A stretch of 33,884 bases of DNA from Candidatus Methylacidiphilales bacterium. GTDB taxonomy: Bacteria; Verrucomicrobiota; Verrucomicrobiia; Methylacidiphilales; CAZTYG01. The notes under the pieces were generated by a model that made no database searches, was not told the origin of the DNA, and worked only from the letters and a program-made list of their open reading frames with translations. A program made the position numbers and the translations under genes. This document shows, in pieces, positions 1-33,884 of this stretch (its first letter is position 1; each line of letters begins with the position of its first letter). Location of the stretch: the NCBI GenBank assembly GCA_033875315.1, contig JANRJG010000010.1:1-33884 (forward strand). The letters run 5' to 3'.

Positions 1-116
1 GTTGCGGCGGCACCGACCCGCTCCCTTCGTCGTCACTTCCTCACGTATATACTTCATATATGCTCGGTCGTTCCTCCTCGGGTTCGGGCCGGTGGCACTC
101 GCAACGCGGACTTGCC
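1..116 (+). repeat. dispersed intergenic repeat, left copy
   Basis: This stretch aligns with the reverse complement of about 33695-33808 at the other end of the window. The best block is CTCCTCGGGTTCGGG followed by GGTGGCACTC. Its outer arms (bases 11-19 and 86-94) pair in 8 of 9 positions, and an inner AT-rich hairpin lies near 43-67. No convincing gene lies in 1-134; the short frames through it are made of repeat sequence. Confidence 0.7.
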
Positions 117-134
117 CTATTTTTGAGATGACTT

Positions 135-866
135 CTAATACTCGTCGTGTTGGCGCAGGAATTCCCTCAGCAATGGGCTGTCCGGGTGGTGCAGGACCCG
201 CGCGGCCGGCCCGCATTCCACCACCCTGCCCTCGGCCAGGAAGACCGCCTGGTCGGCAAAGCGCCGGGCAAAGGGGATCTGGTGGGTCACCAGGATGAAA
301 TCCGTCTCCTCTTTGCGGAGCATCTCAATCGTTCCCAGCACCTCGGCGGCCATTTCCGGGTCCAGGGCCGAGGTCGGTTCGTCGAGCAGGAGCAACTTCG
401 GCCGGTGGCCCAGGGCCCGGGCAATGGCCACCCGCTGGCGCTGCCCACCGGACAACTGGCCCGGCTTCTTGTGCCCGTGGTCGCGCAGTCGGAATTGGTC
501 GAGGAGTCCATCCGCCCGCTTTCGGGCATCAGCCTTCGACCATCCGTGCACGTGTAGCAAGGGGAGCATGACATTCTCCAACGCGCTCAAATGCGGGAAG
601 AGGTTGTAACCCTGGAAGACCACGCCGATGCGGCGACGGTAGGCCCGGAGCACATCCTCACCCCCCCCAACTTCCTGTCCATCGATCTGCACCCGTCCAT
701 CATCCGCCCGCATCAGACCGGCCAGGATGCGCAGGAGTGTCGACTTGCCGCTGCCCGAGGGACCCAGCAGAACCAGCGAACGCACCCCGTCGGCGACGAA
801 GGTCACCCCGCGCAGAACGGGGACACCGTCAAACGAGCGGTCCACCTGGCGCACTTCAAGTTTCAT
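135..866 (-). CDS. polar amino acid ABC transporter, ATP-binding protein
   Basis: This is the ATPase subunit of an amino-acid importer of the GlnQ/HisP type and would act at the inner face of the cytoplasmic membrane. In 243 residues it shows Walker A GPSGSGKS (35-42), the Q-loop in VVFQGYNLFPH, signature LSGGQRQR (138-145), Walker B LLLLDEPTSALDP (from 158) and the switch histidine in LVTHQ. The length is normal for the family. Its ATG overlaps the end of the permease gene by 11 bases, so translation is probably coupled. The gene order binding protein, permease, ATPase on one strand supports a complete transporter. The solute cannot be read from this subunit. The family is near certain; the amino-acid class is inferred mainly from the two partner genes. 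Confidence 0.93.
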   Translation of the reverse strand: MKLEVRQVDRSFDGVPVLRGVTFVADGVRSLVLLGPSGSGKSTLLRILAGLMRADDGRVQIDGQEVGGGEDVLRAYRRRIGVVFQGYNLFPHLSALENVMLPLLHVHGWSKADARKRADGLLDQFRLRDHGHKKPGQLSGGQRQRVAIARALGHRPKLLLLDEPTSALDPEMAAEVLGTIEMLRKEETDFILVTHQIPFARRFADQAVFLAEGRVVECGPAARVLHHPDSPLLREFLRQHDEY

Positions 867-1620
867 AGGCCGCCTTGGCTTCCAACGACCGGGTCCAAGC
901 GGTCAGCGGGAGGGTGATGAGGAGGTAACCCACCGCGAGCGGGATGTAGGACTCCAGCGTGCTGTAGGTGAAGGAATTGACCTCCTGGGCGCTCAACGTC
1001 AGTTCCTGGATCGAGATAACGTAAAGAAGGGAAGAATCCTTGACCAGCGAAGCGAATTGTCCGGCCAGCGGGGGCAGGCTCTGGCGCAGGGCCTGGGGGA
1101 AGATGACCAGCCGGTAGATTTGCCACGGTCCCAGACCGATGGCCCGGGCCGACTCGATCTGCGACGCCGGGACCGACTCGATGCCCGAACGGAAGATTTC
1201 CGCCAGGTAGGCGCCGCTGAAGAGAGACAGGATCAGGACCCCGGCGACGTAACGGTTCTCCAGGCCGAAACTGTCGGCGATGACGTAGTAAAAAATCAGG
1301 ATCTGCACCAACAGCGGTGTCCCGCGGATGACCTCGGTGTAGATGAGGGAGAGGTAGCGGAGCGGAAGGAACGGTTGTCTGCGGGCCAGGGCGGCCAGCA
1401 GCCCCACGGCCACACTGCAAACCATGGCGGCGGCGGAGACTCCCAGCGTCACCCACCAGCCCCGGACAAACTTGGGCCAATAGGGAGCGAGGGCGGCCCA
1501 ATTCCATTCATGATTCCCCTGTTGGAACGACCAACCTAACAACAGGGCCAAGAAGACCACGGCGGCGGCAAAGGAAACCGCATGCACCCAAACGGACGAT
1601 TCCCCGGTTACCTTTTTCAT
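856..1620 (-). CDS. polar amino acid ABC transporter, permease
   Basis: Inner-membrane permease of the HisMQ/GlnP family, about 254 residues. It has an N-terminal membrane segment (VHAVSFAAAVVFLALLLGW), further hydrophobic helices, and the conserved cytoplasmic loop that contacts the ATPase (ESARAIGLGPWQIYRLVIF). The stretch FASLVKDSSLLYVIS is typical of amino-acid permeases. The frame stays open upstream to 1728, but that extension overlaps the binding-protein gene and encodes a basic, non-membrane peptide. The ATG at 1620, which gives MKKVTGESS, is therefore preferred; it lies 16 bases after the upstream stop. The 3' end overlaps the ATPase start by 11 bases. A single permease with a single ATPase suggests it works as a homodimer, which is inference from the family. 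Confidence 0.92.
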   Translation of the reverse strand: MKKVTGESSVWVHAVSFAAAVVFLALLLGWSFQQGNHEWNWAALAPYWPKFVRGWWVTLGVSAAAMVCSVAVGLLAALARRQPFLPLRYLSLIYTEVIRGTPLLVQILIFYYVIADSFGLENRYVAGVLILSLFSGAYLAEIFRSGIESVPASQIESARAIGLGPWQIYRLVIFPQALRQSLPPLAGQFASLVKDSSLLYVISIQELTLSAQEVNSFTYSTLESYIPLAVGYLLITLPLTAWTRSLEAKAAYET

Positions 1621-1636
1621 CCCCGTGTTGGATGCC

Positions 1637-2413
1637 CTAAAACAGGAACGGGATCCCCTGGGCTTGGAAGGCCTTCTTCTGATCGCTGAGGTATTTGTCC
1701 CCCAGGCGGGTGAAGCCCCCGTCGGCACGGAATTTGGCCAGGAAGGCGTTGACCTGGGCGCGCAGGGGTTCGTCGCCCTTGCGCAACCCCACCGCCCATG
1801 ATTCCGTCTGGATCGGGGCCAGCAGGGCCCGCAGTTTCAAGGGGTCTTTCACGGCTTGTTGGTAAACCGACATCTGGTCGTAAATGAACGCGTCCGCCTT
1901 GCCCTGCCCCACTTCCAGCACCGCCGCCGATTCCTTGTCGAAGATCAACAAATCGGCTTTCTGGAAATGCTTCACCGCGTAGAGATGGCCGGTCGTGCCC
2001 TTCTTGACCGCCACCCGGCGACCTTTTTCGTCCAGGGCCCCCACCCCGGATAAAGTCGAATGGCGCGTCACCAAAAGCCCCAGACCCGTGGTCAGGTAGG
2101 GATCAGAAAAGGCAATCGACCGGGCACGTTCCTCGTTCGCCGTCATGGAGGAAATGATCAGGTCGATTTTACCGGTTTTGAGTGAAGGAATGAGGCCGTC
2201 GAAGGCGATGTTGCTGATCTCGAGCGTGCGACCCAGTTCCTTGGCCAAAGCGGCGGCCATATCGACGCTGACCCCGGTCGGCCGGCCTTGTTCATCGGTC
2301 ATTTCAAAAGGGGGATAGGAAAGCTCCATGCCCACGCGCAAAGGCGGTGCGGCCACCAACCCGGTGCCGGCGGTGAGCGCAAACAGGAAAACCATCAGGC
2401 CCGGTTGATGCAT
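1637..2413 (-). CDS. periplasmic amino acid-binding protein
   Basis: Solute-binding protein of family 3 (SBP_bac_3, PF00497), 258 residues, the periplasmic receptor for the transporter encoded just downstream. A short signal peptide is visible (MHQPGLMVFLFALTAGTGLVAA), with cleavage likely before PPLRVG. Family landmarks are RVGMELSYPPFEM at the start of the mature protein, TGVSVDMAAALAKELG, FDGLIPSLKTGKIDLIISSM and RARSIAFSDPYL. These match amino-acid-binding members, including the acidic and arginine positions that hold the alpha-amino and carboxyl groups. It is the first gene of the three-gene unit. The exact amino acid cannot be stated from sequence alone. Confidence 0.92.
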   Translation of the reverse strand: MHQPGLMVFLFALTAGTGLVAAPPLRVGMELSYPPFEMTDEQGRPTGVSVDMAAALAKELGRTLEISNIAFDGLIPSLKTGKIDLIISSMTANEERARSIAFSDPYLTTGLGLLVTRHSTLSGVGALDEKGRRVAVKKGTTGHLYAVKHFQKADLLIFDKESAAVLEVGQGKADAFIYDQMSVYQQAVKDPLKLRALLAPIQTESWAVGLRKGDEPLRAQVNAFLAKFRADGGFTRLGDKYLSDQKKAFQAQGIPFLF

Positions 2414-2471
2414 GGACGCAGCCTAATCCCGGACGCGCGCAAGGCAAGAGCCGCGGAAGGACGCGCCCCCC

Positions 2472-3308
2472 TCAAAGACCCTGTTGCAACTCGGATAGTT
2501 TGGGACGTTCGTTGGCCACGTCCATTTTCCGACCGCCAACGAATTCCACCCGTCCGTCGTCGCGCGCCTGCAAGGCTGGCGGCAGAGATCCCTGCACTTC
2601 GCGGTCTTCCTGGCGCACGATCTGTCCGTTGGCATCGGTCTGGGTGTAGCGGAAGAGTCTCGGCCCAACGGGGTGGAGGACGTGGATGTTGCGGAATGCG
2701 TCAATCCGCACCTCGGGTGTGGTGTAGGAAATCACCCGGCCCAGCTTGAATGTGGTGTAAACCAGGTTCTCCCTCGGCTCCTCCACCCGCAGGTAGAGTG
2801 ACGAGTCCTTTTTGTCGATGAAACGAATCAGGGAAACCACCCGCTGCGAACCCGCCTCCTGGTAGGATTTCGTCCAGATCACTTCACCCTTGCCCACATT
2901 GAGAACGAGGGCGTCGGTCAAAAAGGACCGCCCGCCGGGGATCGCCACCGAGGCTTGGACCGAGTACTGTCCGGAGTCCCGGATGGCGTAATGAGGCGTG
3001 AGGTCGAAGGTGAGGATTCGCGACGATCCCGGTTCAAGGACCAAGGGCTCGGTTTCCAGCTTGGATTCCGTGCGGACCACCCGCCGGTCGGCGCCCTGGA
3101 TGATGAACGACAACCACGGGCGGCCTCCGTCGTTGTTGAGCACAATCCGCTCATCGGAGGCATTCGTCAGTTTGACCGAAAGCGGCAAGGCTTCGAAAAG
3201 CAGAAAGGTGGACTTCTCCGCGGAAAGAATCACCCGCACCTGGGCTTGCCCCGCCACAGGGGAAAGCAATGCCGCAAACAAGAACCCCCAAACACGCAGT
3301 CGAAACAT
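2472..3308 (-). CDS. secreted protein of unknown function
   Basis: I do not recognise this 278-residue protein. It starts with a clear signal peptide (LRVWGFLFAALLSPVAGQA, then QVRV). The mature part begins with a beta-rich stretch (LPLSVKLTNASDERIVL, then SFIIQGADRRVV) that resembles an immunoglobulin-like or intracellular-proteinase-inhibitor (BsuPI-like) beta sandwich. The second half contains SLYLRVEEPRENLVYTTFKL and a charged tail without recognisable catalytic motifs. It lies 58 bases upstream of the binding-protein gene on the same strand, so it may share its transcript, and is divergent from the subtilisin-like gene. It may have a structural or binding role in the periplasm; no function is claimed. 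Confidence 0.75.
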   Translation of the reverse strand: MFRLRVWGFLFAALLSPVAGQAQVRVILSAEKSTFLLFEALPLSVKLTNASDERIVLNNDGGRPWLSFIIQGADRRVVRTESKLETEPLVLEPGSSRILTFDLTPHYAIRDSGQYSVQASVAIPGGRSFLTDALVLNVGKGEVIWTKSYQEAGSQRVVSLIRFIDKKDSSLYLRVEEPRENLVYTTFKLGRVISYTTPEVRIDAFRNIHVLHPVGPRLFRYTQTDANGQIVRQEDREVQGSLPPALQARDDGRVEFVGGRKMDVANERPKLSELQQGL

Positions 3309-3455
3309 CAGGTCACTCTATCGCAAAGGCCGACTGCGGGCAATAGTCCGGATTATTCCGGCCTTCCACGGGCGGAAGGGTGAAAAACGGCTGACGACGG
3401 CCCGGATGGGCACTCCGATTCTTGCCAGAATCGCCGCAGGACCTTATCATGATGC

Positions 3456-5507
3456 ATGGCCCGGTTTATCTCGGCTGGTGGTGGGACGTTGCTGGCCGGG
3501 CTTTTCGCCATTGCACTCACCCCTCTGCAAGCCACCGACCTCGACACCATCGGTGTCACCGCCCTCCGGGCCTATGACTCCACCCTGACCGGGAACGGGG
3601 TGGCCGTGGCCATGGTCGAGGCAACAGAAACCAACGGGGGATGGCAACCGAACCCCAATGTCTCCGGCTTGAACACATCGCTTTTCAGTTTTTTCAGTGC
3701 GAGCACCCCCTACCCCACGGGCAGTTCCTACAACGCGACATTGGAATCCGGTCACGCCACCAGTGTCGGATATCAATTTTACTCCACTCAATTCGGTGTT
3801 TCCACAGGCGTCGCCGCGGTCCGGTCATTCGAAGCCAATTACTTCATCGGAGGAGGCGGCATCATCCAAGCCCAAACCAACATCTCCACCCCGATCGTCA
3901 ACCAAAGCTTTGTCTTCAACTCTACGAGCAACAGCACCTTCGAACAGCTTTACGACCACTACGCGGACCGTTACTCCACACTCTTTGTCAACGGGGTGAA
4001 TGATACCTCCAACACGTTTTCCCCGCCATCCACCATGTTCAACTGCATCTCCGTCGGTCTGACCGAAACTTACGGAAGCATCACCAACAACAGCAGTGTC
4101 GGACCCACGCCCGACGGACGCAGCAAGCCTGATCTGGCGGCTCCCAGTTTCGCCACCAGCTACGCCGCCCCTTATGTCTCCGGCAGCGCGGCCATCCTGC
4201 GCCAGGCCGCGCTGCGCAACGACGGCGGCAACAGCACAGCATCCGCCGCCTCGGATCCGCGCACGATCAAAGCCCTCCTCCTCAACGGTGCGGTCAAACC
4301 ATCGAATTGGACCCGCACCGGCAGCGAACCCCTGGACCGTCGCTTCGGGGCTGGTGTCCTGAACGTCTACAACAGTTATTTCACCCTCAATGGGGGCCGC
4401 CAGACGCCCCAATCCTCGGGCAACCAAACAAGCCCCGGCAGTTCCCACCTTCCGGTCAACAACACCAACAACAGCACCACGTTGAACGGGTGGAACCAGC
4501 AAACCCTCACCACCATAACCACCGCAGGTGGAAAGGACGTCACCGATCATTACTTTTTCAACCTGCCCAGCGCCAGTAGCAACACCTTCAACGCCACCGC
4601 CACCCTGGTCTGGCATCGCCAGAATGGCCAGACCACCATCAACAACCTCGACCTCTTCCTTTACAACACCGTCAACAACACCCTGGTCGCCACCAGCAAC
4701 AGCACCGTCAACAACGTGGAGCACTTGTACCTCCCCTCCCTGCCCGCCGGGCGGTATTGCCTGCAGGTTTACAAACCGTTCACCGGACGGACCTCCAACG
4801 CCGAAACCTACGCCCTCGCCTTCAACTTTGCCGCCAACCCCAAACCCAATGCCCCCACCAACGCCTCCGCCATCCCTCTCTCCAGCAGCTCCCTCCGCCT
4901 CCAGTGGACCGACGCCTCGTCTGATGAAACAGGTTTCCGGATTGAAAACAGTTCCAGCGCCAACGGCACCTATTCCGTCCTCACCACCCTCTCGGCAAAC
5001 AGCACCTCTTATGACCACACCGGGCTCGCCGCCGGCACGACTTACTATTACCGGATCTACGCCACCAAGGCCGCGGGCGATTCCCCCTCGGCCTCCACGT
5101 CGAATACAACTTTCACACTGCTGGAGAACTGGAGGCTGGTGAATTTCGGCAACAGCTCCAACTCCGGAAACGGCAGCGATTCGTCCGATCCGGATGGCGA
5201 CGGCCTCGACAATCTCGTCGAATATGCCACGGGTTCCAGTCCGCTGGATCCGGCCACGGCCAGTCCTCTCGCGCTCGTGAGCGATCCCAGCCGATTGAAG
5301 GTCTCTTTCCCGCGCATCGCCGACGCCGACCTGGTCTACGCAATCTGGGCCTCCCCGGACCTGGCCAACTGGGGGACCACCCCCATTTGGACTTCGACCG
5401 GAGTGGAAAACACGGCCGGGCCGGTGACCGTCACCGACATCCAGGACATCACTGCCGCCCTCCGACGCTTCCTGCAGTTGCGCATCACCCGCGCCTCGGC
5501 CCCTTGA
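3456..5507 (+). CDS. secreted subtilisin-like (S8) protein with Fn3 domain and atypical acidic site
   Basis: Large exported protein of 683 residues with a signal peptide (to about residue 26, LTPLQA). The first half has the order of an S8 peptidase: an acidic-site region GNGVAVAMVEATE (about 47-57), a histidine in SGHATSVGY (H100) and a serine in ATSYAAPYVSG (S235). The usual D-T/S-G is absent; a glutamate (E55) stands where the aspartate should be, so activity is uncertain. A beta-sandwich like a proprotein-convertase P domain may follow (about 345-460). An Fn3 domain covers about 466-555, and a calcium-type element DPDGDGLDNLVEYATGSSPL covers 579-598. The protein is very rich in Asn-x-Ser/Thr. 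The ATG at 3456 has a weak GCAGG 15 bases upstream. It is probably a secreted or cell-surface hydrolase or adhesin. Confidence 0.85.
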   Translation: MARFISAGGGTLLAGLFAIALTPLQATDLDTIGVTALRAYDSTLTGNGVAVAMVEATETNGGWQPNPNVSGLNTSLFSFFSASTPYPTGSSYNATLESGHATSVGYQFYSTQFGVSTGVAAVRSFEANYFIGGGGIIQAQTNISTPIVNQSFVFNSTSNSTFEQLYDHYADRYSTLFVNGVNDTSNTFSPPSTMFNCISVGLTETYGSITNNSSVGPTPDGRSKPDLAAPSFATSYAAPYVSGSAAILRQAALRNDGGNSTASAASDPRTIKALLLNGAVKPSNWTRTGSEPLDRRFGAGVLNVYNSYFTLNGGRQTPQSSGNQTSPGSSHLPVNNTNNSTTLNGWNQQTLTTITTAGGKDVTDHYFFNLPSASSNTFNATATLVWHRQNGQTTINNLDLFLYNTVNNTLVATSNSTVNNVEHLYLPSLPAGRYCLQVYKPFTGRTSNAETYALAFNFAANPKPNAPTNASAIPLSSSSLRLQWTDASSDETGFRIENSSSANGTYSVLTTLSANSTSYDHTGLAAGTTYYYRIYATKAAGDSPSASTSNTTFTLLENWRLVNFGNSSNSGNGSDSSDPDGDGLDNLVEYATGSSPLDPATASPLALVSDPSRLKVSFPRIADADLVYAIWASPDLANWGTTPIWTSTGVENTAGPVTVTDIQDITAALRRFLQLRITRASAP

Positions 5508-5579
5508 TCGTGGAACCCACCCATTTCTGATGCCGGTTCCACCCTTGGAGCGGTTTGCGTTTGATTGACACTGGTTTCA

Positions 5580-5648
5580 ACTCGTTTCTCTTACTCGTTC
5601 TCTCCCATTGAGAGCAGGATAAGGACAAAGAGCCTGAGAACGAGTGGC
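5580..5648 (-). repeat. CTC/GAG-rich hairpin repeat, copy 1
   Basis: This imperfect inverted repeat lies between two convergent genes. Its reverse complement starts CCACTCGTTCTCA and ends GAGTAAGAGAAACGAG. The same element in the opposite orientation is at 24475-24555, where the loop-proximal GAATGGGAGAGA is also shared. It may double as a bidirectional terminator for the genes ending at 5507 and 5668, though it lacks a T tract. Confidence 0.65.
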
Positions 5649-5667
5649 AGATTAAATGCCAAATGCT

Positions 5668-6696
5668 CTAGGGCCTATCTCCTCCTTGGGCGAGAACCGG
5701 AATGAGCAACGCCCCCAGGACCAATTGCCCGATGTGGAACACCACCAATGGGACAGCCAGCACCGCCAGGGGAGGCAGGTCCGCCACGTGTGGCGCTGCG
5801 GCGTAAACCGCTCCCGCCATGGGCAGGCCCGCCGCCAGCGTCTTTTGGGAGGCGGCGTAAAAAGCGGCCACGCGCAGGTCGTGGGGCCAGTGGAAACAAC
5901 CCAGGGCCCGCCAGCACAGAAAACTCCCCACCCCCAGGAGTCCAAGGGTGAGCCCGACCAACCAGCCGAGTGCGGCGCCTGATGACGTCCCATGGCCATC
6001 CGCCGACAAACGACAGAGCGAGAAATAAATGATCAGGAAGATCAACACCGATCCGGACTCGCGCAATGACGACTGATGGCGTGCCGCCCAACCCGCCAGC
6101 CTCGTCCGCAACACCTGCCCGAGCGCAAAGGGAAGAACCAGTTGGAACAGGATGGTGTTCACCAGGGGTGCCGGATGAACCCGCACCCCGCCGTCCTGGT
6201 GCAACAACCAAACCAAGGCGGCGGGTGCGATGAACAGGCCGGCGATGTTGCCCACGACAATATTGAAAAGGGCCACGGCGGCATTCCCACCGGCACGGGA
6301 CGAAAAAGCCGCATTGGTGGCCACGGTGGTCGGCAAGAAGCACAGGAACATCAAGCCCACCCGGTGCACCGGTTCCAGCGTCGCTCCCGCCAGTGCGACC
6401 AGCATCGCACCCATCAACGGGAAAACGACAAACATCCAGACCAGACAGAACACGTGCACCGGCCAGGCCGATAGCCCCCTCCCCACCTCGCGCGCCGGGA
6501 GCAGCAGGCCCTGGATCAGGAAAATCAAGGCCACCGCCCAGCCCCCGCTGATTCCGGGATGCATCCAACCACCGGGAGCACCCCACGCGGGAAGAAACAG
6601 CGCCAGCCCGAGCGTGACGGCGAGTCCGGCAAAAAACTTCCACAACGGCCGCAGGGACGTCGCGGCACCACGCCATTTTTCTAACATCAATCTCAC
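5668..6696 (-). CDS. bile acid:sodium symporter-like (BASS/SBF-like) membrane carrier
   Basis: Integral membrane protein of about 340 residues with eight to ten hydrophobic helices, resembling the SBF-like family (PF13593, YfeH/BASS relatives). Visible landmarks are GISGGWAVALIFLIQGLLLP near the N-terminus, FLCFLPTTVATNAAFSSRAGG in the middle (the family has a conserved PTTVxSxxxxTxxAGGN stretch), NIVVGNIAGLFIAP, and ASQKTLAAGLPMAG near the end. The substrate is unknown; members move organic anions, probably with sodium. GTG at 6696 is preferred because its GTGA overlaps the upstream stop and GGGGAG lies 6 bases before it; an ATG at 6687 (MLEKW) is the alternative. The coupling to the M14 hydrolase suggests related substrates. 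Confidence 0.85.
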   Translation of the reverse strand: MRLMLEKWRGAATSLRPLWKFFAGLAVTLGLALFLPAWGAPGGWMHPGISGGWAVALIFLIQGLLLPAREVGRGLSAWPVHVFCLVWMFVVFPLMGAMLVALAGATLEPVHRVGLMFLCFLPTTVATNAAFSSRAGGNAAVALFNIVVGNIAGLFIAPAALVWLLHQDGGVRVHPAPLVNTILFQLVLPFALGQVLRTRLAGWAARHQSSLRESGSVLIFLIIYFSLCRLSADGHGTSSGAALGWLVGLTLGLLGVGSFLCWRALGCFHWPHDLRVAAFYAASQKTLAAGLPMAGAVYAAAPHVADLPPLAVLAVPLVVFHIGQLVLGALLIPVLAQGGDRP

Positions 6697-7424
6697 GCCA
6701 TTCTCCCCGGGTGGAAGACGCGCAGGATCTCCGACACTCCGGCGCGGTGGGCCCGCACCCGGTCCGGCAGGGGGTGGGACGATGGCGTTTCCAGGGTGAA
6801 AACCGGCCCGGCCAGATGCTGCCCCAGGTAAACGGCCTCCGGCCACAGCTCTCCCTCGAAATCCACGGCCCTGCGGTGGATCAGGCCCCGTTCGGCGGCC
6901 CGCCCGTCGATCTCCGCCGCTTGCTCGATCGGAATGATCCCGCCCATCGATTCCAGAACCCGGCGTGCGCGGTCGGTCTCCTGGTCCGGATGCAGGTAGT
7001 AAAGATACACCCCCCGTGCCTCCCAGTCTTCGTGCAGACAAACCGCCACATCCATGCGCGGCAGGCGTGCAAGCGCCTGACGGTGAGCGGCAATCTCCGG
7101 TGTGCGGGCCAGGAAGTAGTCCCGGTTCAGATCCACCCCCTCGGGCGAATCCCTCGTGCCCAATCGCATGCCGCGCGGGTTCAAAAGGGGAAAAAGGTAG
7201 ACTTCCCAATCCTGCCAAAACCCCGCATCCCGCATCCATTCCGCACAAGCCAGCGGCCCGGCCGGTTCGTCGCCATGAATGCCGGCGGAAAGATAAAGAC
7301 GCGGGGCTCCCTTGCCTGCGCACCGCCGGAAAGCCGGTAAGCCGGAGGCCTCCAGGGGCTCCCACCCATCAGGACCCTCGCGCCAATACTTCTCCAGTAA
7401 TGCGACATCGAGCATGGTGGACAT
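6693..7424 (-). CDS. M14-family zinc carboxypeptidase/deacylase
   Basis: Metallohydrolase of the M14 / succinylglutamate desuccinylase-aspartoacylase superfamily, about 243 residues. With the ATG at 7424 as residue 1, the zinc ligands are H50 and E53 (SAGIHGDEPAG) and H131 (AVCLHEDWE). The motif NPRGM follows at 82, DLNRDYF at 99 (substrate-binding Asn-Arg) and the likely general base is E212 (VFTLETPSSH). The compact size and lack of a signal peptide favour a cytoplasmic peptidase or amide hydrolase, for example one acting on murein peptides or acyl amino acids. A TTG at 7451 would extend the protein by nine residues, but the ATG is preferred. It is coupled to the BASS-like carrier, so the pair may take up and hydrolyse one compound. 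Confidence 0.85.
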   Translation of the reverse strand: MSTMLDVALLEKYWREGPDGWEPLEASGLPAFRRCAGKGAPRLYLSAGIHGDEPAGPLACAEWMRDAGFWQDWEVYLFPLLNPRGMRLGTRDSPEGVDLNRDYFLARTPEIAAHRQALARLPRMDVAVCLHEDWEARGVYLYYLHPDQETDRARRVLESMGGIIPIEQAAEIDGRAAERGLIHRRAVDFEGELWPEAVYLGQHLAGPVFTLETPSSHPLPDRVRAHRAGVSEILRVFHPGRMA

Positions 7425-7492
7425 TACAAAGCAATCCCCGGTGTGGCGCAAGCAGGGGTTGACTTCCGTCGCGGTTGCGATTGTCTTGGGCC

Positions 7493-8041
7493 ATGACCGG
7501 GATCAACCGCGACGAATTGCTTCTGCACATCTGGGAAGCCCTCACGTTCCTGCTCTTCGAGCCAGCAACCCACCAGGCCTTCCTGCTGTACTTCTTCGGT
7601 GGCCTGCTCATGCTGGGCCTCGCCCTGGCCAAGGCCCATGGATTTGGCGGCGCACCGTTCAATTCCTTTTGGGTCGGATTGTTCTGCGCCGCATTCTGCC
7701 TGGTCGGACTGCTCTCCACGTACGGCCTGCTCCATCTGTATCTGGTGCCCCTGCTCACGGCCCATATTTACCGGATACCGGGCCTGGTCATCGGCACGTC
7801 CATGGCGTTCCTGCTCATGGTCGTGCCTTTCACGCGTTTTTGTTTCCGCAGCAGTTATCCGACGAGTCTCATTTCCTGGCTGGCCGCCTTGCTCGTCGCC
7901 GCCATCGTGATTTTCGGACTGAAGCAGGCCTACAGCCCCCGACCCACTCTACCGGACCTTTCGGTCAAGGGTTTCGACGCCCTGACCGAACAAGTGGAAA
8001 AGACGATCCGCGCCCGAATCAAGGGTTTGCCGGAACCCTAG
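7493..8041 (+). CDS. small integral membrane protein, unknown function
   Basis: A protein of 182 residues from the ATG at 7493 (MTGINRDELLLHIW), divergent from the M14 gene 68 bases away. Four hydrophobic segments are visible: AFLLYFFGGLLMLGLALA, FWVGLFCAAFCLVGLLSTYG, IPGLVIGTSMAFLLMVVPF and LISWLAALLVAAIVIFGL. A soluble, charged C-terminal tail follows (SVKGFDALTEQVEKTIRARI). No catalytic motif is recognised. Its 3' end overlaps the convergent TPR-like gene by 23 bases. A TTG at 7475 could add six residues, but the ATG is more likely. Confidence 0.7.
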   Translation: MTGINRDELLLHIWEALTFLLFEPATHQAFLLYFFGGLLMLGLALAKAHGFGGAPFNSFWVGLFCAAFCLVGLLSTYGLLHLYLVPLLTAHIYRIPGLVIGTSMAFLLMVVPFTRFCFRSSYPTSLISWLAALLVAAIVIFGLKQAYSPRPTLPDLSVKGFDALTEQVEKTIRARIKGLPEP

Positions 8042-9191
8042 CACGGAAATCGTCGACCCGTTCGCGGGGAAGACCGGGGTAACCGGGCAGCTTGTCCGCC
8101 CATTCCGCCTCGCGCGCCCACCGCCGGCACCAGGGATCGATGGCCACGCAGATGGAGACATCATCGTTGGCCATTTCACGGAAATGAACGAGGGCCTGTT
8201 CCATTTCTTCCCGCTGCTCCGACCGACCTGCCTCCACCGCGGCCAGCCACCACCAGGAAGCGCGGTTCCCGGTGGTATTCCCAGCCAGGGCGGCGGCCAA
8301 ATCGGCCGGAGCCGGGCCGCCGGCTTCTCGTTCGGCCAAATGCTGCCAGGCCAGGGCCCAGGAGGCGTTGGGCAGTTGGGCCGCCGCCTTGGCCGCCTGG
8401 ATCGCACCCGCCGTGTCCCCCTTCCCCCTCAGGGCCACGGAAAGGCGGACCAAAAACCAGGGTTCCTCCGGTATCAACTCGTGGGCCCGCTTGTATTGCG
8501 CCGCGGCAAAATCGAATTGCCCGGCCAGACTGCCCAGGTCGCCCATCATCAGGATGCTCGGCAACACCACTTCTTCCCGGCGGATGGATTCGACAAGGTC
8601 GGAATGCATCCGCACCAGGTCCCCCGCCTGGCTGGCCACTCGCCCGGAAAGATACCACCAGCCCACGAAGGTGGGATCCAATTGATAGGCTTCGTCGATC
8701 AAGTGGCGCGCCTCTTCATGTTTTCCGAATTTGGCCGCATCCAGGGCCAGTGATGCTTTTTGCAAGGCCTCGGCCAGCGCTTTGGGTTTGAATTCCATCG
8801 CCAGGGCCGTGCGGGATCGCCCGGGCGATTCAGGGGCGGGCGTCGAAGTTGCCGGTGCGGTTGCCGGTGCCTGGAGGGGCAGGTCGCCTGAAACTTGGAC
8901 CACTTCCTGTTCCTCGCCAGGAACCCCCAGATGGTTCCACCAGTCGACGATCTTTGGCCAGTTGTCCACCACCAGATAGGTGGACAGCCCGGAGATGAAA
9001 AGAACGGTGAAAACCAGGGCCCATAGATTCGACCGCTCACTCAGCACGACGGATCCGCTGCTGGATGAGTCGGAAAGGTCGAGGCGGACCGCCGATTTGC
9101 GCTTTTTGTGGGGTTTGCCCTTGGAAAAAAGCGGGATTCCGGGACTTGGGGATGAACGGCGGGAATGCCGTGATGTTCTGCGTCGTTCCAT
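8019..9191 (-). CDS. membrane-anchored TPR-like protein
   Basis: A 390-residue protein with a very basic N-terminus (SRRSSPSPG...KPHKKRKSAVRL), one membrane helix at about 55-75 (LWALVFTVLFISGLSTYLVV) and a Pro/Ala/Thr-rich linker (about 100-125). The rest is an alpha-helical region with TPR-like periodicity, for example KASLALDAAKFGKHEEARHL, FDFAAAQYKRAHELIPEEPW and VALRGKGDTAGAIQAAKAAA. This is a type II membrane topology with a periplasmic repeat domain, probably a protein-protein scaffold. It is 24 bases downstream of the acyltransferase and is the last gene of the lysS-MFS-acyltransferase series. No specific function is recognised. Confidence 0.75.
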   Translation of the reverse strand: MERRRTSRHSRRSSPSPGIPLFSKGKPHKKRKSAVRLDLSDSSSSGSVVLSERSNLWALVFTVLFISGLSTYLVVDNWPKIVDWWNHLGVPGEEQEVVQVSGDLPLQAPATAPATSTPAPESPGRSRTALAMEFKPKALAEALQKASLALDAAKFGKHEEARHLIDEAYQLDPTFVGWWYLSGRVASQAGDLVRMHSDLVESIRREEVVLPSILMMGDLGSLAGQFDFAAAQYKRAHELIPEEPWFLVRLSVALRGKGDTAGAIQAAKAAAQLPNASWALAWQHLAEREAGGPAPADLAAALAGNTTGNRASWWWLAAVEAGRSEQREEMEQALVHFREMANDDVSICVAIDPWCRRWAREAEWADKLPGYPGLPRERVDDFRARVPANP

Positions 9192-9215
9192 GGGGCGATT
9201 GCCAGGCTTTCTCTC

Positions 9216-9887
9216 TCAAACTATCGTGTGGGGACCATCCGTCAATGGGTCGGAGTAAACACCGGCCATGGCCGACTGGATTTCCTCTGCAATCGCCTCA
9301 TCACTGCTTTCCCCCACCTGGATAGGCCGGCCGACCAGGATGCGGCAGCGGCAAAAGGGCCGCGGAATCTGGAACCGATCCCAGGTCTGCAGTTCCCAGA
9401 ACGAACTGTAGTGGGGGGTGATGGGCACAATCGACAGACCGGTCTTGCGCCCCAGTTGCAGGATGCCGTTGTGCACCTGGTAACGCGGCCCGCGCGGACC
9501 GTCGGGGGACAGGGCAAAATCCACCCCGCCCAGGCGCAGGAGGCGGTGGATGGCCAGGAGCGCGGCCACGGCCCCCTTCGAAGAGGATCCCCGGATGGCA
9601 TCAATGCCAAAACGGGCGGCGATGCCGGAAATAAACGAACCATCCCGGCTTTTGCTCATCAAGACCGTCAATTTGCGTCCGGGATTGAAGCGTTGTTGGA
9701 TGTAAGGCATGGCCAGGATGCGGTTGTGCCAGAAAACAAAGAGTACCGGCGGACGGTCCCGCACCTGCAACAACCCGTGGTTGTCGACGATCTGGAAACG
9801 CAGGGTCGAACACAAGAGACGGATCAAAGCCGGGGCCACACCCTTCAAGAGGCGGGGCAGGATGTGCTTGAGCAGTTTTTTCTTCAT
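9216..9887 (-). CDS. DUF374-family lysophospholipid/lipid A-type acyltransferase
   Basis: Inner-membrane-associated acyltransferase of the DUF374 (PF04028) group, distantly related to LpxL/PlsC enzymes. From the ATG at 9887 it has about 223 residues. The N-terminus is basic and amphipathic (MKKKLLKHILPRLLKGVAPA). The catalytic-type histidine is in LFVFWHNRILAMPY (H54), followed by SKSRDGSFISGIAARFG (79-95), RGSSSKGAVAAL (99-110) and the conserved SPDGPRGPRY (128-137). These fit a family thought to acylate lipid A or related lipids; the substrate here is not known. The ATGA overlap with the MFS stop and the GGTGG five bases upstream favour 9887 over the ATG at 9896. Confidence 0.88.
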   Translation of the reverse strand: MKKKLLKHILPRLLKGVAPALIRLLCSTLRFQIVDNHGLLQVRDRPPVLFVFWHNRILAMPYIQQRFNPGRKLTVLMSKSRDGSFISGIAARFGIDAIRGSSSKGAVAALLAIHRLLRLGGVDFALSPDGPRGPRYQVHNGILQLGRKTGLSIVPITPHYSSFWELQTWDRFQIPRPFCRCRILVGRPIQVGESSDEAIAEEIQSAMAGVYSDPLTDGPHTIV

Positions 9888-11287
9888 GACATCCACCGTT
9901 TCTGGAAAATCCGCGACAGGGCCCGGGCCGGGGTGCGGATGAAAAACTCATTGAAAAAAACATCGGGCGGCATCGACTTGGGCTCTTCGATCCTGGCCAG
10001 ATAGAAAGACGACAGCGCCACCACACCGAGGGTCACCAGGTAAAAGAGACTGAACCGGTTCCAATGAACATCCCCGGTCACCGCTTCCCAGGAACCCACC
10101 GCATCGATGCACATTCCCCAGAAGAACGGCATCAGGCCCGCGACCAAACTCGTCACCACGCTGTGCAGGGCGAAGAAATGGCTCCTTCCCATCACCGGAA
10201 CGGTGGCCATGAGCAGGCGGGTGTTGGCCAGCGAAAAAAGGGCCAGATTGAGGGCCCAGGTCACCTGCGGCAGGGCCAGCACCGCCCAATGGTAGGGAAT
10301 GATGCGTGCGGCAATCAGGCCCCATGAAGTGAAATGGACCAGTTGCCAGCACAGGGCCACCACCAGCATCGGTTTGTTGCCGACATGGCCCGCCTTGTTG
10401 CCGAAAAAAAACACCGCACCCATGTAGGCCACGCCCCAGAGCGCATTGAGGTAAAGAAAGGCGGAATCACTCACCTGGAATGTATCCCTCAGGAAAGGTA
10501 CGACCAGAACCCCCCCGCAGGCCCAGCCACCCATCATCACCGAATTGAACATCACGATGCGACGGAAGGGGGTGTATCCCCAGATCGCCCGCCAGGGCAC
10601 CGGTTCTCCAGATCGAGATCGTTCCTCCTCGGGAATGGGCGCGTCCGGAATCCGCTTGAGAAAATGCAGGCTGGCGATCGCCGCGGCAAAGGAAACGGCG
10701 AAGACCACGGCAAACCCGTGCCCCCCGCGGTGCCCGGCCAGATAAAGCCCGGCCAAGATCGATGTCAGAACGATGGCGCCCACGCCGAAAGTCTGGTCGA
10801 TCGAAATGTAACGCCCACGCGCCTTTTCAGGGATCAATTGCGTGATCCAGGGCAGCCAGCCGCAGGCCGAAATGCCCCGGCTTGTATTGTAGCCCAGCAG
10901 CAGCAGCAACTCCAGGACCACACGCGTCATGGCGTCCACCCATGAAGGCAAACAAGCCACCCCGATCATCCCGATGATGAAGAAACTGCGCAGGGTCCAG
11001 CCCCGCAGCACGAAGGTGCGGTAACCGGTCCGCTCGACATAGCGGGCCGACGGTATCTGCAGGATGTTCAGAAGCGCGGGCATGCCCTGGACAATCCCGA
11101 TGACGGTGGCGCTGGCACCTAACGATTTGAAATACAACACCATCGGCATGCCCAGAACGATGGAAAACGAGGCCGAGTTGAAGACCTGGAACCAATAGGC
11201 ATGGTGGATCCCCTCCGGAAGGCCGTCGGACTGCTGCGGATTGGCCTGGGGGGCGGGCAGTTGCATGGGCTCGGTCGGCGGCGGCAC
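9884..11287 (-). CDS. major facilitator superfamily transporter
   Basis: MFS permease of about 467 residues with roughly twelve hydrophobic helices in two halves. The N-half contains YWFQVFNSASFSIVLGMPMV and a loop between helices 2 and 3 (IPSARYVERTGYRTFVLRG) that corresponds to the family G-x-x-x-D/R-x-x-G-R region. The central cytoplasmic loop is charged (RIPDAPIPEEERSRSGEPVP). The C-half carries GVAYMGAVFFFGNKAGHVGN and ends with DVFFNEFFIRTPARALSRIF. The substrate is not predictable. GTG at 11287 lies 14 bases after the lysS stop and is preferred; an ATG at 11266 is possible. It is translationally coupled (ATGA) to the acyltransferase, which raises a role in lipid or envelope precursor movement; this is inference. 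Confidence 0.86.
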   Translation of the reverse strand: MPPPTEPMQLPAPQANPQQSDGLPEGIHHAYWFQVFNSASFSIVLGMPMVLYFKSLGASATVIGIVQGMPALLNILQIPSARYVERTGYRTFVLRGWTLRSFFIIGMIGVACLPSWVDAMTRVVLELLLLLGYNTSRGISACGWLPWITQLIPEKARGRYISIDQTFGVGAIVLTSILAGLYLAGHRGGHGFAVVFAVSFAAAIASLHFLKRIPDAPIPEEERSRSGEPVPWRAIWGYTPFRRIVMFNSVMMGGWACGGVLVVPFLRDTFQVSDSAFLYLNALWGVAYMGAVFFFGNKAGHVGNKPMLVVALCWQLVHFTSWGLIAARIIPYHWAVLALPQVTWALNLALFSLANTRLLMATVPVMGRSHFFALHSVVTSLVAGLMPFFWGMCIDAVGSWEAVTGDVHWNRFSLFYLVTLGVVALSSFYLARIEEPKSMPPDVFFNEFFIRTPARALSRIFQKRWMS

Positions 11288-11301
11288 CGGCCGCCCTCGC
11301 C

Positions 11302-12753
11302 TCAGTCACGGGGCTTGAGCAGGGGGAAAAAGATCACGTCGCGGATCGACTCCGCCCCGGTCAACAACATGGCCAGCCGGTCGATCCCCAGTCCCAACCC
11401 TCCCGCCGGGGGCATGCCCTGTTCCAAGGCGGCCAGAAAATCCTCGTCCAGCTTCTGCGTTTCCGCCCCCGCCTGCTCCAAGAGCCGCTGCCGCTGCACC
11501 ACCGGATCGTTGAGTTCGCTGTATCCGGGCGAAATCTCCTGCCCGCCGATGATCAGTTCGTACACATCCACCACCGAGGGATCTTCCGCGTTCTGCTTGG
11601 CCAATGGCACCAGTTCCTTCGGCAGATGGGTGACAAACAACGGATCCACCGTCTTGGCCTCGACCAACTTCTCGAACACCTGGTTGGTGACCTCGAAATC
11701 CTCCAGGGCGGGGATGATCTCGACCCCCAATGACACCGCCCGCTCCCGTCGCTCTTGGGCCGAAAGTTCGAACCAATCCCCACCGGCCACGGAGCGTATA
11801 CAGTCGCGGTAGGTTCTCCGGGCCCAGGGCCGGGCCAGATTCACCGTCACGGGCTCTTCCGCCCCGTCCATCCGCTTCGAGACCTCCAGTTTGCCATTCA
11901 GCAACTGGGCCAGATGGCAGATCAATTCCTCGACCAAACCGGCCATGGTTTCGTAGTCGGCATAGGCCCAGTAGGCCTCGAGCATGGTGAATTCCGGATT
12001 GTGCCGCCGTGATATGCCTTCGTTGCGGAAATTCCGGTTCAATTCAAACACCTTCTCGTAACCACCCACCAGCAAACGCTTCAGGTAGAGTTCGGGGGCG
12101 ATGCGCAGATACAGATCGATGCCCAGGGCATTGTGGTGCGTCTTGAAGGGCTGGGCCGCGGCGCCGCCGGCGATGGCCTGCATCATCGGCGTCTCCACTT
12201 CCAGAAAACCGCGCGCTTCGAGGAAATTCCGGGTTTCCCTCACCAGTCGTGCCCGCGCCGTCAGAGTGTCCTTGACTTCACGGTTGCTCACCAGGTCGAG
12301 GTAACGCTGGCGGTAGCGTTGCTCCACATCGGTCAGTCCGTGCCACTTGTCCGGAAGCGGACGCAGCGACTTCGTCAAAAAATGCAGCGCCGTCACGTGG
12401 ATGCTCTGCTCCCCGGTCTTGGTGACAAAGAGCGTGCCCTCGACCCCGATGAAGTCCCCGATGTCGATCAGCTTGAACGTCTCCTGGGAAACCTCCGCCA
12501 GGGTCTTGGTCTGGATGTAAACCTGGAGCTTCCCGGTGTCGTCCCCCAGATGCATGAAGTGGCTCTTGCCCATGTCGCGGTGCGAAAGGATCCGACCGGC
12601 AAAGCGCACCGCCCGGCCCTCGCTGAAGGCCGCGCGGATCGAAGCGGAGGATTCCGTGCCGGGAAAAGCCCGGCCGAACGGATCCACGCCCAGTGCGCGG
12701 AGCTTTTCCATCTTCTCGTGCCGGAAGGCAAGGAGGGCATTCGGTTCTTCCAT
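11302..12753 (-). CDS. lysS: lysyl-tRNA synthetase, class II
   Basis: Charges tRNA-Lys with lysine in the cytoplasm. From the ATG at 12753 the protein has 483 residues, normal for bacterial LysS. It shows the N-terminal anticodon-binding OB fold (about 50-130, RFAGRILSHRDMGKSHFMHL), class II motif 1 (FLEVETPM, about 183-190), motif 2 (VFELNRNFRNEGISRRHNPE, about 235-254) and motif 3 (GLGLGIDRLAMLL near 452-464). The frame is open upstream to 12942, but that extension is low-complexity Arg/Gly/Pro and would overlap the gene at 12813, so it is rejected. It lies at the head of a minus-strand series with the MFS and acyltransferase genes. No T-box-like leader is visible in the 59-base gap. Confidence 0.97.
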   Translation of the reverse strand: MEEPNALLAFRHEKMEKLRALGVDPFGRAFPGTESSASIRAAFSEGRAVRFAGRILSHRDMGKSHFMHLGDDTGKLQVYIQTKTLAEVSQETFKLIDIGDFIGVEGTLFVTKTGEQSIHVTALHFLTKSLRPLPDKWHGLTDVEQRYRQRYLDLVSNREVKDTLTARARLVRETRNFLEARGFLEVETPMMQAIAGGAAAQPFKTHHNALGIDLYLRIAPELYLKRLLVGGYEKVFELNRNFRNEGISRRHNPEFTMLEAYWAYADYETMAGLVEELICHLAQLLNGKLEVSKRMDGAEEPVTVNLARPWARRTYRDCIRSVAGGDWFELSAQERRERAVSLGVEIIPALEDFEVTNQVFEKLVEAKTVDPLFVTHLPKELVPLAKQNAEDPSVVDVYELIIGGQEISPGYSELNDPVVQRQRLLEQAGAETQKLDEDFLAALEQGMPPAGGLGLGIDRLAMLLTGAESIRDVIFFPLLKPRD

Positions 12754-12812
12754 AGCGAGCTGACGAAGGTAAGGAGATGGAACCCGGCGGGCAACCCTTT
12801 TCCCCCGGCCGT

Positions 12813-13634
12813 TCAAGGTCCCTTCGGACGGGGTTCGAGCCAATCCTGCCAGGAAGGCTCCCATAGCAGACCCCACTGGCGGTAGAACGCGGCCACCGCC
12901 CGCGGACGCTCGGCCACGGACCCGGGAAGCTGGACCGTACAAACCCGGCGGGTGCCCTCGTCGGCGAAGCCATTGAACCAGACGGCCCCGCCATACACCC
13001 CGGTCTTGCCATAAAAAACCGGTGCCTTCCCACCCCCGGGCCCCGGCCAGCGCATCACTGCCTCCAGGTCAAGCTGGACCGCCGGCGAGGATGCCAGCTG
13101 GCCGAATGCCACCCGGCGCATGAACTCGTGGTTGGCCGCCGGGCTCACCAACAATCCCCCTCCCGAGACCAACCGGCCGGAGGCGGCCAGCCAACCGGGC
13201 GGCACGGTGCTACCTATCAATCCACTACGCAGGAGATAAGCGTCGAGTTTCTTCTGCGGGAACCGCGCGAAGAGCTGGAGGAAGTAATCATTGCTGGAGT
13301 AAAACATGGCCTGGTGCAGGTTCAGTTCCCTCGGCGATCCCGGCACATGCGCATCCGTGCAAACCCGCCGGGTATCCGGCCCTGCCAGCCCCTCTTCGAG
13401 GGCCACCCAGGCCAGAAAAACCTTGAACGTCGATGCCAAGCAGACTCCGGTATCGATCCGTTCCTTCGGACCCTCCACATGCGGAGCCCGGTCTTCACGC
13501 GTTGAAGTCAGCACCAAGACCGCGGGATCGGCCGCCTGGGCGCCGAACGCACCCACCACCGCCAACAGCCCGCTCAACCCCCACCCGAGGATTCCCCTTT
13601 TCGTTTTAACCGGAATCCGTCGCGCTTCCTGCAT
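12813..13634 (-). CDS. class D beta-lactamase-like / penicillin-recognising serine hydrolase
   Basis: Exported protein of about 273 residues with a signal peptide (ILGWGLSGLLAVVGAFGAQA). The active-site motifs of class D enzymes and transpeptidases occur in order: S68-T-F-K71 in CLASTFKVFLAW, S-S-N at 113-115 in MFYSSNDYFLQLF, and K210-T-G in FYGKTGVYGGAVWFNGF. The surrounding sequence (LEEGLAG after the first motif, VSPAANHEFMRRVAFGQL in the middle) matches the OXA layout. The second motif is S-x-N rather than the S-x-V usual in OXA beta-lactamases, so it may be a penicillin-binding or sensor protein rather than a resistance enzyme. ATG 13634 with AGGA eight bases upstream is preferred over GTG 13703. 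It lies 59 bases before lysS. Confidence 0.82.
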   Translation of the reverse strand: MQEARRIPVKTKRGILGWGLSGLLAVVGAFGAQAADPAVLVLTSTREDRAPHVEGPKERIDTGVCLASTFKVFLAWVALEEGLAGPDTRRVCTDAHVPGSPRELNLHQAMFYSSNDYFLQLFARFPQKKLDAYLLRSGLIGSTVPPGWLAASGRLVSGGGLLVSPAANHEFMRRVAFGQLASSPAVQLDLEAVMRWPGPGGGKAPVFYGKTGVYGGAVWFNGFADEGTRRVCTVQLPGSVAERPRAVAAFYRQWGLLWEPSWQDWLEPRPKGP

Positions 13635-13730
13635 GACATCGATCCTACTCGGCTGCTGCGCCACCACAATCCCGCCGCACTTCTGCCGCGACACATCAAG
13701 CACGATTTCCGTTCATGGCGACGATTGCGA

Positions 13731-13755
13731 ATAACGGCTTTCTCTCGTCCGTTAT
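13731..13755. promoter_or_regulatory. perfect inverted repeat upstream of the class D-like gene
   Basis: ATAACGG (13731-13737) and CCGTTAT (13749-13755) form a perfect 7-bp inverted repeat with an 11-base centre, about 100 bases upstream of the divergently read gene at 13634. The 13635-13962 gap is AT-richer than its surroundings and holds no gene. The repeat could be an operator or a terminator-like hairpin; nothing decides between them. Confidence 0.3.
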
Positions 13756-13948
13756 CATTTTGTAATTACCCGCACATCAAGCACTTAGGTGACTGTGAAT
13801 AAGCTGCCAATAATACCGGATGTTCAATCGTAATCTACTGCCGGACAACAACTTGTGTATAAATCAACTCCGTGAGTAACGCAAGCAGCACCCGTTATGG
13901 ATGAGGCGTTTTTCCAGAGCGAACCCTGAAAAAATCACTTCCCGCTAC

Positions 13949-13962
13949 AGGTCCGTGGACCT
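13949..13962. promoter_or_regulatory. palindrome abutting a start codon
   Basis: AGGTCC, GT, GGACCT is a perfect 6-bp inverted repeat that ends exactly one base before the first ATG (13963) of the three-repeat protein. If that ATG is used, a hairpin there would mask the ribosome-binding region. If translation starts at the ATG at 14038, the palindrome may be an operator. Confidence 0.3.
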
Positions 13963-14874
13963 ATGTTTCCCACAAGAACAGGTGGACACCTCCATGACTT
14001 CCCATGGAACGATCCTTCACCCGAAGCCCAAACGACGATGGCCGATCTCGAACCTTTGAGAAAAAAGTTGCTCGCCTCGGTGGCCCAGCACCTCACGCTC
14101 GACCTCTTCCATCCCGGCAAGGAGCAGATGCTCCGCCTTCAGATTTACCACCACCTTCAGGAGAAGCTCGCGCTGGAGAAGGTGGAAATTGAAGATTCCG
14201 TCCTCGATCAATGGGTCGAAGGCGCCATCGCCGGTCTCTCAGAACACCGCCTCACTCCACCACAGCGCCCGGTCTCCGCTCCACCCACCCATTGGACGGT
14301 GGATTCGCTGCGTTCACATGTTGCCCCCTACATCGCCGATCACCTCGGGAACGCCCTCTTCGAACCCGGACGCGAGGCCCAACTTTCCGAGGCCGTTTAC
14401 ATCCTGGTCCTGGAAAAAATCCGGGTCGACGCCATCTCCATCGACGAGGCCCTCTTGCGCCAGTTGATCGAGGCCATCAGCAGCGCCATGGGCATCCCCC
14501 TGCCCTCGGCACTCAACCAGGCCGTCACGCCGCCGATCAAAACCAACTCCCTTCCCCCTCCTTCCAAACCCCTCGAAACCCAGGCGGCGGATGAGCATGA
14601 GAGCGGGAAAAAAGTGGAAACCCGTCCCATCGGACAAACCGAAGCCCCACGCCAACCCCTCACCCCCGATCTCCGCCGACTGATCCTCCTCGATATCGCC
14701 CCTCAAATCGATCCCGCCCTGCTCGGGACCGGGCCGACTGAAACCGCCCGCACCGCCATCGCCATGCTCGTCGCCTCCTCGATCCAGAAAATGAGCGTCC
14801 AGCTCACCGAGGAAGAGCGCGACAGCATCATCGACACCATCCTTTCCGGCGAGGGCGTCGAATTCCAACTTTGA
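13963..14874 (+). CDS. protein with three CpaF-N-terminus-like helical repeats, unknown function
   Basis: A 303-residue soluble protein, or 278 residues if it starts at the ATG at 14038 (MADLEPLRKK). It is built of three similar helical units at about 31-92, 115-177 and 236-297. Each starts with an L-R-x pattern (LRKKLLASVAQHL, LRSHVAPYIADHL, LRRLILLDIAPQI) and ends with an acidic helix followed by a short turn (VEIEDSVLDQWVEGAIAGL, ISIDEALLRQLIEAISSAMG, LTEEERDSIIDTILSGEG). The last unit resembles the all-helical domain that precedes the ATPase of CpaF/TadA secretion motors, but no ATPase follows. Pro/Thr-rich linkers separate the units. It lies 35 bases before the aldo/keto reductase on the same strand. 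Function unknown; it could be an adaptor that binds CpaF-like assemblies (inference). Confidence 0.75.
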   Translation: MFPTRTGGHLHDFPWNDPSPEAQTTMADLEPLRKKLLASVAQHLTLDLFHPGKEQMLRLQIYHHLQEKLALEKVEIEDSVLDQWVEGAIAGLSEHRLTPPQRPVSAPPTHWTVDSLRSHVAPYIADHLGNALFEPGREAQLSEAVYILVLEKIRVDAISIDEALLRQLIEAISSAMGIPLPSALNQAVTPPIKTNSLPPPSKPLETQAADEHESGKKVETRPIGQTEAPRQPLTPDLRRLILLDIAPQIDPALLGTGPTETARTAIAMLVASSIQKMSVQLTEEERDSIIDTILSGEGVEFQL

Positions 14875-14909
14875 CTCGCGGCTTCCGGCTTTCCTGTTAA
14901 GCTCCCGTC

Positions 14910-16091
14910 ATGCTCCACCGCCGCTTCGGAAGAACCGAACTTTCCATGCCCGTCCTCACCTGTGGAGGCATGCGCTACCAGCACCAGTGGACCGATGTCC
15001 CGCCGGCCGACATCCCCAAGGCCAACCAGGAAAACCTCGAGCGCACCATCCACCGCGCCCTCGAACTCGGCATCAACCACATCGAAACCGCCCGCGGTTA
15101 TGGCACCTCCGAAATGCAACTCGGCTGGGTCCTTCCGAAAATCCCCCGCGAAAAACTCATCGTCCAGACCAAGGTTTCCCCCTTCGCCGATCCCAAGGAA
15201 TTCCTCGCCACCTTCGAAAAATCCATGGCCTACCTCGGCCTCGAATACGTCGATCTCCTTTCCTTCCACGGCATCAACAACCGCGAACTCCTGAACCAGA
15301 CGGTCCTGGCCCAGGGCTGCCTCAAAATCGGCCGCCAGCTCCAGAAGGAAGGCCGCGCCCGCTTCCTCGGCTTCTCCACCCACGCCGGCCTCGATGTCAT
15401 CCAGGAAGCCATCAACACGGCCGAGTTCGATTACGTCAACCTCCACTGGTACTGGGTCAACGACCGCAACTGGCCCGCCATCCTCGACGCCACCCGCCTC
15501 GACATGGGCGTCTTCATCATCAGCCCCAACGACAAGGGCGGAAAACTCTACGAACCCCCGGACAAACTCGTCCGCCTCTGCGATCCCCTCTCCCCCATGG
15601 TCTTCAACGACCTGTATTGTCTCCAGCGTCCTGAAGTTCACACCCTCAGCATCGGTGCCGCCCGCCCCTCCGACTTCGACGAACACATCAAGGCCCTCGA
15701 ACTCTTCGACCAGGCGGAAACCCTCGTCCCGCCCATCGACCGGCGGCTCCGCCAGGCCATGAAGGAATCCCTCGGTGAAGACTGGCTGCGCGACTGGGAA
15801 AAAGGCATCCCCGAATGGGAGCAAGTCCCCGGGCACATCAACATCTGGGAAATCATCCGCCTTTGGAACTATGCCAAAGCCCTCGACCTCGTCGAATTCG
15901 CCAAAATGCGCTACAACCTGCTCGGCAACGGCGGCCACTGGTTCCCCGGCCTCAATGCCTCCACTCTGGCCGAACACAACCTCCTGCCCTGCCTCAAGGA
16001 CAGCCCCTACCGCGAACGCATCGTCGCCATCCTCGCCGAAGCCCACACGATGTTGATCGGCGAAGAAAAGAAGCGCCTCAGCAGCGCCTGA
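14910..16091 (+). CDS. aldo/keto reductase
   Basis: NAD(P)H-dependent oxidoreductase of the aldo/keto reductase superfamily with a (beta/alpha)8 barrel, 393 residues. The catalytic tetrad is visible: Y64 in ARGYGTSEMQLGW, K88 in LIVQTKVSPF, H120 in DLLSFHGIN, and an acidic residue before the tyrosine. That last position is glutamate (E59, HIETARGYG) instead of the usual aspartate. The N-terminal strand MLHRRFGRTELSMPVLTCGG is typical of the family. Beyond the barrel (about residue 275 onward) is an approximately 115-residue helical tail (WLRDWEKGIPEWEQVPGHIN and later) with no iron-sulfur cysteine cluster. Substrate unknown, probably a sugar or small carbonyl. It is followed by a hairpin at 16163-16193. 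Confidence 0.9.
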   Translation: MLHRRFGRTELSMPVLTCGGMRYQHQWTDVPPADIPKANQENLERTIHRALELGINHIETARGYGTSEMQLGWVLPKIPREKLIVQTKVSPFADPKEFLATFEKSMAYLGLEYVDLLSFHGINNRELLNQTVLAQGCLKIGRQLQKEGRARFLGFSTHAGLDVIQEAINTAEFDYVNLHWYWVNDRNWPAILDATRLDMGVFIISPNDKGGKLYEPPDKLVRLCDPLSPMVFNDLYCLQRPEVHTLSIGAARPSDFDEHIKALELFDQAETLVPPIDRRLRQAMKESLGEDWLRDWEKGIPEWEQVPGHINIWEIIRLWNYAKALDLVEFAKMRYNLLGNGGHWFPGLNASTLAEHNLLPCLKDSPYRERIVAILAEAHTMLIGEEKKRLSSA

Positions 16092-16162
16092 AAAAAGGTC
16101 CCCGCGGTGCCGTTAGGAGGTTACCCTTCTACCCATTTGAGTAAAAAAGAGACGAGCGCTAC

Positions 16163-16193
16163 CCGTTATCGCCTTCCAGCGAAGGCCTGACGG
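16163..16193. terminator. hairpin between convergent genes
   Basis: GCCTTC-CAGC-GAAGGC forms a perfect 6-bp stem with a tetraloop (16171-16186), with an outer CCGT/ACGG stem (163-166 with 190-193). It lies between the aldo/keto reductase stop and the end of pheT, so it could serve both. No T tract follows, so intrinsic termination is uncertain. Confidence 0.4.
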
Positions 16194-16290
16194 CCGGGGC
16201 AGACGCCATGTCTCATGCATGACGCATCGGCCGAAGGGATGTCCACCGTCACACGCACACCGCAGGGAAATCTTTCAAAGACCGGAAAAT

Positions 16291-18591
16291 TCACTTCCGA
16301 AGTTCACCGCCGGCTTTCTGGGCCACCGCTTGGATGATGGCGCTCTCCCAGCCATTGACGTCCTTCTCTCCCAACGTTCGCTCCGGTGAGCGATAAGTCA
16401 AGGCATAGGCCAGGGCTTTCTTGCCTGCGGGCAGCTTGGCCCCGCTGTCGTCCTGGAAAAGGTCGAAGCATTCCACCGTCTCCAATTCCCTGACCCCGGC
16501 ACCGCGAATGGCCGCGGACAGGCTGGCCTGGCTGACGCTGCGGTCGACCACGAAGGAAAGGTCGCGCTTCACGGCGGGGAACTGTGGCAGGGGCTGGTAA
16601 CGCGGGGCGGGCGTGGCCGTTTCGGCGGGCAGTGTCCACTCCGCCGCATAGACGACCGCTTTGAGTCCGTGGGCCTTGCGGCGCTCGGCCGGGACGTCGC
16701 CCATGAAGGCCGGCTGGCCCAAGACCGGAAACGCGGTGCGGAGGGCTTCGACCACTCCCTGCAGGGTGAAGAAATCAGCCGGGCGGGCCGGCTCGGTCCA
16801 GTGGGCCGGACGTTCGTCGCCCACCAGGAGGATGGCCAGGCGGCGTTCTTCCTCCGAACCCTTGCCGGTGCGGCGCGACACCGGGCCGATCTCGAAGCCG
16901 CGGAACGTGGTGTTGCCGTGGGCGAGGTTGTGACGCACGCAAGGCAGGAGGGTGTCCAGAAGGTTGGACCGCACACGGGCATTGTCTTCGTTGAGCGGAT
17001 TCAGGATGGCCACGGCTTCGGACTCGACCGGGAGGGATGCCGGAGTGAAGGTGGTGCTGGCCATCTCATGCAGGCCCAGGGCGCAGAGATGGTGTTTGAG
17101 GGCGCGTTCGAAGTCGTAGCGTTTGTCCGCCGGGCCGTGGGTGGCGACTCCGGGGGGAAGTGCCGAGGGGGCTTGGTCCAGCCCGACGATGCGCGCCACT
17201 TCCTCGATGAGGTCGATCTCGCGCGCCAGATCGGGACGGTAACTGGGCACCTGCCAACCCGGATCGGAGGGGCTGGCGGCAGGGGTCAGTCCAAGACCCG
17301 TCAGGATGGCGTTGACGCGGGCCGGCTCGACCGGGAAGCCGAGCACCCGCGTGATGGAGGCCGGGGACAGCGGCAGGATCCGGTCCTCAACGGCCGGGGT
17401 GGGCTGGCTGGCGGCCGGCAGGCTGTCGCAGACCGCCCCCGCGATTTCGATGAGCAGTTCGGTGGCACGGTCGAGGGCCGCAGCCACCAGCCGCGGATCG
17501 AGACCCCTTTCGAATCGGTAGGAAGAATCGCTGAGCAACTGGAGGCGGCGCGAGGTGCGGCGGACACCGGCCGGCTGGAAGCGCGCACATTCGAGAAGGA
17601 TCGTCCGGGTGGCGGCGGAAACTTCCGTTTCCAGGCCGCCCATGACCCCGGCGATGGCCACCGGCCCGGAAGCGTCGGCAATGACAAGATCGTCGGGAGT
17701 GAGCAGATAGTCCCGGGCGTTGATGGCCTTGAGTTTCTCCCCTTCCCCGGCCTGCCGGACATGGACCGTGCGACCCTGGAACTTGTCTGCGTCAAAGGCG
17801 TGCATGGGCTGGCCCAGTTCGAAGAGGACGAAGTTGGTGATGTCGACGACGTTGTTGACCGCACGGAGTCCGATGGATTCCAGCCGTTGGCGGAGCCATT
17901 CGGGGCTGGGACCCACCTGGACGTTTTTGAGTACGCGGAAGGCGTAGTGCGGGCAGCGATCGGGGTTTTCCACCTGCAGCGACCAATCGGAGGAGGCGGG
18001 AAGATTGGAAAAGTTGCGGACGGGGGCAGCGGGTTTGGGCGTGGCACCGAGGGCGGCCAGTTCGCGGGCCAGGCCGCGGTAGGAAAGGAGGTCGGCCCGG
18101 TTGGGGGTGACTTCCAATTCCATCACGGTGTCGCCGGTGAAGAGGGATTTGACCGGGGTGCCGGGGGCCACCGCCGGGTCGAGGATGAGCAAGCCCTCGG
18201 CGTCTTCGGCCAGGCCCAGTTCCTTGGCCGAGCACATCATGCCGCTGGAGCGTTCGCCCCGCAGCTTCGAGTCCTTGATCTCGAAGCCCCCGGGCATGAC
18301 CGTGCCCGGCAGGGCCAGCGGAACGACGTCGCCCACTTGGTAGTTCTTGGCCCCACAGACGATCTGGCGGGGCTGGCCGGAACCGTCGTCCACCTGGCAG
18401 ACACTGAGGCGGTCGGCATTGGGGTGCTGCACGCTGGCCAGGATTTTGGCGGCGACAAATCCGTCGCGGTCAAAGCCGGTGGCGTGGACGGCCTCGACCT
18501 CGGTGCCGCTCATGGTGAGTTTCTGCACCAATTCATCGGTGCTCCAATCCCACGCGACATGGTCGCGCAACCAGCTCAGGGCCACTTTCAT
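16291..18591 (-). CDS. pheT: phenylalanyl-tRNA synthetase beta subunit
   Basis: Beta chain of the heterotetrameric PheRS that charges tRNA-Phe. From the ATG at 18591 (MKVALSWLRDHV) it has 766 residues, close to the usual 780-800. It shows the tRNA-binding EMAP/OB domain (about 44-150, HPNADRLSVCQVDDG), B3/B4 editing domains (SYRGLARELAALG; AGVMGGLETEVS), the B5 domain, the catalytic-like core (EVARIVGLDQAPSALP onward), and the C-terminal FDX-ACB anticodon domain (FPAVKRDLSFVVDRSVSQAS to the end). The open frame upstream to 18774 is not supported as coding. The alpha subunit (pheS) is not in the window: the upstream same-strand gene is the McsA-like one, so pheS is encoded elsewhere. Confidence 0.97.
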   Translation of the reverse strand: MKVALSWLRDHVAWDWSTDELVQKLTMSGTEVEAVHATGFDRDGFVAAKILASVQHPNADRLSVCQVDDGSGQPRQIVCGAKNYQVGDVVPLALPGTVMPGGFEIKDSKLRGERSSGMMCSAKELGLAEDAEGLLILDPAVAPGTPVKSLFTGDTVMELEVTPNRADLLSYRGLARELAALGATPKPAAPVRNFSNLPASSDWSLQVENPDRCPHYAFRVLKNVQVGPSPEWLRQRLESIGLRAVNNVVDITNFVLFELGQPMHAFDADKFQGRTVHVRQAGEGEKLKAINARDYLLTPDDLVIADASGPVAIAGVMGGLETEVSAATRTILLECARFQPAGVRRTSRRLQLLSDSSYRFERGLDPRLVAAALDRATELLIEIAGAVCDSLPAASQPTPAVEDRILPLSPASITRVLGFPVEPARVNAILTGLGLTPAASPSDPGWQVPSYRPDLAREIDLIEEVARIVGLDQAPSALPPGVATHGPADKRYDFERALKHHLCALGLHEMASTTFTPASLPVESEAVAILNPLNEDNARVRSNLLDTLLPCVRHNLAHGNTTFRGFEIGPVSRRTGKGSEEERRLAILLVGDERPAHWTEPARPADFFTLQGVVEALRTAFPVLGQPAFMGDVPAERRKAHGLKAVVYAAEWTLPAETATPAPRYQPLPQFPAVKRDLSFVVDRSVSQASLSAAIRGAGVRELETVECFDLFQDDSGAKLPAGKKALAYALTYRSPERTLGEKDVNGWESAIIQAVAQKAGGELRK

Positions 18592-18722
18592 AGGGAGAAA
18601 AGAATGCCCGAAGATGGCAGGCTGACAAGCGGCGTGTCTGGGGAACGGGGGACTGAAGGAGTCGGGATTCTGGATGCTGAAAATGGATGTTCCGTGCCCG
18701 TGGTTGCGGGGGCTGATGGGTT

Positions 18723-18810
18723 GCCTCAACGGGAGGGCGAGGCTCTGCCGGGCCGGTTTGAGGCCTTCTTCCAAGGGCGGCTCAGCGGGAGTTTCGCCCT
18801 CCCGTAAGGC
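18723..18810. repeat. long inverted repeat upstream of pheT
   Basis: ACGGGAGGGCGA (18729-18740) is perfectly complementary to TCGCCCTCCCGT (18794-18805), and the flanking GCCT (18723-18726) pairs with AGGC (18807-18810). It lies between the end of the McsA-like gene and the pheT start on the strand transcribed into pheT. The 53-base loop contains further GC-rich self-complementary sequence. It may be a leader structure, an attenuator or a repeat element. Confidence 0.55.
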
Positions 18811-18855
18811 ACTTTTTCGCCCACCGAAAAGGATTCGGGATAAGGGCGCTCCCTC

Positions 18856-18874
18856 CCCTTCGTTCAGCGAAGGG
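18856..18874. terminator. hairpin after the McsA-like gene
   Basis: CCCTTCG and CGAAGGG form a perfect 7-bp stem with a TTCAG loop, 12 bases beyond the stop codon of the McsA-like gene. The position suits a terminator, but no T tract is present. Confidence 0.45.
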
Positions 18875-18885
18875 AACGGTGCGGG

Positions 18886-19392
18886 CTAGACGGTGGCACC
18901 GAGTTCACGCAGACGGTCGCGCAGGCGGGCCGCTTCCTCGTAGTCCTCGGCCCGGATGGCCCGGGCCAGTTCTTGTTCCAGTTCCTGGCGCCGGGCCGGG
19001 GGACCCGGGGGGACATGGGAGGGGATTTTGCCGTGGTGGAGCGGGCCCTTCTGCATGTTTTCCACCGCTTCGCCAATGAAGGCACTGAAGCGGACATAAC
19101 AGGTGGCGCAGCCGAGGCGTCCAGTCTTGCGCACGTCGCCCAGGGTGCAACCGCATTGCGGGCAGGGCCCGGGATCATCCTCACCAGCCACTCCGGTAAA
19201 ATTCGGCGGGGTTTCCCCGCTTTCGATGCTGGCGCTCTTGAGCAGGAGATCGGCCAGGGCGAAGGGCTCGTTGCTGGTCACACCCAGTTCACGCGCGCAC
19301 TTCTCGCAGAGATCGATCTTCTGTAGTTTCCCCGCGACCATCTGGGTGAGGAACACCTTGGCCGCATCTTTCTGGCAACGCTCGCAATGCAT
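18886..19392 (-). CDS. McsA-like zinc protein with UvrB/UvrC motif
   Basis: Cytoplasmic protein of 168 residues with the architecture of McsA, the partner of McsB arginine kinase and a regulator of ClpC in Gram-positives. Four Cys-x-x-Cys pairs are visible: C3/C6, C29/C32, C77/C80 and C95/C98. They form two zinc-binding knuckles and are followed by a C-terminal UVR helical hairpin (ELEQELARAIRAEDYEEAAR, about 137-156). The ATG at 19392 (MHCERCQ) has GGAAG five bases upstream and avoids overlap with ilvE; longer starts are rejected. It is 35 bases downstream of ilvE. No mcsB or clpC lies in the window, so its partner is unknown. Confidence 0.88.
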   Translation of the reverse strand: MHCERCQKDAAKVFLTQMVAGKLQKIDLCEKCARELGVTSNEPFALADLLLKSASIESGETPPNFTGVAGEDDPGPCPQCGCTLGDVRKTGRLGCATCYVRFSAFIGEAVENMQKGPLHHGKIPSHVPPGPPARRQELEQELARAIRAEDYEEAARLRDRLRELGATV

Positions 19393-19427
19393 CAGGCTTC
19401 CGTGGGTCTGGCCGCCCGCGGCGCCCA

Positions 19428-20296
19428 TCAACCAACTATAGGCGTGCCCGTGCTGCGGGTCAAATCGTGGAAGGCCGCGGTGAAGCGCTGCGTGACCGGA
19501 CCGGGCTTGCCATCGCCGATGGTCCGCCCGTCCACTTCACGCACCGGCACGACCTCGGCCGCGGTGCCGGTGAGGAAAATTTCGTCCGCCACCCAGAGGT
19601 CGTAGCGGGTCAGTTCGGCCTCGAGGATCGGGGTGCCCGCCTTTTCCGCCAGGTCCATGACGGCCCGGCGCGTGATGCCACCCAAAGCCCCGGCGGAGAT
19701 GGGCGGGGTCAGGATGCGGCCCTTCTTGATGACGAAGATGTTGTCCGCGGTGCATTCGGCCACATGACCGGTGTCGTTCAACACGATGAGTTCGTCCGCA
19801 CCAGCCAGGTTGCCCTCGATGCGGGCCAGGACTTGGTTGAGATAATTGAGGGATTTGATCGCCGGGCTGAGCGAGGCCGGACCGATTCGCCGGGTCGAAG
19901 CCGTGATGATCTTGAGGCCTTTCTGGTAGACCTCGGGGGGGTAGATGGAGATGCCGGTGGCGATGCAGAAGACGGTGGCCTTGGGGCATTTGTTCGGATT
20001 CAGGCCGAGGTCCCCCACCCCGCGGGTGACCACGAGGCGGATGTAGCCATCCTGGATGTTGCTTTCACGGCAGGTGTCCACCACCACGCGGGCCATGGCG
20101 GCGCGGTCCATCGGGATGGTCAGGAGGATGGCCTTGGCGGAATCAAACAGGCGGTCGATGTGTTCGTCCAAACGGAAGACACGTCCGTGGTAGGCGCGGA
20201 TGCCTTCGAAAACGCCGTCGCCATACAACAACCCGTGGTCGAAAACCGAGATTTTCGCGTCCTCTTTGGCGTAAAACTGTCCGTCGATGTAGATCT

Positions 20297-20300
<4 letters not shown>
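19428..20300 (-). CDS. ilvE: branched-chain amino acid aminotransferase
   Basis: PLP-dependent fold-type IV transaminase, 290 residues, which interconverts Leu, Ile and Val with their 2-oxo acids using glutamate/2-oxoglutarate. The N-terminus MKIYIDGQFYAKEDAKISVF and the DHGLLYGDGVFEGIRAY motif (21-37) are classic. The PLP lysine is K149 in PAIKSLNYLNQVLAR. Further PLP contacts are E and N in GHVAECTADNIFVI, and the phosphate loop is in FLTGTAAEVVPV. The length matches the short bacterial/archaeal IlvE group; D-amino acid transaminases share the fold, but the motifs fit IlvE better. The start is a GTG whose GTGA overlaps the lolD stop by 4 bases, so it is coupled to the lipoprotein export gene. 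Confidence 0.93.
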
Positions 20301-20965
<665 letters not shown>

Positions 20966-20980
20966 GGGATCATGGGTTGA

Positions 20981-22243
20981 TCATGGGTTGTTAAGGCTCC
21001 GGGCGGGGTCGATGCGGGCGGCCGCCAGCGCGGGGATGAGGGCCGCCAGTGTACTCAGGACCACCCCGCAGCAGCCGATGATCAAGACCGTGGGCGGGTC
21101 CACCACGGCGGGGATTTCCAGGAAGTGGTAAATCTCGGCCGGAAAGACATCGATGCGGAATGTGCTGGAAAGCCATCCGCTGAATGGGTTCCGGTAGGAA
21201 ACCAGGGCCAAACCGGCCGCCACGCCGAGAACCGAACCGGCCACCCCCACGACCAAACCATACAGGGTGAAGACCGCCGCCACCTGGGCGTTGCGCGCGC
21301 CCAGCGCCTTGAGCAGACCGATGTCCCGGGTCTTTTGCACCGTGACGGTGATGAGCGTGCTCATCAGGCCGAAGGCCGCCACAATCATGATGAAGAGGAG
21401 GATGAAAAACATCACCCGCCGCTCGACCGCCACCTGCTGGACCAGGGTGCGGTTCTGGTCGATCCAGGTGACGGCGGTCAGGGGGGGGGCGAGGTCGCGA
21501 TTGAGCCGTTGCTTGAGTCCATCGGACAGGAGCGCGTGCTCCAGCCGGATGGCCAGACCATGGGCGGCATCGTCGATGGCATACAACCGCTGCGCCTCGG
21601 AGAAGCCCAGGATGAGGAAGTTGAAGTCATATTCGAAAAACCCGGTCGAAAAGAGCCCGCGGATGGTGTACTCGGAGGGCAGATAGTAACTATCATCACC
21701 CGACTGGCGCGGGCCGCGGAGACGGGAAAGATTGCGGGGCGAATAGACCAGGATCTTGTCCCCGACCCAGGCCTGGTTGCGGCGGGCCCATTCGTCGCCC
21801 ACGATGACCGAGTCAGGCCCCAGGATCCATTCACCCGCGACCAGCCGGCCTTTCATCGGAATGACCGCCTCGTGGGTGCTGGGGTCGATGCCCTTGATGA
21901 ACGGTGTGGAGACGCGCCCGCCCGATTCGACCAGAACCGGACCGAGAATGAACGGGGTGACCGCAACCACCCCGGGCTCCCTGGCCACCCGGTCCATGAC
22001 TTCGCGGTAGTCGCGCATCAGGCCGTAGTTGGTCACAGTGACGTGGGCGTTGAAGCCGACGATTTTCTCGCGCAACTGCCGTTCAAAGCCCTCCATGACC
22101 GAAAGGACCACGATGAGCACGGCCACCCCGACCAGCACGCCCAGGAGGGAAAGGATGGTGATGGCCGAGACGTAGCTGCGTTTGGGGCGGAGAAATTTCA
22201 GGGCCAGGTGCAATTCCACCCAGCGGTGCGGGACCACGGTCAT
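20981..22243 (-). CDS. lipoprotein-releasing ABC transporter permease (LolC/LolE-type)
   Basis: Inner-membrane permease of the LolC/E family, 420 residues, with the standard topology. There is an N-terminal helix (YVSAITILSLLGVLVGVAVL, about 24-43), a large periplasmic domain (about 50-270) and three C-terminal helices (MFFILLFIMIVAAFGLMSTL; VFTLYGLVVGVAGSVLGVAA; VLIIGCCGVVLSTLAALIPA). The LELALRYLRPKR-like start (LHLALKFLRPKRSYVSAIT) and VTVQKTRDIGLLKALGA, the loop that contacts the ATPase, are diagnostic. Only one permease gene is present, so it probably acts as a homodimer (LolF-like) or pairs with a gene elsewhere. It heads the unit lolC/E-lolD-ilvE-mcsA-like. Confidence 0.93.
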   Translation of the reverse strand: MTVVPHRWVELHLALKFLRPKRSYVSAITILSLLGVLVGVAVLIVVLSVMEGFERQLREKIVGFNAHVTVTNYGLMRDYREVMDRVAREPGVVAVTPFILGPVLVESGGRVSTPFIKGIDPSTHEAVIPMKGRLVAGEWILGPDSVIVGDEWARRNQAWVGDKILVYSPRNLSRLRGPRQSGDDSYYLPSEYTIRGLFSTGFFEYDFNFLILGFSEAQRLYAIDDAAHGLAIRLEHALLSDGLKQRLNRDLAPPLTAVTWIDQNRTLVQQVAVERRVMFFILLFIMIVAAFGLMSTLITVTVQKTRDIGLLKALGARNAQVAAVFTLYGLVVGVAGSVLGVAAGLALVSYRNPFSGWLSSTFRIDVFPAEIYHFLEIPAVVDPPTVLIIGCCGVVLSTLAALIPALAAARIDPARSLNNP

Positions 22244-22283
22244 GTGTAGAAGAAGCTGCCCGAGGAGACGCCCTCTGGCAAGG

Positions 22284-22298
22284 GGGAGAGATCCTCCC
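22284..22298. terminator. weak hairpin between peroxiredoxin and lolC/E
   Basis: GGGAG-AGATC-CTCCC forms a perfect 5-bp stem in the 121-base gap after the peroxiredoxin stop and before the lolC/E start. It has no T tract, so a terminator role is only positional inference. Confidence 0.25.
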
Positions 22299-22364
22299 TC
22301 ATGAAGGTCGGCCCGGCGTCAGAAAGCACTCCAAACGGAGCGGAAGGGCCGGGAGGCGCGAAAA

Positions 22365-22958
22365 TCAAAACCGCAAGCTGCCCGTATCAAAGCCCACCCG
22401 GATGGCTTCCTGTTTTTTGTTCCAACTGGCCGGGCACACCATTCCGGGGTTTTCCCGCACAAACTGCAGGGCGTCGATCTTCCGCAACAATTCATCCACA
22501 TTGCGGCCGATGGAGTTGTCCTGCATTTCCAGGCACTTGAGCACCCCATCCGGATCGATGACAAAGGTGCCGCGCTGGCTGATGCGCTGTTCCGGGCAGT
22601 AGGTGCCGAAAAAACGGCTCAGTTCCCCGCCCGTATCCGAGATCATGGGAAATTTTATTTTCTGCAATCGGATGTCGCCCTGCTTCCACGCTTTGTGCAC
22701 GTAGACCGAATCCATGCTGACCGTGGCCACGCACACCCCGTTAGACTCGAAGTCCGCCGCGCGCTCGGCCAATTCGGCCAGCTCGGTCGGACATACCATG
22801 GAAAAATCCGCTGGATAAAAAACCAGGACCAACCAACGACCGCAAAAATGCGACAGCTTGAAGATTTCGATCCGGTCGTCCGTGTAGGCCAACAACTCGA
22901 AGTCCGGAACCTTCTCACCCAGGTGGATCTTGCTCTCCGTCGGAACACTCGTGGTCAT
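22365..22958 (-). CDS. 2-Cys peroxiredoxin (AhpC/Prx1 type)
   Basis: Thiol peroxidase of 197 residues that reduces hydrogen peroxide and organic peroxides. The peroxidatic cysteine is C56 in FYPADFSMVCPTE, and the resolving cysteine is C175 in GMVCPASW, the typical 2-Cys arrangement. The active-site P-x-x-x-T/S-x-x-C has serine (S53) instead of the common threonine, and the usual FTFVCPTE reads FSMVCPTE. The region RFFGTYCPEQRISQRGTFVI includes the conserved arginine. The C-terminal VCPA-W and following tail fit AhpC-like Prx. It is divergent from the cyclase gene across about 150 bases. The electron donor is not encoded nearby. Confidence 0.93.
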   Translation of the reverse strand: MTTSVPTESKIHLGEKVPDFELLAYTDDRIEIFKLSHFCGRWLVLVFYPADFSMVCPTELAELAERAADFESNGVCVATVSMDSVYVHKAWKQGDIRLQKIKFPMISDTGGELSRFFGTYCPEQRISQRGTFVIDPDGVLKCLEMQDNSIGRNVDELLRKIDALQFVRENPGMVCPASWNKKQEAIRVGFDTGSLRF

Positions 22959-23108
22959 GGGCTAGGTTTATTCGCTCCCCTCCCCCCTGGGAAGGCCAAA
23001 AAATCCACCCCACTCGGCCCCTGCTGTCGGTTCGATTCAAACGGGAATGGGCGACGCCCTCCGATAACAAATCTTTGCAAACGGGTACCGTCTCCATAAA
23101 CTGACTGC

Positions 23109-24311
23109 GTGATCGCCGCCCAGGGTTTCCAAGCACCACCGCTTCCCGCCAACGAAGGCGAACGGTTGCAGGCACTCCGGGCCCTGCGCATCGTCGACAC
23201 CCCGCCCGAGGAACGCTACGACCGCATCGTCCGCATCACCGCCCGCGTCTTCCAAGTGCCCATTGCCTACATCTCCTTCGTCGAAGAGGACCGGCAATGG
23301 TTCAAGGCCCGCCAGGGGGTGTGCGCCATCGGCGGTTCCCGCGACCAGTCCTTCTGCGGACACGCCATTCTGGGCGACGAACCCCTGGTCATCGCCGACA
23401 CCCACCAGGACGCCCGGTTCCGCTTCAATCCGATGGTCACGGGTGAGATGGGTGTCCGTTTTTATGCCGGCGCCCCGATCCGCTCCGCTGGCGGCGAGAA
23501 AGTGGGCACCCTCTGCCTGATGGACAGGCAGTCGCGGCAACTCCACCCCGGCGAAATCACCCTTCTCAAGGAACTGGCACTCCTGGTCGAGCACGAACTG
23601 GGCCTGGTCGACGTGGTGGTCATGCAGCAAAAGGTTCTGGACAGCCAGCGCGAGCTGGCCGAAGAAAAGCGCAAGTCCGACGAATTGCTGCGCAACATCC
23701 TGCCCGAGCACGTGGCGGAAGAACTCAAGCTGCACGGACGGGTCAATCCCGTTCTGCACGACGAAATCGGCGTCCTGTTCTCCGACTTCACCGACTTCAC
23801 CCGGGTTTCCGCCACCATGCAGCCGCAGGAACTGGTGGAAGAACTCAACACCTGCTTCTCCGCCTTCGACCACATCACCGACCGGCACGGGGTGGAAAAG
23901 CTGAAAACCATCGGCGATGGTTACCTGTGTGTGTGCGGATTGGAATCCGGCATCAACGGCCATGCCCGGGCGCTCCTGCAAACGGCCTTTGAGATGCGGG
24001 AATTCGTCGCCCGGCGCCAGGCGGCCAAGGAGGCCGCGGGCCAACCCTATTGGAACCTCCGCATCGGCCTCCACTGCGGACCAGCCGTCGCGGGCGTGGT
24101 CGGCAGCCGGAAGTTTGCCTACGACATCTGGGGCGACACCGTCAATACGGCGGCACGGCTGGAAACGGCGGCCGAGCCCGGTCGCATCAACGTCTCGGGT
24201 CCCTTCCTGGCCCATCTCGATGGCCAGGTGATTGCGGAAGTCCGGGGCGAATTGCCACTGAAAGGCAAGGGCCTGGTCCCCCAATTTTTTGTCGACAGTT
24301 GGATCGCCTGA
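23109..24311 (+). CDS. GAF-domain class III adenylate cyclase
   Basis: Soluble signalling enzyme of 400 residues: an N-terminal GAF domain (about 20-165, typical ERLQALRALRIVDTPPEERY and FCGHAILGDEPLVIADT), a coiled-coil linker (about 170-200) and a class III cyclase domain (about 215-370). Metal-binding aspartates are D226 (FSDFTDF) and D270 (TIGDGYL). K266 and D343 (IWGDTVNTAARLE) fit adenine specificity, and N346 and R350 fit the transition-state pair. All key residues are present, so it should make cAMP; the GAF ligand is unknown. A GTG at 23109 is the only plausible start because an in-frame TAA lies four codons upstream; no Shine-Dalgarno is visible. A cAMP receptor is not in the window. 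Confidence 0.9.
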   Translation: MIAAQGFQAPPLPANEGERLQALRALRIVDTPPEERYDRIVRITARVFQVPIAYISFVEEDRQWFKARQGVCAIGGSRDQSFCGHAILGDEPLVIADTHQDARFRFNPMVTGEMGVRFYAGAPIRSAGGEKVGTLCLMDRQSRQLHPGEITLLKELALLVEHELGLVDVVVMQQKVLDSQRELAEEKRKSDELLRNILPEHVAEELKLHGRVNPVLHDEIGVLFSDFTDFTRVSATMQPQELVEELNTCFSAFDHITDRHGVEKLKTIGDGYLCVCGLESGINGHARALLQTAFEMREFVARRQAAKEAAGQPYWNLRIGLHCGPAVAGVVGSRKFAYDIWGDTVNTAARLETAAEPGRINVSGPFLAHLDGQVIAEVRGELPLKGKGLVPQFFVDSWIA

Positions 24312-24355
24312 TTTTTCCCTATCCCTTCGACGGAACGACAAGATCCACGGGAGGG

Positions 24356-24449
24356 CGATCTTCCACCGTCGCCCGGCCTATGGCGGGACAAGCCGAGCGC
24401 GTTTGCCTTTGGAGGTTCACCCCATCGGATGGCTCATGATTCCTCGGAT
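24356..24449 (+). repeat. intergenic direct repeat, copy A
   Basis: From GCGATCTTCC to the tail GGCTCATGATTCC this segment repeats at 24577-24670 with only a few changes, including a long identical core GCGCGTTTGCCTTTGGAGGT. It follows the cyclase gene. Together 24312-24823 is a 512-base gene-free stretch made of copies A and B, a GAG-rich hairpin repeat and the hairpin-rich segment 24689-24821. Confidence 0.75.
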
Positions 24450-24474
24450 CCCTGCAGCATTTTGCATTTAATCA

Positions 24475-24555
24475 GCCACTCGTTCTCATACTCTTTCTCT
24501 TTCTCGTACTCTCTGAATGGGAGAGAGCGAGCACGAGAGCGAGTAAGAGAAACGA
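24475..24555 (+). repeat. CTC/GAG-rich hairpin repeat, copy 2
   Basis: Imperfect inverted repeat beginning CCACTCGTTCTCA and ending GAGTAAGAGAAACGA with a central GAATGGGAGAGA. It is the same element as 5580-5648 in the other orientation, with a 14-base longer right arm. It sits between direct repeats A and B. Confidence 0.7.
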
Positions 24556-24576
24556 TCCGAGTTCCCAAGGTGGAAC

Positions 24577-24670
24577 GCGATCTTCCGCCGTCGCCCGGCC
24601 CATGGCGGGACAGCCAAGCGCGTTTGCCTTTGGAGGTTTACCCCATCGGATGGCTCATTTTCCTTCTGAT
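24577..24670 (+). repeat. intergenic direct repeat, copy B
   Basis: Second copy of the element at 24356-24449. Its tail GGCTCATTTTCCTTCTGAT (24652-24670) also recurs with one change at 24803-24821, linking it to the hairpin-rich segment downstream. Confidence 0.75.
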
Positions 24671-24688
24671 ACCAAATCCGATTGATTA

Positions 24689-24821
24689 GGCGCGAAAGCG
24701 CCCCGGAGGGCCGCACGCTGTGCGGCTTGGTCGTCCCGTGATGCTTTGCAAACGGGACCTGTCGGAGAACACGTTTCACGTGGCGACCCTCCGATTGAAA
24801 CAGGCTCATTTTCCCTCTGAT
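24689..24821. other. candidate structured RNA or compact multi-hairpin element
   Basis: Four hairpins lie in a row. GGCGC-GAAA-GCGCC (689-702) has a GNRA loop. GCCGCAC-GCT-GTGCGGC (710-726) follows. GTCCCGT pairs with ACGGGAC (733-758), with an inner TGC-TTT-GCA. A nested set has CCTGT/ACAGG (758-804), CGGAG/CTCCG (763-793) and CACGT-TTC-ACGTG (770-782). All positions have 24000 added. The segment ends with the tail shared with copies A and B, right against the stop of the metallo-beta-lactamase-fold gene. It could be a folded RNA, a terminator array or a mobile miniature element; no known family is recognised. Confidence 0.45.
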
Positions 24822-24823
24822 TG

Positions 24824-25690
24824 CTAGACCGTCCAGGCGATCTGCCTGCCTTCCTCCGCGGCAAAGACCGCCAGATCGCCGCCCAGCCGCGCGGCCCGTG
24901 CGGCACAACTCCGGGCCAATGCATCCATCTCCTCGTCGGAATGCGAGGGATCGTGGTGGAAGAGGGCCAGTTGCTTCACCCCCGCCTGCACGGCCCAATC
25001 GGTCACGGTGTGGGCGCTCGAATGGCCCCAGTCCGGGTGGGCCAGGTAGGCCGCGTCGGTGAACTGGGCATCGGCGATCAGGAGATCCGCACCGCGGGCC
25101 GCCTCGAGACAGGCCTGGGGCACCGGGCGCAGACGCTCGGGTGATTGACCGTCCCAATCGATTTGATGGTCGGTGGCGTAGACCACCTTGCGCCCACCCA
25201 CCCCAAAGATATACCCCGTGCTGCCACCCGGATGGTTCAGGGGAAAAGCCTCCACCGCCACCGGGCCGATGTGTCCCCTTCCCTCCTCCAGAAAGGCCGG
25301 CACCACCGCGGCCTTCAACGAAAGAAAGGAAATGGGGAAATAGCCGCCCTGCATCTGCCCCGAAAGAAGTTGGTAATGGCGGTCGTCCGACGGTCCATTG
25401 CCATAGATGCGGATGCGGTTTTGCGAATGATAGGCCGGGGCGAAGAACGGAAAGCCCTGGATGTGGTCCCAATGCGCGTGGGTCAGGAAGAGGTGGACAT
25501 CGAGCGGATGCGGGTGGCGCCGGAGCAAGTCCAGGCCCAAGGGACGGATGCCGGAACCGGCGTCGCACACGATGAGCGTATCGCCCACCGCGATTTCCAC
25601 ACAGGCCGTGTTGCCTCCGAATCGCCGGGTCGCATCCCCCGGGGTCGGAATCGATCCCCTCACCCCCCAGAACGTCACCTTCAAATCCAT
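24824..25690 (-). CDS. metallo-beta-lactamase-fold hydrolase
   Basis: Cytoplasmic MBL-fold hydrolase of 288 residues from the ATG at 25690 (MDLKVTFWGVRGSIPTPG). The metal-binding motif H71-A-H73-W-D75-H76 is intact (FLTHAHWDHIQGF), with later ligands in LNHPGGSTGY (H), YATDHQID (D) and LALFHHDPSHSDEEMD (H). The WGVRGSIPTPG start and RFGGNTACVEI are typical of the group related to cyclic-phosphate phosphodiesterases (PhnP-like, tRNase Z-like), often annotated as MBL-fold metallo-hydrolase. The substrate cannot be assigned. The frame is open upstream to 26038, but that part overlaps the VapB gene and is not coding. It is divergent from the toxin-antitoxin pair. Confidence 0.88.
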   Translation of the reverse strand: MDLKVTFWGVRGSIPTPGDATRRFGGNTACVEIAVGDTLIVCDAGSGIRPLGLDLLRRHPHPLDVHLFLTHAHWDHIQGFPFFAPAYHSQNRIRIYGNGPSDDRHYQLLSGQMQGGYFPISFLSLKAAVVPAFLEEGRGHIGPVAVEAFPLNHPGGSTGYIFGVGGRKVVYATDHQIDWDGQSPERLRPVPQACLEAARGADLLIADAQFTDAAYLAHPDWGHSSAHTVTDWAVQAGVKQLALFHHDPSHSDEEMDALARSCAARAARLGGDLAVFAAEEGRQIAWTV

Positions 25691-25785
25691 GAAGTATCCA
25701 TTAGCGAAACAAAGCCATCTGGCGAGCGTCCCCTCGGCAGCCGCCGGACACAGATGGATTCTTCTCTCACTCTCCATTCTATTTG

Positions 25786-25799
25786 CATACATATGTTTG
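25786..25799. promoter_or_regulatory. palindrome upstream of vapB-like gene
   Basis: ACATATGT (25789-25796) is a perfect palindrome extended to CA-T-ACATATGT-T-TG with one mismatch pair, in an AT-rich spot 19 bases before the antitoxin start. Toxin-antitoxin operons usually bind their own promoter at such sites, so this is a candidate operator and promoter region. Confidence 0.4.
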
Positions 25800-25817
25800 A
25801 TTGAGTAATCTGGATGT

Positions 25818-26051
25818 ATGAAACGCACCACGCTGGTTTTGGAGGATGGCCTGATGGGGGAAATCAAACGTGAAGCGGCCAAGAACCACTCCGACATGTC
25901 CGGACTGGTCAACGAACTGCTTCGCGAAGGCCTCTCCCGTCGCAAGAAACCCCGCAGGCTGCCCCTGGACCTGCCCTCCTTTTCCATGGGGCACACCACC
26001 CTGCCCTTCGCGGATCGTGATGCCCTCGAAGAAGCCATGGGAGATGCGTGA
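25818..26051 (+). CDS. ribbon-helix-helix antitoxin, VapB-type
   Basis: A 77-residue protein with an N-terminal ribbon-helix-helix DNA-binding domain (MKRTTLVLEDGLMGEIKREA, then NHSDMSGLVNELLREGLSRR). A proline-rich, flexible C-terminal tail (RLPLDLPSFSMGHTTLPFAD) would wrap around and neutralise the toxin. It overlaps the PIN toxin start by 4 bases (GTGA), the usual antitoxin-first layout. It is expected to repress its own operon through the palindrome just upstream (inference). Confidence 0.88.
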   Translation: MKRTTLVLEDGLMGEIKREAAKNHSDMSGLVNELLREGLSRRKKPRRLPLDLPSFSMGHTTLPFADRDALEEAMGDA

Positions 26052-26488
26052 GCGGAATCATCGACACCAACCTCCTGCTCTACGCCGCCAACGGGGACGG
26101 TGAGGAATACAAGGCCTCTCGAAAATTTCTGACCCGTCTACTGGAAGCCCCGGGGCAGTGCTACCTGACCGAAGGCATCTGCTACGAATTTCTGCGCGTG
26201 TCCACCCACCACAAAGTCTTTCCCCGGCCTCTGAAAGCGAAAGAAGCGATGGCCTTTCTAGGCGCAATCTTGAACCGCCCCGGGATCACCGTCCTATCTG
26301 CGGGCACGAACCACTGGAGGATGCTGGAGCAAGTGCTGGCGGAAAAGCCATCAACGGCGGGCAACCTTTGCTTCGATCTCCGGACCGTCGTCCTCATGCG
26401 CGAATACGGCATCGCCACCATCTACACCGCCGACACCGATTTCCTGCAATTCCAAGGCATCCAAGTCATCAACCCCCTTGCCAACTAA
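26048..26488 (+). CDS. PIN-domain ribonuclease toxin, VapC-type
   Basis: A 146-residue PIN-domain nuclease that would cleave a structured RNA such as tRNA or rRNA when freed from its antitoxin. The acidic metal-binding residues are in place: D6 (IIDTNLLLYAA), an acidic residue of TEGICYEFLRV (E42 or E47), D110 (LCFDLRTVVLM) and D129/D131 (IYTADTDFLQF). The start is a GTG overlapping the antitoxin stop. The C-terminus (FQGIQVINPLAN) is typical of the family. The RNA target is unknown. All catalytic positions look intact, so the pair is probably functional. Confidence 0.9.
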   Translation: MSGIIDTNLLLYAANGDGEEYKASRKFLTRLLEAPGQCYLTEGICYEFLRVSTHHKVFPRPLKAKEAMAFLGAILNRPGITVLSAGTNHWRMLEQVLAEKPSTAGNLCFDLRTVVLMREYGIATIYTADTDFLQFQGIQVINPLAN

Positions 26489-26545
26489 ACACCCCCCATG
26501 TGGGAGGCGGCATGTCGCCGATGTCCCCTGTAGCCACGAACAACC

Positions 26546-26615
26546 TTGGCCACAAGAAGGCACAAAAATCTCCAAATAGAACCCTTTTGCGCCCCTTGTG
26601 CCTTTTTGCGGCTAA
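26546..26615. repeat. GGCCACAA-type hairpin repeat, copy 1
   Basis: TTGGCCACAAGAAGGCACAA at the left is complementary, with mismatches, to TTGTGCCTTTTTGCGGCTAA at the right. The loop contains AGAACCCTTTTGCG, also found in copy 2 at 26702. The 26489-26854 gap (366 bases) between vapC and the SIMPL gene consists of the two copies and the hairpin at 26647; no gene is seen. Confidence 0.65.
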
Positions 26616-26646
26616 AAAAGTTCCCTCACGCCCGATCCCCCTGTGG

Positions 26647-26666
26647 CCGGGGAATCCCTTCCCCGG
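26647..26666. terminator. strong hairpin between the two GGCCACAA repeats
   Basis: CCGGGGAA-TCCC-TTCCCCGG is a perfect 8-bp stem with a 4-base loop downstream of the vapBC pair. There is no T tract right after it, so it could equally be part of a repeat unit. Confidence 0.35.
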
Positions 26667-26701
26667 TCCGTTCTTCAATGCCCCTGGTGCCACGATCCCT
26701 A

Positions 26702-26773
26702 TTGGCCACAAAAAGACACAAAATTCACAAAAATCAGAACCCTTTTGCGACCCTTGTGCATTTTCGTGGCCAA
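26702..26773. repeat. GGCCACAA-type hairpin repeat, copy 2
   Basis: Terminal TTGGCCAC (26702-26709) is perfectly inverted in GTGGCCAA (26766-26773), and the interior shares AGAACCCTTTTGCG and CCTTGTGC with the copy at 26546-26615. This is a small palindromic repeat family. Confidence 0.65.
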
Positions 26774-26854
26774 TCCGCCCCCACCTTTTCATGACAACGC
26801 AAAACCCACACTTTTGACTTTTCATCGATTCCGACTCGTTCCTAACCTTATCCC

Positions 26855-27577
26855 ATGAACTCCAATCTTTGTCTCCTGGCTATCATCCCATTGCTTCTGG
26901 TCGGCTGCAGTCCTGACTCCGGAGAAACCATGTCCAAGGTCACGAGTTCGGGTGAAGCTTCCATTGAGGTGAAACCGGACATCGCCACCATCGGCTTTCA
27001 AGTTCTTAGCTTTAACAAAGATGCAGCGATAGCCACCCAGGATCTTGCACTCGCCACCCAGAAAATCGTCACCTACTTCAGCGAGCAAAACGTCCCTGCA
27101 AAGGATATCGAAGCCCATGATATTGAAAAAAACATTGTCCGTAGAACTGACGATAGCGGAAGACTCTTGGAAATTCTCGGCTACGAGATCACTCGCTCCT
27201 TTTCAGTCAAACTGACCGATCTGAAAAAATTCGAAAAAACCATGTACGATCTCTACGCCATGCCGAATATCTCCCGATTACACACCTCTTTTGAAAGCGA
27301 AGACAGAGAAAAACTAGAGGCCGAACTCATGCAAAAAGCCTGCCTCCAGGCCACCGCCGAAGCCGAGCAAATGGCCAAAGGGTTCGGCGTGCGCCTCGGC
27401 CGGGTTTATCGCATTTCAAGAAAACCCATCGTTGAGATGTTTGACTCAGCGGAAATGGAGCTATTTGATGGGGCGATATCAGCCAGGTCCGAAGGGCGCG
27501 ATGGTCCCCTCTTTTACCCACCCGCTACGATCAAACTCAGCCAAGAAGTCCACGCCGTCTTCGAAGTGCACAATTGA
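26855..27577 (+). CDS. SIMPL-domain (DUF541) lipoprotein
   Basis: A 240-residue predicted lipoprotein. The signal peptide ends in a lipobox, LLVGC, with the lipidated cysteine at C18. The mature part is a SIMPL/DUF541 domain (PF04402). It has VTSSGEASIEVKPDIATIGF near the start, a central NVPAKDIEAHDIEKNI region, YEITRSFSVKLTDLKKFEK, and ATAEAEQMAKGFGVRLGRVY, the conserved helix-strand of the family. Members form periplasmic or membrane-associated oligomers of uncertain role, linked to stress in some bacteria. Base composition is visibly lower in GC than the housekeeping genes to the left. The serine at +2 after the cysteine suggests outer-membrane targeting by a Lol system (inference). Confidence 0.87.
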   Translation: MNSNLCLLAIIPLLLVGCSPDSGETMSKVTSSGEASIEVKPDIATIGFQVLSFNKDAAIATQDLALATQKIVTYFSEQNVPAKDIEAHDIEKNIVRRTDDSGRLLEILGYEITRSFSVKLTDLKKFEKTMYDLYAMPNISRLHTSFESEDREKLEAELMQKACLQATAEAEQMAKGFGVRLGRVYRISRKPIVEMFDSAEMELFDGAISARSEGRDGPLFYPPATIKLSQEVHAVFEVHN

Positions 27578-27664
27578 TCCCCCTCCCCTTGTAGGGCGTT
27601 CTCGATGAGACGCCGTTCCCCGGGCCCTATGATCCCCTTCCCTTCCTCAAACAGCAAACCGTAA

Positions 27665-27793
27665 ACAGAAAACAAAAAACGGCGCTGGTCTAGCGCCCAA
27701 CCCCTTGCTATTTTCGGGGAAACGGCAAAATCCATGGCCCAGCAGATCTCCGAAAAACGCCAGACCGCCTTCACCCTCGGGACGGGATTGATC
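27665..27793 (+). repeat. duplicated leader and gene start, copy 1
   Basis: The A-rich lead-in, the hairpin GGCGCT-GGTCT-AGCGCC (27681-27697), CCCCTTGCTAT, GGCAAAATCCATGGCCC and about 20 codons recur at 29450-29577. In this copy the leader is joined to the intact zinc-ribbon gene at 27734. Confidence 0.75.
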
Positions 27794-28195
27794 ATCGTGG
27801 GAGGCCTTCTTTTTGCCTCCACCTTCATCTCCTTCGTGGCGCGATTCGGCGACTTCACCAACTTCGAGGCCCGGACCCAATCCGGAATGTTCCGCGCCTT
27901 GGGCGGCATCGGCCTGATCCTCGTGGGTGGATGGGTCCGGGGAATCGGCGCCCGTGGCCTGGCCGGTTCCGGGGTGGTCCTCGACCCGGCCCAAGCCCGC
28001 GAGGACCTCGAACCCTACAGCCGCATGGCCGGCGGCATGGTCAAAGATGCTTTGCAGGAAACAGGCTTAGGACAGTCCAAGACGCCTGAAACCATAATCA
28101 AAATCAAATGCCTCTCCTGCGGTGCCCTCAATCCGGAGGACGCCAACTTCTGCCACAAGTGCGGCAAACCCCTAAGTCTTGGAACCAATGCCTAA
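27734..28195 (+). CDS. zinc-ribbon membrane protein, unknown function
   Basis: A 153-residue protein with two membrane helices (GTGLIIVGGLLFASTFISFV, about 16-35; FRALGGIGLILVGGWVRGIG, about 53-72), a charged middle part and a C-terminal zinc ribbon (C126-x2-C129 and C140-x2-C143 in CLSCGALNPEDANFCHKCGK). The ribbon would face the cytoplasm if both termini are inside. No enzymatic motif is recognised. Its leader and first about 20 codons are duplicated at 29450-29577, where the copy is broken. Confidence 0.78.
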   Translation: MAQQISEKRQTAFTLGTGLIIVGGLLFASTFISFVARFGDFTNFEARTQSGMFRALGGIGLILVGGWVRGIGARGLAGSGVVLDPAQAREDLEPYSRMAGGMVKDALQETGLGQSKTPETIIKIKCLSCGALNPEDANFCHKCGKPLSLGTNA

Positions 28196-28205
28196 CTCAG
28201 CTTTT

Positions 28206-28226
28206 CAGGGTTCATGGGCTGACCCC
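28206..28226 (-). repeat. GGGGTCA-type repeat, inverted copy
   Basis: Read on the minus strand this is GGGGTCAGCCCATGAAC and a few further bases, 18 of 21 identical to 32461-32481 on the plus strand. It marks the left side of the region that contains the calcium-repeat gene and the nuclease-NTPase gene. Confidence 0.5.
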
Positions 28227-28278
28227 GTAGAGAGCGGACGGGGAGCCGATACATAACTCTGGATTTCGAGAGTTATGT
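28223..28278. terminator. tandem hairpins after the zinc-ribbon gene
   Basis: CCCCGT/ACGGGG (28223-28243) is followed by a perfect 10-bp inverted repeat, ACATAACTCT (28251-28260) with AGAGTTATGT (28269-28278) around an 8-base loop. They lie between the zinc-ribbon stop and the next gene. They may terminate, or the second may be an operator; no T tract is present. Confidence 0.4.
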
Positions 28279-28347
28279 GCTGAATCTAGAAATCACACCA
28301 AGCATTAATCAAACGCTGAACCCTCTGTTTCGCTTCGCCCGCAAATC

Positions 28348-29475
28348 ATGGCCTACGGTAGAAAGATGAAAAAGCTTCTCATGTCCCGCCATTTTCTGGC
28401 CCGGGCATCGCTTATCCTACTGCTCACGGGTGCAGGCTATTTGGGATACTCCTTGGATTTCGACGGGGACAAGATGACCAATGGCTGGGAATTGATCGAG
28501 GCCTGCCGTTGGAGAGCCAAATGGGTTCATCCTTTGGGATATCAAATGAAAACCCTACCCCGGATCAATCCCTTGGTGCCGGATGGCGATCTGGATCCGG
28601 ATCATGATCATTTGTCCAATCTTGCCGAATATAGAAGCGGGACCCGTCCGGACCTCTACGACACAGACGCTGACGGCTTATCGGATGGGTTTGAAGTGGC
28701 AAACCCAGGGCTGGACCCTAAGGGAAAAGATGACAGCACCGGGGATGCGGACAGGGATGGGATGACCAATCTGCAGGAAGCCCTGTATGGATTTGACCTC
28801 AAGATCCGCGAAGACGCCCTGGATGCGGACGGTGACGGTTTGAGTAATATCGAGGAAATAAAATTCGGATCGGATCCGAAAGAAGCTGATATTGATGCAG
28901 ACGATCTCAACGATGCCCAGGAACGGGCGATGGGCACAAATCCATGGAAACAAGACTCGGAAGAGCAGGGCAACTACCCCAACAAAGTGATCCCCGGCGA
29001 CGGACTACCGGATGCGTGGGAGATCAAGTATGGCCTTAATCCCAACGTTCTGGACGATCCCCAAAATGATTTTGACGGTGATGGCCTGCCCCTGATCAAG
29101 GAGTACAGCTATGGAACGGACCCATGGAATCCCGATACAGACAAAGACGGAACCAGCGATGGCGATGAAGCAAAAAACAATACCGACCCGAATGATCCGG
29201 AATGGGGCGGAGCCCCTCCCGCTGCCCCGAAAAACCTGACGGTCAAAAAGAATTCCAATGGGACAACCACCTACAGCTGGGAAGACAATTCGACCAACGA
29301 GGATGGTTTTCGCATTCGCGAAAAACAACCCGATGGCAGCTGGGTTGTGGTGGCTGAAGTTCCTCCAAACGTGACCTCTTTCACAACAAAATTACCTCCG
29401 CCTTCCCCCACCCCTTCCCCAGAACAAGAAACTGGAAACAAGAAACCAGAAACCGAAAACCAGAAACGGCGCTAG
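28348..29475 (+). CDS. exported/anchored calcium-repeat (thrombospondin type 3-like) protein, truncated Fn3
   Basis: A 375-residue protein with an N-terminal signal or anchor helix (ASLILLLTGAGYLGYSL). About six D-x-D-x-D-G-type calcium loops follow, each with an E-x2-x-G-x-D-P partner: DFDGDKMTNGWE, DPDHDHLSNLAEY, DTDADGLSDGFE, DADRDGMTNLQEA, DADGDGLSNIEE and DFDGDGLPLIKEYSYGTDP. From about residue 292 an Fn3-like domain begins (APPAAPKNLTVKKNSNGTTT), but its last strands are missing. The tail PSPTPSPEQETGNKKPETEN is encoded by purine-rich repeat sequence, and the stop lies inside the hairpin of the duplicated leader. The start may be the ATG at 28366 (MKKLLMSRHF). It is probably an extracytoplasmic structural protein, shortened by the repeat. 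Confidence 0.82.
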   Translation: MAYGRKMKKLLMSRHFLARASLILLLTGAGYLGYSLDFDGDKMTNGWELIEACRWRAKWVHPLGYQMKTLPRINPLVPDGDLDPDHDHLSNLAEYRSGTRPDLYDTDADGLSDGFEVANPGLDPKGKDDSTGDADRDGMTNLQEALYGFDLKIREDALDADGDGLSNIEEIKFGSDPKEADIDADDLNDAQERAMGTNPWKQDSEEQGNYPNKVIPGDGLPDAWEIKYGLNPNVLDDPQNDFDGDGLPLIKEYSYGTDPWNPDTDKDGTSDGDEAKNNTDPNDPEWGGAPPAAPKNLTVKKNSNGTTTYSWEDNSTNEDGFRIREKQPDGSWVVVAEVPPNVTSFTTKLPPPSPTPSPEQETGNKKPETENQKRR

Positions 29476-29577
29476 CCAGCGCCTCCCCCCTTGCTATCTT
29501 CCCGGGAAGGCAAAATCCATGGCCCGACAAATCTCCGAAAACCGCCAGACCGCCGATTATATCGGCACTGGGATTAC
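29450..29577 (+). repeat. duplicated leader and gene start, copy 2
   Basis: Second copy of the segment at 27665-27793: A-rich lead-in, hairpin GGCGCT-AGCC-AGCGCC (29468-29483), CTTGCTAT, GGCAAAATCCATGGCCC. Both hairpin arms are conserved while the loops differ in length and sequence. The preceding gene ends within it. Confidence 0.75.
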
Positions 29578-29620
29578 AAACTCCGACCGCCCTTTGCACC
29601 AAACATCATTCAAGGAATAA
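29519..29620 (+). pseudogene. truncated copy of the zinc-ribbon membrane gene
   Basis: The frame from the ATG at 29519 reads MARQISENRQTADYIGTGIT, matching MAQQISEKRQTAFTLGTGLI of the gene at 27734 in 14 of 20 positions. It then loses similarity and stops at 29620 after 33 residues. No membrane helix or zinc ribbon remains. The AT-rich nuclease-NTPase gene starts 39 bases later, so the break probably marks the left end of that insertion. Confidence 0.6.
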
Positions 29621-29658
29621 CCCACTTCCCCCACTGAAATCTTTATAAATTTATCGCC

Positions 29659-32397
29659 ATGAAAGAAATTAAAATTATCACTGATGACGGCATGTCCATG
29701 CACGACAAGGGGCAATTCTTTGAGAATCTAATTTCCAAGTTATTTGAAAAACAACGCTATCAAATAACTAATAATGTTCGGTTTACTGGAATGGAAATAG
29801 ATATCATTGCATCACATAAGGACAGAAATGAGACTGCGTGGATAGAATGCAAGGCCAGATTAAAGGAGGGCCTTAGCTCTAACGATATATATAGTTTTGA
29901 GGCCAAGGTGCGTAAAAAACAGGCAGAATATGGTTATTTTATATGCACAGAGGAATTTAAGAAAGAGGTGGCCGGAACAATCAGGGAATTTGAAGAAGAT
30001 GCAGATAAGCGATACAAGCATTTAATCTTTTGGGGGCCTCAAAAGTGCATAGATATTCTGCAAGAGGACAAGGAGATATTATTGCCGGAATATAATCTAT
30101 TTCACCCATACAATGTATCAAAAGAAATATTGGCGTATACGACCTTTGGGACTTGGTACGTTTTACTGCTTACAAATGGAATATCTCCAACACATGTTAG
30201 CGCATTGAACGCGAAAGACGGAAGCGCTCCAGATTCCAGTGTTCTATCAAAACTGTTTGAAAAGATCGAAGAGATTAACGGTTTAGAAGTATTTTCGATG
30301 GGGAAGTCTCTGGGGGAATCTCAGAATAATGGATCAACCGAATTAGTGTCGGACATAAAATCAAGTGAAAACTGGTATGACTATCTGCCCGCTTCTATCC
30401 ATCATTTTATAGGAAGACAAAATATTAGGAATAGAATATATAACTTTTTGGGAGATGTAAAAAACCAATCTACCAATAAAAGGGTTTTCTACCTTGAAGG
30501 CAAATCAGGTTGGGGGAAAAGTTCTATACTTTCAGAACTAAGAGGACGCGCGAAAAATAAGCAAAACAAAAACTGGCTCTACGTGTCTGTAATAGATACT
30601 AGAAGCGCTATCAGTGACGCTTTTGTTCAAGCGGCCTTTCAGAAGACGTTAATAGATTCGCAACGTTTCCATGGAATAGATCCATCAAATTTACATTTCA
30701 CATCAAAATATGACATAATTACATCAGATTCTATTCAGGCGATATTTCATAAGCTCAAGGTTGATAATAAAGTCTTGGTTTTGGTATTTGATCAATTTGA
30801 GGACGTGTTTAAAAAACCCGGTTTATTTGAAGCTTTTCACAGGCTTCTGCTTCAAACTAGTGACTCGGGTTCTAATTTTGTTATCGGTTTTTCATGGAAG
30901 TCGGAGCTTACGATCCCGGCCGATCTGCCAGCATACTCTTTATGGCAGCAAGCAAAAGATAGTGCTGAATTATTTTCGTTAGAGTCATTTCGCAAAGCTG
31001 AGATAAAAGGTGTAATTTCCCAATTGGAAAGGGAGATTAAGACACCTCTTCTTTCGGACTTAAAAAGAAAACTCGAGGAAAGTTCTCAAGGTTATCCATG
31101 GCTAACTAAGAAACTTTGCATACACGTTCTAAATCAAATTAAGTCTAAAGTTAAGCAGGAGACGATAATCGATAAACAGCTTGATTGTCGTTCCCTATTT
31201 CAAACTGATTTGGAGTCAATATCTAGCCATGAAGCTAAAGCATTAAAACTTATTGCTAAAAAGGCAAACCAAGGCGACTTCTTTGATAAAACAGAAGTAG
31301 GCGAGACGATTGATGAGAAGGAAGTTAACTCCTTAATCAATAAGCGTTTGATTATATTATCTGGGACAAAATACAATATATATTGGGATGTTTTTCGCGA
31401 GTACTTGATAACTGGAGAAGTTAGAGAAACCGGTGAATCTTATATCCTCCGAATGCCTGCAGACGCTTGTTGCGAAACTTTGCTACTATTCAAAACTGGC
31501 GAAAAAAGGTCGATTGGTTCTTTAACTAAAGCTTATCCTAATACCATTAGCCAAAGTAGTATGGGCAACATGGTTCGCCAGCTACGCCATCTTGGATTGG
31601 TAGAAAAAACAGGTGATAAATTTGCTCTGACAAAATTGGCTAATATTAAAACCAGGCAAGACTTTGAGAAATGGGCGTATAACAAACTTGCCACCCACGC
31701 CGTATATATCGCTTTACTCGCTAAAAAAACTGAAACAATAGAGCGTTCCGATATATTAATGGAATTCAAAAAGTCATTTCCTGGATTTCAATTCTCTGAA
31801 AATACGTGGAATATTTACGTTCAGTTTTTCATTAATTGGATTACCTTTGCCAAGCTTGAATTAGCAAATAGACTTTCGACTGTTTCTATCACAGGAGTCG
31901 CGAGAGGGCGCACTGGAACTATAGAGTCTTTTATGCCTCAAAACTCGTTTCAGGCGCTATGGGATAATTTTCTTAAAATCTACACCAAAGGTAGTGATGA
32001 CATCCCTGTAGCAACACTTCAGAAAATTTTATATGACCTAAAATTCATGCGATTGATCGAATATAAAAAAGGGAAAGTCGAATTCACCTTGATTGCAAAT
32101 AATGTCTATCTTAAAAGGAAAACCAGCCAAAGTAGGAAGTTATTTGCTCAATGTATGGCAAGAAGTGCTTATGTGGAAAAAGCCATAGCTCACATAGGTG
32201 ATAAAGCTCACGACAAAAAGAGCTTGCGTAAAATAATTCAGGCTGAACTGTCGCACATCAATTCTAACACTTATCGAAAATTTGCTTCGGGAAGAATAGC
32301 TTCTTGGGCGGAAGCTTACGTTGAACATGATTTAAGAGGCACGGGGTCAACACATGACGGGCTGTTGCCCGAAGCTTCTTTTCAGAACGGGGAATAA
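29659..32397 (+). CDS. Mrr-like nuclease fused to STAND-type P-loop NTPase, putative anti-phage protein
   Basis: A 912-residue protein, strikingly AT-rich (bases 29761-29820 have 18 G/C of 60). Residues 15-110 form a PD-(D/E)xK nuclease of the Mrr type: E22 (QFFENLISKLF), D48 (GMEIDIIA), E63-C-K65 (AWIECKARL). A linker leads to HHFIGRQNIRNRI (248-260). Then come Walker A GKSGWGKSS (281-289), Walker B VLVLVFDQFEDVF (372-384), a sensor-like strand FVIGFSWKSEL and the STAND-type G-x-P in SQGYPWLTKKLC (476-487). The C-terminal 400 residues are helical with winged-helix-like parts (SSMGNMVRQLRHLGLVEKTG). This is the plan of phage-sensing nuclease-NTPases (Avs/nSTAND-like). A TATAAA lies at 29644-29649; no Shine-Dalgarno is seen. 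The last about 18 residues are encoded by a repeat. All key residues look intact. The function is inferred from architecture. Confidence 0.85.
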   Translation: MKEIKIITDDGMSMHDKGQFFENLISKLFEKQRYQITNNVRFTGMEIDIIASHKDRNETAWIECKARLKEGLSSNDIYSFEAKVRKKQAEYGYFICTEEFKKEVAGTIREFEEDADKRYKHLIFWGPQKCIDILQEDKEILLPEYNLFHPYNVSKEILAYTTFGTWYVLLLTNGISPTHVSALNAKDGSAPDSSVLSKLFEKIEEINGLEVFSMGKSLGESQNNGSTELVSDIKSSENWYDYLPASIHHFIGRQNIRNRIYNFLGDVKNQSTNKRVFYLEGKSGWGKSSILSELRGRAKNKQNKNWLYVSVIDTRSAISDAFVQAAFQKTLIDSQRFHGIDPSNLHFTSKYDIITSDSIQAIFHKLKVDNKVLVLVFDQFEDVFKKPGLFEAFHRLLLQTSDSGSNFVIGFSWKSELTIPADLPAYSLWQQAKDSAELFSLESFRKAEIKGVISQLEREIKTPLLSDLKRKLEESSQGYPWLTKKLCIHVLNQIKSKVKQETIIDKQLDCRSLFQTDLESISSHEAKALKLIAKKANQGDFFDKTEVGETIDEKEVNSLINKRLIILSGTKYNIYWDVFREYLITGEVRETGESYILRMPADACCETLLLFKTGEKRSIGSLTKAYPNTISQSSMGNMVRQLRHLGLVEKTGDKFALTKLANIKTRQDFEKWAYNKLATHAVYIALLAKKTETIERSDILMEFKKSFPGFQFSENTWNIYVQFFINWITFAKLELANRLSTVSITGVARGRTGTIESFMPQNSFQALWDNFLKIYTKGSDDIPVATLQKILYDLKFMRLIEYKKGKVEFTLIANNVYLKRKTSQSRKLFAQCMARSAYVEKAIAHIGDKAHDKKSLRKIIQAELSHINSNTYRKFASGRIASWAEAYVEHDLRGTGSTHDGLLPEASFQNGE

Positions 32398-32481
32398 TTG
32401 TCTGCGGGGTCAGTTCTTGACGGGCTGTAGCACGGACAGAGTCAACCCACGAATCTCAGTGGGGTCAGTCCATGAAAACTG
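32343..32481 (+). repeat. GGGGTCA-type repeat cluster
   Basis: Three units lie at 32343-32368, 32406-32431 and 32461-32481. The first two share GGGGTCA and TGACGGGCTGT-GC at the same spacing (21 of 26 identical). The third matches the inverted unit at 28206. Such units resemble the short palindromic repeats that accompany REP-associated transposases, but no transposase is present. Confidence 0.6.
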
Positions 32482-32534
32482 AATGACTCTTTGGCGGCCG
32501 CTTCGGTTCGCTTGGGACGAATCCGCCTCGCTGT

Positions 32535-32610
32535 AGGGTCAGGGGCCAAGGGCCCTCGACCTCGTTCGCTTCCTCAGCCCCTTGCCTGACGCACGGGTCG
32601 TCCTGACCCT
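32535..32610. repeat. inverted repeat AGGGTCAGG/CCTGACCCT
   Basis: A perfect 9-bp inverted repeat (32535-32543 with 32602-32610) ends one base before the SDR stop codon and encloses GC-rich self-complementary sequence. It could terminate the SDR transcript or be another member of the GGGTCA repeat family. Confidence 0.45.
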
Positions 32611-32611
32611 G

Positions 32612-33406
32612 TCAAATCGTCGGGATGGTGCCGCCGTCGATGACGTATTCGGCCCCGTGGATCGATGCGGCACGGGGTGAGGCCATGAAGGCCGCCAGCT
32701 CGGCCACTTCTTCCGGATAGGCCGGCCGCCCCAGCGGGATGCCCCCCAGGGACTGCACGATGGCCTGTCGCGCGGTTTCTTCGTCGGAGCCGCTGCTTTC
32801 CGCCAATCGCTTGACCATCGCTTCGGCGGCCTGGGTGTAGATCCAGCCGGGGGCGATGGAATTGACCCGGATTCCTTTTGGCCCCAGTTCTTTGGACAGG
32901 GCTTTGCTGTAGGCGGTCAGGCCGGCCTTGGACGCGGCATAGGCGGTGGTCGAATCGTGCAGGGGCAGGCTGCGCTGGATGGAACTGATGTGCAGCACCA
33001 CGCCGGAACCGCGCTGGATCATCGCCGGCAAGAGCAGGCGGTCGAGGCGGACCGCCGCCAGCAGGTTCAAGTTGATTTCCTGTTGCCAGAATGCCTCGGT
33101 GGCCGCGGCGAAGCCTCCCCCCGGGGTCTTGGATCCTCCGGCGTTGTGGATCAGGATGTCGGGGCTTCCCCATGCTGCGTGGATGGCCTGGGCCACGTGG
33201 GCCGGCCCCTCGACGGTGGACAGATCGGCCTGGATGAAGAGGGCTTCTTTCAAGGCCTCCGGCGGCCCCGAGCGCGCCGTGGTGGCCACTTCCGCACCCC
33301 CATCGAGAAAACGGCGAACCATGGCCGCCCCCGTGCCCTGGGTGCCCCCGGTCACCAGGACGCGTTTTCCTGAAAATTCCCGGGGATCGAGGGATGGGTG
33401 CGACAT
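32612..33406 (-). CDS. short-chain dehydrogenase/reductase
   Basis: Classical SDR oxidoreductase of 264 residues, NAD(P)-dependent, cytoplasmic. It shows the cofactor motif TGGTQGTG (T-G-x3-G-x-G, about 19-26), NAGG at about 89-92, and the catalytic serine and Y-x3-K in HISSIQ and TAYAASKAGL. The C-terminal part has IRVNSIAPGWIYT (PG motif) and the typical end GAEYVIDGGTIP. An S-A-R after the second strand (ATTARSG) and the absence of an acidic residue there suggest NADP preference (inference). The substrate is unknown; 3-oxoacyl or sugar dehydrogenases share these motifs. It stands alone between repeat regions. Confidence 0.92.
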   Translation of the reverse strand: MSHPSLDPREFSGKRVLVTGGTQGTGAAMVRRFLDGGAEVATTARSGPPEALKEALFIQADLSTVEGPAHVAQAIHAAWGSPDILIHNAGGSKTPGGGFAAATEAFWQQEINLNLLAAVRLDRLLLPAMIQRGSGVVLHISSIQRSLPLHDSTTAYAASKAGLTAYSKALSKELGPKGIRVNSIAPGWIYTQAAEAMVKRLAESSGSDEETARQAIVQSLGGIPLGRPAYPEEVAELAAFMASPRAASIHGAEYVIDGGTIPTI

Positions 33407-33479
33407 CGGGGCCCACTCTCAAGGGACTTCGATGCCACATCAAGAAGGAAAACCACCCGGCACGCCCGCAGCCGTAAGT

Positions 33480-33665
33480 ATGCAGTTGATTTACCACGAA
33501 GAACGCGAAGTTCGCGAAGACATAAGGGGTTTTGGCAGTGAAAAACTCCAATCACCCATTGCTGAGTCTGAATCCAAGGGCCATGCGATTAAATGGTTCT
33601 GTATTTTTATTCATAGCCAACTGTTTCGACTTCGCGGCCTTCGCGAACTTTGCGGTGAACTGCAT
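33480..33665. repeat. large imperfect inverted repeat with CGCGAAG units
   Basis: ATGCAGTT followed by an ACCACGAAG...CGCGAAGTTCGCGAAG arm (33480-33519) is inverted in the arm ending ATGCAT-side GAACTGCAT (33628-33665); about 30 positions align with seven mismatches. The centre (33521-33627) holds no gene. The 33407-33884 stretch (478 bases) has no convincing gene and consists of this element and the dispersed repeat after it. Confidence 0.6.
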
Positions 33666-33671
33666 GGATCC

Positions 33672-33884
33672 GGCTAAGAGCCTATCCGGATAACCCCCGT
33701 GGCCCGCGTGATGAGTGCCACCTGCCCGAACCCGAGGAGGAGCGACCGCGCATATCGGGACGAGATACGCAAGGAAGGGACGACGAAGGGGGCGGGCAGG
33801 TGCCGCCATCACCCTCCGGGCTGGGGCCAAAAAGCCGCCCCGCTTCGTTGCTCGTCGGTCACGGGTATATTTCATACCTGCTCC
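33672..33884 (-). repeat. dispersed intergenic repeat, right copy (longer)
   Basis: The reverse complement of about 33695-33808 aligns with bases 1-116. The outer arms CACCTGCCC-type (33719-33727 with 33794-33802) pair in 9 of 9 positions. Further parts are the TATCCGGATA palindrome (near 33684-33693), a hairpin GCGCATATC...GATACGC, and GGTAT-ATTTC-ATACC (33864-33878) near the window end. It is cut by the window edge. Confidence 0.7.

Follow-up and report, generated by a model that had tools for sequence, protein, structure and literature searches.

A single-gene Mrr nuclease-STAND NTPase with a duplicated winged-helix C-terminus, a candidate anti-invader switch from a Candidatus Methylacidiphilales bacterium

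The gene and its predicted product

The window, which is the whole stretch of 33,884 nucleotides analyzed here, carries a single uninterrupted reading frame of 912 codons on the plus strand between positions 29659 and 32397. A preliminary description, made from the letters of the DNA, had given this frame with exactly these coordinates and this length. The predicted product of 912 amino acids joins an Mrr nuclease, an nSTAND1 NTPase, and a doubled winged-helix C-terminus in one chain.

The N-terminal PD-(D/E)xK nuclease occupies residues 1 to 140 (positions 29659 to 30078), with strands and helices in the structural model. It is followed by a small, conserved, and unnamed alpha/beta linker domain (residues 150 to 205, positions 30106 to 30273; 31% identity to the relatives), for which the model places strands at residues 152 to 161, 164 to 172, and 179 to 184 and a helix at 193 to 202. 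The nucleotide-binding domain (NBD) of the STAND part extends from residue 232 to 420 (30352 to 30918) and contains Walker A at 281 to 289, Walker B at 377 to 382, and the sequence GFSWK at 410 to 414. A helical domain with the G-x-P motif (residues 421 to 520, 30919 to 31218) and the STAND winged-helix domain (WHD; residues 521 to 590, 31219 to 31428), modeled in the order H-H-E-E-H, come next. The first C-terminal unit (residues 591 to 740, 31429 to 31878) and the second (residues 758 to 892, 31930 to 32334) are each predicted to be a winged helix plus a helical bundle, and between them is a flexible basic loop with a motif of the R/K-G-R type (residues 741 to 757, 31879 to 31929; pLDDT below 50 at residues 743 to 756). 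The part beyond the STAND core thus comprises about 300 residues (590 to 892) and not about 400, as had been proposed. A nonhomologous tail with the stop codon (32335 to 32397), disordered in the model, comes from flanking repeat DNA and overlaps the repeat D1 at 32342 to 32371.

Nuclease and STAND domains

Pfam matches above the curated cut-offs were obtained for Mrr_cat (PF04471, residues 18 to 105, E = 2e-9) and nSTAND1 (PF20703, residues 246 to 417, E = 1e-7), and both matches were present in 22 of 22 family members. An alignment of 22 rows, which contained the window protein's own phylum and members from eight others, revealed E22, D48, E63, and K65 of the nuclease, G284, G286, K287, and S288 of Walker A, the complete Walker B sequence FDQFED, and G478 and P480 of the G-x-P motif as invariant. 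The catalytic and Walker residues stayed invariant when divergent relatives from Escherichia coli, Streptomyces, Burkholderia, Fuscovulum, and Nostoc were added. The intact nuclease, Walker A and B, and G-x-P motifs noticed at first sight are consequently features of the family, and the window gene is, judged from its sequence, real and under selection and not a product of chance.

By its E...D...E-x-K set and the Mrr_cat match, the N-terminus classifies as an Mrr-type PD-(D/E)xK nuclease. A reading as an inactive restriction endonuclease was rejected because every catalytic residue has been kept; the match to NA-iREase1 barely reached its cut-off. The P-loop, Walker A and B, the G-x-P motif, the winged-helix domain, and the NLR-like predicted fold place the central part among the STAND NTPases of the nSTAND1 type.

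The full-length AlphaFold2 model, calculated with the family alignment, had a mean pLDDT of 80.9 and a pTM of 0.53, which indicates that the single domains are more trustworthy than their arrangement. Residues 232 to 707 of this model matched NLRP3, NOD2, NLRP9, and NLRC4 with Z values of 17 to 18 (VIA-align), and the Foldseek lists for the full model (PDB and BFVD) contained mostly generic AAA+ ATPases. A sequence search of the PDB yielded no relative of the window protein. The check by structure and profile that had been recommended therefore recovered Mrr_cat, nSTAND1, and an NLR-like core.

Base composition and borders of the gene

The GC content is 0.378 within the reading frame and 0.613 in the remaining window, in agreement with the earlier notion of an AT-rich gene in GC-rich DNA. 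The low GC content sets in about 60 nt ahead of the start codon and gives way within the final codons of the gene. The relatives extend to about residue 892, and the final 20 residues of the window protein are located in flanking repeat DNA. The limits of the base composition and the end point of the relatives together indicate that the gain comprised very nearly a single gene, with a stop codon that seems, from the sequence, to have been provided by the host flank.

Repeat borders, which had been put forward as a sign of transfer, could be recovered on one side only. Two 30-nt repeat copies that are 80% alike are present on the 3' side, together with a shorter related copy. No direct repeat of at least 9 nt and no inverted repeat of at least 10 nt leads from flank to flank, so that the search revealed neither a target-site duplication nor a terminal inverted repeat. 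With up to three mismatches allowed, the 23-nt repeat occurs once in the genome. An empty site was sought via the neighboring SDR gene, and no relative closer than the order and no listed match above 39% came up. At positions 33504 to 33654, close to the right-hand end of the window, there is also a 16-nt inverted repeat (CGCGAAGTTCGCGAAG) with a spacer of 119 nt.

Relatives and distribution

A single pass through about 85,000 species genomes yielded 25 loci with 34 to 43% identity in the best segment. They belong to Chloroflexota, Cloacimonadota, Bacillota, Bacteroidota, Ignavibacteriota, Campylobacterota, Pseudomonadota (Vibrio), and Vulcanimicrobiota. Farther relatives, on plasmids of Burkholderia, Fuscovulum, Nostoc, and Streptomyces and also in E. 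coli, scored 4e-68 or better with the family profile, with one of two E. coli copies matched in two pieces. A near-identical E. coli subfamily was present in 35 of 5426 genomes; NCBI labels the E. coli copies as "restriction endonuclease" or "nSTAND1 domain-containing NTPase." An E. coli relative of the window gene is recorded as WP_021536679.1. No homologue was found among 50,697 phage records, and IMG/VR contributed six.

Within the phylum of the window, a full-length match occurred in 1 of 289 sampled genomes, and this was the window's own genome, in which the gene is also the sole nSTAND1 match above the cut-off. Three loci from three phyla share 78 to 80% mutual identity, which means transfer unless the binning of the metagenome-assembled genomes is at fault. 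The proposed transfer agrees with this high identity, the patchy occurrence, and the GC contrast, and horizontal acquisition of the window gene is supported. The family is a patchily spread, mobile single-gene cassette.

Some copies are broken. One gene, flanked by two aconitase genes (L022:7959-11403), is split into two frames, indicating that decayed copies exist. Plasmid copies from Enterobacter and Salmonella (L041:5680-8183, L044:4769-6762) adjoin an IS3 element and have two annotated frames each, and the Enterobacter copy gave no match to the nuclease part.

Gene neighborhoods

No conserved partner gene was present across the 25 loci, as expected from the single-gene organization claimed before. 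In two of these loci (L017:7136-11662 and L025:7042-11716), from Sulfurospirillum and another Campylobacterales genome, the nSTAND nuclease gene is part of a tight operon; it starts 10 to 11 nt after a gene for an NgoPII-type restriction endonuclease and overlaps a C5-methyltransferase gene by 4 nt. This exact sandwich could mean that the protein is a component or guard of the restriction-modification (RM) locus, for instance, a backup killer that fires when RM fails. The two loci are closely related (85% identical), however, they are the only ones among the 25, and no conserved partner exists elsewhere, which makes such a role very unlikely.

The copy of E. coli strain 127 resides within a Rac-type prophage, while other E. 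coli copies are located in an island with genes for a GTPase and DUF905/DUF932 proteins and with phage-satellite-like genes. Upstream of the E. coli nSTAND gene is a gene for a putative membrane protein of 505 amino acids and unknown family (L052:11717-13234, L055:8713-10230), separated from the nSTAND gene by an IS30 remnant in the Rac-type prophage and the island alike. This protein had no PADLOC match and is possibly a partner or a second defense gene. A TOTE gene is located near L021.

A scan of 135 neighbors for defense genes, performed with PADLOC and Pfam and without a control set, returned type II methylases, recombinases, transposases, HipA, and TOTE amid many housekeeping genes. Contexts with RM, prophage, island, plasmid, and TOTE do exist, but most relatives are outside obvious defense islands, most of the 135 neighbors are housekeeping or unannotated genes, and no clear enrichment of defense genes emerged from the scan. 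The window gene has ordinary neighbors (SDR, TSP3, SIMPL). These neighbors, together with the frequent location of the family on plasmids, in prophage, and in islands, might be explained by a nondefense function as a nuclease-linked regulator or a selfish maintenance gene of mobile elements. This is improbable when the catalytic motifs are intact over many phyla and the gene stands alone, with no conserved mobility or antitoxin partner.

The duplicated C-terminus and its possible target

Modeled alone, the C-terminus reached a pLDDT of 88.5 and displayed two winged helices; behind each comes a helical bundle that closes on an invariant tryptophan residue, W727 or W883. Profile-profile comparison of unit 1 with unit 2 by hhalign gave P values of 1.4e-6 and 5.2e-7 over 120 columns, indicating tandem duplication of a winged-helix/helical unit of about 135 residues; L016 even has a partial third one. 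No TPR-like repeats were predicted, and the winged-helix, non-TPR C-terminus described before was thus present in the model. Unit 2 also matched AAA_assoc_C weakly (Pfam).

The leading structural matches of the C-terminal model were Nt.BspD6I (Z of 8.0 and 7.8) and FokI (Z of 6.8 and 6.5). They took ranks 1, 2, 3, and 8 and were the sole listed matches spanning 142 to 146 residues, albeit with Z values of about 8 that are inside the tool's range for models with no clear match and can be background. Foldseek found no match at E < 0.001, with E values above 0.04. The likeness to the DNA-reading parts of these enzymes, drawn from a model, is suggestive and no more. Both units are net positive, with means of +3.5 for unit 1 and +5.4 for unit 2, and are joined by the basic KGRG-like loop; the nuclease and residues 421 to 590 are negative. 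Unit 2 is not positive in L004, L008, and L016 and unit 1 not in L007, L012, and L019. Two members, by their length L020 and L021, contain helicase-associated (HA) domains at the tail.

The doubled FokI/BspD6I-like array may read invader DNA directly, as a modified base, an end, a structure, or a plasmid form, upon which the switch would license the Mrr nuclease. Such a protein would have more in common with an ATP-gated type IV restriction enzyme than with an Avs receptor for phage proteins. The structural matches, the charge of the units and their loop, the additional HA domains, and the RM operon in L017 and L025 are consistent with this tentative reading. It is also in line with the detection of methylated DNA by winged helices in type IV enzymes (PMC11037411) and the pairing of FokI-like winged-helix proteins with STAND proteins in BREX (BrxA/BrxB, PMC12839542). 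Nevertheless, winged helices make protein contacts as well, the units are not positive in every member, and the Z values may be background, so DNA sensing by the C-terminus is only suggested.

Alternatively, the C-terminus may bind a conserved phage protein such as terminase, portal, or another one, with the winged helices serving as a scaffold. This is possible to a similarly limited degree. The order of effector, STAND, and sensor is that of Avs, and Avs1 to Avs4 use nuclease effectors and recognize terminase or portal (PMC12931631). The C-terminus also diverges fastest: identity was 43% for the nuclease, 46% for the NBD, 52% for the WHD as the best-conserved segment, 29% for unit 1, and 17% for unit 2 as the lowest. 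A fast-diverging tail in an order of effector, switch, and sensor fits a receptor with a tail directed at a target that changes, and this gradient, as expected for a diversifying sensor, suggests such a role for the tail. On the other hand, TPR-like repeats were not predicted, no Avs model matched, and the protein has less than half the size of Avs3a. Winged-helix charge, FokI/BspD6I likeness, HA domains, and the RM operon point rather to DNA, and the Avs precedent rather to protein. Both are versions of the same switch statement, and the confidences attached to them do not sum to one.

Proposed function

The window protein is quite probably a single-gene, self-contained anti-invader switch with C-terminal sensing, ATP-dependent assembly, and release of a nuclease. 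As long as the cell is at rest, the STAND NTPase (residues 232 to 590) would keep the protein inactive. An invader cue sensed by the doubled winged-helix module would lead to nucleotide exchange and oligomerization through the NBD, and the assembly would gather the N-terminal Mrr-type nuclease domains for cleavage of either the invader DNA or, as abortive infection, all DNA of the cell. Analogy with Avs1 to Avs4 and bNACHT25 leads to the expectation that assembly and DNA cleavage follow upon recognition, and architecture and context would assign the protein an anti-phage role. Its probable role is an anti-phage or anti-plasmid alarm, of a general kind already known but from a family without a name.

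The observations behind the switch are the intact motifs, the predicted NLR-like core, the duplicated and fast-diverging C-terminus, the patchy mobile spread, and the missing conserved partner. The RM-sandwich operon of the two Campylobacterota, the E. coli prophage and islands, the plasmids, and the TOTE neighbor were counted for defense. Counted against the switch were the mostly housekeeping or unannotated neighbors of the family, the ordinary neighbors in the window, and the pTM of 0.53. The more specific statement, that a widespread unnamed STAND family senses invader DNA via a FokI-like array and is an ATP-gated hybrid of NLR receptor and restriction enzyme, is rather doubtful.

Comparison with known systems

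The principle is not new, since single-protein nuclease-STAND systems have been published (PMC9122126, PMC12169576, PMC12931631). The preliminary description had proposed a distinct family, and this holds for the sequence but not for the principle. No specific NCBIfam or PADLOC model, Avs included, matched the window protein, with at least Avs3a represented in NCBIfam, and none of the curated families found describes exactly this architecture.

Avs (AVAST) types 1 to 4 likewise contain an N-terminal nuclease, a central STAND NTPase, and a C-terminal sensor in one protein (PMC12931631). With 912 amino acids, however, the window protein is less than half as long as Avs3a (2083 model positions), and it combines an nSTAND1 core with a winged-helix duplication instead of the repeat sensor of Avs. 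In clade 6, bNACHT25 and bNACHT32 are also single proteins with an N-terminal PD-(D/E)xK DNase and an NLR-like switch, and the nuclease mutation D48A abolishes defense (PMC12169576). They were described with a NACHT module and an NCH1 helical C-terminus; Pfam assigns nSTAND1 and not NACHT to the window protein, which is modeled with a doubled winged-helix C-terminus, although its predicted core fold is NACHT-like. Proteins from P4 satellite hotspots join Mrr_cat to a STAND NTPase as one-gene defense candidates but were described with C-terminal repeats (PMC9122126). The nSTAND1 counter-invader proteins share the nSTAND1 clade and a network with restriction endonuclease effectors (PMC8195603), yet they were described with effector-associated adaptor domains, while the single chain described here unites a nuclease of active appearance with a winged-helix tail. 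Type IV enzymes of the winged-helix/Mrr kind contain an Mrr catalytic domain and winged helices, and a wH-Mrr-NTPase fusion has been mentioned (PMC11037411). Their winged helix is given there as N-terminal and their motif as PD-QxK, whereas the window protein has E-x-K and C-terminal winged helices with the STAND switch in between. BREX (PMC12839542) and Dnd-related systems (PMC10853773) have FokI-like winged helices that act alongside STAND proteins.

The triggers of the nuclease-STAND receptors in this literature are phage proteins, acting directly or via a host chaperone. New, according to the model, is a C-terminus formed by tandem duplication of a winged-helix/helical unit instead of TPR. 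The family adds an unlisted defense candidate present in culturable species, including E. coli, and its compact, phylum-hopping single gene with a DNA-reading-like tail makes NLR-type DNA sensing directly testable.
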